From Desulfurobacteriaceae bacterium (GTDB taxonomy: Bacteria; Aquificota; Aquificia; Desulfurobacteriales; Desulfurobacteriaceae), in NCBI GenBank assembly GCA_027013575.1, contig JALWGN010000019.1, forward strand, positions 1 through 52,808: 52,808 nt of DNA, in the 5' to 3' direction. The number at the start of each line of letters is the position of its first letter. The stretch's first letter is position 1. The notes under the pieces are model-generated. The model made no database searches, was not told where the DNA came from, and was given only the letters and a program-made list of their open reading frames with translations. Made by a program: the position numbers and the translations under genes. Below, in pieces: positions 1-52,808 of this stretch.

Positions 1-461
1 AAGAGGTCGCCGAGGGACTCCCACACCGATGCTTCTGTAGAGAGCTTCTGCTCTATCTGTGCCATGGAGCTCTCGGCAGTACTCTTTATCTCTTCCACTT
101 CAAGTCCATCTATTAGCATTCTCATTACGTTTCCGAGGAATGGATCTTTTGCGTAAAACTGGTCAATATCGGACTCTAAGGCCAGTATTCCCTCTTTTCT
201 AGCCTTTTTTGCTATCTCTGTCAGGAACTCAACGGTTTCCAGAGGGTCTCCAACTTCCGGTTTTATCGCTTTTAAGATGGCTTTCAGGCCTCCAATAAAC
301 TCACCCAGGGGGTAGCCTGCCATCCCGGCTGCTAGGCCCCCTCCAACGGTAATCAGAAGTGAAGGGATGTTTATGAAGGCTCCTGGACTTCCACCGATGA
401 CTATTGAACCAATAATCAGTAGGTAGGCTGCAGCAATACCGATTAGCGTTGCTATGTCCAT
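1..461 (-). CDS. motA: Flagellar motor stator protein MotA (N-terminal part, truncated by window edge)
   Basis: The ion-channel subunit of the flagellar stator, an inner-membrane protein that couples ion flow to rotor torque. About 153 codons are visible from an ATG; the frame stays open to the window edge. The product starts MDIATLIGIAAAYLLIIGS and continues GGSPGAFINIPSLL, the family's characteristic N-terminus: membrane segment 1, a GGS turn, then membrane segment 2 rich in Gly. The following cytoplasmic stretch (KAILKAIKPEVGDP, then a long charged helix) also fits. The C-terminal half with segments 3 and 4 lies outside. It is divergent from the lytic transglycosylase. The related PomA/ExbB families are less likely given the N-terminus. 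Confidence 0.9.
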   Translation of the reverse strand, partial: MDIATLIGIAAAYLLIIGSIVIGGSPGAFINIPSLLITVGGGLAAGMAGYPLGEFIGGLKAILKAIKPEVGDPLETVEFLTEIAKKARKEGILALESDIDQFYAKDPFLGNVMRMLIDGLEVEEIKSTAESSMAQIEQKLSTEASVWESLGDL

Positions 462-595
462 CTTCTCACCGCCGTTACTTCTTGATTTTGCCCGAAAGTG
501 TCTTTATAAATTTTCGGCTCTTTTTTAGCCGTTTTTAGGTTCCTTTGGGTCAAATTGTGTCTTAAAAAGACGATAATATTTTTAACAGGGACTTT

Positions 596-675
596 TCCCT
601 GATGCCCCACAAATAGCCGTCCCATCGGCTGCGCAAGCAGCCTGAAAGCCCCTCCTCTGGAGGGGTCTCTTTTAC
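596..675 (+). promoter_or_regulatory. Structured leader with a terminator-like hairpin over the ribosome-binding site
   Basis: Three short stems follow one another here: AGCCG/CGGCT around tcccat, GCTGC/GCAGC closed by a GCAA tetraloop, and a strong CCCCTCC-TCT-GGAGGGG stem followed by TCTCTTTT. The last stem contains GGAGGGG, the only Shine-Dalgarno candidate for the downstream gene, so it could act as a terminator or sequester the site. A further hairpin (CAGGGA/TCCCTG) lies just upstream at about 584-600. I could not match it to a known riboswitch class. Confidence 0.4.
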
Positions 676-2304
676 TTGTATAATTTCGGTATGGTTTTCG
701 TACTTCTTTTTCCATTGTTGTTTTTAATTCCCCTGAACTCTTTCGGTCTCCCTCTGGAGAGTGCTAAGGTCTTTGTGGAATCTGTGAAGGATGGAACGCT
801 GTGTTCTGATAGGTTTAAAGACCTTTTCAGAACAGACATCGGGGAGGCTGCTCTTCTCCTTTACCTTGACAGCTGTTCTGACTTAAAAGGTGTATCAGAG
901 CCTAAGAACCTGTACGGAAAGCTTAAGCTGGCTTCCCTTTTAAGAAGAGAGGGGAGAGAGAAAAGGGCAAGGGAGCTCTACCTGAAGGTCTTCTCTGAAA
1001 CCAACGACCTTGATGAGGAGGTTCTCCTAGCAAATAGGGGAAATACGGCTTTTCTCTTCACCCCGAGGGTCATCAGGAAGAAAGTCTGGATGGCTGCAAG
1101 GAAGGGAGAGATAGATACGGCTCTTTTCTACCTCTCCTACCTGAGGGAAGACCCCTACTATACATATCTGTTGGCTTATACACTTATGAAGTCTGGAAAG
1201 AGGGAGGTTGCTAAAAAATTCTTCTACTCCTCCAACCAGGACGGTCGCTACTACTTCCTGATGTTTCTCTCTAGGGATCTTCTTGAGAAGATTAGCTACT
1301 ACAGGCTCTTAATGGGGAGCTCCGCCCCTACCTCATTTAAGAGGTCAGCAACGTTTTACATCCTTGATAGGCTCTTTCAGGAGGATCTCGGTCTCTTCAG
1401 GAAGAACCTCCGATACGCCAGGGCTTTTCCGGGTATTTACAGCTACTACCTTGCCCGCTACTACGCCTTAACCGGTAATTGTGAGGGTTTGAAGGAACTT
1501 AAAGGACTTCCTGCAGAGGCTCTCTACTCCGTCTGCTCTGGAAAGGGCTGGGAAAGGAAGGACTTGAGCTTTTACGACCTCATCCTGAACCCTCCCGAAA
1601 GGTTCCCCTTCAGCAAGGAGAGGGCTTTCAGTCGGCTTTCACTGGAGGATCGTGGATTAGATTACCTGTACAGGAGCGGGTTCTGTAGCGTAATCTCGTT
1701 TATAGAGAGACCTTCCCCCCAGAACGCTCTGGCTCAGTACTTGTGCGGGAACTACAGAGCGGGAATAATGTTGGCTCTGCCTTTTAAACGGAAACTAAAC
1801 AGGTTCCCCTACCTCTTGCCCGTTCTCTACCCGAAGCCTCCTGTTTTCGGTGATGACATTGTCTCCCTTGCCATTGCGAGGCAGGAGAGCCTGTTTGAAG
1901 AGAGAGCTCTCTCAAGGAGCGGAGCTATAGGGCTGATGCAGATAATGCCTTTTACGGGAAGGGACATTGCCAGAAGGCTCAAAGTTAAAGGGTTTAAGGT
2001 TCACCACCTCTACAACCCTGAGGTGAACTACAGGTTCGGCTCCTACTACATCCATACCCTTCTGAAGCGGTTTAAACTCTTTCCCCTTGCCGCAGCTGCC
2101 TATAACTGCGGTCCCGGCAGGGTAAGGAGAGCTCTGAAGAAGTTCGGAGCAGTCAGAACGCCTCAGGATTTGGTACTCTTTACAGAAGTCTACATTCCGT
2201 TTCAGGAGACCAGGGATTACGTGAAGAGGACTTACGTCAACCTCTACTACTACTCAAACCTTTACGGTAAGGGGACGGAGTGGAAGATTTTCTCAAAGCA
2301 CTGA
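676..2304 (+). CDS. Soluble lytic murein transglycosylase (SLT domain), exported
   Basis: Cleaves the MurNAc-GlcNAc bond of peptidoglycan in the periplasm, forming 1,6-anhydromuramic ends. The N-terminus is hydrophobic and signal-like (VFVLLFPLLFLIPLNSFG) but has no basic residue before it. Residues ~30-380 are helical and TPR-like, as in the Slt70 superhelix. The C-terminal SLT domain shows all signatures: ARQES with catalytic Glu at about residue 404, GLMQIMP, and AYNCGPGR. At 542 residues it is shorter than E. coli Slt70. The start is uncertain: TTG at 676 follows GGAGGGG by 10 nt, whereas ATG at 691 has no ribosome site but sits 7 nt after a TATAAT hexamer, as a leaderless start would. 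The gene overlaps the next by 25 nt. Confidence 0.88.
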   Translation: MYNFGMVFVLLFPLLFLIPLNSFGLPLESAKVFVESVKDGTLCSDRFKDLFRTDIGEAALLLYLDSCSDLKGVSEPKNLYGKLKLASLLRREGREKRARELYLKVFSETNDLDEEVLLANRGNTAFLFTPRVIRKKVWMAARKGEIDTALFYLSYLREDPYYTYLLAYTLMKSGKREVAKKFFYSSNQDGRYYFLMFLSRDLLEKISYYRLLMGSSAPTSFKRSATFYILDRLFQEDLGLFRKNLRYARAFPGIYSYYLARYYALTGNCEGLKELKGLPAEALYSVCSGKGWERKDLSFYDLILNPPERFPFSKERAFSRLSLEDRGLDYLYRSGFCSVISFIERPSPQNALAQYLCGNYRAGIMLALPFKRKLNRFPYLLPVLYPKPPVFGDDIVSLAIARQESLFEERALSRSGAIGLMQIMPFTGRDIARRLKVKGFKVHHLYNPEVNYRFGSYYIHTLLKRFKLFPLAAAAYNCGPGRVRRALKKFGAVRTPQDLVLFTEVYIPFQETRDYVKRTYVNLYYYSNLYGKGTEWKIFSKH

Positions 2305-3074
2305 TAGAGGACGGCTATAAGAAGAACACGATAGACACCTACAGGAGGGTTCTCAGGTACTTTCACTCTTTTTTAGACCTTTACGGCTACGACCTTACAG
2401 ACTTTGACGAGGATAAACTGTACGGTTACTTTTCCTCCCGTTACAGAACGGAGAAGAGCTTCAGAACTGCCATGTCTGCCATTCAGCACTACCTGAAGTT
2501 TAAGGGTATAAAGAGGCGCTTAAGGTTCGTTCCTCCTGAGTCTTCCGAGTTCCAGGAGTTCAGACCCGTAAGCGACGAGGAGTTTAAGCTCCTCTACTCT
2601 CAGCTCTCAAAGCTTAAGTCGGAAGACCTGAAAACGGCCCTTCTTATGATTTTCAGGCTAGGTCTTTCCCCCTCTGAGATAGGGAAGCTGAAGGTGAGCT
2701 CCTACGGCCACTTTATGGGAATTCCCGTTCTTACAGAGAAGAAGATAAAGCGGTTCGTTATAGACGAGGAGATTAAGGAGCGGCTTGAGGAGAAAAGGTT
2801 TGAGAAACTTCCAATAGCTCCTCTTCTTGACGTAAGGCCTTCAACTATCAAGGTTACCTTTCACAGGATAATGAAACAGTTAGGTTTGAGCCTGACGGTT
2901 TCTGACTTTAAGGACAACTACGTGGCGGAGCTCCTCAAAATCGGCCTTCCCATTGACATAGTTGTGGAGTACTCCGGAAGGAGCCTTGAGAGGGTTTCTT
3001 ACATCAACAGGGTTCTAAACCTTCAGAGTAAGGCGGAGGTTATTGAGAAGAAGCTGAAAAAGAGGAGTCAGTAG
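2280..3074 (+). CDS. XerD-like tyrosine recombinase fold protein, catalytic residues lost
   Basis: A 264-residue protein with the two-domain layout of XerC/XerD: an N-terminal SAM-like DNA-binding domain (YKKNTIDTYRRVLRYFHSFL) and a C-terminal catalytic-fold domain. Aligned to XerD by eye, the first catalytic Arg is Ser (GLSPSEIGKL instead of GLRxSE), the HxxR pair of box II is S..K (SDFKDNYVAELL) and the GH of the LGHSS motif is GR (SGRSLERVSYINRV). Only the Tyr position may remain. It is therefore probably unable to recombine DNA but may still bind it. It overlaps the transglycosylase by 25 nt upstream and converges on scpA with a 35-nt overlap, close to the CBS gene. The assignment to the fold is solid; the role is inferred. 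Confidence 0.75.
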   Translation: MEDFLKALIEDGYKKNTIDTYRRVLRYFHSFLDLYGYDLTDFDEDKLYGYFSSRYRTEKSFRTAMSAIQHYLKFKGIKRRLRFVPPESSEFQEFRPVSDEEFKLLYSQLSKLKSEDLKTALLMIFRLGLSPSEIGKLKVSSYGHFMGIPVLTEKKIKRFVIDEEIKERLEEKRFEKLPIAPLLDVRPSTIKVTFHRIMKQLGLSLTVSDFKDNYVAELLKIGLPIDIVVEYSGRSLERVSYINRVLNLQSKAEVIEKKLKKRSQ

Positions 3075-3798
3075 GGGTTACCATTAGCCTAATGCTCCTG
3101 TTAAGCGGGAAGACCCTTGAGATGAATATCTCCTCTCCGTCTGTGAAGGTTGCTACCTCTCCCAGTTTGGCAAGCTCTAGAACGGCCAGGAAGTAGGTTA
3201 TTGCCTCCAGTTTGCAGGAGCTCTTCCGGAGGAGCTCTGAGAATGGGATGAGGTAGTTCTCACTCATCAGTCCTCTTATCTCTTCCATTTTGTCTGAAAC
3301 TTTAAAGCTCTCAGACGAGATCTTAATTCCAACCTTTAGCTTCTTCGGCCTTTTCCTCTCAAACAGGTTTACAAGTGCTTTTCTCAGGTCTTCCGGCGTG
3401 TTTGCTATCTTTACCCTCTCCTGAAACTGGAAGATAAGGTCGGATGGGTCGTGTTTAAGGTACTTTGCTGCTTCCTCTTCAAGTTTTTCAAGTTCCTGAG
3501 CGGCTCTCTTTGACTTCAGGTACTCCTCAATTATCTGAACCAGCTCTTTTCTGGGGTCTTCCTCTTCCTCCCTGGGAATCAGGTATTCAGACTTTATCCT
3601 TGCAAGGGTGGCGGCCATAAGCAGGAACTCTGAGGCCAGCGGTATGTTGAGCTCCTGCATTCTATAGATGTAGTTGAGGAACTCCTCCGTAATCTCTGCA
3701 ATGGGGATGTCGTATATGCTTACTTCCCTTTTCTTTATCAGGTAGATGAGCAGGTCTAAGGGACCTTCAAAGACCGGCGTTTCTACTTTTATTGCCAT
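3040..3798 (-). CDS. scpA: Segregation and condensation protein A (ScpA kleisin)
   Basis: The kleisin that bridges the SMC heads in the bacterial condensin complex. Recognised from the N-terminal ETPVFEGPLDLLIYLIKKREVS stretch, which binds the SMC neck, then IPIAEITEEFLNYI and the LLMAATLARIKSEYLIP helix. A charged middle region leads to a winged-helix C-terminus (EAITYFLAVLELAKLGEV) that contacts the other SMC cap. Length 252 is normal. The start ATG has a GGGGATAG upstream. It lies just downstream of the CBS gene on the same strand and its 3' end overlaps the XerD-like gene. No scpB is adjacent. Confidence 0.93.
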   Translation of the reverse strand: MAIKVETPVFEGPLDLLIYLIKKREVSIYDIPIAEITEEFLNYIYRMQELNIPLASEFLLMAATLARIKSEYLIPREEEEDPRKELVQIIEEYLKSKRAAQELEKLEEEAAKYLKHDPSDLIFQFQERVKIANTPEDLRKALVNLFERKRPKKLKVGIKISSESFKVSDKMEEIRGLMSENYLIPFSELLRKSSCKLEAITYFLAVLELAKLGEVATFTDGEEIFISRVFPLNRSIRLMVTPTDSSFSASSQ

Positions 3799-3805
3799 TT
3801 AAAGA

Positions 3806-4210
3806 CTATCCCCTTATTGCTGCTATCAGGTTGGCAAACTCGGTTGTGAGGAGCTCCATCACGTCGTCTATAGAGATGAGACCTACCAGCTTACCCTCCT
3901 TGTCTACAACTATCAGACGGCGAACGGCAGCTTCCCTGAAGGTTTTTGTCAGCTCAAAGAAGGTGGCATCTTCCCTTATGGTTATCGGGTCTTTTGTCAT
4001 AACCTCCCTTACCGGTGTGTCTGGAGACTTCTCCCTTCCCACAACCCTCAGGGCTATGTCCCTGTCGGTTATGATCCCTACAGGCCTGTCTCCGTCAATT
4101 ACGACGAGACTTCCTACCATTTTGTCTTCCATGCGCTTTGCGGCAAGCTTAACCGGATCGTCGGGTTCAATTACTACAACTTTTCGTTTTATCAGGTCTT
4201 TAACCGGCAT
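3806..4210 (-). CDS. CBS-domain pair protein
   Basis: A stand-alone Bateman module of two CBS domains, which usually bind adenine nucleotides and act as an energy or nucleotide sensor. The first domain starts VKDLIKRKVVVIEPDD and contains GSLVVIDGDRPVGIITDRDIALR. The second starts VREVMTKDPITIREDATFFEL and ends LVGLISIDDVMELL. ATG at 4210 is preferred because GGAGGGAG lies directly upstream; an ATG nine codons further up has no such site. The product is 134 residues with no effector domain. It ends 7 nt before scpA, so the two are probably co-transcribed. Confidence 0.85.
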   Translation of the reverse strand: MPVKDLIKRKVVVIEPDDPVKLAAKRMEDKMVGSLVVIDGDRPVGIITDRDIALRVVGREKSPDTPVREVMTKDPITIREDATFFELTKTFREAAVRRLIVVDKEGKLVGLISIDDVMELLTTEFANLIAAIRG

Positions 4211-4272
4211 CTCTCCCTCCTGAAAGGCTGTTTTCAACTTTAATATTAGTTCGGAGGGAGATGGGATGTAAA

Positions 4273-4299
4273 GGAGGGAGGGGAGCTCCCTACCCCTCC
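4273..4299 (-). terminator. Hairpin terminator overlapping the stop codon of the DUF2155-like gene
   Basis: On the minus strand GGAGGG pairs with CCCTCC, with an inner AGGG/CCCT and an AGCT turn, followed by TTTA. The hairpin includes the gene's TAG stop and one copy of the GGAGCTCC palindrome. The T-tract is short, so efficiency is uncertain. Confidence 0.45.
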
Positions 4300-4952
4300 T
4301 TAGATATACCTTTCAGGATTAGAACGTACCTTGGGTGGTTGATGTTGTACATAGCGGGGAACTTCTGGTAGATGGGGCCGGCGTATATTGTCTTTCCGTT
4401 CTCCTTAACCTCTACTAAAATTGCCGGGTTCTGGGGTTCGTTGGAGCCTGAAGTGTAGCCGTTGTCAAGAACAAGGTGGGGAACGATGTAGAGGACTTTA
4501 ATCTCCAGTCCTCCGTACTTAACAGTTTCTCCGTTGTGAACTTTAAACTCCTTTACAACTTTGCCAGAGGCCTTATCTACAATGTCAACAGTTGCCGTTT
4601 TCCAGGTCTTTGTGACTTCTTCAGGAATTCTTATAGGTCTGTCAAACTTTGTCATGTTCTTGCTGGTATGCATTGACATGAGCTCTTTGTCAACCTGTGG
4701 GTGTCCCGGTGGCATACCCATTTTCCCGTTTACCGGTGGATGGCCAGGAGGGAGCTCTTTGTTAACAGGTGGGTGCCCTGGTGGAAGCTGTGAGTTTTCC
4801 TTGTTGAGTGATGTTAACGGCTTTGGCATAGGGGTAGCTTCTTGCTTAGAGGAAGTGTTCTCTTTGCTTGAGCTCTCCTGCTTACCGCACGAAGAAGCGG
4901 CGGCGGTTGATAGCCCTACTAAAAGGGCAAGTAGTGCTGCTCTTAACTTCAT
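4290..4952 (-). CDS. DUF2155-like exported (lipo)protein with PPGHP repeats
   Basis: A 220-residue exported protein. The signal peptide (MKLRAALLALLVGLSTAAASS) ends in ASSC; with Ala at -3 this is an imperfect lipobox, so lipidation is likely but not certain. Residues ~23-55 are Ser/Lys/Glu-rich, and ~56-91 hold three copies of a PPGHPxV repeat. The C-terminal domain (~100-215) resembles DUF2155: VDKASGKVVKEFKVHNGETVKYGGLEIKV, then a segment with AILVEVKENGKTIYAGPIYQKFPAMYNINHPRY, whose end parallels the domain's SSPALNALEHPVYD. Function unknown; some DUF2155 proteins are envelope proteins of unclear role. Start ATG follows AAGGAGAG. Confidence 0.6.
   Translation of the reverse strand: MKLRAALLALLVGLSTAAASSCGKQESSSKENTSSKQEATPMPKPLTSLNKENSQLPPGHPPVNKELPPGHPPVNGKMGMPPGHPQVDKELMSMHTSKNMTKFDRPIRIPEEVTKTWKTATVDIVDKASGKVVKEFKVHNGETVKYGGLEIKVLYIVPHLVLDNGYTSGSNEPQNPAILVEVKENGKTIYAGPIYQKFPAMYNINHPRYVLILKGISKEG
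4680..4787 (-). repeat. Three tandem PPGHPxV(N/D) repeats inside the lipoprotein
   Basis: The coding sequence gives LPPGHPPVNKE, LPPGHPPVNGKMG and MPPGHPQVDKE in series. Each unit has one His, so the array could be a flexible or metal-binding linker between the lipid anchor and the folded domain. That role is inference. Confidence 0.7.
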
Positions 4953-5080
4953 CGCACTCTCCTTAAGTGTTTGATTTAGAAAGCTATTCTACCAAAGTAC
5001 GATTTATAGACATTTTCTATTTCAGATATTGTCAAGTTAAAATTCTATTTCAGTTTACGAGGAATTGGCCAGGAGGCGGT

Positions 5081-8000
5081 ATGGAGAGAAGGGAGTTCCT
5101 GAAGCTTGCAGGACTTACGGTTCTTGTCGGTGCTGGCGTAAAGTTGGAGAGAGCTTACGGTGAAGAGGTCTTTAAGCCAGTTCTCATATTTGACCAGGGA
5201 AAGTGTATGAGCTGTAAGGCCTGTATGGCTGCATGTCAGCTTGAGCACGGCCTCAACGAAACGCCAGAGGTTAACCTCTTCTGGATTAAGGAGAGTGAGG
5301 TAGGAGAGTACCCTAAGGCTAAGCTGGTTTTCCACCAGGAGAAGATCTGCGTAAACTGTTTTGACCACCCCTGCGTTTCTGCCTGCCCGTTTGGGGCTAT
5401 ATCTGTTAAAGAAGGTGGTGTTGTAGTTATAGACGAGGCAAAGTGTACAGGTTGTGAAAGGTGCGTTCCTGCCTGTCCGTTTGACGGTATCGTTATGGAT
5501 AAGGGAAATAAGGCCAGGAAGTGCGACCTCTGCTTTGAGAGGGCCGTTAAGGGAGGAGACGTTCCAAGGTGCGTTTCTGTCTGTCCAAGCGGAGCTCTCG
5601 TCTACGGAAACCTCTACAAACCTACGGGGCCTTTAGCGGAGCTCCTTAAGGCCAGGCCTGAGGTAAGGAGAGCTCTCCTTAAGAGCCACCACGCTGAAAT
5701 CGTTCCGGCCGTTGAGAGGGTTAACCCCTATTCCTACCCGAAGACCAGAAAACCTGAGGGAGACAGGATTGTTAACACCGTCTGCCTTGCCTGTAACGCC
5801 CGCTGTGGCCTCAGGGTAACCGTTAAAGATGGAAAGCTCGTTCAGGTAGACGGGAACCCCTACCACCCCTACAACCGTTCAGGTAAGGAGATTCACTACA
5901 ACACTCCGTTGGAAGAGAGCTTTAAGGCAGTTGCAACAACCTGTGCAAAGCCACAGATGGACAACGACTACCTCTACAACCCCTACAGAATTACGCAGCC
6001 CCTTAAACGGATAGGAAAGAGGGGAGAGGGTAAGTTTAAACCGATTAGCTGGGAGCAGCTGATAAGGGAGGTTTCAGAGGGTGGATACCTCTTTAAGGAG
6101 ATAGGAGACAACCGTTACTATCCCGGGATAAAGGACGTTCTCTCTGATGAGCCTGTTGACCCGGGAGCTCCCGAGCTCGGACCTAAGAGGAACCAGCTGG
6201 TCTGGTTTACAGGCCGCTCACAGGCAGGAAGGAGCCACTTCATAAAGAGGTGGGTCTTTAATGCCATAGGCTCAAAGAACTACATAGCCCACACAGACAT
6301 CTGCGGAATCGGGTTCAGAATGGGTAACTATGCCCTCTCAGACGGAAAGCAGGTTGAGTTTAAGGCCGACTACTGGAACAGCAAGTACATGCTGGTTTTC
6401 GGTTCAAACATCTACTCGGCACAGCAGCCGGGGGTTAACACCTCCGGAGCCATAATCGCAAGAAGAATTGCAGCAGGGGAACTGAAGTTAGTTCTCATAG
6501 ACCCCAGAGCTCCCAAGGCCGTTGCCCACGCCCACAGGTGGCTCCCCGTTAAGCCTACAAAGGACGGAGCCCTTGCAATGGGCTTTATAAGGGTGATGCT
6601 TGAAAACGGCTGGTACGATAAAGACTTCCTCTCAATTCCTTCAATGAAGGCCGCTAAAAAGGCCGGAAGGAACGTCTACACGAACGCTACCCACCTTGTA
6701 ATCGTTGACGAGAACCACCCCGAAGCCGGAAGAGTTCTAAGGGTTAAAGGTGAAGAGGTTGTTATAGACCCTGAAACTAAAAAGCCCGTTCCTGCAGAAA
6801 GTGTAGAGAGAGCTCTCCTTGAGTGGGAGGGAGAGGTAAACGGTATTAAGGTGAAAACAGCCTTCTCTCTTATGAAAGAGAGCGTTATGAAACATCCCCT
6901 TTCATTCTACGCCGAAGAGTCTGGAATTGACGAGAGGACCATAAAAGAGGTTGCAAAGGAGTTCTGGGAGCACGCCCCTTACGCTGTTGCCTTTGCCTAC
7001 CACGGCGGAGGAAACTACGTTGGAGGAACCTACGCAAGCTACGCCCTCTCTATGATGAACGCCCTCGTTGGGAACATAAACAGGAAGGGAGGTTACCTGT
7101 GCAGAGGTAAGGGAGCCGCCAGCTGGCAGACGGGGCTCTACGACCTCAAACGTTTCCCCGGAATGAAAAAGCCTAAAGGAGTAAAGATATCAAGGGAAAA
7201 GGCCAGATACGAAGACACAACGGAGTTTAAGAAAAAGGGCTACCCGTCAAAGCTCCCGTGGTTCCCGTTTACAAAGGGAGGCCTTTCCGTCTCTGCAATC
7301 TCAGGAATTGACCAGAAGTACCCCTACCCGGTTAAGGTCGTTATCACCTACTTCTCAGACCTCATCTACAGTATGCCTGGGGGAAGGCGCTTCATAGAGA
7401 CCCTAAGAGACCCCGATAAAGTCCCCCTCTACATCTCAGTAGACACGACCATCAACGAGACAAACATCTACGCCGACTACATTGTTCCAGACGTAACCTA
7501 CCTTGAAGGGCACTACGGTTTCCTCACCCCCCACGCTCCGGGCTGCTGGTTTACGGCGGTAAGAACGCCCGTAGTTGAGCCTCTAACGGGAAGAACGAAA
7601 GACGGAAGGCCTTTCTGTATGGAGACATTCCTTATAGACGTTGCCCGTTACCTGAAACTTCCCGGGTACGGAGAGAGGGCGATTCCCGGAAAAGACGGGA
7701 AACTCTACCCCCTCATCACCCCTGAAGACTACTACCTGAGGGGAATTGCAAACCTTGCAGAGAACGCAAAAGTGAAGAGAGCTCCCCAGAGCGAAATTGA
7801 GTTCGTTGAGAAGAACTACTACGTCTCACGGTTTAAGGGAATCCTTCCGAAAGAGCAGTGGGAGAAGGTCTGCACAGTCCTTGTAAGGGGAGGAGTCTTC
7901 AGGCCTTACGAGGAAACCTTTGACAAGAACGGCAACTTTAAGTTTGGAATTCCAAAGGTCTGCATCTGGAACGAGAAGCTGGGAACCAGTAGGAACTCCC

Positions 8001-8581
8001 TTACAGGGGAGATACTCTGGGGAACTCTCCGCTACTACCCTGCAACAACCTACTTTGGAAAGCCCATAGAAGAGGTGGACAGAGACTACCCCTTCAACGT
8101 TATAACCTACAAGTCTGCACTTCACACACAGTCAAGGACTATCGTCTACAGGCAGGCACTCGTTTACGAGCCAGACTTTGACCTGAAGGTTAACCCGAAA
8201 GACGCCGAGAAGTTAGGTCTCAAAGAGGGAGATAGGGTCAAGGTTTACTCAAGGAGTAACCCTGAAGGAGTTGTTACAAAAGTTAAGGTTACAAACCTTG
8301 TTCGCCCCGGAACGGTTGCCTACTCCCACCACTTCGGCCACTGGCAGCACGGAGCCTCTCCCTTTTACATAGAGAACGCAGCAGAGGTTTTAGTTGGCGG
8401 TAAGAAGGTTACAAACGGAAACTGGACAAAAGTTGACCCCAGGCGTGGCGTTGGCGTTACGATGAACAGGCTTACAAGGAGAGACGAGGAGCTCTACGAC
8501 CTGCCCCTCGTTGAACCAATAGCGGGAATTCCGGACTTCAGCAGTACAAGGGTGAAAATTGAAAAGATTGAGGAGGATTAA
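5081..8581 (+). CDS. Fused iron-sulfur / molybdopterin oxidoreductase (PsrB-PsrA / TtrA-like), Tat-exported
   Basis: One 1166-residue chain joins two proteins that are normally separate. Residues 1-25 carry a Tat-type start (RREFLKLAG). Residues ~30-195 are a PsrB/NrfC-type four-cluster ferredoxin: CMSCKACMAAC, CVNCFDHPCVSACP, CTGCERCVPACP and a split CDLC...CVSVCP. From ~225 follows a bis-MGD molybdenum enzyme with a [4Fe-4S] motif (CLACNARCGLRV). It runs through WFTGRSQAGRS and HTDICGIG, whose Cys is a plausible Mo ligand, to a C-terminal molydopterin-binding domain (LKVNPKDAEKLGLKEGDRV). Details resemble the tetrathionate/arsenate reductase clade. ATG at 5081 follows AGGAGG. No PsrC/NrfD membrane subunit is nearby. 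The likely role is periplasmic reduction of a sulfur compound; the substrate cannot be read from the sequence. Confidence 0.82.
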   Translation: MERREFLKLAGLTVLVGAGVKLERAYGEEVFKPVLIFDQGKCMSCKACMAACQLEHGLNETPEVNLFWIKESEVGEYPKAKLVFHQEKICVNCFDHPCVSACPFGAISVKEGGVVVIDEAKCTGCERCVPACPFDGIVMDKGNKARKCDLCFERAVKGGDVPRCVSVCPSGALVYGNLYKPTGPLAELLKARPEVRRALLKSHHAEIVPAVERVNPYSYPKTRKPEGDRIVNTVCLACNARCGLRVTVKDGKLVQVDGNPYHPYNRSGKEIHYNTPLEESFKAVATTCAKPQMDNDYLYNPYRITQPLKRIGKRGEGKFKPISWEQLIREVSEGGYLFKEIGDNRYYPGIKDVLSDEPVDPGAPELGPKRNQLVWFTGRSQAGRSHFIKRWVFNAIGSKNYIAHTDICGIGFRMGNYALSDGKQVEFKADYWNSKYMLVFGSNIYSAQQPGVNTSGAIIARRIAAGELKLVLIDPRAPKAVAHAHRWLPVKPTKDGALAMGFIRVMLENGWYDKDFLSIPSMKAAKKAGRNVYTNATHLVIVDENHPEAGRVLRVKGEEVVIDPETKKPVPAESVERALLEWEGEVNGIKVKTAFSLMKESVMKHPLSFYAEESGIDERTIKEVAKEFWEHAPYAVAFAYHGGGNYVGGTYASYALSMMNALVGNINRKGGYLCRGKGAASWQTGLYDLKRFPGMKKPKGVKISREKARYEDTTEFKKKGYPSKLPWFPFTKGGLSVSAISGIDQKYPYPVKVVITYFSDLIYSMPGGRRFIETLRDPDKVPLYISVDTTINETNIYADYIVPDVTYLEGHYGFLTPHAPGCWFTAVRTPVVEPLTGRTKDGRPFCMETFLIDVARYLKLPGYGERAIPGKDGKLYPLITPEDYYLRGIANLAENAKVKRAPQSEIEFVEKNYYVSRFKGILPKEQWEKVCTVLVRGGVFRPYEETFDKNGNFKFGIPKVCIWNEKLGTSRNSLTGEILWGTLRYYPATTYFGKPIEEVDRDYPFNVITYKSALHTQSRTIVYRQALVYEPDFDLKVNPKDAEKLGLKEGDRVKVYSRSNPEGVVTKVKVTNLVRPGTVAYSHHFGHWQHGASPFYIENAAEVLVGGKKVTNGNWTKVDPRRGVGVTMNRLTRRDEELYDLPLVEPIAGIPDFSSTRVKIEKIEED

Positions 8582-8582
8582 G

Positions 8583-9494
8583 ATGAGAAAGCTCTTAACT
8601 GTAACTGCCGCTGTTCTGATTTCAACCTCAGCTTTCGGTGCCACCTACCAGCTTACAGAGACCGTTGACGTTAAGCCTCAACCCAACGCAAAATTGGTTG
8701 AAATCTGGATACCCGTCCCCTACGAGAACCGGTGGCAGAAGATAGAGAAAATAGAGGTGGATTCCCCCTACTCCTTTACTCTTCAGAAAGAGGACGAGTA
8801 CGGCAACAGGTTTATATACATAAGGAAGGAAGGGGGTGTAAAGGAGCCCTTCAGGGTAAAGGTTACCGTTGTTGTTGACAGAAAAGAGGTTTCTCCCACT
8901 AAAAGAGGCTGCCCTGTTCCTCTCCGCTACTACCTTTCAGACAGGCTCGTTCCCGTTGAGAAGTTTAAGAAACTTGCAGAGACGATAACTGCCGGAAAGA
9001 GAACAGACCTTGAGAAGTTAAGGGCTATCTACGACTACGTTGTCTCCCACATGAAGTATCAGAAGACCGGAAAGGGCTGGGGAAGGGGAGACGCAATCTG
9101 GGCCTGCTCTGCAAAGCACGGCAACTGTACAGACTTCCACTCCCTCTTTATTGCCCTCTGCAGGGCTGCCGGAATCCCTGCCGTTTTTGAGATAGGCCTT
9201 CCCGTTAACGGAAACGGCGTTGTTAAGGGATACCACTGCTGGGTCCTGGCCTTTCCCAAAGGCTACACCTACGGTATAGACGCCTCAGAAGCTGCCAAAC
9301 ACCCCAAGAAGCGAAACTACTTCTTTGGCCACCTGTGTGACCACAGAATTGGAATAACGAGGGGAAGAGACCTTCTCCTCTCTCCGGCCCAGCACAGAGA
9401 CAGGATAAATTTCCTTTATAAAGCCTACGAAGAGGTTGACCTCAAGCCCTCAAACGGCGTTACAACCACCTACACCGTTAAAAAGCTCAAGTAG
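8583..9494 (+). CDS. Exported transglutaminase-like (papain-fold) protein
   Basis: A 303-residue protein with a signal peptide (MRKLLTVTAAVLISTSAFGA). Residues ~25-110 form a beta-rich domain (VEIWIPVPYENRWQKI), as often precedes bacterial transglutaminase domains. The catalytic triad is visible: Cys in KHGNCTDFHSLF, His in GYHCWV, and Asp in GIDASEA. Members of this family are peptidases or amidases rather than true cross-linkers; the substrate is unknown. The ATG lies 1 nt after the stop of the molybdoenzyme and follows GAGGA, so the two are probably one operon. Whether it helps process or protect that enzyme is not known. Confidence 0.8.
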   Translation: MRKLLTVTAAVLISTSAFGATYQLTETVDVKPQPNAKLVEIWIPVPYENRWQKIEKIEVDSPYSFTLQKEDEYGNRFIYIRKEGGVKEPFRVKVTVVVDRKEVSPTKRGCPVPLRYYLSDRLVPVEKFKKLAETITAGKRTDLEKLRAIYDYVVSHMKYQKTGKGWGRGDAIWACSAKHGNCTDFHSLFIALCRAAGIPAVFEIGLPVNGNGVVKGYHCWVLAFPKGYTYGIDASEAAKHPKKRNYFFGHLCDHRIGITRGRDLLLSPAQHRDRINFLYKAYEEVDLKPSNGVTTTYTVKKLK

Positions 9495-9502
9495 TTCTTT
9501 TT

Positions 9503-9527
9503 GGGGGAGCTCCCCGTCTCCCCTTTT
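9503..9527 (+). terminator. Possible terminator after the molybdoenzyme operon
   Basis: GGGG-AGCT-CCCC followed by gtctccccttttcc. The stem is short and the T-run imperfect; it contains the GGAGCTCC palindrome. Confidence 0.3.
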
Positions 9528-9580
9528 CCACTTCCCCTTCCTGAGAATCCCTAACACTGGCGAAGTACCTCTCCAGCCCC

Positions 9581-9608
9581 TTGACAACCCTCTACCTCTC
9601 CATATCTT
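9581..9608 (+). promoter_or_regulatory. Promoter of groESL
   Basis: TTGACA and TATCTT separated by 16 nt. The predicted start of transcription falls at about 9615, just ahead of the CIRCE operator. Confidence 0.6.
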
Positions 9609-9620
9609 TATTACCAGCAA

Positions 9621-9647
9621 TTAGCACTCTCTTTGGGTGAGTGCTAA
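9621..9647 (+). promoter_or_regulatory. CIRCE operator (HrcA binding site)
   Basis: TTAGCACTC, 9 nt spacer, GAGTGCTAA: a perfect match to the CIRCE consensus, at the expected place between promoter and groES. It implies HrcA repression relieved by heat or chaperone demand. Confidence 0.97.
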
Positions 9648-9673
9648 CAAAACTAAGGGAAGAGGAGGGCGAG

Positions 9674-9964
9674 ATGAAGCTGAAGCCGCTCTACGACAGG
9701 GTTGTTGTTAAGAAGATAGAGATGGAGCAGAAGACTGCAGGAGGAATCATTCTTCCAGACACAGCTAAAGAGGAGTCTCAGATCGGAGAGGTTATCGCCG
9801 TAGGAGAGGGAAGGCTCCTTGAGAACGGCGAGATAAGGCCTCTTAAAGTTAAGGAAGGAGACAAAGTCCTCTTCAGCAAGTACGCCGGAAACGAAGTGAA
9901 GATTGACGGTGAGGAGCTCCTCGTAATCAGAGAGGAGGACATCCTCGCAATCGTTGAAGAGTAA
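9674..9964 (+). CDS. groES: Co-chaperonin GroES (Hsp10)
   Basis: The lid of the GroEL folding chamber, a cytosolic heptamer. The 96-residue product begins [19 protein letters not shown], has the mobile loop around [15 protein letters not shown] and ends [17 protein letters not shown], all diagnostic. The ATG is preceded by GAGGAGGGCGAG. An in-frame TTG 11 codons upstream lies inside the CIRCE operator and is not used as start. It is 27 nt ahead of groEL in the same operon. Confidence 0.98.
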
Positions 9965-9991
9965 CCAAAACTAAAGAGAGGGAGGTGAGAG

Positions 9992-11638
9992 ATGGCTGGA
10001 AAAGAGATTCTCTTCGGTAATGAAGCAAGGCAGAAAGTTAAGGCAGGTGTAGATAAACTTGCAAACGCCGTTAAGGCTACAATGGGTCCTGGCGGAAGGA
10101 ACGTTGTTCTTGAGAGGAAGTTCGGTTCTCCCCTCGTAACAAAAGACGGTGTTACCGTTGCCAAGGAGATTGAGCTTACAGACCCTGTTGAGAACATCGG
10201 TGCTCAGCTGGTAAAAGAAGTTGCTCAGAAAACTGCCGACAAGGCAGGAGACGGTACAACAACCGCTACAGTTCTTGCTCAGGCCATCTACGGAGACGGT
10301 CTCAAGTTCGTAACTGCCGGCGACAACGCCATTGAGCTTAAGAGGGGAATTGACGAGGCCGTTAAGGTAATCGTTGACGAGCTCAAGAAGATTGCAAAGC
10401 CTGTAGAGACCAAGGAGCAGATTGCTCAGGTAGCTACAATCTCTGCAAACTACGACCGTGAAATCGGCGAGCTTATCGCCGAGGCTATGGACAAGGTTGG
10501 TAAGGAAGGCGTTATCACCGTTGAGGAAGCTAAGGGTCTTGAGACAACCCTTGAAGTTGTTGAGGGTATGCAGTTTGACAGGGGTTACCTCTCTCCGTAC
10601 TTCGTAACAGACCCCGAGAAGATGGAGTGCGTTCTTGAGAACCCATACATCCTCATCTACGGTAAGAAGATTAGCAACATAAGGGAGCTCCTTCCCGTAC
10701 TTGAGCAGGTAGCAAGGGAAGGAAGACCTCTTCTCATCATCGCAGAGGATGTTGAGGGAGAAGCCCTCGCTACACTCGTAGTTAACAAGCTCCGTGGAAC
10801 ACTCCAGGTATGTGCCGTTAAGGCTCCCGGATTTGGCGAGAGAAGGAAGGCAATGCTTCAGGACATCGCAGTTCTCACAGGCGGAACTGCAATCCTTGAA
10901 GACCTTGGAATCAAGCTTGAGAACGTTACACTTGACATGCTCGGCCAGGCCGACAAGGTGGTTGTAGACAAGGAGCACACAACGATCATCGGCGGTAAGG
11001 GTAAGCCTGAAGAGATTGAGGCAAGGATCAAGCAGATTAAGGCTGAGCTTGAGAAGGCTACATCTGAGTACGACAAAGAGAAACTCCAGGAGAGGCTTGC
11101 CAAACTCGCCGGCGGCGTAGCCATCATCAAAGTTGGTGCTGCAACAGAGGCTGAGCTCAAGGAGAAGAAGGCAAGGGTTGAAGACGCCCTCCACGCTACA
11201 AGGGCTGCAGTTGAAGAGGGTATTGTTCCTGGTGGTGGAACGGCACTACTTGCAGCTTCCATGAAGCTTGACGACCTTGCCAGAGAGCTTGACGAGAAAG
11301 GTGAGATTGACAAGAAGCACGGAGTAGAGATAGTTAAGAAGGCTGTTGAGGCTCCGCTCAGGCAGATTGCCGACAACGCCGGATTTGCAGGTCAGGTAAT
11401 CGTTGAGAAGGTTAAGGAGCTCATCAAGGAGAAAGGCGTAGAGTGGGGCTTCAACGCAAGGAAGGGTGAGTTTGAAAACCTTGTTGAGGCAGGAGTAATT
11501 GACCCTGCTAAGGTTGAGAGGGTAGCTATTCAGAACGCATCCTCCGCCGCAGGTCTTCTCCTCACAACTGAGGCTACCGTAACAGAGATTCCTGAGAAAG
11601 AGGAGAAGGCTCCAGGTGCCGGAATGCCTGAGTTCTAA
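9992..11638 (+). CDS. groEL: Chaperonin GroEL (Hsp60)
   Basis: ATP-driven double-ring folding chamber. It starts [20 protein letters not shown] and carries [10 protein letters not shown] for ATP hydrolysis and [14 protein letters not shown] in the equatorial domain. The length of 548 is exactly normal. The C-terminus is PGAGMPEF rather than a GGM repeat tail, as in some thermophiles. Start ATG follows GGGAGGTGAGAG. Codon choice is strongly biased, as expected for a highly expressed gene. HrcA/CIRCE control is shared with groES. Confidence 0.98.
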
Positions 11639-11660
11639 GCCCGGCCAGTGAAATCAGAAA

Positions 11661-11685
11661 GGGCGCCTTCGGGCGCCCTTTTTTA
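11661..11685 (+). terminator. Rho-independent terminator of groESL
   Basis: GGGCGCC-TTCG-GGCGCCC, a 7-bp stem with a UUCG tetraloop, followed by six T and an A. A textbook intrinsic terminator; it may also serve the convergent diguanylate cyclase gene. Confidence 0.92.
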
Positions 11686-11688
11686 TTT

Positions 11689-12720
11689 TTAACTTGTTAT
11701 TACTCTGTTTTTCCCCAGTCTCTTGGCCTTGTAGAGTCTCTCATCTGCCAGTTCAACTACATCTTTAACGGTTTTGCCTTCCCTGCAGTCGGCAACGCCA
11801 AAGCTTACGGTAACCCTCTTTCCCGGGAAGTCAAAAGTTCTGTTTTCCACAATCTTCCTCAGTTTCTCAGCTACCAGGGTGGCAGTTGCCTTGTCGGTTT
11901 TGGGAAGGACTATCATAAACTCCTCACCGCCGTACCTTCCCACAAAGTCATCTCTTCTTAGGTTTTCCTTAAAGACCGATCCCAGTTCTTTAAGAACTCT
12001 ATCTCCTGCCTGGTGTCCAAAGGTGTCGTTTATCATCTTAAAGTTGTCTATGTCTGCCATTATTACCGAGTAAGGGCTTTTCTTGCAGTCTATTCTCTTT
12101 AACCGGGAGAAGAGAGCTCTCCTCGTTAAAACGCCTGTCAGGTAGTCCCTCTCTAGAAGGGTCTGGAGTTCCTCTCTGTACCTGTCAAGGAGGAACTTGT
12201 AGAGGGCTGCAACCGTTGAGAATACCAGGTAGGCGGCAAAGGCGCTGAATCCCAGTTTGTAGGTTTCCATTGTAAATAGGATAAAACCGTCGTCAAAGAG
12301 CTGAAAGGAGAATATCAGGGATACGAGGAAGATTGGAGCATACGTAAACAAGAGGAAGACCTTGAAATCAAAGACCATTCCTGCCAGAAGGGGAATAAGG
12401 GGAAACCAGTAGAGGCTGTATATCTCACCCTTTACAAGGTGAAAGCAGAGGGTTGCTGTAGTGGCTCCTATTGCAACTGCTGAGGAGATGAGAGGCTTTC
12501 CTGCTCTGAGGATAAAAAGTGCTGCCAGGTATGAGAGGAAGATTACGTAGTTTCCAATGTAGAGAAATCGGCCTCCGTTGAAGTACTCCATTCCCACAAA
12601 CGTGATTTCAACCAGGAAGCCGGTAGAGATTATGAGTAGGCTGAGGAGGGTTTTACACTCCCCGGAGAGTTCTGTTGAGGTAGCAGTTCTGGAAAAACAG
12701 TTAAGTGCCTTTTTTACCAC
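11689..12720 (-). CDS. Membrane-bound diguanylate cyclase (GGDEF)
   Basis: Makes cyclic di-GMP from two GTP. Residues ~20-175 contain about six hydrophobic segments (for example TLLSLLIISTGFLVEITFVG and YVIFLSYLAALFIL), and the C-terminal ~165 residues form the GGDEF domain. The active loop is GRYGGEEF and the product-inhibition RxxD site (RRDD) sits five residues before it, so both catalysis and feedback look intact. The start is GTG with GGAG upstream. No EAL domain is present. It converges on groEL. Confidence 0.88.
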   Translation of the reverse strand: MVKKALNCFSRTATSTELSGECKTLLSLLIISTGFLVEITFVGMEYFNGGRFLYIGNYVIFLSYLAALFILRAGKPLISSAVAIGATTATLCFHLVKGEIYSLYWFPLIPLLAGMVFDFKVFLLFTYAPIFLVSLIFSFQLFDDGFILFTMETYKLGFSAFAAYLVFSTVAALYKFLLDRYREELQTLLERDYLTGVLTRRALFSRLKRIDCKKSPYSVIMADIDNFKMINDTFGHQAGDRVLKELGSVFKENLRRDDFVGRYGGEEFMIVLPKTDKATATLVAEKLRKIVENRTFDFPGKRVTVSFGVADCREGKTVKDVVELADERLYKAKRLGKNRVITS

Positions 12721-12772
12721 CCGAACTCCAGATCAAGGGGAAGGGAAGTCCCTTCCCTAATCTACTAAGTAT

Positions 12773-14029
12773 TTAAGAGTATAAATCTTTCAGTTCAGGG
12801 TAAAGGGGGTGTTTTCCGCATATCTCAAGAACTTCTTCTCTGACTTTCTCTATAACGGTTTCATCGTTTATATTCTTGAGAACTTCGGCTATCAGCTGGG
12901 CAATTCTCCTGGCCTCGTCCTCTTTTATTCCCCTTGTAGTTACTGCAGGGGTTCCAATTCTTATTCCGCTTGTTACAAACGGGCTTCTTGTGTCAAAGGG
13001 AATTGTGTTCTTGTTTACGGTAATGTTTGCCCTTCCAAGGGCTGCTTCTGCCTCTTTACCTGTTATTCCCTTGTCTGTAAGGTCAACAAGCATCAGGTGG
13101 TTGTCGGTTCCTCCGGAAACGAGCCTGAATCCCTGGTGCTGGAGCTCCTCAGCCATAGCTTTGGCGTTCTTAACGACCTGCTCCTGATACTTCCTGAACT
13201 CCTCAGTCTGAGCCTCTTTGAAGGCAACGGCCTTGGCGGCTATTACGTGCATTAATGGGCCTCCCTGAAGCCCCGGGAAGACGGCCTTGTCTATCTCTTT
13301 TGCAAACTCCTCTTTACACATTACAACGCCGCCTCTTGGCCCTCTAAGGGTTTTGTGGGTCGTTGTTGTAACGAAGTGGCACGCCTCAATAGGTGATGGG
13401 TGTAAGTCTGCAACAACCAGACCTGCAATGTGGGCGATGTCTGCAAGGAGGAGAGCTCCCACTTCATCTGCAATCTCTCTGAACTTGTTAAAGTCTATAA
13501 CCCTCGGGTATGCAGAGGCTCCGCAGATTATAAGTTTTGGTTTGTGCTCCTTTGCTAACTGGTAAACCTGGTCAAAGTCAATCGTTTCTGTGTCCTTCCT
13601 TACACCATACTGAACAACGTTAAAGTACTTACCTGTCATGTTAACAGGTGAGCCGTGGGAGAGGTGGCCTCCGTGGGAGAGGTTCATTGAGAGGATAGTG
13701 TCTCCCGGCTTTAAAACGGCTAAGTAAACTGCCTGGTTTGCCTGTGAACCTGAGTGGGGTTGAACGTTAACGTGTTCTGCCCCAAAGAGCTCCTTACACC
13801 TCTTTATTGCCAGCTCCTCTGCGATGTCAACGCACTCACACCCTCCGTAGTAGCGCTTACCCGGGTATCCTTCGGCGTACTTGTTTGTGAGAACAGACCC
13901 CTGAGCCTCCATAACCGCCGGGGACGTAAAGTTCTCGGAAGCTATGAGCTCTAAGTGTTCGTTCTGCCTCCTGTACTCACACTTCAGTGCCTCAAAGATT
14001 TCAGGGTCAACGGCTTTAAGGTGCTTCAT
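12773..14029 (-). CDS. glyA: Serine hydroxymethyltransferase
   Basis: PLP enzyme interconverting serine and glycine with tetrahydrofolate as one-carbon carrier. The N-terminus has [20 protein letters not shown]. The PLP lysine motif is [15 protein letters not shown], and [24 protein letters not shown] is present. Length 418 is normal. The start overlaps the end of rpiB by 14 nt, so the two are co-transcribed. Confidence 0.97.
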
Positions 14030-14486
14030 CGTCTATTCCTCCACATTCGTTTTCTTCTATTCTGTGAATCTTGTTGATTCTCCTCTCGTGTCTTCCGCCG
14101 TCAAAGGGAGTTTCAAGCCAGGCCTTTACAATCCTCTTTGCAAGCTCCTCTCCTAAAACTCTTCCTCCCAGGCAGAGGACGTTTGCGTTGTTGTGTCTGC
14201 GGCTCATCTCTGCGGCGTAAACGTTGTAGCAGAGGGCTGCCCTGATTCCCCTTACCTTGTTGGCAGCTATTGAGATGCCTATTCCCGTTCCGCAGATGAA
14301 TATTCCCCTGTCTGCCTCTCCCTTTACAATTCCCTTTGCCGCTTTGTAGGCAAAGTCCGGGTAGTCAACAGACTCTTCAGAGTAAGTTCCGTAGTCAACG
14401 TATTCAATTCCCAACTCTTCAAGGTAAGATTTGATAACCTCTTTTAACCTGAATCCTCCGTGGTCGCAGGCAAGGGCTATTCTCAT
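14016..14486 (-). CDS. rpiB: Ribose-5-phosphate isomerase B
   Basis: Interconverts ribose 5-phosphate and ribulose 5-phosphate in the non-oxidative pentose phosphate pathway. Signatures: [16 protein letters not shown], the [17 protein letters not shown] loop with catalytic Cys, and [15 protein letters not shown]. The 156 residues are slightly longer than usual because of a polar tail. AGGAGGAAAG precedes the ATG. It forms an rpiB-glyA pair, a common arrangement in bacteria. Confidence 0.95.
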
Positions 14487-14536
14487 AACTTTCCTCCTTG
14501 AGAGTTGACCGAATTATAGTATTTTGGAGAGATTGG

Positions 14537-16780
14537 ATGAGACTGAAACTCTACGTTACCGGCCTTGTTCAGGGTGTAGGCTTTAGACCTTTCGTTTACA
14601 GACTTGCAACAGAGCTTGGACTGAAAGGCTACGTTTTAAACAGCGAAACGGGAGTTGTTATAGAGGTTGAGGGAGAGAGGAAACGGTTAGAGGAGTTTTT
14701 AAAGAGGCTCCAGAGTGAAAAACCCCCCGCCTCTCAGATCTTCAGTATAGACAGGAAGTTCTTAGACGAGGTAGGCTACACCGGTTTTGAGATAAGAAAG
14801 AGCGAGAAAAACGGGGAGGTTCAAGTAGCCGTTCTTCCAGACCTGTCAACCTGTAAGGAGTGCCTTTCAGAGCTCTTTGACCCGACAAACCGCCGTTTCA
14901 GGTATCCGTTTATAAACTGTACGAACTGCGGCCCAAGGTTCACGATTATCCTCTCCCTCCCCTACGACCGCCCCAAAACGACGATGAGAGACTTTTTTAT
15001 GTGTGAAAAGTGTAGAGAGGAGTACGAGAACCCGTTAGACAGGAGGTTTCACGCCCAGCCCAACGCCTGCCCTGTCTGCGGCCCTCACGTGTGGCTCGTA
15101 GACGAAAGGGGGGAGACCGTTGCAGAGAGAGATGAGGCACTAAAACTGCTGATTGAGTGGCTGAAAGAGGGGAGAATTCTGGCAGTTAAGGGGCTTGGAG
15201 GATTCCACCTTGTCTGCGACGCAACAAACGAAAGGGCTGTGGCGGAGCTCCGCCGCCGCAAAAAACGCCAGGAGAAGCCCTTTGCCGTTATGTTTAAAGA
15301 CCTTGATCAGGTTAAGGAGTTTGCAGAGGTCTCTCCGTTAGAGGAAATAGCTCTAACCTCTGTGGAGTCTCCCATCGTTATACTGAACCAGAGAGAGAGA
15401 AACGGCCTTGCTCCCTCTGTCTCCCCCGACACCAGAACTGTAGGGGCGTTCCTTCCCTACACCCCGCTTCACCACCTGATTCTCAGGGATTTCGGAAAAC
15501 CCGTAGTTGCAACCAGCTGTAACCTTACAGATGAGCCCATAATGTTTAAAAACTCTGAAGTTGAAAGGGCTCTTGGGAAGCTGGTTGACGGAGCTCTCCT
15601 CCACAACCGTGAAATTGCAAGGCGGTGCGACGACTCAGTTGTGAAGGTTATGGGGGGAAGGGTTGTTCCGTTTCGCCGCTCCAGAGGTTACGCTCCGCTT
15701 CCCGTTCTCCTTCCATTTAATCTGAAACGCCCCGTTTTAGCCCTTGGCCCCCACATGAAAGTTACAGTAGCCGTAGGGAAGGGAAACAGGGTTTACATCT
15801 CACAGCACATAGGCGACATAGACAACATTAAGGCCGAGGAGTTCTTCAAGGAGACCGTTAAAGACCTACTGAGCCTCTTTGAGGTTGAGCCTGAGGTTGT
15901 CGTTTCAGACCACCACCCCGGCTACTTTACGACGAAGTTCGGAAAGGAGTTTTTCGGAGAAAGGTTGGTTCAGGTTTACCACCACCACGCCCACGCAATC
16001 TCCGTTATGGCAGAGAACGAGGTTCCTTTAAGTAAAAAGGTTATAGCCTTCTCCTTTGACGGAACCGGCTACGGAACCGACGGTAAGATCTGGGGAGGGG
16101 AGGTTCTGATTGCAGGCTACACTGAGTTTGAGAGAGCTTTCCATCTTAAGTACTTCCCCCTTCCCGGAGGGGATAGGGCGGTTAAGGAGCCCTACAGGGT
16201 TGCAGTCTCACTTCTTAAAGCCGCTGGAGAGAATCCTGAGAAATACCTGAAAGTTGAACCTCAGAAGCTCTCTTTTGTCTCCCGGATGGTTGAAAAGGGA
16301 ATAAACTCCCCCCTTACCTCAAGTATGGGAAGGCTCTTTGACGGCATTTCTGCCATTTTAGGAATTAGGTACGCCGTTAACTACCACGCACAGGGGGCGA
16401 TCCTCCTTGAGGAGGTGTCTTCTGTTTCCTCTGAAACGGGAAGCTACCCCTTTAAAATAGAGAACGGAGGGATTGACTGGAGGGAGCTCGTTTCGGCCAT
16501 TGTTTCCGACTTAAAGAGAGGTGTACCTGTTTCAGACATCGGAATGAAGTTCCACAACACAGTTGTAGAGATGGTTTTGAGGTCTGCTGAAATCTTAAGA
16601 GAGGAAACTGGAATAGATACGGTAGCCCTTTCCGGGGGCGTTTTCCAGAACAGGATTTTAACTGAGAAGTGCTTGAGGGAGCTCCCTGAAAGGGGCTTTA
16701 AAGTCCTGGTTCACCAGGTTGTCCCTCCAAACGACGGAGGGCTCTCTTTAGGACAGGCCGTTTACGGAGGTCTGATTTGA
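14537..16780 (+). CDS. hypF: Carbamoyltransferase HypF, [NiFe]-hydrogenase maturation
   Basis: Uses carbamoyl phosphate and ATP to carbamoylate the C-terminal Cys of HypE, giving the cyanide ligands of the [NiFe] site. Domains in order: acylphosphatase (~1-90, LYVTGLVQGVGFRPFVYRLA); two zinc fingers (CKECLSELFDPTNRRFRYPF, then CTNCGPR, CEKC and CPVCGP); YrdC-like (~190-370, LAVKGLGGFHLVCDA); and Kae1-like C-terminus (HHHAHAISVMAENE, GTGYGTDGKIWGGE). The length of 747 is normal. ATG follows GGAGAGATTG; a TTG upstream would add 13 residues without family support. Its TGA stop overlaps the TTG start of the Frh-type large subunit. Confidence 0.96.
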   Translation: MRLKLYVTGLVQGVGFRPFVYRLATELGLKGYVLNSETGVVIEVEGERKRLEEFLKRLQSEKPPASQIFSIDRKFLDEVGYTGFEIRKSEKNGEVQVAVLPDLSTCKECLSELFDPTNRRFRYPFINCTNCGPRFTIILSLPYDRPKTTMRDFFMCEKCREEYENPLDRRFHAQPNACPVCGPHVWLVDERGETVAERDEALKLLIEWLKEGRILAVKGLGGFHLVCDATNERAVAELRRRKKRQEKPFAVMFKDLDQVKEFAEVSPLEEIALTSVESPIVILNQRERNGLAPSVSPDTRTVGAFLPYTPLHHLILRDFGKPVVATSCNLTDEPIMFKNSEVERALGKLVDGALLHNREIARRCDDSVVKVMGGRVVPFRRSRGYAPLPVLLPFNLKRPVLALGPHMKVTVAVGKGNRVYISQHIGDIDNIKAEEFFKETVKDLLSLFEVEPEVVVSDHHPGYFTTKFGKEFFGERLVQVYHHHAHAISVMAENEVPLSKKVIAFSFDGTGYGTDGKIWGGEVLIAGYTEFERAFHLKYFPLPGGDRAVKEPYRVAVSLLKAAGENPEKYLKVEPQKLSFVSRMVEKGINSPLTSSMGRLFDGISAILGIRYAVNYHAQGAILLEEVSSVSSETGSYPFKIENGGIDWRELVSAIVSDLKRGVPVSDIGMKFHNTVVEMVLRSAEILREETGIDTVALSGGVFQNRILTEKCLRELPERGFKVLVHQVVPPNDGGLSLGQAVYGGLI

Positions 16781-17949
16781 AGAAGGTAGTTAAGCTTGAA
16801 GGGATACCGCTTACAGAGGGGCACTCCGGTCTTTTCCTTGAAGTAGAGGAAGGGATTGTAAAGAGAGGGTTTTACTACGCCCTCGTTCCTGTAAGGGGTT
16901 TTGAGACGCTTCTTTTAGGAAAAGACTCAAGGGTTGCTCCTACCATAACAACGAGGATCTGCGGGCTCTGTCAGGTTACTCACGCAGTAGCCTCTGCAAG
17001 GGCGATAGAAGACGCTGCCGGTATAGAGGTTCCGCCGGAAGCCGAAAAACTGAGGGAGGTTTTAGGCCTTGCCGTTCGCATCTACAACAACCTCCTCCAC
17101 CAGATAATAGTTTCTGAAGACCTCTTCCCGGAAAAGAGGGAGCAGCTTGCCTTTATAAGGGAAGTTCAGGGAGTCAGGAAGTTTGCAGGAACGGTTCTTG
17201 AGACTGTAGGGGGGGAGATTATCCACTCCCCAAACGTGAAAGTGGGCGGGATATCAGAACCCCTGGAGGAGTCTGTTAAGGAGAAACTCCTCTCGGAAAT
17301 GGACGGGGTACTTGAAAAGCTTAAGAACAGTTTTTCCGTTTTCAGGGAGAGTTTGGAAGCCCTCTGGAAGAGAGAGGGGCTCAGTGAAGACTTCGGCAGT
17401 CATGGTCTTGGTTACTTTGCCACAGACCTCTACTACGGAAATTCCGTTCCATTTGAGAAGTTTACCTTTCTCCTTCCCCAGGAGCTCCTTGAGGGAGAAC
17501 TAAAGAGAAGAGTTACGAACCTGTTCCCCCTCTTTGACGGAAAGCCCGTTGAAACGGGGCCGAGAGCTAGAGCCGTCCTCTTTAAAGGATACACTCCTAA
17601 AGGTGGCGTTAAGGAGCTCCACCTTTTGAGGGGAGAGGAGAACTTAGAGGCACTTTTGAGAATAAGGGAGATTCTGGAAGGCGGTAGGTTTGACGGGGAG
17701 CTCTGGAACAGAGAAACCCCATCTTCCGACGGAGAAACTGTTGGCGTGGGAGTTCACGAAGCCCCGAGGGGAACGAACCTTCACGCCGTTAAGGTAGATA
17801 AGTCGGGGAAAATAGTATACTATAAAATAGTTGTTCCAACGGAGCTGAACTTCTTCGCCGTTGGAGAGGCTTTAAGGGGGGTTCCTGCCACAAAGGCGGA
17901 GTACGTTGTACGGGCTTACGACCCCTGCATCGTCTGTGCTGCCCACTGA
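16777..17949 (+). CDS. [NiFe]-hydrogenase large subunit, FrhA-like (group 3 type), no C-terminal extension
   Basis: Carries the Ni-Fe active site of a soluble hydrogenase. The N-terminal motif is RICGLCQVTHA (Cys 62 and 65) and the C-terminal motif is DPCIVCAAH. At 390 residues it matches FrhA-type subunits and is far shorter than the group 1 enzyme in this window. The protein stops exactly at the His of the last motif, so there is no peptide for a maturation protease to remove. The TTG start overlaps the hypF stop and follows GGAGG by 6 nt. FrhG- and FrhB-like genes follow. Bacteria of this kind are not known to me to use F420, so the acceptor is open. Confidence 0.85.
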   Translation: MKKVVKLEGIPLTEGHSGLFLEVEEGIVKRGFYYALVPVRGFETLLLGKDSRVAPTITTRICGLCQVTHAVASARAIEDAAGIEVPPEAEKLREVLGLAVRIYNNLLHQIIVSEDLFPEKREQLAFIREVQGVRKFAGTVLETVGGEIIHSPNVKVGGISEPLEESVKEKLLSEMDGVLEKLKNSFSVFRESLEALWKREGLSEDFGSHGLGYFATDLYYGNSVPFEKFTFLLPQELLEGELKRRVTNLFPLFDGKPVETGPRARAVLFKGYTPKGGVKELHLLRGEENLEALLRIREILEGGRFDGELWNRETPSSDGETVGVGVHEAPRGTNLHAVKVDKSGKIVYYKIVVPTELNFFAVGEALRGVPATKAEYVVRAYDPCIVCAAH

Positions 17950-17963
17950 ATTGAGGAAAAGGT

Positions 17964-18704
17964 ATGTTTTACAGAGATAAGCTCTCCTTTGAGGATGAAG
18001 AGTTCAAGTTAAAGGTAGGGTTCCTCCACTTCTCAAGCTGTTCCGGCTGTCAGGTAGCTTTTTTTGATATGTTTGAGGAAGCCGTTGAGATTCTTGATAC
18101 GGTAGAGCTTGTATATTCTAACATGCTTACAAAGAGGAGGGACCTTCCCCGTATGGACGTCGCTTTTGTTGAGGGAGCTCTCTGTATTGAGGATCCTCAC
18201 CACCTTCACCTGGTAAAGGAGCTCCAGAAGAAGGCGAAACTCATCGTTGCCGTTGGAGGTTGTGCCTCCTTTGGAGGAGTCAGACGTCTCTCCTGCGGTA
18301 ACCAGCTACCTCAACCGCAGCATCAGAGCTTTGTTCCGATAACAGAAGTTGATCTGGTAAAGCCGAAGGTTAAATATGCCATTCCCGGATGTCCTCCAAA
18401 CCCGTCGCTTCTCTACAGCTTCCTTCTGGCCCTCCTTGAGGTGAACGAAGACTTCCTCCTTCCCTTTGAACTGATGACCTTCTCAACTAGGGCTTCAGGT
18501 ATGGATATCTTTGCAGAAGTTGTAAATAAGGGTTTTTGTGTCGGCTGCGGTACCTGTTCAACTGCCTGCCCTACACGGGCTATAACCTACAACTATGAAT
18601 GTAGTAGACCAGCTTTTAACCCGGGCCTCTGCGTTTACTGCGGTTCCTGTCTTGCTGCCTGTCCGCAGAGTTTTAAGCCCTACCCGCAACCGACGTACAC
18701 ATGA
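17964..18704 (+). CDS. [NiFe]-hydrogenase small subunit with ferredoxin domain, FrhG-like
   Basis: Transfers electrons from the Ni-Fe site. Residues ~15-180 form the hydrogenase small-subunit fold with the proximal cluster ligands in HFSSCSGCQ, VGGCASFGG and IPGCPPNP. The C-terminal ~60 residues form a two-cluster ferredoxin: CVGCGTCSTACP and CVYCGSCLAACP. This N-to-C order is that of FrhG/MvhG-type gamma subunits. The 246-residue chain has no signal peptide, so the enzyme is cytoplasmic. It starts at ATG 14 nt after the large subunit; GAGGAAAAGG precedes it. Confidence 0.85.
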   Translation: MFYRDKLSFEDEEFKLKVGFLHFSSCSGCQVAFFDMFEEAVEILDTVELVYSNMLTKRRDLPRMDVAFVEGALCIEDPHHLHLVKELQKKAKLIVAVGGCASFGGVRRLSCGNQLPQPQHQSFVPITEVDLVKPKVKYAIPGCPPNPSLLYSFLLALLEVNEDFLLPFELMTFSTRASGMDIFAEVVNKGFCVGCGTCSTACPTRAITYNYECSRPAFNPGLCVYCGSCLAACPQSFKPYPQPTYT

Positions 18705-18714
18705 GAGGTTAAAA

Positions 18715-19608
18715 TTGGTTGCTCTTAACAGTCGCTTTCTTCTGGGAAAGTATAGAGAAGCGTTTCTGGTTGACGGTAAGGGTGAAAATCCGGTAAAGGC
18801 CATTTTTACCCTTATGTTGAAGTTTGGCCTCATAGATGGCCTGCTTACCGCCAGTGAAGACGGAAACTCGCCGCGGCTCATCCTTAAGGCTGAAGATGTT
18901 GAAATTCCCGTTAGGAATACCTGCTTTGGAGTTAACTCACTTCTTAAAAAGGCAGTTCAGAAGTACAGGCTCTCTAGACTAGCGGTTTTCGGTCCCGCCT
19001 GCACTTTTGACGGTTTAAACAAGACTCAGTACTTCGGGATTGGGTGTAACTGGACAAAAACAGCAGTAGCCCTCAAAGTCAGCTTTCTTTGTCCAGGAGT
19101 TCTAACTGATACGGCCTTTTTATCAGAGGTGGTTGATATAACTGGTAAAAGAGCTGGAGTTTCAAGGTTTTACTTCCAAAAAGGAGAACTCCGCTATCAG
19201 CTAAAAAACGGCGAGGAAGTAGCGGTTCCTCCTGCACTTCACCACAGGTACGTAAACAGCGCCTGCCGTTACTGTCTGAACATGGCCGGCAAGGGAACTG
19301 ATCTCACCGCCGTTTACCTGAAAGAGGTAAACAGAGCTCTCTTTATTGTAAGAAGTGAAAGAGGACTCAGCACGCTGGCACAGATTCAGAGGAATTCTCC
19401 CTCAAGCCTTCAGTTCAGGAAAGCCGGTAAAGAGGATGTTGATGAGCTTCTCTCTTTCCTAAAAGAGAAGGTTCTTCTAAATATTTCTGATATTATAGAA
19501 AGAGTGGAGCTTGGTCTTCCTGTTCCCAAGTGGAACGATAACAAGTTGAGGAAGTTTTACAGGATCTGGAACTCTGTTGATGTGAACTCTGAGGAGGAGG
19601 TGTTCTAA
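18715..19608 (+). CDS. FrhB-like iron-sulfur flavoprotein subunit
   Basis: The beta subunit that, in archaeal F420-reducing hydrogenases, holds FAD and a [4Fe-4S] cluster. Here the KAIFTLMLKFGLIDGLL segment corresponds to the GGVVTALLxYALExGLIDG region, and YVNSACRYCLNMAGKGTDLT corresponds to the family's CRYCxDM motif. Additional Cys residues (CTFDGLNK, GIGCNW, LCPG) follow family spacing. TTG at 18715 is chosen since GAGAGG lies six bases ahead; the frame is open further upstream but there overlaps the FrhG-like gene. 297 residues. The physiological acceptor could be ferredoxin, NAD(P)H, F420 or a partner enzyme. Confidence 0.75.
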   Translation: MVALNSRFLLGKYREAFLVDGKGENPVKAIFTLMLKFGLIDGLLTASEDGNSPRLILKAEDVEIPVRNTCFGVNSLLKKAVQKYRLSRLAVFGPACTFDGLNKTQYFGIGCNWTKTAVALKVSFLCPGVLTDTAFLSEVVDITGKRAGVSRFYFQKGELRYQLKNGEEVAVPPALHHRYVNSACRYCLNMAGKGTDLTAVYLKEVNRALFIVRSERGLSTLAQIQRNSPSSLQFRKAGKEDVDELLSFLKEKVLLNISDIIERVELGLPVPKWNDNKLRKFYRIWNSVDVNSEEEVF

Positions 19609-19895
19609 TGGCTACCACTTACTTTGAAATTGCGGAAGATAAACTCTTTGAGAGAGCGGAGCTCCTTAAAGTTTTGGGCCACCCTGAGAGGCTGGCGATA
19701 GTTCTCCTCACACTCAACCAAGAGATGTGCGTTAAGGACCTGGTTGAAATTCTTAAGATTTCTCAGCCGAAAGTCTCTCAGCACGTTGGCCTTATGAAAG
19801 AGCTTGGTATATTGACCTTTAGAAAAGAGGGAACAAAGGTCCTGTACAGAACTTCAAGTGAGGTTGTCAGAGAGCTTATGGACGTTCTTTTTTAG
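19608..19895 (+). CDS. ArsR-family winged-helix transcriptional regulator
   Basis: A 95-residue DNA-binding protein of the ArsR/SmtB fold: ERAELLKVLGHPERLAIVLL (helices 1-2), the recognition helix region KISQPKVSQHVGLMKELGIL and the wing FRKEGTKVLYRT. There is one Cys (EMCVKDL) in the position of the ArsR alpha-3 site but no obvious CVC metal motif. Its ATG overlaps the stop of the FrhB-like gene (TAATG), so it is translated from the hydrogenase transcript. It may autoregulate that operon or act on the divergent-looking control region just downstream. Confidence 0.85.
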   Translation: MATTYFEIAEDKLFERAELLKVLGHPERLAIVLLTLNQEMCVKDLVEILKISQPKVSQHVGLMKELGILTFRKEGTKVLYRTSSEVVRELMDVLF

Positions 19896-20057
19896 GGCAA
19901 ATTTTCCCAGTTAAAAACGGAAAACAGTGTGGTGGAAGAGGGGAATTTTAACTGCAAGGTATAGTACGCCAACTTTAACGATTTGAGGGGAGGGGAGAGT
20001 AAGAACATAGAAGGGAAGCTTGTTTTTACGGTAAGTTAGGTGAGGTCTGAATCTGTG

Positions 20058-20072
20058 TTCTTGAATCAAGAA
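20058..20072. promoter_or_regulatory. Inverted repeat, candidate operator A
   Basis: TTCTTGA-A-TCAAGAA, a perfect 7+1+7 palindrome about 110 nt upstream of the -35 box of the hydrogenase promoter. This distance suits an activator or an enhancer-like site. The cognate protein is unknown. Confidence 0.45.
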
Positions 20073-20117
20073 ATGTCTCTACCTGATCTGCTGTAGAGTA
20101 GTTCACAATAAAGAATT

Positions 20118-20136
20118 CGTTATATTAGCTATAACG
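20118..20136. promoter_or_regulatory. Inverted repeat, candidate operator B
   Basis: CGTTATA-TTAGC-TATAACG, a perfect 7+5+7 palindrome about 45 nt upstream of the -35 box. AT-rich imperfect dyads of this size are typical ArsR-family sites, so the neighbouring regulator is a candidate; this is inference. Confidence 0.5.
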
Positions 20137-20180
20137 ATTGGTTCTAAATTAATTTCTAAAAATAGAAAATTAGCATACCG

Positions 20181-20209
20181 TTGACATCTTAATAAGCTTA
20201 TTCTAAAAT
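20181..20209 (+). promoter_or_regulatory. Sigma-70 type promoter of the respiratory hydrogenase operon
   Basis: TTGACA, exactly 17 nt, TAAAAT. The predicted start of transcription is near 20216, leaving a leader of about 33 nt before the ATG. It is the best promoter match in the window. Confidence 0.75.
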
Positions 20210-20248
20210 GGAATTCAGAGCAGTAAGTAAACCTATCAGGAGGGCGCC

Positions 20249-21328
20249 ATGAACAGAAGCCTCTTTATGGGGGGAATACCAGGGACGATGTCCCGTAGGG
20301 GTTTCCTCAGAGCCTGTGCCATAGCAACAGCTGCAATGGGACTCCCTATGGAGATGGTTCCGAAGGTTGCTGAGGCAGCTTCAGATCCAAAGAGACCAAG
20401 TGTTGTATGGCTTCATTTTCAGGAGTGTACCGGGTGTTCTGAAAGCTTACTGAGAGCGTCTCACCCCGATATAGCTACGCTCATCCTAGACTTAATCTCT
20501 CTTGACTATCACGAAACTCTAATGGCTGCTGCAGGAAAGCAGGCAGAAGAGGACCTTGAGAAGGCTATTGAAAGGGGTAACTACCTCCTCGTAGTGGAAG
20601 GAGGAATTCCACTTAAAGACGGAGGAATTTACTGCAAAATAGCGGGAAAGAAGGCGGTAGATATACTTAAACACGCTGCAGAGAAAGCAGTAGCGATTAT
20701 CGCTATCGGAACCTGTGCAGCTTACGGTGGTATTCAGGCTGCAAAACCAAACCCAACTGGCGCTGTAGGAGTTTCCGATATCATCAAGGATAAACCTATC
20801 ATCAACGTTCCTGGATGTCCTCCAAACCCCCATAACTTCCTCTCAACTGTCCTCTACTACCTGACGTTCAAGAAGCTTCCACCAACTGATAAGTTTGGAA
20901 GACCTCTATTTGCTTACGGAAGGAAGATTCACGACCACTGTGAGAGAAGGCCTCACTTTGACGAAGGTCGCTACGTTGAGCAGTTCGGAGATGTCGGCCA
21001 CAGGCTCGGCTTCTGTCTCTACAAAGTGGGGTGTAAGGGACCTGAAACTTACTCTAACTGTCCTGTAATCAGGTTCAACGACGTGGAGGTATGGCCCGTA
21101 TCTGTTGGTAACGGTTGTTACGGGTGTACTGAGCCGAACTTCTGGGATACCATGACTCCTTTCCACAAGAGGCTGCCTAACGTTAAGATTCCTGGCGGAA
21201 AAGGTATTCAGGCAAGTGCTACAGAGATTGGAAAAGCTGCTCTTGGAGTTACTGCTGCAGCACTTGCAATCCACGCCGGCGTTGGTATAGCTAAAAGACT
21301 TGCAACAGGTTCAAAATCTGAAGAGTAA
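20249..21328 (+). CDS. Membrane-bound [NiFe]-hydrogenase small subunit (group 1), Tat-exported
   Basis: Electron-transfer subunit of the H2-uptake hydrogenase on the periplasmic face. The Tat signal is SRRGFLRACA with the hydrophobic stretch after it. Cluster ligands: ECTGCSES, IGTCAAYGG and NVPGCPPNP for the proximal cluster, and HDHCERRPHFDEG, GCKGPETYSNCP and GCYGCTEPNF for the medial and distal clusters. A C-terminal membrane helix (ALGVTAAALAIHAGVGIA) anchors it to cytochrome b. Length 359 is normal. The first ATG has AGGAGGGCG; a second, just before the twin Arg motif, would also work. Confidence 0.95.
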   Translation: MNRSLFMGGIPGTMSRRGFLRACAIATAAMGLPMEMVPKVAEAASDPKRPSVVWLHFQECTGCSESLLRASHPDIATLILDLISLDYHETLMAAAGKQAEEDLEKAIERGNYLLVVEGGIPLKDGGIYCKIAGKKAVDILKHAAEKAVAIIAIGTCAAYGGIQAAKPNPTGAVGVSDIIKDKPIINVPGCPPNPHNFLSTVLYYLTFKKLPPTDKFGRPLFAYGRKIHDHCERRPHFDEGRYVEQFGDVGHRLGFCLYKVGCKGPETYSNCPVIRFNDVEVWPVSVGNGCYGCTEPNFWDTMTPFHKRLPNVKIPGGKGIQASATEIGKAALGVTAAALAIHAGVGIAKRLATGSKSEE

Positions 21329-21353
21329 AAAACCCGAAATGGGGAGGTAAGAA

Positions 21354-23099
21354 ATGGCTAACAGAGTAGTAGTTGACCCAATTACTAGGATAGAGGGTCA
21401 CCTTAGGATAGAGGTTGTACCTGAGAACGGGTACATTAAAACAGCTTACTCCTCTACTCAGATGTGGAGGGGAATAGAGGTTATCCTTCAGGGAAGGGAT
21501 CCAGACGATGCCTGGATGTTTGCCCAGAGGATCTGCGGCGTCTGTACGACAGTCCACGCCATTGCCTCTGTGAGATCCGTTGAGAACGCCCTTCAGCTTG
21601 AGGTTCCTTACAACGCTCAGATGGTAAGGAACATCATAATTGCCGCTCATGCCTTACACGACCACATCGTTCACTTCTACCACCTCTCTGCTTTAGACTG
21701 GGTTGACGTTGTTTCAGCTCTCAAGGCAGATCCCCACAAGGCTGCAAAGATTGCAGAGAGCTACCAAAACTGGAAACTGAACGGAGCCTCTGTATTTAAA
21801 GCTGTTCAGGATAAGCTTAGGAAGTTCGTTGAGAGTGGACAGCTCGGTCCGTTTGCCAACGGTTACTGGGGCCATCCGGCAATGAAACTTCCACCGGAAG
21901 TTAACCTCATTGCCGTAACCCACTACCTTCAGGCTCTTGACTACCAGAGGAAGGCGGACCAGGCCATTGCTATCCTTGGTGGTAAGAACCCACACATCCA
22001 GAACCTTGCAGTAGGTGGCGTTTCAACGGCCATCAACCCGGACAACGAAGCTACCCTCAACATGGAGCGCCTCTACTACATTAAGCAGCTCCTTGAAGAG
22101 GTAAGGGACTTTGTCCACAACTGTTACGTTCCCGACGTTATTGCAATTGCTGCCTTCTACAAAGACTGGCTTCAGTACGGAAGGGGCGTTGACAACTACC
22201 TTGCGGTTCCTGACCTTCCTCAGGATCCGAAGGGTGAGACATTTGACCTACCGGGCGGTACAATCTTTGGTGGAGACCTCTCTACAGTTAAGCCGATTAA
22301 GAGCTTCAACGACGAGTACTTCATCAAGAACGTAAGGGAGAACATTACACACGCCTGGTACAAGGGTAGCTGGACTAAGCATCCGTGGGAGGAGGAGACC
22401 GTTCCAGACTACACCGGAATGCCCGGCGGTTACGTTGATCCAAACGGTAAGTACTCCTGGACGAAGGCTCCAAGGTTTGTTAAAGGTAACGACTACGTTC
22501 CTATGCAGGTTGGTCCTCTTGCTCAGATTCTCGTTGGATACGCTCAGGGGCACAAGCTTATTAAGAAGTACGTTGACCAGGCACTTTCTGACCTTAAGAG
22601 CGTTCTCTCACTCATCGGTGAGAGCACAGACGGTGTTGACCTTAACGCTCTCCAGTCCACTCCGGGAAGACACCTTGCAAGAGCTCTCAGAGCTAAGGTT
22701 CTCTCAGACCTTGCACTGAAGCAGTGGGAGCAGCTTGTTGACAACGTTGGCCGCGGCGACCTTGAGATCTACAACCCACCAAGCTACCCTGCCGGCGAAA
22801 TCAAGGGTTGCGGATTCCACGAGGCTCCAAGGGGTACTCTCTCCCACTGGACTGTTATTGAGAACGGCAAGATTAAGAACTACCAGGCTGTTGTTCCTTC
22901 TACCTGGAACTCTTCACCAAGGGACGATAAAGGACAGCCCGGACCTTACGAGGCTTCCCTCGTCGGCAACCCTCTGGCAGATCCTGAAAAGCCCCTTGAG
23001 GTTCTCAGGACTGTTCACTCCTTTGACCCCTGCATCGCCTGTGCCGTTCACCTCGTTGACCCGGAAGGAAACGAGATTACGAAGGTTAAGGTTCTTTAA
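21354..23099 (+). CDS. Membrane-bound [NiFe]-hydrogenase large subunit (group 1)
   Basis: Holds the Ni-Fe(CN)2CO site and oxidises H2. RICGVCTTVHA (Cys 61 and 64) and DPCIACAVH (Cys 560 and 563) supply the four ligands. Fifteen residues follow the last His and would be removed by the protease encoded two genes downstream. N-terminal VVVDPITRIEGHLRIEV and TQMWRGIEVILQGRDPDDA are typical of group 1. Length 581. It has no signal of its own and is presumably co-exported with the small subunit. ATG is preceded by GGGGAGGTAAG. Confidence 0.97.
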   Translation: MANRVVVDPITRIEGHLRIEVVPENGYIKTAYSSTQMWRGIEVILQGRDPDDAWMFAQRICGVCTTVHAIASVRSVENALQLEVPYNAQMVRNIIIAAHALHDHIVHFYHLSALDWVDVVSALKADPHKAAKIAESYQNWKLNGASVFKAVQDKLRKFVESGQLGPFANGYWGHPAMKLPPEVNLIAVTHYLQALDYQRKADQAIAILGGKNPHIQNLAVGGVSTAINPDNEATLNMERLYYIKQLLEEVRDFVHNCYVPDVIAIAAFYKDWLQYGRGVDNYLAVPDLPQDPKGETFDLPGGTIFGGDLSTVKPIKSFNDEYFIKNVRENITHAWYKGSWTKHPWEEETVPDYTGMPGGYVDPNGKYSWTKAPRFVKGNDYVPMQVGPLAQILVGYAQGHKLIKKYVDQALSDLKSVLSLIGESTDGVDLNALQSTPGRHLARALRAKVLSDLALKQWEQLVDNVGRGDLEIYNPPSYPAGEIKGCGFHEAPRGTLSHWTVIENGKIKNYQAVVPSTWNSSPRDDKGQPGPYEASLVGNPLADPEKPLEVLRTVHSFDPCIACAVHLVDPEGNEITKVKVL

Positions 23100-23103
23100 C
23101 TTC

Positions 23104-23124
23104 AGGGAGGGAGCTCCCCTCCCT
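23104..23124 (+). other. Stem-loop between hydrogenase large subunit and cytochrome b genes
   Basis: AGGGAGG pairs with CCTCCCT around a GAGCTCC loop, 5 nt after the large-subunit stop. There is no T-run, so it is more likely an mRNA-stability or processing hairpin that sets subunit ratio than a terminator. Confidence 0.4.
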
Positions 23125-23149
23125 CCTAAAGCCAATGAGGAGGGAAAAA

Positions 23150-23797
23150 ATGGCAGTCTACGAGAAGAAATACGTCTGGAGCATACTCCTTAGGCTCTTC
23201 CACTGGACGTTTGCTCCCTCAATATTTACCCTCATCGTTACGGGTCTTTACATCCACTGGCCCTGGACAAACACCTGGCTTGAGGGGAGCCACCAGTTCA
23301 CAATGGCAATAATGCGCTGGATCCACTTCATAGCCGGAATGCTCTTTACCTGTGCCGTTATTGCAAGGCTCTACCTGTGGTTTTTCGGCAACAAGTACGA
23401 GAGAGTTTGGGACTTCCTTCCCATCACTGGTAGGAACATTAAGAACCTCTTCTCAACTCTCCTCTACTACGCTTACCTTACAGACCACCACGAGGAGAGG
23501 CTTGGCCACAACGCCCTTGCAGGAACGGCCTACTTCTTCACAATACTCCTTGCAATTGTCCAGTTCCTTACAGGTCTCTACCTTCTCTACCCCGAGGGAA
23601 GCCTATTTACCTCTATAGGAGCAACTCTCTTTGGAACCCAGCAGGTTGCAAGGTTCATCCACTACATACTCAACTGGTACTTCGCGTGGTTTGCTCTGGT
23701 TCACATCTACATTGTTGTCTGGAACGACATTAAGCACCCTGAAGGCCTTATTTCTTCTATTTTTGACGGCTTCAAGTTTGCAAAGAAAGAGCAGTAG
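23150..23797 (+). CDS. Hydrogenase b-type cytochrome subunit
   Basis: Di-haem membrane anchor that passes electrons from the hydrogenase to quinone. Four membrane segments are visible, with candidate haem His residues in LRLFHWTFAPSIFT, MRWIHFIAGMLFT, ARFIHYILNWYFAWF and ALVHIYIVVWND, the pattern of the HyaC/HydC family. 215 residues. ATG at 23150 follows GAGGAGGGAAAA. The gene completes a small-large-cytochrome order. Confidence 0.94.
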   Translation: MAVYEKKYVWSILLRLFHWTFAPSIFTLIVTGLYIHWPWTNTWLEGSHQFTMAIMRWIHFIAGMLFTCAVIARLYLWFFGNKYERVWDFLPITGRNIKNLFSTLLYYAYLTDHHEERLGHNALAGTAYFFTILLAIVQFLTGLYLLYPEGSLFTSIGATLFGTQQVARFIHYILNWYFAWFALVHIYIVVWNDIKHPEGLISSIFDGFKFAKKEQ

Positions 23798-23821
23798 TTT
23801 ATCTCCTTTTAGAGGAAAGGG

Positions 23822-23848
23822 TGGGGGAGTTTTGGCTCCCCCATTTTT
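23822..23848 (+). terminator. Intrinsic terminator after the hydrogenase structural genes
   Basis: TGGGGGAG-ttttgg-CTCCCCCA followed by TTTTTAA. It separates structural from maturation genes and may attenuate rather than end transcription, since the next gene begins only 15 nt later on the same strand. Confidence 0.85.
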
Positions 23849-23862
23849 AATTTGGAGGGAAA

Positions 23863-24393
23863 ATGAAAATAGGTGTAATGGGAGTTGGAAACGTTCTTCT
23901 GAAAGACGAGGGCTTCGGAGTTAAACTTCTCTACATTTTGAAAGCAAAGTACGAGTTACCGGAAAACGTTGTCCTGATAGACGGAGGAACTGCAGGAATT
24001 TTCCTCTCTCCTGAGATTGATTACCTTGACAAACTCCTGATCGTTGACGTGGTAAAGGCGAAAGGTGAGCCGGGAGAGGTAAAAATCTACGAAAAAGAGG
24101 ACTTCTTTATAGACAGATTGCCCTTAAAACTCTCACCTCATCAGCTTGGCCTTCAGGAAGTTCTTCTTCTTAACGAAATTAAGGGTACCTGCCCTGAAGA
24201 TGTGAAACTGATAGGAATTATTCCAAAATCTATAGAGACGGGAACAGGTTTAACGCCGGAGCTTGAGGAAAAGCTACCTGAAGTTGAGGAAAAAGTTCTT
24301 GAAATTCTGAAAGAGTGGGGAGTTGAACCGACTTTAAAGGAAAAACCGGAAGATCCCGACATCTGGTGGGAAAAGAGAGTTAAGGAGGTTTAA
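23863..24393 (+). CDS. Hydrogenase maturation endopeptidase (HyaD/HybD family)
   Basis: Removes the C-terminal peptide of the hydrogenase large subunit after nickel insertion. The fold is recognised from MKIGVMGVGNVLLKDEGFGV (Glu/Asp nickel ligand), IDGGTAGIFLSPEI, a central Asp in LLIVDVVKAKGEPG and His in LSPHQLGLQEVL. 176 residues. The substrate is very likely the group 1 large subunit just upstream, which has a 15-residue tail, and not the Frh-like one, which has none. GGAGGG precedes the ATG. Confidence 0.92.
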   Translation: MKIGVMGVGNVLLKDEGFGVKLLYILKAKYELPENVVLIDGGTAGIFLSPEIDYLDKLLIVDVVKAKGEPGEVKIYEKEDFFIDRLPLKLSPHQLGLQEVLLLNEIKGTCPEDVKLIGIIPKSIETGTGLTPELEEKLPEVEEKVLEILKEWGVEPTLKEKPEDPDIWWEKRVKEV

Positions 24394-24630
24394 ATGTGCG
24401 TGGGAGTTCCTATGAAAGTTGTTGAGATTAACTACCCTATGGCGGTTGCCGAGGCTAAGGGAGTTAGGAGAACTATCAGTCTTATGCTCCTTCCTGAAGG
24501 GGAGGTGAAGGAAGGAGACTACGTAATGGTTCACGTTGGAAACGCCATAGAGAAGATAGACGAAGAGGCGGCTAGAGAGATATGGCAGGCTTTAGATGAG
24601 GTTCTTGAAGCCCTTGAAGGGGAAGGGTGA
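24394..24630 (+). CDS. hypC: Hydrogenase assembly chaperone HypC
   Basis: Small chaperone that works with HypD on the Fe(CN)2CO group and delivers it to the large-subunit precursor. It starts MCVGVPMKVVEIN with the essential Cys2 and contains EGDYVMVHVGNAIEKIDEEAA. Length 78 is normal. The ATG follows the protease stop directly. The stop overlaps the hypA start (TGATG). Confidence 0.96.
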   Translation: MCVGVPMKVVEINYPMAVAEAKGVRRTISLMLLPEGEVKEGDYVMVHVGNAIEKIDEEAAREIWQALDEVLEALEGEG

Positions 24631-24980
24631 TGCACGAAACTTCAATAGCCATGGGGCTTTTAGACTCACTGAACCAGATGGCGGAGAGGGAGAAGGCAAC
24701 GAAGGTTCTGAAGGTTCGCGTAAAGGTGGGAAAACTCTCGGGGATTGTCGTTGACTCCTTCGTTTTTGCCTTTAACGCTCTGAAGGAGCAGTTTCCGAAG
24801 CTCAGTAAGGCTGAGCTGATTGTTGAGGAAACGCCGATACGCTACAGGTGTAAGGGCTGTGGGAAGGAGTTTGAGGTTGAGACCGTTTTCTTCCCGGAGT
24901 GTCCTGAGTGTGGCTCTGTTGACCTGGAGCTCCTTTCCGGGGAAGAGCTGGAAGTTGTAGATGCAGAGATAGAGGTATAG
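24630..24980 (+). CDS. hypA: Hydrogenase nickel incorporation protein HypA
   Basis: Nickel donor acting with HypB. MHETSIA at the N-terminus includes the His2 nickel ligand. The zinc site is made by CKGCGKEF and CPECGS. The 116-residue length is typical. The ATG that gives His at position 2 is chosen over a GTG one codon earlier for that reason. Confidence 0.96.
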   Translation: MHETSIAMGLLDSLNQMAEREKATKVLKVRVKVGKLSGIVVDSFVFAFNALKEQFPKLSKAELIVEETPIRYRCKGCGKEFEVETVFFPECPECGSVDLELLSGEELEVVDAEIEV

Positions 24981-25676
24981 ATGAAGGTTAAGGAGATTTT
25001 CAACAGCGACTTTGCCGTTTACTACGAGAAGGTCATAAACAGGCTCTCAAGCCCGGTTCAGGTGAACAGGTGGAGGAGAGCTCTCATAAAAGGAGCTCTC
25101 TCTGTAATCCCCCACCCTAGAGTTGTCGTTGACTTCTGCTCCGGTGCCGGGAACATGGGGGAGCTCCTTCTGAAGGAGAGGCCGGAGCTCCGCGTCATCA
25201 ACTGCGACATAAGTAAACCTCTCCTAAGGCTGGCAAAGGAGAGGCTAAAAGAGAGGGGAAGCTACGTCTGTTCAGACAACAGGTTCTTTCCCTTAAAGAG
25301 CTCCTCTGTTGACCTCCTCTTCTCCTCCTTCTGCGTCAGAAACTCTCCGGAGCCGAAACTGACCCTTCTGGAGTCTTTAAGGGTTTTAAGAAGAGGAGGA
25401 CTGTGGGTCATCCTTGACTTCTTCAGACCTGAAAAGGGAGACCTCTACTTTAAACTTAACCACTACCTATTCAGAAGCTTTATGAACCTGAGCAGAATTG
25501 CAACGAAAAGTAGCGAGGCTATAGACTACCTCTTTGAGTCTATAGAGAAATTCTTCACGATGAGTGAATTTACAGAACTCCTAAGAGAAAACGGATTTAA
25601 AATACTGACTTCCTACGAGTTTATGGGAGGAGTTGCGGGGGGAGTAATAGCAATTAAGGAGGTAAAGGATGTGTGA
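24981..25676 (+). CDS. UbiE/MenG-like class I SAM methyltransferase
   Basis: A 231-residue Rossmann-fold methyltransferase: VVVDFCSGAGNMGELLLK is motif I, VINCDISKPLLRLA holds the acidic residue that binds the SAM ribose, and VDLLFSSFCVRNSPEP with SLRVLRRGGLWVILDFFRP matches the UbiE/MenG family. That family methylates the quinone ring, and the adjacent hydrogenase feeds quinone, which is suggestive. It sits tightly between hypA and hypB (1 nt and 8-nt overlap). An alternative is a small-molecule methyltransferase of unknown substrate. Confidence 0.7.
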   Translation: MKVKEIFNSDFAVYYEKVINRLSSPVQVNRWRRALIKGALSVIPHPRVVVDFCSGAGNMGELLLKERPELRVINCDISKPLLRLAKERLKERGSYVCSDNRFFPLKSSSVDLLFSSFCVRNSPEPKLTLLESLRVLRRGGLWVILDFFRPEKGDLYFKLNHYLFRSFMNLSRIATKSSEAIDYLFESIEKFFTMSEFTELLRENGFKILTSYEFMGGVAGGVIAIKEVKDV

Positions 25677-26436
25677 CGTATGCGGGTGCGGACAGCACGA
25701 CCACGGACATGAGCACCACCACAACCACTTTGTAGTTTCAGACGACACAACCAGAAAGAACGTTGAGATTAAAAAGAGCCTTCTCAGTGAGAACGAGAGG
25801 GTTGCCCGCTCAAACAGGGAACACTTTGACCGCCACGGAATTCTTGCCATAAACCTGATAAGCTCTCCCGGTTCTGGTAAAACAACACTCCTTGAGAAGA
25901 CAATTGAAGCACTGAAAGACGAGCTGAAGATCGGCGTTCTTGAAGGGGACATTGAAACGGAGAGGGACGCCGAAAGGGTAAGGGCAAAGGGAGCTGCTGC
26001 CGTTCAGCTTACAACGGGAGGAGCCTGCCACCTTGAAGCTCCCCTCGTCCACAAAGGTTTCCACGCTTTAGAGAAGCAGATGGAAGGCTACCCGGACATC
26101 CTCTTCATTGAGAACGTTGGAAACCTGGTCTGCCCCTCCTCTTTCTACCTGGGGGAACACATAAGGGTCGTTCTCATCTCCGTTCCTGAAGGTGAGGACA
26201 AGCCGGCTAAGTACCCCAAAGCATTTAAAACGTCAGACGTCTTTATCATCACAAAGGCAGACCTTCTACCTTACTTTGACTTTGACGTTGAAAAGGTTAA
26301 GGAAGAAGCTCTCTCTCTTAACCCAAACCTGAAGATATTCGTCGTTTCTGCTAAAACTGGAGAGGGCCTTGAGGAATGGTTCAACTTCTTGAGGGAAAAG
26401 GTTCAGGAGAAAAAGGCAGCTAAAGTTGAAGGGTAG
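25669..26436 (+). CDS. hypB: Hydrogenase nickel incorporation GTPase HypB
   Basis: GTPase that controls nickel loading. The N-terminus carries CDVCGCG (high-affinity nickel site) followed by a His-rich stretch with seven His in about 15 residues, a nickel store seen in some species. The G domain has SSPGSGKTTL (P-loop), LEGDIETERDA, VGNLVCPSSF and ITKADLL. Length 255. It overlaps the methyltransferase by 8 nt and ends the maturation operon. hypD and hypE are not in this window. Confidence 0.97.
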   Translation: MCDVCGCGQHDHGHEHHHNHFVVSDDTTRKNVEIKKSLLSENERVARSNREHFDRHGILAINLISSPGSGKTTLLEKTIEALKDELKIGVLEGDIETERDAERVRAKGAAAVQLTTGGACHLEAPLVHKGFHALEKQMEGYPDILFIENVGNLVCPSSFYLGEHIRVVLISVPEGEDKPAKYPKAFKTSDVFIITKADLLPYFDFDVEKVKEEALSLNPNLKIFVVSAKTGEGLEEWFNFLREKVQEKKAAKVEG

Positions 26437-26458
26437 GGGGGCTCCCCCTTCCTCTTTT
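26435..26458 (+). terminator. Possible terminator of the hyp operon
   Basis: AGGGGG-GCT-CCCCCT overlapping the hypB stop codon, followed by tcctctttt. The loop is minimal but the stem is all G-C. Confidence 0.5.
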
Positions 26459-26496
26459 GTATCATTACCTCTACAAACAGATAAAAGAGGTAGAGG

Positions 26497-27738
26497 TTGA
26501 AGCTTCTAACCGCCGCACTAACCCTTCTTATTCCCGTTAACGCTTTTGCTCTAACTCCTTCTCAGCTGAAAGAGTTAATACTGAAGCGCTCTTTAAGGCT
26601 AAAGGTTCAGAAAGAGCAGGTTAAAGCTCAGGAGTTTAAGGAGAAGGCAACCTTCAGGTCTTACTTTCCAAAGGTCAGCCTTTCGGCCTCTTTCAGCGAG
26701 TTCTACCCCGACCTTTTCAACAACTGGAACCAGAACCACGCCTACGGCGTTTCTATTACGGCAGAGCCTTTGAACCTTCAGAGGAACGTGGAGCTCTCCA
26801 TAGACAGGGAAAAGGTAAAAGAGCTCCGCTACGCCGTTGACTCTACTTTCTTAGACGTTTACTCAGAAGCCCTCTCTTACCTTTACAGGCTGAAAGTCCT
26901 TGAGAGGGAAATTGAGCTCAGGAAGGAGCAGCTTGAGAGCTCTGAGAAAATCCTCTCAGTTGCTAAAGAGAAGTTCAAGAAAGGCCTTGTGATGATAACA
27001 GACGTTTTAAAGGCAAGGTCTGAGGTTGAGAAGAGGAGAGCTCTCCTCTCACAGGCCGAGAACGACTACAGGAAAACCTTTAACTCACTGAACGCCCTCC
27101 TTGACTTCTCACTGAAGGATGGGGAAAAGCCGGAGGTTAACCTGATAAAGGAGAGGCTGCCCCTAAACCCCAGAGAGCTGGTAAAGAGAGCTCTCTTTTT
27201 AAGGCCAGAGGTAAAAGAGGCAAAACAGCAGGTTGAGATAGCTAAAAGAAGCGTTCAGCTTGTAAAGAGAAACCTCTCCCCGAGGCTCTCTGTAAACATT
27301 TCTGCCCAGAGAACGGGAACCGATTTCCCCGGAGATAAGAACTACTCTGCCGGCTTTACCTTGAGCTTTCCCGTTTTTGACAGCGGTTTAACGAAGTTCC
27401 AGACCTTACAGCAGGTTTCACAGCTTAAACAGGCACAGTTAAACCTGAAAGAGACCGAAAACAGCGTAAAGCTCCAGGTTTTAAACGCTTTAAGTGACGT
27501 TAAGTACTCCTACTCTCAGCTGAACTCTTCTGAGAGCTCCCTCAAGTACGCCCAAAAGGCCTACGAGAGAGCTCTAAACGAGTACAGACTTGGAGTTTCT
27601 GACATTGTAGCCCTCCTTCAGGCCTTTGACTTCTACTGTCAGTCTCAAACCGACTACCTTCAGTCTCTCTTAAACTACAACCTCTCAATCGTTTCCCTTA
27701 AAAAGGCTACAGGGGAGCTCCTTGGAGGTGAAAATTGA
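26497..27738 (+). CDS. TolC-family outer-membrane efflux protein
   Basis: Outer-membrane channel of a tripartite exporter. A signal peptide (LLTAALTLLIPVNAFA) is followed by two repeats of long helices typical of the family; TDVLKARSEVEKRRALLSQAENDYRKTFN and YERALNEYRLGVSDIVALLQA mark equivalent positions. 413 residues, normal. The TTG start follows AGAGGTAGAGG. Its stop overlaps the start of the adaptor gene. Alternating Leu/Lys/Glu composition fits coiled coils. Confidence 0.88.
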   Translation: MKLLTAALTLLIPVNAFALTPSQLKELILKRSLRLKVQKEQVKAQEFKEKATFRSYFPKVSLSASFSEFYPDLFNNWNQNHAYGVSITAEPLNLQRNVELSIDREKVKELRYAVDSTFLDVYSEALSYLYRLKVLEREIELRKEQLESSEKILSVAKEKFKKGLVMITDVLKARSEVEKRRALLSQAENDYRKTFNSLNALLDFSLKDGEKPEVNLIKERLPLNPRELVKRALFLRPEVKEAKQQVEIAKRSVQLVKRNLSPRLSVNISAQRTGTDFPGDKNYSAGFTLSFPVFDSGLTKFQTLQQVSQLKQAQLNLKETENSVKLQVLNALSDVKYSYSQLNSSESSLKYAQKAYERALNEYRLGVSDIVALLQAFDFYCQSQTDYLQSLLNYNLSIVSLKKATGELLGGEN

Positions 27739-28973
27739 AAAAGTGGATAGCAGTCCTTCTGATTCTTATAGCAGGAGTCGGAATTTTCCTGAAGTTCGGG
27801 AAGAAGAAAGAGGTTCTCCTTCCCGGAAAGGTTGTGGAGGTTAAAAAAGGAACCGTTAAGAAGGTGATAAACGCAACGGGAATCATAAAGCCTCAGGTGG
27901 GAGCGGAGATAAAGGTAGGAGCGAGGATCTCGGGAACCGTCGTTAAGGAGAACGTTAAGGTTGGAGACTGGGTCAACAAGGGGGACCTTATCGCCGTAAT
28001 TGACAACAGGGAGCTCCGCGCCTCACTTAAGAGAGCAGAGGCAAACCTCAACGAGATTAAAAAGACCTACCCGGAGCGGATAAAGGAGCAGGAGCTTAAG
28101 GTTAAGTCTGCCGGGGCGGAGCTCTCTTCAGCCCTTGCAAAGCTCAAAGCGGCAAAAGAGGACTACAGGGTAAAGAAGTGGGAGTTTGAGAGGCAGAGGG
28201 AGCTCCTCTCAATCGGCTACACAACAGAGGAGAAGTTTAAAAACGCAAAGGCACAGTTTGCTGCGGCAGAGAGCTCTCTAAAAGCTGCAGAGGAAGAGGT
28301 AAAGAGAGCAAGGCTCAACCTGAAGGCGCAGAAGGCAGAACTTGAGAGGCTAAAGGCAGAGTTTAAAGAGAACCTAAAAAAGGCAGAGGCAGACCTGAAA
28401 CAGGCAAAGGTGCGTTACTCCTACTCCTACATCTACGCTCCCATGAGCGGAGTAATCTCTTTCGTCTCAACTCAGGAAGGGGAAACCGTAGTTGCAGGCC
28501 TCAACGCTCCCCAGTTTGTAACCATCTTAGACCCCAAAAGGCTTGAGAACTGGATATACGTTGACGAAACGGAAATAGGAAAGGTTAAAAAGGGAATGCC
28601 CGTTGAGTTCACAGTTGACGCTTACAGAAGTAAAGTTTTCAGGGCAAAAGTTGTTGAGATATATCCGAAACCCAAAATCCTCAACAACGTTGTTTACTAC
28701 ATCGTTGTGGCCAGAGGGTTTAAGGGAGAGAACTACTTAAGACCTGAAATGACAACCCACAACAGGGTAATTGCAGGAGTCAGAAAAGGGGTTTTAGTTG
28801 TTCCCAACCAGGCTGTAAAGTGGAAGAACGGCCGCTACGTTGTTTACAAAGTTGTCGGGAAAAAAGTTGTTGAAGTTCCCGCTGAGGTCGGCTGGAGCGA
28901 CGATACCTATACCCAGATTGTAAAAGGCCTTAAAGAGGGAGACAGAGTAGCCCTTACGCTCGTTAAAAAGTAG
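27735..28973 (+). CDS. Periplasmic adaptor (HlyD/MacA family)
   Basis: Membrane-fusion protein linking an inner-membrane pump to TolC. N-terminal anchor (WIAVLLILIAGVGIFLKFG), a barrel-sandwich half (VGARISGTVVKENVKVGDWVNKG), a long Ala/Lys/Glu coiled coil (~90-220), the second lipoyl half (SYIYAPMSGVISFVSTQEGE) and a C-terminal beta domain (VPNQAVKWKNGRYVVYKV). 412 residues. The layout is MacA-like. TTG start overlaps the tolC stop. No permease or ATPase follows, so the pump partner must be encoded elsewhere. Confidence 0.86.
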   Translation: MKKWIAVLLILIAGVGIFLKFGKKKEVLLPGKVVEVKKGTVKKVINATGIIKPQVGAEIKVGARISGTVVKENVKVGDWVNKGDLIAVIDNRELRASLKRAEANLNEIKKTYPERIKEQELKVKSAGAELSSALAKLKAAKEDYRVKKWEFERQRELLSIGYTTEEKFKNAKAQFAAAESSLKAAEEEVKRARLNLKAQKAELERLKAEFKENLKKAEADLKQAKVRYSYSYIYAPMSGVISFVSTQEGETVVAGLNAPQFVTILDPKRLENWIYVDETEIGKVKKGMPVEFTVDAYRSKVFRAKVVEIYPKPKILNNVVYYIVVARGFKGENYLRPEMTTHNRVIAGVRKGVLVVPNQAVKWKNGRYVVYKVVGKKVVEVPAEVGWSDDTYTQIVKGLKEGDRVALTLVKK

Positions 28974-29022
28974 AGACCTTTCTGAAGACAGCCTTTAGGT
29001 TTACACAGAACTTTGAAGACTC

Positions 29023-29448
29023 TTAGCTGAGAACTTCTTTCAGTTTTTCGGGGGAGTTTATCAGCTCTACTCCCTCCTCTTTACACGGCTTTTCAAAGTC
29101 TGAGTCAAGGGATACCAGGTAGGGAACGCCGTAGTACTTACAGGTTGACAGAATAATTGCGTCGTTTGGCTTTAGCTTGTGCTTTTCTACAAATTTCCTG
29201 AACATAGTTCTTATATCGTTATTAAGCGGCAGGAACTCAAAGAAATCAAGGAAATCTTCAAGCTCATTTAAAGTAAGTTTTCCTTTACTTTTTGTTATTA
29301 GGTGGAATACGGCTTCGCTTTCAACGATTATGTTTGTGAAACAGATGACACCCTTCTTCAGTATAAAGTTTAAAATTTCTGAGGCTTTTTCACTTCCGCT
29401 CTTTTTAAAAGCCTCAATAATAATGTTACTGTCAACGAAAGCTCCCAT
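29023..29448 (-). CDS. PIN-domain ribonuclease toxin (VapC-like)
   Basis: A 141-residue PIN domain with the acidic residues expected at the active site: FVDSNIIIEAF (Asp), SEAVFHL (Glu), KPNDAIILSTCKYYG (Asp) and LVSLDSDFE (Asp). Toxins of this type cut specific RNAs until bound by the antitoxin. It follows the small basic/acidic gene upstream by 8 nt, the normal antitoxin-toxin order. Confidence 0.82.
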   Translation of the reverse strand: MGAFVDSNIIIEAFKKSGSEKASEILNFILKKGVICFTNIIVESEAVFHLITKSKGKLTLNELEDFLDFFEFLPLNNDIRTMFRKFVEKHKLKPNDAIILSTCKYYGVPYLVSLDSDFEKPCKEEGVELINSPEKLKEVLS

Positions 29449-29456
29449 ATCTTCCT

Positions 29457-29651
29457 CTAAGAGTAGAGTTCTTCTTCTTTTACTTCTTCAACCTCAATGC
29501 TGTGTTTATACTTTTCAAAAATCTCTAACGCTTTCTTTCTCTTTTTCTCCCTTTCAAGTTCTTCAATCTTCTTCTTTATCTCCTCGTAGGGGAGCTCCGT
29601 CTCAATAACCTCCCTTACATCTTCAGGAACCTTGATGATTATCTCTCCCAT
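29457..29651 (-). CDS. Antitoxin of the PIN-domain toxin
   Basis: A 64-residue protein: MGEIIIKVPEDVREVIE resembles the DNA-binding start of some VapB antitoxins, and the rest is a highly charged helix (EELEREKKRKKALEIFEKY) with an acidic tail, which suits wrapping around the toxin. It precedes the toxin and is divergent from rubredoxin. Identification rests on size, composition and position. Confidence 0.7.
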   Translation of the reverse strand: MGEIIIKVPEDVREVIETELPYEEIKKKIEELEREKKRKKALEIFEKYKHSIEVEEVKEEELYS

Positions 29652-29704
29652 GTCTGCCTCCTTTTCAGTTCCTCTACCTCTAATCTATGCTTTCGGGAAG
29701 AAGG

Positions 29705-29733
29705 TTGACTAAAGGTAAATTTACCTATAAGAT
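29705..29733 (+). promoter_or_regulatory. Promoter with a 14-bp palindromic operator between -35 and -10
   Basis: TTGACT, 17 nt, TAAGAT. The spacer contains AGGTAAATTTACCT (29713-29726), a perfect palindrome, and a further half-site GGTAAAT lies at 29734-29740. A repressor here would block RNA polymerase. The VapB-like antitoxin, encoded divergently 60 nt away, is one candidate; a redox regulator is another. Confidence 0.6.
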
Positions 29734-29739
29734 GGTAAA

Positions 29740-29754
29740 TGAGAATCATTCTTA
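29740..29754. promoter_or_regulatory. Fur/PerR-like box
   Basis: TGAGAATCATTCTTA matches the 15-bp Fur core TGATAATNATTATCA at 12 positions and has a perfect AGAAT-C-ATTCT dyad. It lies at the predicted transcription start of the rubredoxin operon. Control by iron or peroxide would suit an oxygen-defence operon. Confidence 0.55.
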
Positions 29755-29770
29755 TTAAGAGGAGGGTATA

Positions 29771-29935
29771 ATGAAAAAGTACGTCTGTGTTCCCTGCGGA
29801 TACATCTACGACCCGGAGCTTGGAGACCCTGATAACGGAATTCCTCCGGGGACGCCCTTTGAGGAGCTCCCCGACGACTGGACGTGCCCCTGGTGTGGAG
29901 CCGGAAAAGAGGACTTTGAGCCTGTGGAGGAGTGA
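29771..29935 (+). CDS. Rubredoxin
   Basis: A 54-residue electron carrier with one Fe(Cys)4 site. [16 protein letters not shown] gives the first CxxCG and [17 protein letters not shown] the second. The [15 protein letters not shown] segment is family-typical. ATG follows GAGGAGGGT. Its TGA overlaps the next ATG (TGATG), so it is co-translated with the flavodiiron protein, its known electron acceptor in anaerobes. Confidence 0.98.
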
Positions 29936-31131
29936 TGGCGGCGAAGAAGATTAAAGAGGGAGTTTACTGGGTAGGAGCCATTGACTGGGACAGAGTTCTC
30001 TTTGACGAGCTTGTTACACTTCCTGAAGGGACAAGCTACAACGCCTATTTAGTTGTAGGAAGCGAGAGGACAGCCCTCATAGACACAGTTGAGCCCCACA
30101 AGAAGGAGGAGCTTTTCAGAAACCTTGAAGAGCTTGGGGTTGAAAGGATTGACTACGTAATCTCAAACCACGCGGAGCAGGATCACTCCGGAACCATTCC
30201 AGACGTTTTAGAGAGGTTCCCCGGGGCAAAGGTCGTTACAAACAAAAAGTGTAAGGCCATGCTTATAGACCTTCTCCACCTGCCTGAAGATGTCTTTCAG
30301 GTTATTGAGGAGGGGGAGGAGCTCTCCTTAGGAGACAAAACCCTCCAGTTTTTCATGGCTCCTTGGGTTCACTGGCCGGAGACCATGTTTACCTGGCTTA
30401 AAGAAGATAGAATCCTCTTTACCTGCGACTTTTTAGGCTCCCACATAGCCACATCTGAGCTTTTTGACACTACAGACGAAAACAGAGCAAAGGTTTATTT
30501 AGAGACAAAGCGCTACTACGCAGAGATCATGATGCCCTTCAGGAACTTCATAAAGAAGCACCTATCCCTTATAAACAGACTCCAGCCTGAGATAATTGCC
30601 CCCAGCCACGGAGTTGTCATAAAGGACGTTGAGTTTATGACTGGAGCCTACAAGCGGTGGGTTTCAGACGAAGTGAAGCCTATGGTTATTGTTCCCTTTG
30701 TCTCCATGCACGAGAGTACCCGCCACATGGTGGAGCACTTAACGTCGGAGCTTTCTAAAGAGGGAGTAATTGTCAGACCTTACAACCTGATAAGCGCAGA
30801 CATCGGAAACGTTGCGATGGACTTAGTTGACGCCGCAGCCGTTGTTATCGCCTCTCCAACGGTTCTTGCAGGAGCTCACCCTTCGGTTATCTCCTTTGCC
30901 TACCTTATGAACGGCTTAAGGCCGAAAACGAAGTTCCTCTCGGTTATAGGCTCCTACGGCTGGAACGGTAAGGTTATGGTTAAACACGTTCAGGATACGC
31001 TGAAGAACATTAAGGCCGAGTGGTTGGAGCCCGTTCTTGTTAAAGGCCTTCCGAAAGACGAGGATTACGAGAGACTCTCTCAGTTTGCAAAAGAGCTTGC
31101 AGGTAGAGTTAAAGAGGTCAGCACCCTTTAG
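29935..31131 (+). CDS. Flavodiiron protein (rubredoxin:oxygen / NO oxidoreductase)
   Basis: Cytosolic enzyme that reduces O2 to water or NO to N2O. The N-terminal beta-lactamase-like domain binds two irons through SNHAEQDHSG (HxExD), a later His (PWVHWPETMF) with Asp (LFTCDFLGSH) and SHGVV. The C-terminal flavodoxin domain (~250-398, VIVPFVSMHESTRHMVEHL, ASPTVLAGAHP, SVIGSYGWNGK) binds FMN. 398 residues, standard class A. The ATG overlapping the rubredoxin stop is preferred to a GTG one codon earlier. Confidence 0.96.
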   Translation: MAAKKIKEGVYWVGAIDWDRVLFDELVTLPEGTSYNAYLVVGSERTALIDTVEPHKKEELFRNLEELGVERIDYVISNHAEQDHSGTIPDVLERFPGAKVVTNKKCKAMLIDLLHLPEDVFQVIEEGEELSLGDKTLQFFMAPWVHWPETMFTWLKEDRILFTCDFLGSHIATSELFDTTDENRAKVYLETKRYYAEIMMPFRNFIKKHLSLINRLQPEIIAPSHGVVIKDVEFMTGAYKRWVSDEVKPMVIVPFVSMHESTRHMVEHLTSELSKEGVIVRPYNLISADIGNVAMDLVDAAAVVIASPTVLAGAHPSVISFAYLMNGLRPKTKFLSVIGSYGWNGKVMVKHVQDTLKNIKAEWLEPVLVKGLPKDEDYERLSQFAKELAGRVKEVSTL

Positions 31132-31141
31132 AGAGTTCCCT

Positions 31142-31160
31142 GCCCCTTCGGGGGCTTTCT
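31142..31160. terminator. Terminator between convergent genes
   Basis: GCCCC-TTCG-GGGGC followed by tttcta, a UUCG-capped hairpin 10 nt after the flavodiiron stop. It may work in both directions, since the NapH-like gene ends at its far side. Confidence 0.7.
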
Positions 31161-31998
31161 ACCTGTTTAAACCCTCTACTGTCTCCTTTGCTCTTAAAAC
31201 GGGAGAGTCAACTTTAACAACGGGGCAAACCCTTACGCAGTTTAAACACCTTAAACAGGCCGGGGAGTTGGGGTCTTCGTATATCGGGTAGTTAACGGGG
31301 CACGACTTCTTACACAGGTTGCACTCTATGCAGTTCTCTTTCTCAACTTTAAAGTCAACTATGCTCAGTTTGTTAAAGATGGAAAAGAGAGCTCCCAGCG
31401 GGCAGACATACCTGCAGAAGGGCCTCTTTATGAAGATTGAGCCGTAGAGGAACATGCTTCCAAAGGCCAGCTTAAAGAGGAAGAAAGCCCCTGCCATGTT
31501 GGCAATCATTGAGCTAACGGCAACCCAGTAGATTCCGGCCTCTACCGTTCCCGTAGGGCAGACCATGCAGAAGTAGTGCTCCTTAAAGAGGTAAGGCAGA
31601 AGAATAACGCCGAAGACGAGCATCAGGTACTTCAGGTAAACAAAGGGTTTGGGGAGGTCAAACTTGATTGACGGAATTTTGTTGAGGAGATCCTGAATCA
31701 GTCCAAAGGGGCAGACCCAGCCGCAGATCCACCTGCCGAAAGAGGCAGAAACTGCAGAGACGATTCCTAAAGTCATGAGGGGGATTTTGTTGAGAACTAA
31801 AAAGTGGGAGATCGTTCCGATGGGGCAGGAGTAGAGAGCCGCAGGGCAGGCGTAGCAGTTCATTATGGGAAAGGGAATTGACTTGAGCTTTCCGGTGTAG
31901 AGCCTTCCAGTTATGAAGTTCCACAGGGGGAGGTTTGCCGTTATTCCCGTTAAAAACTGGTAAACCCGCCTGTTCTTCAGAAACGGAACCTTCAGCAT
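31159..31998 (-). CDS. NapH-like membrane polyferredoxin
   Basis: Integral membrane iron-sulfur protein of 279 residues. Membrane segments alternate with Cys motifs on the cytoplasmic side: CYACPAALYSCPIG, CGWVCPFGL, CMVCPTGT and CRYVCPLGA. Then a soluble two-cluster ferredoxin follows: CIECNLCKKSCP and CLRCLNCVRVCP. This is the NapH/CcoG/RdxA-like family, involved in quinol oxidation or copper/redox handling. The small CXXC membrane protein directly upstream is a recurring partner of this type of gene. Confidence 0.85.
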   Translation of the reverse strand: MLKVPFLKNRRVYQFLTGITANLPLWNFITGRLYTGKLKSIPFPIMNCYACPAALYSCPIGTISHFLVLNKIPLMTLGIVSAVSASFGRWICGWVCPFGLIQDLLNKIPSIKFDLPKPFVYLKYLMLVFGVILLPYLFKEHYFCMVCPTGTVEAGIYWVAVSSMIANMAGAFFLFKLAFGSMFLYGSIFIKRPFCRYVCPLGALFSIFNKLSIVDFKVEKENCIECNLCKKSCPVNYPIYEDPNSPACLRCLNCVRVCPVVKVDSPVLRAKETVEGLNR

Positions 31999-32006
31999 GG
32001 TTTCCC

Positions 32007-32153
32007 CTACTTGATGCCTATACAGGTAAGGCAGAGGATTTTACCGTTGCTCCAGACGATTCTCGGCTCTCCCGAGAGGATGCCGATAACTAAGAGAATG
32101 AGGGAGAGGAGGAGAGCTCCCCCCGCTAATACCTTCTTAGTTGGCAGTCTCAA
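32007..32153 (-). CDS. Small CXXC membrane protein (CD1871A-like)
   Basis: A 48-residue product with one membrane helix ([18 protein letters not shown]) and the C-terminal motif [11 protein letters not shown]. Helix plus terminal CxxCIGI is the pattern of small proteins annotated CD1871A-family, which I recall next to membrane 4Fe-4S proteins; here too it sits 8 nt upstream of one. The TTG start, with GGAG seven bases ahead, lies inside the end of the Mrp gene (17-nt overlap). Function unknown; the Cys pair suggests a thiol relay or metal site. Confidence 0.7.
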
Positions 32154-33027
32154 CCTTCTCTCCCACTTCCTCAAGGAGCTTCTCAGTAATCTCGGAGAGC
32201 GCCTTTGCGGAGTAGCTATCTGGGTGGGAGATAACTATCGGAACTCCCTTATCTCCTGCCTCAACAACTGCAGGTTCAATGGGAACCCTTCCGAGGAACG
32301 GAACTCCAAGCTCCTCGGCGGCCTTCTCTCCGCCTCCCCTCTTAAAGAGGTCAATTTCCTTACCGCAGTGGGGACAGATGAGGCCGCTCATGTTCTCAAC
32401 AATTCCAAGAACCGGAACGTTCATCATCTTGGCAAAGCTGATGGACTTCCTGGTATCAAGGAGGGAGACCTCCTGAGGGGTTGTAACGATTACAAAGCCG
32501 TCCATCGGCTTTATAAGCTGAGCGATGCTGAGAGCCTCGTCTCCCGTTCCAGGTGGCAGGTCAACGATGAGGAAGTCAAGCTCTCCCCAGTCTATGTCTG
32601 CAAGGAACTGCTTGATTACCTGGTGCTTCAGTGGACCTCTCCAGACGACAGGCTGATCCGGGTTCTCAAGTAGAAAGGCCATTGAAACTATCTTCAGGTT
32701 TGGAATTCCAAGTGGAATGAAGGGCTTAATTGTTTGAGTGTTTGGGTCTGCAAAGAGCCTCTGGCCTTCGGCTCCCAGCATCTTTGCAACGTTAGGGCCG
32801 TGTATGTCTGCGTCTAAAAGGCCAACCTTGTAGCCCCTCTTTGCAAGCTCAGCTGCAAGGTTCGTTGCAACAGTTGTCTTTCCTACGCCTCCCTTACCGC
32901 TTAAGACTCCAATTCTGTGCTTTATCTTTGAGAGGTTACAGGTGAGCTTAACGTCCATCGGGTCTTGAGCTGTCTGGCACTTGTCTTTATGTGCACAGCC
33001 TTCACACTTCTTCTCGTCAAAGGCCAT
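32137..33027 (-). CDS. Mrp/ApbC-family Fe-S carrier ATPase
   Basis: P-loop ATPase of the Mrp/NBP35 family, thought to bind and deliver [4Fe-4S] clusters. The deviant Walker A is [19 protein letters not shown], and [15 protein letters not shown] and [13 protein letters not shown] are present. A CPHCG motif lies near residue 225 and an N-terminal extension adds [10 protein letters not shown], so it can hold clusters at two places, as in NBP35-like proteins. 296 residues. It lies 4 nt downstream of the phosphatase gene. Confidence 0.92.
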
Positions 33028-33031
33028 TCTT

Positions 33032-33820
33032 CTATACCTCCTCTGTTAGATGTCTCTTAACTATCTCAAGGAGCTTTTCGTACGTGTTTGGTGAAGCTCC
33101 TACGATGTTTCCGCTCTTTAAGTACCCGTCTTTACCTTCAAAGTCTGAAACTCTGCCGCCGGCCTCCTCAATTAAGAGGACGCCTGCCGCTATGTCCCAC
33201 GGGTGGAGGGACATCTCCCAGAAGCCGTCAAAGGTTCCCCTTGCCGTGTAGGCAAGGTCTAAGGCGGCTGAGCCACACCTCCTTATTCCCGAAACCTTCA
33301 GGAAGACCTCCTTAAAACACTTCAGGTAGTTGTCTAAAAGCTCCTTTCCCCTGAAAGGGAACCCTGTTGCAACAAGCGCCATCTCAAAAGGCCTTGTGCT
33401 TACGCTGAGCCTCTCTCCGTTACAGTAGGCTCCGCTTCCCTTCTCGGCTATAAAGGTCTCCTCTAAAACGGGAGCCTTCACAACTGCCGCAACCAACTCT
33501 CCTTTAAACTCCACGCCTATTGATACGCAGAACATAGGCAGGCCGTGGATAAAGTTCTTCGTCCCGTCTAACGGGTCTACGTACCACTTCCAGTCGTTTC
33601 CCGAGTGGAGGCCGCTCTCTTCTGCAACTATAGTATGTTGAGGGAAAGCCTCCTGTATAGTCTTAATAATAATCATTTCTGATTGTTTGTCAGCTTCGGT
33701 TACAAAGTCGTTCCTGGCCTTCTCCTCAACCTCAAGGCTCTTTAGCCTTCCAAAGTAGTCAAGGAGAACTTCAGAAGCTCTCTCTGCAGCCTTTACGGCT
33801 GTGTCAATAACCTTCTCCAT
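33032..33820 (-). CDS. Inositol monophosphatase family protein
   Basis: Mg-dependent sugar-phosphate phosphatase. Motifs: VAEESG (metal Glu), [15 protein letters not shown], and [17 protein letters not shown]. 262 residues, normal. Thermophile homologues often act on both inositol 1-phosphate and fructose 1,6-bisphosphate, so the name suhB is not certain. Its start overlaps the small gene upstream by 17 nt. Confidence 0.92.
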
Positions 33821-34058
33821 ACGTATCCCCCGGTACCGGTCTGTAGGAGAGGGAGATAAGATTCCCGTTCTCCAGTAAGAACTCCACCTTAAACGTGTGG
33901 TGGAAGGAGACGTACCCTACTCCGTGAGAGGAGATGAGTCCCTTTGTGTGGAATATCGCCTCGTCCCACGTTTCAAGGTCGTGAAACTCCACGTTCAGGT
34001 CAAACCCTTTTACTGTAAAGGCTTTTTCCACTGCTGCCATAAACTCGTCTGATAACAT
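33804..34058 (-). CDS. Small conserved-looking protein of unknown function
   Basis: An 84-residue soluble protein, acidic and aromatic (VEFHDLETWDEAIFHTKG, VSFHHTFKVEFLLENGN). No motif I recognise. The alternating hydrophobic pattern in the second half suggests a small beta sheet. It is translationally coupled to the inositol phosphatase gene and divergent from the response regulator. Confidence 0.65.
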   Translation of the reverse strand: MLSDEFMAAVEKAFTVKGFDLNVEFHDLETWDEAIFHTKGLISSHGVGYVSFHHTFKVEFLLENGNLISLSYRPVPGDTYGEGY

Positions 34059-34117
34059 CTTAACAGTTCCTTAAGAGAGTTAGACTATTTTAACCTTAAT
34101 GTAGTTCTGGAGGAGCC

Positions 34118-34780
34118 TTGAGAGTAGCGGTTGTTGAAGACGACCTCTCTATTGTAAACCTGCTTAGAAGGGTTTTGATTAAGGAGGGGTTTTCTGTTCG
34201 GGAGTTTTCAACGGCTGAAAGTTTCTTGAGTGCTGTGTTTGACTACGGAGAGGAGTTTGACGTTGTTATTTTGGACGTTATGCTTCCCGGTCTTAGCGGT
34301 GTTGAGGCGTGCCGTTTTCTGAGGGAAAAAGGGTGCAGCGTTCCTGTTTTAATGCTTACAGCTCTTTCAGAGGAGGAGGACAAGGTAAAGGGTCTTGACA
34401 GCGGAGCCGACGACTACCTGACGAAACCCTTCGGTATAAGGGAGCTCCTTGCCCGCTTAAGAGCCCTTTTAAGGAGGAGAGGAGCGGTCTCTCTTTCTCC
34501 CGACCGGCGTTCGGGGGTTGTCGTTACCGACGTTGGAGCTCTCGTTGACGGGAAAGAGGTGAAGTTAACCAGGAGAGAGAGGGAGCTCCTTAAAGTTTTA
34601 GTTGAGAACAGGGGAAAGGTTGTTTCAAAGGAGGAGCTCCTTCAGAAGGTCTGGAAGGGGGAGGCTGTTTCTAAACGGGTTGTTGACGTTCACGTGAAAC
34701 ACTTAAGGGATAAGATAGGAGACAGAATTGAAACGGTCTGGGGAGTTGGGTACAGGCTGGTTGAGGGAACTCCAGAGTAA
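34118..34780 (+). CDS. OmpR/PhoB-family response regulator
   Basis: Two-domain regulator. Receiver (~1-115): VAVVEDDLS acidic pair, [13 protein letters not shown] with the phosphorylated Asp, MLTALSEE and [15 protein letters not shown] with the conserved Lys. The C-terminal winged helix (~130-220) has [21 protein letters not shown] and [14 protein letters not shown]. 220 residues. TTG start with GGAGG five bases ahead. It overlaps its kinase gene by 53 nt. Target genes are unknown. Confidence 0.93.
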
Positions 34781-35648
34781 GTTCCCTGAGATAGCGGTTG
34801 TTGACCTTAAAGGTTTCCTCGTAGGGGAAGGATTTAAGAAACTGTGGGACGTTTACCCGTTTCAGGAGGTTGTTAAGGCCTTTGAGGAGGCGGTAAGAGA
34901 GGGGGAGAGCTCCGCAAGTTTTACGGAAGGGGAGAGAACCTACCTTCTGAAGCTCTCTAAGGTAGGAGACTTTGTCGTAGTTCTCAAACGAGACATCACC
35001 CTTGAGGTTGAGCTTGACGAGATAAAGAGGAGCGTCGTTTCAACCCTCTCCCACGAGATAAAAACTCCTTTAACCGCCATAAAGGGGAATGCCGAGTTCC
35101 TCCTGCTCTACGGAGAGTGCTCAGACCCCGACGCCGTAAAGGAGATCTACGAGAAGGCCGTAAAGATTGAGTCAATCCTTTCGGGTCTGGGAAAGCTCTT
35201 CTCAACAAAGGTTTCCTCCTTTGAGTGGGTGAACCTGCGGCCTTTAACAAAGGAAGTTCTGAGCTCTTTCGTTGAGAGGGCGAGGGAGAAAGGGGTGGAG
35301 CTCCTCTCATCTCTTGAAGACGTGAGCCTTCCGGCAGATAAAGTCCTCTACCAGCAGCTCTTAAGGAACCTTTTAGACAACGCCCTGAAGTTTACAGATA
35401 GCGGGAAGGTAAGGGTTGAGCTCACTCCGGAGTTTTTAAGGGTTTCCGACACGGGAAGAGGAATCCCGGAGGACTTTCTCCCGAAGATATTTGAAAGGTT
35501 TGTTAAGGGAGAGGGGAGCTCCGGCTCCGGCATAGGCCTCTCTGTTGTTAAGGAGATTGCCCGTTTCCACGGCTGGCAGGTTGAGGCTGAGTCTGAGGAG
35601 GGGAAGGGCTCTGTCTTTACCGTTTACTTTCAAGGAGATAGCCGGTAA
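34728..35648 (+). CDS. Soluble sensor histidine kinase (PhoR-like)
   Basis: Partner of the regulator before it. Residues ~15-100 resemble a short PAS-like module with no membrane segment, so it senses a cytoplasmic signal or a partner. His[22 protein letters not shown] (phosphorylated His). HATPase: [24 protein letters not shown] and [18 protein letters not shown]. 306 residues. The TTG is supported by AGGAG six bases upstream although it lies within the regulator gene; a TTG 11 codons later is possible. Confidence 0.88.
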
Positions 35649-36594
35649 TTTCGGAGAGGAAGTCTACAAAGTAAAAGAGCTTCAGGAAGTTCTTTCTATT
35701 TCCGAAGTTTACCGCTACTCCGTGCTGGATTGCGTGGCGGTTAAGTGTTCCCTCCCTGTAGTCAACAAAGGGGTGCCAGTCTAAAAAGGGCGGAATCTCA
35801 CCTTCAGAGAAGACCCTCTCAACGATTAGTTTCACCGCGTACTGAATCGTTACGAACTTCCTGTTCCTCTTCCTTATAAGGGTTTCAATGTCTGCCTCTA
35901 AAGTGTTCTCCTTCACAAAGGTGTCCCACACAACCCCTTCAGAGAGGGGGAAGAGGCCGTAAATCCCAAGTTCTAAACAGTTGAGCCGATAGGCCTTCAG
36001 AATGTCTTTTACTATTTTCTCACGCCTTTTAAACGGAGGGAGCTCCAACCACTTTTTAGCCCTTTTCTCTAAAAACTCCACTGTTGAGACTTTCTCTATC
36101 CATTCCTCAAACTCTTCTGCCTCTCCTTTAAAGCTGTTTAGAACCTCTGACGGCAGGAGCCACTCTCTTCTGTAGAGCTCCCTCATCAGCTCCCAGTTCT
36201 CAACGTTTAAGAGGTATTTACTTGCAGCCCTGTGGAGCTTCTCCTCAAACTCCTCCCTCCAGTTTTTCAGCTTCTTTTCCCACTCCTTCTCAACTTCACT
36301 CCTTAACTTCTGTCTAAAAGCTTTTCTTAAGGCACTGTAGATGTTTTTACTCTTTGAGGGGAAGAAGAACTCCTCCAGGCGGTTGGCCTTTACGATCTCC
36401 TTTACGAGCTTTTCGTGGTTGAGCTCTTTTATCTCCTTCCTTGAAAGGCCGGAGAGGAGCTCCATTAGTTTAAAGAAGAACTCACGGGAGCTCCCCTCCC
36501 TCTCTGCCTCCTCCAGAACTTCCCTCTTAACGGTCAAGGACGTGTCTTGAGGGAACGAAGCAGGTAAACTGTCCTTTGAAAACCTCCTCTCCAT
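35617..36594 (-). CDS. Uncharacterised protein with a C-terminal HEPN-like RxxxxH motif
   Basis: A 325-residue, highly charged, mostly helical protein. Residues ~60-150 look coiled coil (KLRSEVEKEWEKKLKNWREEF and similar). Near the C-terminus GTLNRHAIQHGVAVNFGN is followed by [12 protein letters not shown]. The R-x4-H motif (Arg 286 to His 291) inside an NRHAxxHG context is what I know from HEPN-type, Abi-like and ApeA-like proteins, where it is an RNase active site. Family assignment is by motif only. Its end overlaps the kinase gene by 32 nt and its start overlaps the thioesterase gene by 68 nt; a TTG at 36537 is an alternative. Confidence 0.55.
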   Translation of the reverse strand: MERRFSKDSLPASFPQDTSLTVKREVLEEAEREGSSREFFFKLMELLSGLSRKEIKELNHEKLVKEIVKANRLEEFFFPSKSKNIYSALRKAFRQKLRSEVEKEWEKKLKNWREEFEEKLHRAASKYLLNVENWELMRELYRREWLLPSEVLNSFKGEAEEFEEWIEKVSTVEFLEKRAKKWLELPPFKRREKIVKDILKAYRLNCLELGIYGLFPLSEGVVWDTFVKENTLEADIETLIRKRNRKFVTIQYAVKLIVERVFSEGEIPPFLDWHPFVDYREGTLNRHAIQHGVAVNFGNRKNFLKLFYFVDFLSEITGYLLESKR

Positions 36595-36913
36595 CTCTGT
36601 AACCTGCTACGGAAACCAGAATTTTCTTCCCTTCGGAGCTCTCAACCTCTGCCACAAACTCAACGGTATCGCCAACCTTCACAGGTTTCAGGAACTTCAC
36701 CTCTGCCGAGCCCAAAACCACGTTTGGGTGGTTTACAGAGAGCATTGCTGCGTAGTCTGCGGCGGAAAAGAGAAAGCCTCCGTGAACGAGCCCCTTCTCG
36801 TCTGCCGCCATGAAAGGCTCCGTCTTTAAAACCACTTTGGCGTAGCCCTCTTTGAGCTCAACAGGCTCTCCCGAGATTCTCCTGTCTATCTTTTCGTGGG
36901 TTTTAATCTCCAT
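36527..36913 (-). CDS. Hotdog-fold thioesterase (PaaI-like)
   Basis: A 128-residue hotdog protein. GLVHGGFLFSAADYAAML is the central helix with the HGG motif, and NVVLGSAEVKFLKPVKVGDTVEFVAEV forms the sheet. Such enzymes hydrolyse acyl-CoA esters; the substrate is unknown. It follows the Cys-rich lipoprotein gene on the same strand in the reverse-strand order thioesterase-downstream, so it may be in one transcript with it and the HEPN-like gene. Confidence 0.83.
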   Translation of the reverse strand: MEIKTHEKIDRRISGEPVELKEGYAKVVLKTEPFMAADEKGLVHGGFLFSAADYAAMLSVNHPNVVLGSAEVKFLKPVKVGDTVEFVAEVESSEGKKILVSVAGYRDGEEVFKGQFTCFVPSRHVLDR

Positions 36914-36921
36914 CTCTGCCT

Positions 36922-37521
36922 CTACTTACAGTTTTTAACGCAGAACTTGTAGGGAACTATCTCCCCTCCACAGGAGGTAAAGCAGGCGTTGTAGGTCTCC
37001 TTACAGCCGCAGTCTGTGTAACAGGCAGAGGAGAGCTGTGAAATAATCTCCTGGAGGTCTGGCTTTTTAGGGGGAGTTGGTGGAGTGGGTTTTGTGTCGT
37101 TTAGCGTGTCTAAAGCCTGTTCTAACTGATACTTCCTGTCGCAGGCGTAGTAGTCCTTCGTCTTCTTACAGACGTTTTTAAAGTAGATGTAGTCTTTGTA
37201 GAGCTTCCTGTAGTTGTTGTTCCAGTCAAGGAGAGCTCTCTGGTAAGAGGTGTAGGCCTTGTTGTAGGCGGAGAGTTCCTTCTGGTAAATGTTTAGCTCC
37301 TTCTGGTAGATTGCCTCTGCCCTTTTTCTGGCGTCTTCAAGGCACTTTTCCCTCTTTTCGCTGCACCTCTGCTGGCACTTCCTGAACTCTGAATCGCAAG
37401 ACAGAAGACAGTTTGTGTTATCTTTCGGTGGAACGTAGCGGTAACCTACGCTGAACTCGGGACCCCCACAGGAGATGAGGAAAGGGATTGTAGAGATGGC
37501 AGTTAAGAGCAGTTTTTTCAT
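36922..37521 (-). CDS. Cys-rich lipoprotein of unknown function
   Basis: A 199-residue lipoprotein: signal MKKLLLTAISTIPFLISC with LISC as lipobox. Two Cys-rich segments flank a helical Tyr/Lys-rich middle: CLLSCDSEFRKCQQRCSEKR near residue 40, and CYTDCGCKETYNACFTSC plus CVKNCK at the end. The paired CxxxC spacing resembles twin-CX3C helical hairpins stabilised by disulfides in an oxidising compartment. A proline run (TPPTPPKKP) separates the parts. Function unknown. The start ATG follows GGAGAAG. Confidence 0.7.
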   Translation of the reverse strand: MKKLLLTAISTIPFLISCGGPEFSVGYRYVPPKDNTNCLLSCDSEFRKCQQRCSEKREKCLEDARKRAEAIYQKELNIYQKELSAYNKAYTSYQRALLDWNNNYRKLYKDYIYFKNVCKKTKDYYACDRKYQLEQALDTLNDTKPTPPTPPKKPDLQEIISQLSSACYTDCGCKETYNACFTSCGGEIVPYKFCVKNCK

Positions 37522-37601
37522 CTTCTCCTCCGTTTTCTGTCCTTGTCAGACTATTTTATAGGTTAATCTTTTAATGGCGAAAACGGAGTTGAGGGGTTGT
37601 T

Positions 37602-38690
37602 ATGGAGAAGGCCATTGAAACAAGGCTTGAGAATATTGCGAAGAAGTTCAAAGAGATAGAGGAGAGTTTAGGAAAGCCAGAGGTTATTTCTGACCAGAAG
37701 AGGTTCCAGACACTTGCAAGGGAGCACAAGGAGCTCCAGCCCATTTACGAAACCTACATGGAGTACAAGAAGGCGAAAGAGGGGATAGCTGAAGCCGTTG
37801 AGATGATAGAGGCCGGAGAGGACGACGAACTTGTTGAGCTTGCCAAAGAGGAGAAGAAAGAGCTTGAGAAGAAGGTTGAGAAGTTAGAGGAAGAGCTTAA
37901 GAAACTCCTGATTCCAAAAGATCCTAACGACGAGAAGAACGTTATTCTGGAAATAAGAGCCGGAGCCGGCGGAGAGGAGGCAGCCCTCTTTGCTCAAGAC
38001 CTCTTCCGTATGTACTCCCGCTACGCCGAGAGGAAGGGGTGGAAAGTTGAGATACTCTCACTTAACGAAACGGGACTCGGCGGTTTTAAGGAAGTGATAG
38101 CCATGATTTCCGGTAAGGGAGCCTACTCAAGGCTCAAGTACGAGTCCGGCGTTCATAGGGTTCAGAGGATTCCCGTTACGGAGTCCGGCGGAAGGATTCA
38201 TACCTCAACTGCAACTGTTGCAATCCTTCCAGAGGCTGAAGAGGTTGACATTGAGATAAACGAGAAGGATTTAAAGATTGACACCTACCGCTCCTCAGGA
38301 GCCGGCGGACAGCACGTTAACACAACAGATTCAGCCGTCCGTATTACCCACATTCCAACAGGGATAGTTGTAACCTGTTCAAACGAGCGCTCCCAGATTC
38401 AGAACAGGATTAAGGCGATGAAGATCTTAAGGGCAAGGCTAAAAGAACTCTACGAGAGGGAGCAGAAGGAGAAGATGGACTCAGCCCGCCGCTCCCAGGT
38501 CGGAAGCGGAGACAGGAGCGAGAAGATAAGGACTTACAACTTCCCTGAAGGCAGAGTAACAGACCACAGGATAAAACTTACGCTCTACAACCTTCAGGAG
38601 TTCTTAGACGGAGACCTTGACGAGATGATAGACGCTCTGGCAGCTGCCGAGCAGGCTCAGAAAATTGAGGAGCTTGCTAAAGATGATTAA
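37602..38690 (+). CDS. prfA: Peptide chain release factor 1
   Basis: Terminates translation at UAA and UAG. The GGQ loop is [20 protein letters not shown], and [15 protein letters not shown] distinguishes RF1 from RF2. Length 362 is normal. ATG follows GAGGGGTTGTT. It begins a plus-strand run leading to the radical SAM gene. RF1 does not read UGA, which matters for the UGA-containing gene further on. Confidence 0.97.
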
Positions 38691-38734
38691 ATTCAGCTTG
38701 TATAATCTTTGGAAACTATAAAAGGAGTTATAGA

Positions 38735-39847
38735 ATGGCCGTAAGGGAAGAGTTTCTGCCAAAGTGGATAGCGTGGGAGATAACGAGGCGCTGCAACTTA
38801 GAGTGTATCCACTGCCGTTCTGCCTCAACTATGGAGTCTGAGCAGGGAGACTTCTCAACGGAAGACGGTAAAAAGCTCCTTGACGATATAGCCAAACTCT
38901 CAAAGCCTACAGTTGTTTTAACAGGTGGAGAGCCCCTTTTAAGGGAAGACATCTGGGAGCTTGCAGAGTACGGAACGAAACTTGGATTCAGGATGTGTAT
39001 AGCAACAAATGGAACCTTGGTTGACGATGAAGTGTGCCGTAAGATGAAAGAGGTTGGAATACGGATGGTCTCCCTCTCCTTAGACGGTTCAACTCCAGAG
39101 ATTCACGACGACTTTAGAAAGCAGCCGGGAGCCTACGAGGGGGTTATTAAGGCTGCGGAGCTCTTCAACAAGCATGGTATTCCTTTCCTCATCAACTCTT
39201 CGTTTACAAAGAGGAACGCCTTTGACATTCCCAACGTCTACAAAAAGGCACGGGAGCTTGGAGCAAAGGCCTGGTACATGTTTATCGTTCTTCCCGTTGG
39301 AAGGGGAGAGGAGGCCAACGCGGAGCTCCTTTCTGCCGAGGAGGCCGAATACTGGCTCAACTGGCACTACGAGCTTGAGAAGGAGCTGATTTTAAAGGGA
39401 GACAACACGATACTCGTCAGGCCAACCTGCGCTCCCCACTACTACCGAATCTTTTATCAGAACGCAAAAAGAGACGGTTTAGACCTTAAGAGGAGGAACC
39501 TTGTATTTGGAACCGGCGGCGGGAAAGGCTGCGTTGCGGGTCAGTCTATCGCCTACATAGACTGCCACGGCTGGCTAAGACCCTGCAGCTACTTCCCCAT
39601 TTCAGACGTAAACGTCTTTGACGTTCCGTTCCACAAGGCCTGGTTTGAGTCTAAGATAATGCAGGACATGAGAAAGATAGAGGAGTACAAAGGTAGGTGC
39701 GGAAGCTGTGAATACGTAAAGATCTGCAACGGCTGTAGAGTCCGCGCCTACTGGGAGCACGGCGACTACATGCACGAAGACCCCATCTGCCGTTACGTTC
39801 CTGTAAAGATGAGGGTAGGTGTAGACGTTAACAGGCTTTCCCGTTAA
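38735..39847 (+). CDS. Radical SAM/SPASM protein, AhbD-like (alternative haem synthesis)
   Basis: Radical SAM cluster CNLECIHC (Cys 20, 24, 27), the SAM-binding [14 protein letters not shown] and LSLSLDG strands. The C-terminal SPASM region has [30 protein letters not shown] and [14 protein letters not shown] correspond to segments I associate with AhbD, which oxidatively decarboxylates Fe-coproporphyrin III to haem b in the sirohaem pathway. NirJ and other SPASM enzymes are alternatives. 370 residues. hemE lies two genes downstream, which supports a tetrapyrrole role. Confidence 0.7.
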
Positions 39848-39868
39848 CCCGTTTTACAGGAGGGAGGG

Positions 39869-40675
39869 GTGTCTGACGGTCTCTCGTCTGCTGTAGACCG
39901 TCTGGTTAATGCTACGGCAGATATAGCTCTGAAGGCCTTTTCCGGTGCCGTTATCTTCCTCCTTGCCGACGGGTTTCTGGGAACTCTCCTGGGAGCTCTC
40001 TTTCCGCAAGCCAAGATTTTTCCGTTCTATTTCACCTGTTACTTCTGTGCTGTTTTTCTTTATTTCTCAGAGAAGATAGGAACTCTTTACTCTCTTATTC
40101 TCCTTTACTTCCTCTTCTGGGCTCTGGGAAAGCTCATCTTTATAATGAGGCAGCCACTTTTCCTTGACAGGGTGAAGTCCGACTATACGTCGCTCTTTTT
40201 AGAAAATAACGAGCTCCTTGAAAACTTCAGGTCTGTGAGGAGGCGTGTAGTTCTCAGGCTGGAGAAGGAGCTCCCCAAAGACCTTTTAGAGAGTATAAGC
40301 CTTTCCGCAAACGACTACATGCTCTACCAGATTCTTGGAAGGTTTTACGGAACTTTACCTGTAAAAAAGCGTTCCGGAGAAGCAGACGACATCGCCTTTG
40401 TAGGAACGAACCTTATTTTTGTTCTCTCACTGCTTTTTTTCCTCTACTTCTGGAAGCTCTGGCCTTCCTATCATTGCGGGGCTGTGGATTTTCTCTTAGT
40501 TGGTGCTTTTGCCGTTTTCAGTTTGTACGGAACTTTCCTGAAACTGGTTGCAGGTAGGTTTATCTCAAGGAACATGAGGTTCTACATAAACTACCTTCTG
40601 GATACAGAGTCGCTGAAGGAGAAAGTAAGTAAGAAAAAGTCAGCTGAAGGAAAAGGCGATTCTTCTAAGAAGTAG
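39869..40675 (+). CDS. Uncharacterised multi-pass membrane protein
   Basis: 268 residues with about five hydrophobic segments: AFSGAVIFLLADGFLGTLLGAL, FYFTCYFCAVFLYF and TLYSLILLYFLFWALGKLIF near the N-terminus, then NLIFVLSLLFFLYFWKLW and VDFLLVGAFAVFSLYGTFLK. A soluble charged loop (~105-175) separates the two groups. The tail is Lys/Ser-rich. No family recognised. GTG start after AGGGAGGGG. It lies between the AhbD-like gene and hemE. Confidence 0.7.
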   Translation: MSDGLSSAVDRLVNATADIALKAFSGAVIFLLADGFLGTLLGALFPQAKIFPFYFTCYFCAVFLYFSEKIGTLYSLILLYFLFWALGKLIFIMRQPLFLDRVKSDYTSLFLENNELLENFRSVRRRVVLRLEKELPKDLLESISLSANDYMLYQILGRFYGTLPVKKRSGEADDIAFVGTNLIFVLSLLFFLYFWKLWPSYHCGAVDFLLVGAFAVFSLYGTFLKLVAGRFISRNMRFYINYLLDTESLKEKVSKKKSAEGKGDSSKK

Positions 40676-40716
40676 TTAAGTATAATTCCTCCAATTACCA
40701 GACTAAGGAGGCCTCT

Positions 40717-41763
40717 ATGTCCCTTAAAGACCATCCCATTCTGAAGGCTGCGAGGGGAGAGAAGACCGAGTACACTCCCATCTGGATAATGAGGCAGGCG
40801 GGAAGGTACTCTGCTAAGTACAGGGAGATAAGAGCAAAAGCGGGCTCTTTTATGGATCTCTGCAGAAACCCTGAGCTTGCTGCAGAGGTTACGCTCGTTC
40901 CCATTGAGGAGATTGGAGTTGACGCTGCAATTCTCTTTTCTGACATCCTCGTTCCCGTTGAGAAGATGGGGATAAGCGTCTCTTTCGTTGAGGGGAAAGG
41001 GCCGGTTCTTGAGCCAAAGGTTGAGAAACTGGAAGACGTTGAGAAGCTAAAAGTTCCCGAACCTGAAAAAGACCTACCTTACGTTCTTGAGACCATTCGG
41101 ATAATAAAGAAGAGGTTAACCGATAGGCCTTTAATCGGTTTTTCGGGAGCTCCCTTTACCCTTGCAAGCTACATGTTAGAGGGAGGGAGCTCCAAAAACT
41201 ACATAGCCGCCAAGTCAACAATGTGGAACAGGCAAAAGCTCTGGGACGCCCTTATGTCAAAACTTACAGATACCGTAATTGAGTACCTCTCTGCCCAGAT
41301 AAAGGCGGGAGTTGACCTTGTTCAGATTTTTGACTCCTGGATGGGAGTTCTTGCAAAAGAAGATTACGAGAGGTTCGTCTTCCCGTACACAGAGAAGATT
41401 GTAAATGAGTTAAAGAAACGGCATCCCGAAACCCCTATAATCCACTTTGGCGTAAACGCTGCCCACCTCTTAGAGGTAAACAACAGGCTCAGAGTTGACG
41501 TTATAGGCCTTGACTGGAAGACGGAGATCCCTTTTGCCCTTGAGAGGGTTAACAAGTCTATTCAGGGGAACCTTGACCCTGTAGCCCTCTTTGCAGATGA
41601 GAAGACCATTGAAGAGAAAGTGAGGAAAATACTGGAGGAGGGGATGAAGGCGAGGGGACACATTTTCAACTTAGGGCACGGAATACTCCCGCCGACAGAC
41701 CCGAAAAAGGCAAAGTTCCTGGTTGACACAGTTCACAGGATAAGCAGGGAGCTCAGAGGATGA
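40717..41763 (+). CDS. hemE: Uroporphyrinogen decarboxylase
   Basis: Decarboxylates uroporphyrinogen III to coproporphyrinogen III. PIWIMRQAGRYSAKYR near the N-terminus is the substrate-binding signature, and IGFSGAPFTLASYMLEGGSS is the second. 348 residues, normal. A TATAAT hexamer 30 nt upstream and AAGGAGG before the ATG suggest its own promoter. Its stop overlaps the start of the next gene. Presence of hemE with an AhbD-like gene raises the question of which haem route is used. Confidence 0.96.
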   Translation: MSLKDHPILKAARGEKTEYTPIWIMRQAGRYSAKYREIRAKAGSFMDLCRNPELAAEVTLVPIEEIGVDAAILFSDILVPVEKMGISVSFVEGKGPVLEPKVEKLEDVEKLKVPEPEKDLPYVLETIRIIKKRLTDRPLIGFSGAPFTLASYMLEGGSSKNYIAAKSTMWNRQKLWDALMSKLTDTVIEYLSAQIKAGVDLVQIFDSWMGVLAKEDYERFVFPYTEKIVNELKKRHPETPIIHFGVNAAHLLEVNNRLRVDVIGLDWKTEIPFALERVNKSIQGNLDPVALFADEKTIEEKVRKILEEGMKARGHIFNLGHGILPPTDPKKAKFLVDTVHRISRELRG

Positions 41764-42629
41764 GAAAGAGAGCTCTCTTAGCTTCTCTTCTCCTTATAGC
41801 TTCTCTCGTTTCGCTCTACTTTGCCCTTGAGGCTTACGCCAACGTGAAACTGAAGGAGAAAATAGACAGGCGATTAAGGAAGTTACCTTACGCCGTTTCT
41901 TACTCTTACTTCCACTACAACCTGGCTTTAAACGACCTTGAGTTTAAAGATTTCAGCTTAAGGGGGAAACTCTTCTACGTGAAGGTTTCAGACCTCAAGG
42001 TAGATCTTCCCTTTAACTTCAGGAAGAAGGGATTTCCCCCTTATTTAAGGGTCTCTTTAGAGGGAGCTGTAGTTGGCCTGAACCTGCCTCTCCTTGACGA
42101 GCTTCTTGGGGAGTCCTCTTTCAGTTTTGACCTTAACGGCTGGTACACCTTCAACGGAGACAGGTTTAGTACCTACCTCTTTTTAAAGATTAAAAAGGTT
42201 GCAGATGTCTACACTGAAACTTCTGTTGAGAACCTTTCCTATTCGGCTGTTGAGCGTTTCCTTGAAGGAAGGACAACTGTTAACTCTCTGATAAACAGAG
42301 GAAAGCTTGACAGGTTTCTTTTTGTCTTCAGGAACAGAGGAATTTATGAGCGATTCCTAAGTTACGCTGCCAAACAGGAGGGGACAACTCCTGGTAAAGT
42401 TAGGGAGGAGCTCCTTAAGATGGTTGAACGGAACTTTAAGGATCCTTACCTTTACGCAAACCTTGGCAAGGCACTGGAAGAGTTTATAGAGAAGCCAAAC
42501 TGTTTAAAGCTGGAGGTTAACCCTCCAGTTCCGGTTAGCTTGAGAGAGGTTAAGAAACTCTTCGTATCCCGCCCTAATCTTAAAAAGGTTGTTGAAGAGC
42601 TGGGGGTTAGGCTTACCGTTTGCCGTTAG
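41760..42629 (+). CDS. Single-pass envelope protein of unknown function
   Basis: 289 residues. An N-terminal membrane helix (RALLASLLLIASLVSLYFAL) is followed by a periplasmic domain rich in beta strands (LNDLEFKDFSLRGKLFYVKVSDLKVDLP). The N-terminal part resembles AsmA or DUF945-like proteins in style, but I cannot assign a family. Translationally coupled to hemE. Its last bases overlap the end of the convergent UGA-containing gene. Confidence 0.65.
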   Translation: MRKRALLASLLLIASLVSLYFALEAYANVKLKEKIDRRLRKLPYAVSYSYFHYNLALNDLEFKDFSLRGKLFYVKVSDLKVDLPFNFRKKGFPPYLRVSLEGAVVGLNLPLLDELLGESSFSFDLNGWYTFNGDRFSTYLFLKIKKVADVYTETSVENLSYSAVERFLEGRTTVNSLINRGKLDRFLFVFRNRGIYERFLSYAAKQEGTTPGKVREELLKMVERNFKDPYLYANLGKALEEFIEKPNCLKLEVNPPVPVSLREVKKLFVSRPNLKKVVEELGVRLTVCR

Positions 42630-43222
42630 CGGGAGCTCCTCCTGGCTCTAACCCTCCTCTTCATCTCCTCCAGAGGGATGGGTTTGGCCTCTATGCTCTT
42701 TGCAGGGCAAACGTTCCCACAGTGGCCGCAACCTGAACATATCTCGGGGAATTCAGGAATAACCCTGCCGTTTTCGTCAATTCCTCGGGTTTCGCAGAGC
42801 TCCAGACACTTTTCACAGTTCTGGCACCTGTTGTGGTTTATCTGCTGAAGGTAGGCCGGGGTGTAGAGTATGCCTCCCAGCGTAAGGTAGGCGTAGTTCC
42901 CGTTCTGGTCGGAGAGGAGCTCCTCCTCGTTTACCTCAACTTCCTCCGAACTGGAGGAGCAGTTGATACCTCAGAGGAAGGCGTCCTGCGGGCAGACTAT
43001 CTTACAGAAACCGTCTCCTATGCAGAGTTCAAACTTCGTTATTACGGCTACTTTTCTACCTTCAAACTCTTTTAGCTCTATACAGTTCTGAGGGCATATC
43101 TCAACACACTCACCGCACCCGTTACACCTTGATGTATCAATTCCCCCTGGGTACTGGGGAATGAACGGAGAACCGTCTTGAGTCAGGATAACCTGCTTTT
43201 TTATTCTTTCTAACAGTTCCAT
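42626..43222 (-). CDS. Candidate selenoprotein: four-cluster polyferredoxin with in-frame UGA
   Basis: Starting at ATG (GGCGGAAAG upstream) the frame runs 83 codons, meets TGA at 42971-42973, and continues in the same frame for 114 sense codons to a TAA. Before the UGA: CNGCGECVEICP (Cys 33-43) and CIGDGFCKIVCP (67-77, Asp in place of the second Cys). The UGA is position 84, followed by GINC. After it: CQNCEKCLELC (133-143) and CSGCGHCGNVCP (162-172). Cys motifs and codon use are intact on both sides, which is not expected of a decayed gene. With the hairpin next to the UGA, selenocysteine insertion is the best reading; the total is 198 residues. Alternatives are a nonsense mutation or sequence error. 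It lies downstream of ntrBC on the same strand. Confidence 0.72.
42936..42966 (-). promoter_or_regulatory. Bacterial SECIS-like hairpin just downstream of the in-frame UGA
   Basis: In the mRNA, four nt after UGA, UCAACU pairs with AGUUGA, then a GC bulge on the 5' side, then UCCUCC pairs with GGAGGA around the loop AGUUC. The loop G-U starts 20 nt after the UGA, within the spacing reported for bacterial SECIS elements, and a 5'-side bulge is also a feature of the E. coli fdhF element. Twelve base pairs in all. Confidence 0.65.
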
Positions 43223-43305
43223 CTTTCCGCCTTTTGCATCATCTTAACTTATTTTATACCAATACTGATTTTATTCCAAGATACCGATGAAAAAATTGAT
43301 TTTCG

Positions 43306-44667
43306 TCAATGAAGCTCTATCCCCAGCTCCCTTATCTTCTTCCTTAAAGTGTTCCTGTGAATTCCCAGAACTCTTGCTGCCTTTACCTGGTTAAAGTTAC
43401 ACCTTTTTAAGACCTCTGAAATGACGGCTCTCTCTGCCGCTTTAACTACTATGTCGTAGAGGTTGTTCTTCTCTTTCTGCTCAACGGAGAAGACCTTCAG
43501 GACGAACTCCCTTATTGTGCTCTCAAGGGACGGAGTTTCCTGCTGAACCTGTTTTTTCAGGTCTTCTGCCGTTATGAGGTTTGACGGTGAGAGAACCATG
43601 GCTCTCAGTATCATGTTCTCAAGCTCTCTCACGTTGCCGGGGAAGTGGTAGGAGAGAAGGAAGTCAACTGCATCGGCTGAGAGCTCTTTAGGGGGAAGTT
43701 TGAACTCCTTTGAAAACCGTTTTATAAAGTGGTGTGCCAGTGGAACTATGTCCTCTTTCCTCTCCCTCAGAGAAGGGAGCTCTATCTTTACTATGTTGAG
43801 CCTGAAGTAGAGGTCTTCCCTGAAGGTTCCCTTTCTCACCTCCTCTTCAAGGTTCCTGTTTGTTGCCGCTATTACCCGAACGTCAACCTTTTTGCTCCTC
43901 TCACTTCCTATAGGCCGAATCTCCTTTTCCTGGAGGACTCTCAGGAGTTTTGCCTGCAGGGGTAAGGGGAGCTCCCCTATCTCGTCAAGGAATATGGTTC
44001 CGCCGTTTGCCTGTTCAAAAAGACCTTTCTTTGAGGAGACCGCTCCTGTGAACGCTCCCTTTTCGTACCCGAAGAGCTCTGCCTCTAAGAGGTTTCCCGG
44101 CAGAGCCGCGCAGTTTACGGCAACGAAGGGCTTTTCCCTTCTGTCTGAGTAGTTGTGTATGGCTCTTGCAATAACTTCTTTTCCGCTGCCGCTCTCTCCG
44201 GTTATCAGAACCGTTATTGAGCTTTTAGCCACTTTAGCAACTGTTTTAAACACCTCCTGCATCACTTTACTGCTTCCGACGATTCCCGACTCGGTCTCTT
44301 CCTCTACCTCTCTCTCCTCTCTCTTTGTGAGCAGTTTCCTGAGAACTTCGCTTATCTCTTCAAACGAGAAGGGTTTCGTTATGTAGTCGGCAGCTCCGAG
44401 CTCTATGGCTTTTACTGTGTAATCCATAGTTCCGTAGGCCGTTAAAACTACAACGGGAACCCCTTTTACCTTCTCAAGGACTTCAAGTCCTCCCAGTTTC
44501 GGCATCTTCAGGTCTAAGAAGATGAGGTCAACAGGTTCTTTCTTCAAAATCTCCAGAACTTCCCTTCCGTTCTCTGCCTCTAAAACCTCGTGTTCCTTTG
44601 AGGTGAGGAACTTTCTTAGAACCAGCCTTATGCTCTTCTCGTCGTCTGCAACCAGTATCCTTGCCAA
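43306..44667 (-). CDS. NtrC-family sigma-54 response regulator
   Basis: Receiver (~1-115): VADDEKSIR, LIFLDLKMPKLGG (phospho-Asp) and DYITKPFSFEE. AAA+ domain (~135-370): GESGSGKEVIARAIH (Walker A), the sigma-54 contact GAFTGA, GGTIFLDEIGELPLPLQAKLL (Walker B), and VRVIAATNRNLEEE. Fis-type helix-turn-helix: NQVKAARVLGIHRNTLRKKI. 453 residues, complete. TTG start after GAGGTAGAG, 2 nt after the kinase gene. It activates sigma-54 promoters whose targets are not visible here. Confidence 0.95.
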   Translation of the reverse strand: MARILVADDEKSIRLVLRKFLTSKEHEVLEAENGREVLEILKKEPVDLIFLDLKMPKLGGLEVLEKVKGVPVVVLTAYGTMDYTVKAIELGAADYITKPFSFEEISEVLRKLLTKREEREVEEETESGIVGSSKVMQEVFKTVAKVAKSSITVLITGESGSGKEVIARAIHNYSDRREKPFVAVNCAALPGNLLEAELFGYEKGAFTGAVSSKKGLFEQANGGTIFLDEIGELPLPLQAKLLRVLQEKEIRPIGSERSKKVDVRVIAATNRNLEEEVRKGTFREDLYFRLNIVKIELPSLRERKEDIVPLAHHFIKRFSKEFKLPPKELSADAVDFLLSYHFPGNVRELENMILRAMVLSPSNLITAEDLKKQVQQETPSLESTIREFVLKVFSVEQKEKNNLYDIVVKAAERAVISEVLKRCNFNQVKAARVLGIHRNTLRKKIRELGIELH

Positions 44668-44669
44668 CT

Positions 44670-45650
44670 CTACCTCTTCATAGGTATCAGTAGCTTAACG
44701 GAGGTTCCTTTTCCGGGGGAGCTCTCCACCTTTACCTCTCCGCCGTGTCCTTTAATCACCTCTTTTACTATAAAGGTGCCAAGTCCTGAGCCTCTCTCCT
44801 TCGTTGTGAAGAACGGGAGGCCGAACTTTCGGAGCTCCTCTTCCTCCATTCCTTTGCCGGTGTCTGTAACCTTTATGAAGATAAACCCTGAAGGTCTTAT
44901 TGCGTATCCCGTCTCAACCGTTATCTCTCGCTTTTCAGACTCCTCTACAGCCTCTATGGCGTTCTTCACAACGTTCAGAACGGCCTGGGTCATTTTATCA
45001 ACGTCAACGGGAACTTCCGGTAGCGACGGGTCAAAGAGGAAACGAACCTTTATTCCCTTCTCCTTTACTCTTGCGGAGAAGAGGTTAAAGACCTGCTGGA
45101 TTATCCGGTGGATGTTCTCCTCTCTGAAGGAGAGCCTGGAGAAGTCAAAGCTCCTCGTTATGTCCTTTAGCAGCCTCTCTATCCTCTCAACTTCGTTGAC
45201 TATGACCTGTGCAAGCTCCTCATCGTAGCTTTTCAGCTCTTTAAAGAGCTTTGCCGCTCCCTTTATTCCGCTTAGCGGGTTCTTTATCTCGTGTGAAAGT
45301 CCTTTAAGGAAAAGTGTGATGTCTTCCTCAAAGGGTGAAATGCTGCAGGGCTCAATGAGGACTACAACCCCTACCTTTTTTGAGGGTGTGAAAAGAGGGG
45401 AGATGTGGAAGATGAACTCCCCTTTTCTGAACCCCCTTATCTCTATCGTTTCGTTAAATGCCTTTTTAATGAGGGAGGGGAGCTCCTCAACTTTAAGTAC
45501 CTCTGAGATGGGTTTCCCCTTCAGGAACTTGAAAGACCTGTTTGAGAGGGATTCAAACTTCTGGTTAACCCTCTCTATTTTTCCTTCGCTGTCGGTTATT
45601 ACTGCGGGGAACGGAAGTGAGAACAGGAGATCTTCAAACTCGGCGTTCAT
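44670..45650 (-). CDS. NtrB-like sensor histidine kinase
   Basis: PAS domain at the N-terminus (FPAVITDSEGKIERVNQKFE), HisKA with the phosphorylated His in LSHEIKNPLSGIKGAAKL (the NtrB form of the H box) and HATPase with NVVKNAIEAV, DTGKGM and GSGLGTFIVKEVIKGHGG. 326 residues without membrane segments. Paired with the sigma-54 activator downstream. The signal is unknown; the order kinase-regulator-ferredoxin-like gene suggests a redox or metal signal, as inference. Confidence 0.92.
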   Translation of the reverse strand: MNAEFEDLLFSLPFPAVITDSEGKIERVNQKFESLSNRSFKFLKGKPISEVLKVEELPSLIKKAFNETIEIRGFRKGEFIFHISPLFTPSKKVGVVVLIEPCSISPFEEDITLFLKGLSHEIKNPLSGIKGAAKLFKELKSYDEELAQVIVNEVERIERLLKDITRSFDFSRLSFREENIHRIIQQVFNLFSARVKEKGIKVRFLFDPSLPEVPVDVDKMTQAVLNVVKNAIEAVEESEKREITVETGYAIRPSGFIFIKVTDTGKGMEEEELRKFGLPFFTTKERGSGLGTFIVKEVIKGHGGEVKVESSPGKGTSVKLLIPMKR

Positions 45651-45662
45651 CTCTTTACCTGT

Positions 45663-45684
45663 TTAAGAAAGGGGGGAGCTCCCC
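45663..45684 (-). terminator. Possible terminator of the gene upstream of ntrB
   Basis: On the minus strand GGGG-AGCT-CCCC overlaps the TAG stop and is followed by CCTTTCTT. The stem is short and is another copy of the GGAGCTCC palindrome. Confidence 0.35.
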
Positions 45685-46085
45685 TAAGTTATGGAAAGTC
45701 CCCCTTTGTTTCCTCCGCCTTTTGGGAACTCCTTAAGCTTTGAAACGTCTATTGCTCCGGCGCTTGGAAGCTCAATTCCTGCTGCTGCAGCTTTAAACTG
45801 CTGGTGGAACTCCTTGAGTTTTGACCTGTCTCCCACTGGAACAATTGCAACTATCTGGGATTTAACCAGGTAGACCTCTACAGGTTCGTTTGCCGTTGGG
45901 TCAAGAGGCATAATTGTTGCCTGAGCTCCCTTTGTTGTAGGTAACAGAGCAAAAACTCCCGCCTCCTTGAGCTTTACAAACTCAGGGGTGATCTCCTCAA
46001 CTACTCCTAAGATTCCCGTTGTCGGAACTGCTCCTTCTCCTCCTGAGGTCTGAACGAAGACAAGTTTACCCTTAAGCTCTTCCAT
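45684..46085 (-). CDS. Uncharacterised small protein
   Basis: 133 residues beginning MEELKGKLVFVQTSGGEG. The middle (GILGVVEEITPEFVKLKEAGVFALLP) looks like a small beta barrel; the C-terminus is Gly/Lys-rich (FPKGGGNKGG). It resembles no family I know. The ATG is chosen because GGAGGAGAG lies directly ahead; a further ATG nine codons upstream lacks a site. It lies 17 nt downstream of no recognised partner and shares the strand with rlmB and ntrB. Confidence 0.65.
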   Translation of the reverse strand: MEELKGKLVFVQTSGGEGAVPTTGILGVVEEITPEFVKLKEAGVFALLPTTKGAQATIMPLDPTANEPVEVYLVKSQIVAIVPVGDRSKLKEFHQQFKAAAAGIELPSAGAIDVSKLKEFPKGGGNKGGLSIT

Positions 46086-46129
46086 CTCTCCTCCGCTTTT
46101 AAGTTTTCTCATACTGATAATTTAAGTTT

Positions 46130-46852
46130 TCAACCACCAGAAATGAACCTTTCTAAGAAGACCCTGTACAGTGCTATTGCTGTAGCGTTTGAGACGTTAA
46201 GGGAGTTAACGTGCCCCCCCATCTCTATCTCTACAACCTCGTCAAGGAGCTTTAGAGTGCTCCTTGAGATACCTCTTCCTTCAGAACCTACAACTAAACC
46301 CAGAGGAAACGGAAAACTGAACTTGCTCAGAGGTTTCCCTCCTGCTTCAAGGCCTATAAGCCAGCCTCCTGCCTCTTTAAACTCCCTCAGCGCCGTTGAG
46401 AAGCTGTTTACTACTGCGAAGGGAACGTAAAACACCGCACCGGTTGAGGCCTTAACAACCGTTTCAGTTATCGTTGCGCTTCTGTCTCTGGGGAGGACTA
46501 TTCCCGTTACTCTGAAGGCGTCTGCAGAGCGGAAGATGGCTCCAAGGTTGTGGGGGTCTTCTATTCTGTCTAAAAAGAGAAGGTACCCCTTTTCCTCTAT
46601 TGTTTTTTTAGAGAGCTCTCCAAAGTCAACCGGTTCAACGGGGGAGACCAGAGCCACTATACCTTGATGCTTTTCTGTTCTGGAGAGCTCTTTAAGCTTT
46701 TTCTTTGAGGCTTTAACTACTTTTATTCCCTTTTCCCTGGCAAGTTTAAGGACTTTCTCTCTGTCTCTAAAGTTCTCCTCAACGTATATCTTCAGGATAG
46801 GGTATCCCGACCTTATCGCCTCTGCCACCGGGTTGACGCCGTAGACAACCAT
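46130..46852 (-). CDS. rlmB: 23S rRNA 2'-O-ribose methyltransferase (TrmH/RlmB family)
   Basis: SpoU-type knotted methyltransferase. N-terminal substrate-binding part (YGVNPVAEAIRSG, KHQGIVALVSP), and the catalytic motifs LDRIEDPHNLGAIFRSADAF, LVVGSEGRGIS and LNVSNATAIALY. 240 residues. In E. coli RlmB methylates G2251; that exact target is inferred. The ATG overlaps the gspG stop (TAATG). Confidence 0.9.
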   Translation of the reverse strand: MVVYGVNPVAEAIRSGYPILKIYVEENFRDREKVLKLAREKGIKVVKASKKKLKELSRTEKHQGIVALVSPVEPVDFGELSKKTIEEKGYLLFLDRIEDPHNLGAIFRSADAFRVTGIVLPRDRSATITETVVKASTGAVFYVPFAVVNSFSTALREFKEAGGWLIGLEAGGKPLSKFSFPFPLGLVVGSEGRGISRSTLKLLDEVVEIEMGGHVNSLNVSNATAIALYRVFLERFISGG

Positions 46853-47283
46853 TACTGGCTCACCTTCAGGTCGTCTTCCGTTCCCTCCTCTCCGTCGGGT
46901 CCCGGAGAGATAAGGGTGAAGTGCTTTCCGTCTGAGATGTAGATAAAGTTGTTCCCCCAGGCGTCCTTAGGCACCTTTTCTATGTAAGGCCCCTTCCAGT
47001 TCCTGGGAATTGGTTCAATCTCTGGCTTCTTTACCAGGGCTTTCAGTCCCTGGTCTGTTGTCGGGTACATTGAGTTATGAAGCTTGTAGAGGTTGAGGGC
47101 TTCTTCCAGGTTTTTCATCTGAACCTGTGTAAGTGTAGCTTTTGCCTCTTCTCCCCTCTTTATAAGCTTAAGTCCTATTAGTCCTGCAAGCATTCCCAGG
47201 ATAATTATTACGATCATTAGCTCTAAAAGAGTGAAACCTCTTCTCCTCTTCCTTTCCAACGCTACCTCCTTTACTCTCTCCAC
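46852..47283 (-). CDS. gspG: Type II secretion major pseudopilin GspG
   Basis: 143 residues. Prepilin motif RRRGFTLLELMIVIIILGMLAGL with cleavage after Gly. Then YKLHNSMYPTTDQGLKALV and PKDAWGNNFIYISDGKHFTLISPGPDG, which are typical of GspG and include the Asp residues that bind calcium. No other secretion genes are adjacent. Its start overlaps the DUF4911-like gene by 13 nt. Confidence 0.93.
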   Translation of the reverse strand: MERVKEVALERKRRRGFTLLELMIVIIILGMLAGLIGLKLIKRGEEAKATLTQVQMKNLEEALNLYKLHNSMYPTTDQGLKALVKKPEIEPIPRNWKGPYIEKVPKDAWGNNFIYISDGKHFTLISPGPDGEEGTEDDLKVSQ

Positions 47284-47525
47284 CAGTTGTCTCCTACCTC
47301 TTCCACGAACTCCATTTTATCAACGAAGTTCCTAAGGTGTTCAACGGCCTTCATCGCCTCCTCAAAGAAGTCGGGGGCTATCCAGAGCTCTATCAGTCCC
47401 TCTTTCGGGTCTCTGGTTCTGACCGTTGCAACCTCGTGGTACCACTCAAACACTGCATTTATGAAAGCTATGTCTTTAGGATTTACCCTGTAAACGAGGT
47501 TCCGTCCCTTTATCAGCTCTCTCAC
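47271..47525 (-). CDS. DUF4911-like small protein
   Basis: 84 residues: LVYRVNPKDIAFINAVFEWYHEVATVRTRDPKEGLIELWIAPDF, a ferredoxin-like alpha/beta pattern that I recall as DUF4911. Function unknown. It overlaps the RACo-like gene by 4 nt and gspG by 13 nt, so it is in the same transcript. Confidence 0.7.
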   Translation of the reverse strand: MRELIKGRNLVYRVNPKDIAFINAVFEWYHEVATVRTRDPKEGLIELWIAPDFFEEAMKAVEHLRNFVDKMEFVEEVGDNWWRE

Positions 47526-48955
47526 AGCTCCATTCCTTCTATGTAAGCGCTTTCAAAGGTCTTGTTTGTGGCAAGTTCAACCGGTTTAACCCTTCTCTTT
47601 ATCTCCTTAATTTCTTCCCTCTTACTGCTGCTGCCAAGGAGGAGGGAGGCTCCCTTCAGTGCAAGGTTCCCTGCTGCAACAGGTTCGGGGAAGTTTTCAG
47701 GTATCAGTTTCACTCCCCTTATGCTTCTCTTCTCTACGTGGCTCCCAAAGGCTCCCGAGAGGAAGAGTTCCCGGGGAACGCCGGCCTCTTCAGAGAGGGT
47801 TTTGAGGGCTCCGTAAACGGCACCTTTTGCAAGCAGGAACTTTCTAACGTCGCTCTGTGTAAGGGCTACAAGCGTTTCATCAGACTCGTACAGAACGAAA
47901 GCCTTTTCTCTGTTTATCTCCCTTATCCTTCCTGCTATCAGAGGAGGGATTCCTTCCTCCCTTATTCCCCCTTCCGGAGTTAGAACTCTGAAGCTCTTTA
48001 AAAGGTGGATAAGGTCAAAGTAGCCGCTGGCACATATCCCTAACGGAGGTTTTCTTCCGACAGTTAGAAACCTGAAGTCCCTGCCGTCAAAGAAGACTTT
48101 GTAGATGGCTCCCTCTACTGCTCTCATTCCTGAGAAGAGGCCTACTCCTTCAAAGGCGGGGCCTGCCGGAACGGAAGCTGCTACACCTTCGTTTTCCTTC
48201 CAGATTCCCATTTCCGCGTTTGTTCCAAGGTCTGCAACGGCGAAGTCTGGGCGGTTTTCTGTTAAGACCAGAAGATTTGAGAGGAAGTCTGAGCCTATGA
48301 ATCCTTTAAGTGGAGGAGGGAGGTAGAACAGCGTTTCTCTAAAACCTTCAAGTCCTAACTCTTTCCCTGTTGTGAAGACCTCTTCTTCAACCTCAAGTTT
48401 GAAGGGGAACCTCTCAAAGCCTGAGACAGGTGCCCCCAGCAGGAAGTGCTGAATTACCGGGTTTGAAACGACAACAGCCTCTTTAACGGGAACTTCCATC
48501 TCCTGGAGGAGGAGGGAGACGGTTTTTAGAAGGAGCTCCCTCTCTTTATCGTAGTTTACCCTTGCAAGCTCAACCCTTGTTACAACGTCAGCACCGAAGG
48601 CCGACTGGAGATTAAGGGTTTTGAAGCTCTTTACGAACTTTCCAGTTGAGAGGTCAAAGAGTGCCGCTTCAGCTCCTGTCGTTCCGAGGTCTATTGCAAC
48701 GCCAAATCCCGTTTTTCCACAGGCAGGTATGTCCGGTAGTCTCTCACCTTCTGAGATGAGGTTCTCCTCCGGGAGCTCCACCTCCCCTTCAAAGGCTCCA
48801 AAGAGCAGACAGGCGAGCTCCTCCTTCCCCTCTACCTTTACGATACACTTACCGCATATCCCTCTGCCTCCACAGTAGGCAGATTTCATAAATCCTTTCT
48901 CTCTCAAAACCTGGTAGAGGGTTTTACCTGAGGGGACAGATACCTTCAGCTTCAA
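47522..48955 (-). CDS. RACo/RamA-like ASKHA ATPase with N-terminal [2Fe-2S] ferredoxin
   Basis: 477 residues. N-terminal plant-type ferredoxin ligands in CGGRGICGKC and a later Cys (ELAC). From ~95 on, an ASKHA actin-like domain (DUF4445): GVAIDLGTTGAEAALFDL phosphate loop, ADLGTNAEMGIW and LSGAFGSHVEKRSIRGVK. Such proteins reductively re-activate corrinoid methyltransferases or acetyl-CoA pathway corrinoid proteins. It is shorter than the ~600-residue RACo because the linker domain is reduced. No corrinoid protein is in the window, so the partner is unknown. Confidence 0.83.
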   Translation of the reverse strand: MKLKVSVPSGKTLYQVLREKGFMKSAYCGGRGICGKCIVKVEGKEELACLLFGAFEGEVELPEENLISEGERLPDIPACGKTGFGVAIDLGTTGAEAALFDLSTGKFVKSFKTLNLQSAFGADVVTRVELARVNYDKERELLLKTVSLLLQEMEVPVKEAVVVSNPVIQHFLLGAPVSGFERFPFKLEVEEEVFTTGKELGLEGFRETLFYLPPPLKGFIGSDFLSNLLVLTENRPDFAVADLGTNAEMGIWKENEGVAASVPAGPAFEGVGLFSGMRAVEGAIYKVFFDGRDFRFLTVGRKPPLGICASGYFDLIHLLKSFRVLTPEGGIREEGIPPLIAGRIREINREKAFVLYESDETLVALTQSDVRKFLLAKGAVYGALKTLSEEAGVPRELFLSGAFGSHVEKRSIRGVKLIPENFPEPVAAGNLALKGASLLLGSSSKREEIKEIKRRVKPVELATNKTFESAYIEGMEL

Positions 48956-48974
48956 ACTTCCAGACCTCTCTTTC

Positions 48975-49109
48975 TTAAAAACTCTCCAAGCTTTTCAGAG
49001 CAAGTACTCGGGGGGAGAGCTCTCCCCACCTCTCTATCTTCTCCTTTGCGTACAGAAGCCGTTCCCTGTGTTTTTCTACTTCCTTTAAAACCCTTCGCAG
49101 GTCTTTCAA
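48975..49109 (-). CDS. Very short HEPN-type partner of the nucleotidyltransferase (possibly truncated)
   Basis: 44 residues from a TTG overlapping the nucleotidyltransferase stop: MKDLRRVLKEVEKHRERLL then AKEKIERWGELSP. Position and helical composition match the start of HEPN/DUF86 partners, but those have 110-150 residues and an R-x4-H motif that is missing here. It ends 20 nt before the RACo-like gene. Either a relic or a short non-catalytic form. Confidence 0.45.
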   Translation of the reverse strand: MKDLRRVLKEVEKHRERLLYAKEKIERWGELSPRVLALKSLESF

Positions 49110-49411
49110 AGTAGAACTCCCGTTCTCCTGGCCTCCAGAGAGATAAAATCCTCGCTGCCCTCTTCCCTTACGATAACGTCCACTCTCTGATCCCCTATCC
49201 TCTCCTTTAGCCTTACCAGAAACTTCAGTTTCTCCTCAACTCCTGTTTTCCCTTCTGGAGCCTCTATAAAGAGGTCTATATCTCCCCCTTTCTCTTCCGG
49301 GTTAACCCGCGAACCGAACAGGTAAACCCTGGCTTCCTTTCCGAATACCTCTTCAACAGTTTTCCTTATGGCCTCAATCTCCCTCTCTGAGAGTCTTACC
49401 TCTCTTTCCAT
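49106..49411 (-). CDS. Minimal nucleotidyltransferase (MNT, MntA-like)
   Basis: 101 residues with ARVYLFGSRVNPEEKGGDIDLFIE, i.e. GSx10DxD of the polymerase-beta fold, and a third acidic residue in QRVDVIVREEG. Such proteins, paired with a HEPN toxin, form MNT-HEPN toxin-antitoxin systems in which MNT AMPylates the toxin. Here the partner is very short. ilvE ends 6 nt upstream. Confidence 0.82.
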   Translation of the reverse strand: MEREVRLSEREIEAIRKTVEEVFGKEARVYLFGSRVNPEEKGGDIDLFIEAPEGKTGVEEKLKFLVRLKERIGDQRVDVIVREEGSEDFISLEARRTGVLL

Positions 49412-49417
49412 TCTCTG

Positions 49418-50332
49418 TCAGTAAATAGGGGTTAACCAGTGGGAGTACTTCTCGTTTTCTCCCTTAACGATTGAGAAGTAAACCTCCTGGAGCCTCTTCG
49501 TAACGGTTCCTATCTCTCCGTTCCCTATAACAACGTGGTCAATCTGAACAACGGGAGCAACCTGAGCTGCCGTTCCTGTGTAGAAGACCTCGTCTGCAAC
49601 GTAGAGCTCGCTCCTCAGTATTGGTCTCTCCTCTACCTCTATTCCAAGCTCGTTTCTTGCCAGCTCTATTACGGCGTTTCTGGTTATTCCCTCCAAGATG
49701 TTTGAAGCTGAAGGAGTGGTTATCAGCTTTCCGTTTCTAACTATAAAGACGTTCTCGCCGCTTCCCTCTGCCACCGTTCCGTCGGGGTTTAGCATTATGG
49801 CCTCGTCGTAGCCGTTTAAAAGAGCTTCGGTTTTTGCAAAGGCGCTGTTTACGTAAGCTCCGGCAACCTTACACCTTGCCGGTATCATTGTGTCGTTTAT
49901 CCTGTGCCAGCTTGAGGTTTTTGCCTTTAAACCCCTTGAAAGGTCTAAATAGTCTCCCAGCGGAACGGTGTAAATTGCAACCTCCGTTCTGTACCCTACG
50001 AGCTTGGGGGAGATTTTAAGGTCTGCAAAGTAGGCTATTGGCCTTATGTAGGTATCCTCCCTGTGGCCGCACTTCCTTAGGAGTTCAACGGTAATTTCTG
50101 TTAGCTCCTCAGCGCTCTTTTCCACCTTCAGGTTTAGAATTTTGCAGTTTGCCAGCATTCTCTCGTAGTGTTCCTTTATAAAGAGGCCAAAGAGCTGTTT
50201 CCTCTCTTCGTTCCAGTAGGCTCTTATTCCTTCAAAAACTGCCGTTCCGTAGTGGAAGGAGTTTGTCTGTATGTTTATGCTGGCCTCTTCAATGGGGACG
50301 AACTTTCCCTCAAAGTAGGCGAACCTTCCCAT
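49418..50332 (-). CDS. ilvE: Branched-chain amino acid aminotransferase
   Basis: Class IV PLP aminotransferase for Leu, Ile and Val. FEGIRAYWN, the lysine region KVAGAYVNSAFAKTEALLNGYDEAI, LNPDGTVAEGSGENVFIV and EVFYTGTAAQVAPV are the family signatures. 304 residues, normal. Its ATG abuts the lgt stop with 0-1 nt spacing. Confidence 0.95.
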   Translation of the reverse strand: MGRFAYFEGKFVPIEEASINIQTNSFHYGTAVFEGIRAYWNEERKQLFGLFIKEHYERMLANCKILNLKVEKSAEELTEITVELLRKCGHREDTYIRPIAYFADLKISPKLVGYRTEVAIYTVPLGDYLDLSRGLKAKTSSWHRINDTMIPARCKVAGAYVNSAFAKTEALLNGYDEAIMLNPDGTVAEGSGENVFIVRNGKLITTPSASNILEGITRNAVIELARNELGIEVEERPILRSELYVADEVFYTGTAAQVAPVVQIDHVVIGNGEIGTVTKRLQEVYFSIVKGENEKYSHWLTPIY

Positions 50333-51091
50333 CTAAACTTCCTCCGCTCTTTTTCTTCTATAAATAACTATGGCTATTCCTGCGGCGACCATTATAATAC
50401 TAATAACCTGGTTGTTGCTGAAGGTTCCCAGTATGTCCTTTGGGGTGGCTCTCACAAACTCAATTAGAAATCTGAAGATTCCGTAGAGGATCAGATAAAA
50501 GCCAAAGACCTCTCCTGGAACTTTCCGCCTCCTGTAGAGGAGGTAGAGTACCAGCGCTATGAGGAAGTTTGCTGCAGCTGAAACAGGTTCGGTTGGCCAG
50601 AGGGGAACGTTTAGAGGAGCGGCAGAGTGGGGATTTGTAAATACGAGGGCAAAGGGGGCGTGGCACACTTTACCGTAGCAGCATCCGGCCATGGTACAGC
50701 CTATCCTTCCAAATCCCAGCCCTACAGATAGAGCGATTGAGACTATGTCTGCAAACTTCCACACCGGAATGTTTCGCTTCTTGATGAAGTAGATGGCGGT
50801 GAGAGCTCCGAATACCACTCCTCCGTACCAAACCAATCCCCCTTCCCAGATAAAGAATATCCTGTACCAGGGTTTCAGGTATTCCGGGTTGTAGAGGAAG
50901 AAGAAGAGCCTTGCTCCTAAAAATCCTGCAACTACGCTCCAGAAGGCTGTATCAACGACGTCTTCCCTGGGAATACCCTCTCTCTCTGCAAGTTTAACCA
51001 GAATCAGGGAGCCAAAGAAGATACCGAGAGCTACCATTACCCCGTAGGTGTAGATTGTGATGGGGCCGATTTTGAAGAGTATAGGGTGCAT
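50333..51091 (-). CDS. lgt: Prolipoprotein diacylglyceryl transferase
   Basis: Attaches diacylglycerol to the lipobox Cys in the inner membrane. The Lgt signature is GRIGCTMAGCCYGKV instead of the common GRxGNFxNxE; the Gly-Arg core is kept and it matches the variant found in Cys-rich Lgt proteins. Seven hydrophobic segments; HPILFKIGPITIYTYGVM at the start; GIFRFLIEFVR at the end. 252 residues. Between murJ and ilvE on one transcript. Substrates in this window include the two lipoprotein candidates. Confidence 0.92.
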   Translation of the reverse strand: MHPILFKIGPITIYTYGVMVALGIFFGSLILVKLAEREGIPREDVVDTAFWSVVAGFLGARLFFFLYNPEYLKPWYRIFFIWEGGLVWYGGVVFGALTAIYFIKKRNIPVWKFADIVSIALSVGLGFGRIGCTMAGCCYGKVCHAPFALVFTNPHSAAPLNVPLWPTEPVSAAANFLIALVLYLLYRRRKVPGEVFGFYLILYGIFRFLIEFVRATPKDILGTFSNNQVISIIMVAAGIAIVIYRRKRAEEV

Positions 51092-52603
51092 CTAAACCTC
51101 CTTCAGTTTTTCTACGACGGGGTCTTTCAGGAGGAGGAGGAGAGCTCCGTAAACCCCGGCTGCCAGTAGAACAGTTAAACATACTACGGTTAGCTTTCCT
51201 GTAAACCCGTTCACGCCAGAGTAGGCTAAAGTTCCGGCAAAGGAGACGGCAGCTACAGGTACTGAAAGGAGCAGATACCTTAATCCGAGCTCCAGAACTG
51301 TTTTCAGAACGTCTATTTTAAACTTCTTTTTAAGGATGAAAAGGAGAAGTGATAGGTTTAGCAGGGAGGTAAGGCTGGTTCCCAGTGCCAGGCCGGGAGT
51401 TCCCATACCAAACCCGAAGCAGAGTATAAGGTTAACTATCAGGTTAAACAGGAGGGTGTAGGCGGCAACCTTAACGGGAATCTTAAACTCTTCAAACGAG
51501 TAGTAAACGTTTGAAACTATCTTCTCCATTGAGAAGAAGAAGAGCCCTAAAGAGTAACAGACGAGAACTGCGTAGGTGCCTGAAAGGTCTTTCTCTGTGA
51601 AAGCCCCGTGGTTAAAAACTATGTCAACAATAGGCTTACCGAAAAAGATGAGTCCGGCTGCGGCAGGTATCACAACTGCAGAGCAGAGTAGAATGCCGGC
51701 TTTAAGCTCTGAGTGGTAATCCTTCTCTCCTATCTTCCTGGAGAGCCTTGGAAGTAAGACTTGAGAGAGCCCGATAGCAAACATCCCGAGTGGAAGTTGA
51801 ACAAAGCGGTTGGCGTAGTACAGGTAAGAGATGGCTCCGGTCGTTAGAAATGAGGCGATAACGGTATCTATAAGCATTGATATCTGTCTTACCGCAAAAC
51901 CTAAAATTCCGGGAACGGTGTTGAGGAGAACCTTTTTAGACTCTTTAGAAAGTGAAAAGATGGGTTTGAGTCTGAATCCCACCTCCTTTAAAAAAGGCAG
52001 CTGCAGGAGAACCTGAAGAGTCCCTCCAACGATGACCCCTAAAGCCAGAGCCTCTACGGAGAACTTCCCCGATAGGAGCAGAGCCAAAACTATCAGGGAG
52101 AGGTTAAAGAGAGCGGTGGAAAATGACGGGGCGAAGAAGCGGTTGAACGCGTTAAGAATCCCTCCAAGGAACGCCGTAAGGCTAACGAGCATTATGTAGG
52201 GGAACATCTCCCTGAGGAGTTTTACAGCGTAGAGAAACCGCTCCCCTTTAAAACCGGGAGCCACCACCTTCACAATTAGAGGGGATAGGAGCTCCCCCAA
52301 AACCACAGTTACAGTCAGAAGAACAATTAAAGCTGCAAAGACCTCTCCCGCCAGCAGCTCTGCCTCTCTTCTTGACTCCTTTAACTTCTTCGTAAAGGCG
52401 GGGACAAAGGCGGAGTTAAACGCTCCCTCTGCGAAAATCCTCCTTAAGAGGTTGGGAATCCTGAAGGCCACGAAAAATACGTCGGTCAGAGCTCCTGCGC
52501 CAAAAGTTGAGGCGATAACAACGTCCCTCAGCAGCCCTAAAACTCTGCTACCGAATATAGAAAGTGATACAATACCAGCCGATTTAAAGAGTGAACCCTT
52601 CAT
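51092..52603 (-). CDS. murJ: Lipid II flippase MurJ
   Basis: MOP-superfamily flippase moving lipid II across the inner membrane. Signatures: SIFGSRVLGLLRDVVIASTFG, ADVFFVAFRIPNLLRRIFAEGA (read as TDVFFVAF here) and FNSAFVPAF. 503 residues with about 14 membrane segments. It is 0 nt from lgt and 15 nt from the divergent trkA-like gene. Confidence 0.96.
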   Translation of the reverse strand: MKGSLFKSAGIVSLSIFGSRVLGLLRDVVIASTFGAGALTDVFFVAFRIPNLLRRIFAEGAFNSAFVPAFTKKLKESRREAELLAGEVFAALIVLLTVTVVLGELLSPLIVKVVAPGFKGERFLYAVKLLREMFPYIMLVSLTAFLGGILNAFNRFFAPSFSTALFNLSLIVLALLLSGKFSVEALALGVIVGGTLQVLLQLPFLKEVGFRLKPIFSLSKESKKVLLNTVPGILGFAVRQISMLIDTVIASFLTTGAISYLYYANRFVQLPLGMFAIGLSQVLLPRLSRKIGEKDYHSELKAGILLCSAVVIPAAAGLIFFGKPIVDIVFNHGAFTEKDLSGTYAVLVCYSLGLFFFSMEKIVSNVYYSFEEFKIPVKVAAYTLLFNLIVNLILCFGFGMGTPGLALGTSLTSLLNLSLLLFILKKKFKIDVLKTVLELGLRYLLLSVPVAAVSFAGTLAYSGVNGFTGKLTVVCLTVLLAAGVYGALLLLLKDPVVEKLKEV

Positions 52604-52618
52604 AGTGGGGAATTATAG

Positions 52619-52808
52619 TTGAAGGTCTGTATAGTAGGAGCGGGTGTAGTTGGCAGCTACCTGACGAAAAAGCTAAGCCGCGAAGGTTTTGAGGTAGCCG
52701 TAATAGACGTTGACTCCTCAAAGCTTGAGGTTCTCTCCTACAACTACGACGTTATGGCAGTAAACTGCAGCGCCTTAGACGTTAACTGCTTAAAGTCGGT
52801 TCAGGACT
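52619..52808 (+). CDS. TrkA-like potassium uptake regulator, NAD-binding domain (cut by window edge)
   Basis: About 63 codons from a TTG. MKVCIVGAGVVGSYLTKKL is the Rossmann GxGxxG motif and EVAVIDVDSSKLEVL the acidic residue that binds the NAD ribose. This is the RCK domain of TrkA, which gates Trk/Ktr potassium channels by NAD(H) or ATP. The rest lies outside the window. Start choice is weak: only GTGGGG is upstream. Confidence 0.8.
   Translation, partial: MKVCIVGAGVVGSYLTKKLSREGFEVAVIDVDSSKLEVLSYNYDVMAVNCSALDVNCLKSVQD

Follow-up and report, generated by a model that had tools for sequence, protein, structure and literature searches.

A conserved Frh-type [NiFe] hydrogenase without a C-terminal tail or an F420 route, encoded with an ArsR-family regulator in the Desulfurobacteriaceae

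We find that the frhAGB genes of a heat-loving vent bacterium of the Desulfurobacteriaceae (Aquificota), with relatives in Thermovibrio, encode an Frh-type hydrogenase whose large subunit ends without a C-terminal tail, whose genome yielded no F420 route in our searches, and whose operon closes with an arsR gene. These three features are real and conserved in the family, and they are partly published. Our preferred reading, which we hold tentatively, is that frhAGB-arsR forms a cytoplasmic, F420-independent, group 3a-like unit that would pass single electrons to a protein partner and, together with ArsR, provide an H2-responsive redox signal.

The hypF-frhAGB-arsR locus

The window (the whole stretch of 52,808 nucleotides that was analysed) represents contig 19 of a genome 1.6 Mb in size and 94% complete. 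On its + strand hypF, frhA, frhG, frhB and arsR lie in this order, followed from 20249 by a group 1 Hyn operon. The maturation gene hypF (14498-16780), encoding a carbamoyltransferase, matches TIGR00143 with 839.7 bits. The frhA-like gene (16777-17949; TIGR03295, PF00374) encodes a [NiFe] hydrogenase large subunit of 390 aa and starts with a TTG that overlaps the hypF stop; the frhG-like small-subunit gene (17964-18704) is identified by TIGR03294 and its motifs, and the frhB-like gene (18715-19608), encoding 297 aa from its likely start, by PF04432, alignments and an AlphaFold model. The gene for the arsR-family regulator of 95 aa (19608-19895; NF033788) begins with an ATG that overlaps the frhB stop by one base. 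Profile matches and open reading frames thus bear out the original prediction of an FrhA-FrhG-FrhB order at 16777-19608 in a bacterium. With overlaps at hypF/frhA and frhB/arsR and only short gaps elsewhere, the spacing of hypF-frhAGB-arsR suggests a single transcript. The Hyn operon (20249-24393; hynS, hynL, cytochrome b and a HupD protease) was assigned from open reading frames, profile matches and loci.

The close named relatives reached by a scan of genome contigs are Thermovibrio and Desulfurobacterium, together with Desulfurobacteriaceae MAGs. In genera g1-g6 hypF adjoins frh, as does hyn where the contig reaches; in g7 neither does. In this latter clade (L056-L059), a TRCF-type helicase gene with DEAD, TRCF and CarD domains lies directly upstream of frh in place of hypF, and hyn is missing downstream, yet frhAGB-arsR still stand together. 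In fact, every checkable locus retains these four genes together. Beyond the Desulfurobacteriaceae, the scan returned a single 27%-identical Lokiarchaeota locus, a result that says little about distant Frh since family-specific patterns were used; a plasmid search returned other hydrogenase types at low identity.

The best model for FrhA is TIGR03295 (frhA), at 332.5 bits and under the equivalog cut-off of 392.5, while FrhG passes TIGR03294 (247.8 against 245.5). In an IQ-TREE phylogeny of 24 large subunits, the family FrhA proteins form one clade (100/99) beside methanogen FrhA (80/61, moderate support) and are separated from the Hyn, HydA, Mvh-like and Ech-type subunits of the same genome. 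These best models, and a tree that groups the proteins with Frh and included no group 2 sequence, do not point to subunits of the group 2 type.

A large subunit without a C-terminal tail

The NiFe ligand motifs of FrhA are intact, with RICGLC at L1 and DPCIVC at L2. Its C-terminus reads RAYDPCIVCAAH and is followed by TGA, the last residue being the L2 His of DPCIVCAAH. In the Hyn large subunit, which the window also encodes, 15 residues follow the corresponding His (LVDPEGNEITKVKVL), as originally noted for this respiratory subunit, and the FrhA precursors of methanogens reach 17 residues (9r51_A; 410 aa, His393) or 19 residues (3zfs_A; 405 aa, His386) beyond the equivalent His. The original prediction of a tail-less FrhA named a frameshift as the finding that would overturn it. 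None of the reading frames downstream of frhA would extend the protein into a tail, and it ends at the L2 His in 20 of the 20 family genomes that carry the gene (its own included), with identities among the relatives from 94% down to about 50%. Consequently, we rejected truncation by a frameshift, and an assembly fault with it, and the tail-less end stands for its own locus and for the family.

Naturally tail-less large subunits have been listed for classes 2b, 2d, 4c, 4e and 4g, with group 3 not among them (PMC7294309). They are typical of the H2 sensors of groups 2b and 2d, but non-sensory group 4 enzymes also lack the tail (PMC7294309). A family-wide tail-less end in what is, by sequence, group 3a is therefore new with respect to this list, and with FrhA, group 3 too offers a natural example for studying why a cleavable tail is required in most [NiFe] hydrogenases but dispensable in some.

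Loss of F420-associated features

The original prediction would equally have fallen with a complete F420 pathway. With methanogen controls positive, cofD was absent from the genome itself, and cofE was absent from it and from all 22 family genomes searched. For Thermovibrio ammonificans, the published report likewise describes missing F420 genes and no F420 fluorescence (PMC5441870). Its sequence places the enzyme as a sister lineage to group 3a; judged from its genes, it lacks the function-defining features of an F420-reducing hydrogenase.

FrhG in the window contains the proximal-cluster cysteines and two CxxCxxCxxxC ferredoxin motifs, so that three [4Fe-4S] clusters are expected; the two motifs are present in 20/20 family genomes. 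The listed frhB open reading frame (from 18595) is over-extended into frhG, and translation probably begins with the TTG at 18715, in agreement with the starts in relatives. FrhB scores 43.2 against PF04432 (cut-off 23.3) and matches NF006807 (E=1e-14), and lies far under the frhB equivalog cut-off (42.5 against 331.5). Its AlphaFold model (mean pLDDT 82.9) aligns in Foldseek with 6qii_B, the FrhB of M. barkeri, at a TM score of 0.72. Sequence, predicted model and Foldseek comparison thus agree in identifying the protein as an FrhB. Its cluster cysteines (C96, C126, C184 and C187, numbered from the likely TTG start) are kept, and equivalents of the Fe-S cysteines C104, C134, C192 and C195 occur in 20/20 family FrhBs.

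The remainder of FrhB has diverged from its methanogen counterparts. In an alignment of the 20 family sequences with three methanogen FrhBs, 17 of 99 methanogen-invariant columns are conserved at a level of at least 80% within the family, although the three form a small reference set and many of the lost columns reflect distance only. The methanogen residues G73, T74 and Y76 (GTKY loop), K165 and K167 (IGKGK turn), and S206 to P213 (STGSVGSP loop) each occur in 0 to 25% of family FrhBs. Within these three motifs one Gly is the sole exception to this low retention, and QDGG-(I)V was absent from the family rows inspected. According to PMC3591093, the first of the three motifs is a loop at FAD, the second a turn close to F420 and the third a loop beside the F420 ring; the residues that line FAD lie in the Lys75-Tyr76 loop and at a helix N-terminus. 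As controls, the F420 enzyme 8rja_E, from a different complex, keeps GT[KR]Y as GTRY and GSVGSPxGWST as GSVGSPPGWST, and Fsr keeps GCVGSPDGYST, a partial retention of F420-enzyme residues. Some columns, such as NKxQY-x-GIGxN, are conserved in the family's own manner. FrhB therefore appears to have lost its F420-binding part. FAD itself may have been lost as well, although loss of the motifs does not prove this. An FrhB that, as judged from alignment, retains its fold and all four cluster cysteines while most FAD/F420 residues of F420-using homologues are gone is new.

The linked arsR gene

The product of arsR matches NF033788 with 78.6 bits (cut-off 55), and PF01022 (winged-helix domain) is likewise above its cut-off. 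The gene is the last of the frh unit in 19/19 checkable genomes; in L051 the contig stops first. The link between arsR and the 3' end of frh is consequently firmer than originally claimed. That arsR appears fixed at the operon end by gene order, also in genomes in which neither hypF nor hyn adjoins the unit, is a new observation.

The protein has one invariant Cys (C41), within E-x-C-V-K-[DE]-L in 19/19 sequences. Relative to the classic ArsR/SmtB CxC site (ELCVCDL type), the first Cys is kept and the second is Lys; with one invariant Cys, a simple intramolecular disulfide switch is not expected.

An operator for ArsR was sought upstream of hynS and across the genome, and none was found. A palindrome inside the hynS promoter, AATAAGCTTATT, was rejected as a candidate, since only the nearest genomes carry it; when the window was shuffled 100 times, 63 of the shuffles matched its hit count at two mismatches. 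Upstream of the hynS promoter, the inverted repeat ATAAAGAATTCGTTATAT and the element TTCTAAAAATAGAAAATTAGCATA (20108-20125 and 20154-20177) are conserved in several genera. We rejected both as a regulon signal, as each has one full-match copy in the genome, and nothing ties them to ArsR. We note that arsR at the operon end may merely autoregulate the operon in response to another signal.

Relation to known systems

The family shares with methanogen group 3a FrhABG the gene set, the FrhA and FrhG sequences (best HMM matches), the FrhB fold and the four Fe-S cysteines. It differs in lacking the FrhA extension, the conserved FAD/F420 residues of FrhB and cofD/cofE, in having a linked arsR, and in forming its own clade. 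The window locus is a further member of the Frh family found in T. ammonificans and D. thermolithotrophum, for which no F420 genes are reported (PMC5441870, PMC12724263). Nothing is known to set it apart from these, and T. ammonificans has the same hypF-frh-hyn arrangement. The T. ammonificans frh operon, its missing F420 genes and a possible ferredoxin role were published in 2017 (PMC5441870); the missing tail, the FrhB motif loss and the linked arsR found no mention in the accessible portions of PMC5441870 and PMC12724263.

With HupUV/HoxBC (groups 2b and 2d) the family has in common a large subunit without a C-terminal extension and a proposed regulatory role. However, it belongs by sequence to a different subgroup and has an FrhB-like third subunit. 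HupUV/HoxBC use a histidine kinase partner, whereas the family has an arsR gene instead; no PAS-domain histidine kinase was found within the frh operon. Compared by published description, frhAGB of Thermococcus onnurineus is likewise an Frh-type hydrogenase of a hot-vent non-methanogen, although an archaeal one. A direct electron transfer from Thermococcus frhAGB to thioredoxin reductase is reported (Jung et al. 2020, cited in PMC10025317), and deletion or overexpression of frhAGB alters gene expression (PMC6367845). The Thermococcus enzyme is the nearest experimental precedent for the electron route proposed here.

A possible function and its alternatives

In our preferred reading, the Hyp proteins would insert the cofactor into FrhA without a protease step, and H2 would be oxidised at low capacity. 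Four cluster-binding sites, three in FrhG and one in FrhB, are predicted to form a chain, along which electrons from H2 would run via FrhG to the FrhB cluster and exit one at a time to a protein partner, with no hydride passing to F420. This partner would most likely be the thioredoxin reductase/thioredoxin system, or else a ferredoxin; a TrxR gene is present in the genome (405 bits, above cut-off). The resulting thiol or redox state could then, with the co-encoded ArsR, adjust hydrogenase gene expression. This last step is the weakest, and we put the link from hydrogenase to ArsR forward as a hypothesis. The unit would thus serve as an H2-responsive redox signal and not as a bulk energy enzyme.

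An alternative that we consider rather unlikely is a ferredoxin-reducing hydrogenase for CO2 fixation, in which the FrhB cluster would supply ferredoxin for pyruvate and 2-oxoglutarate synthases and arsR would only tune the operon. The ferredoxin domain of FrhG and the cluster of FrhB are intact, the lost flavin/F420 residues fit a one-electron output, and HCAR (5dqr), which has the FrhB fold and takes electrons from ferredoxin, is a structural neighbour of the FrhB model. However, the uncoupled reduction of ferredoxin by H2 is energetically unfavourable when H2 is scarce, and the genome's HdrA/Mvh-like unit could do this job. In addition, proteomics did not detect FrhAGB in T. ammonificans (PMC5441870), nor in D. 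thermolithotrophum at 2 and 43 uM H2, where Ech and HydBCDA were seen and were responsive (PMC12724263); both proteomes contained other hydrogenases. Ech, for which dependence on ferredoxin is described, was plentiful in D. thermolithotrophum and increased at low H2 (PMC12724263). The lack of FrhAGB in these data fits a low-abundance or conditionally made unit and speaks against a major CO2 fixation role under those conditions, so that ferredoxin reduction as the main role, as originally suggested, is now less supported.

Still less probable is that FAD remains in use and that a re-shaped FrhB pocket serves to reduce NAD(P) or a sulfur compound as a small soluble acceptor. The fold is kept in the model and the family-specific columns would be expected if a new pocket had been selected, but the FAD-lining residues are not kept and profile search detected no nucleotide-binding domain. 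A true F420-reducing hydrogenase, supplied with F420 or a deazaflavin precursor by neighbours, is strongly disfavoured and in our view highly improbable: homology to FrhA and FrhG stands against the missing cofD/cofE, the lost F420-contact motifs and the lack of fluorescence noted above for T. ammonificans. As for a decaying operon in which tail loss reflects recent damage or an assembly fault, the TTG or GTG start codons of frhA and the lack of proteome detection could be cited in its favour; open frames and NiFe and Fe-S ligands conserved over 20 deeply diverged genomes refute it, and we give it almost no credence.

In D. thermolithotrophum, the amounts of some hydrogenases shift tenfold or more with H2 supply, and the part of the report available names no sensor (PMC12724263). 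Within our preferred reading, the frh-arsR operon is a concrete candidate H2 sensor for such shifts, and it suggests that an F420 module has been retained for a role other than F420. A broader claim, that this is a new class of H2 sensor across the Desulfurobacteriaceae, in which a tail-less, F420-free Frh-type hydrogenase uses FrhB as a one-electron output adapter to signal H2 to a thiol-sensitive ArsR repressor of hydrogenase genes, we regard as doubtful.

Other hydrogenases of the genome

The large subunit of the group 3b-like HydA has a 14-residue tail and the Mvh-like subunit a longer one. The Ech-type large subunit (G000:C92:22716-23894; L070:10717-11895) has no tail and ends in DPCLSCTAR. 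Tailed [NiFe] large subunits thus coexist in one genome with tail-less ones of two kinds. We discarded protease counting as evidence on tails, since two HycI-type proteases are shared by three large subunits with tails and their number decides nothing.

A row of genes at G000:C93:11795-16930 (L071:1796-6931) encodes an HdrA-like protein (765 aa), a hydrogenase small subunit, the Mvh-like large subunit and a HycI-type protease, and is possibly a group 3c unit. HydA (G000:C92:17465-18769; L070:5466-6770) has an in-frame TGA at the first L2 Cys (RAYDP-TGA-IACAVH, then the 14-aa tail). No mention of this codon was found in the literature searched. It is probably read as selenocysteine, for which a tRNA-Sec (80.8 bits, C3:44174-44264) is encoded in the genome; one TGA also occurs in the HydA homologue of most other family genomes, those of the g7 clade excepted.
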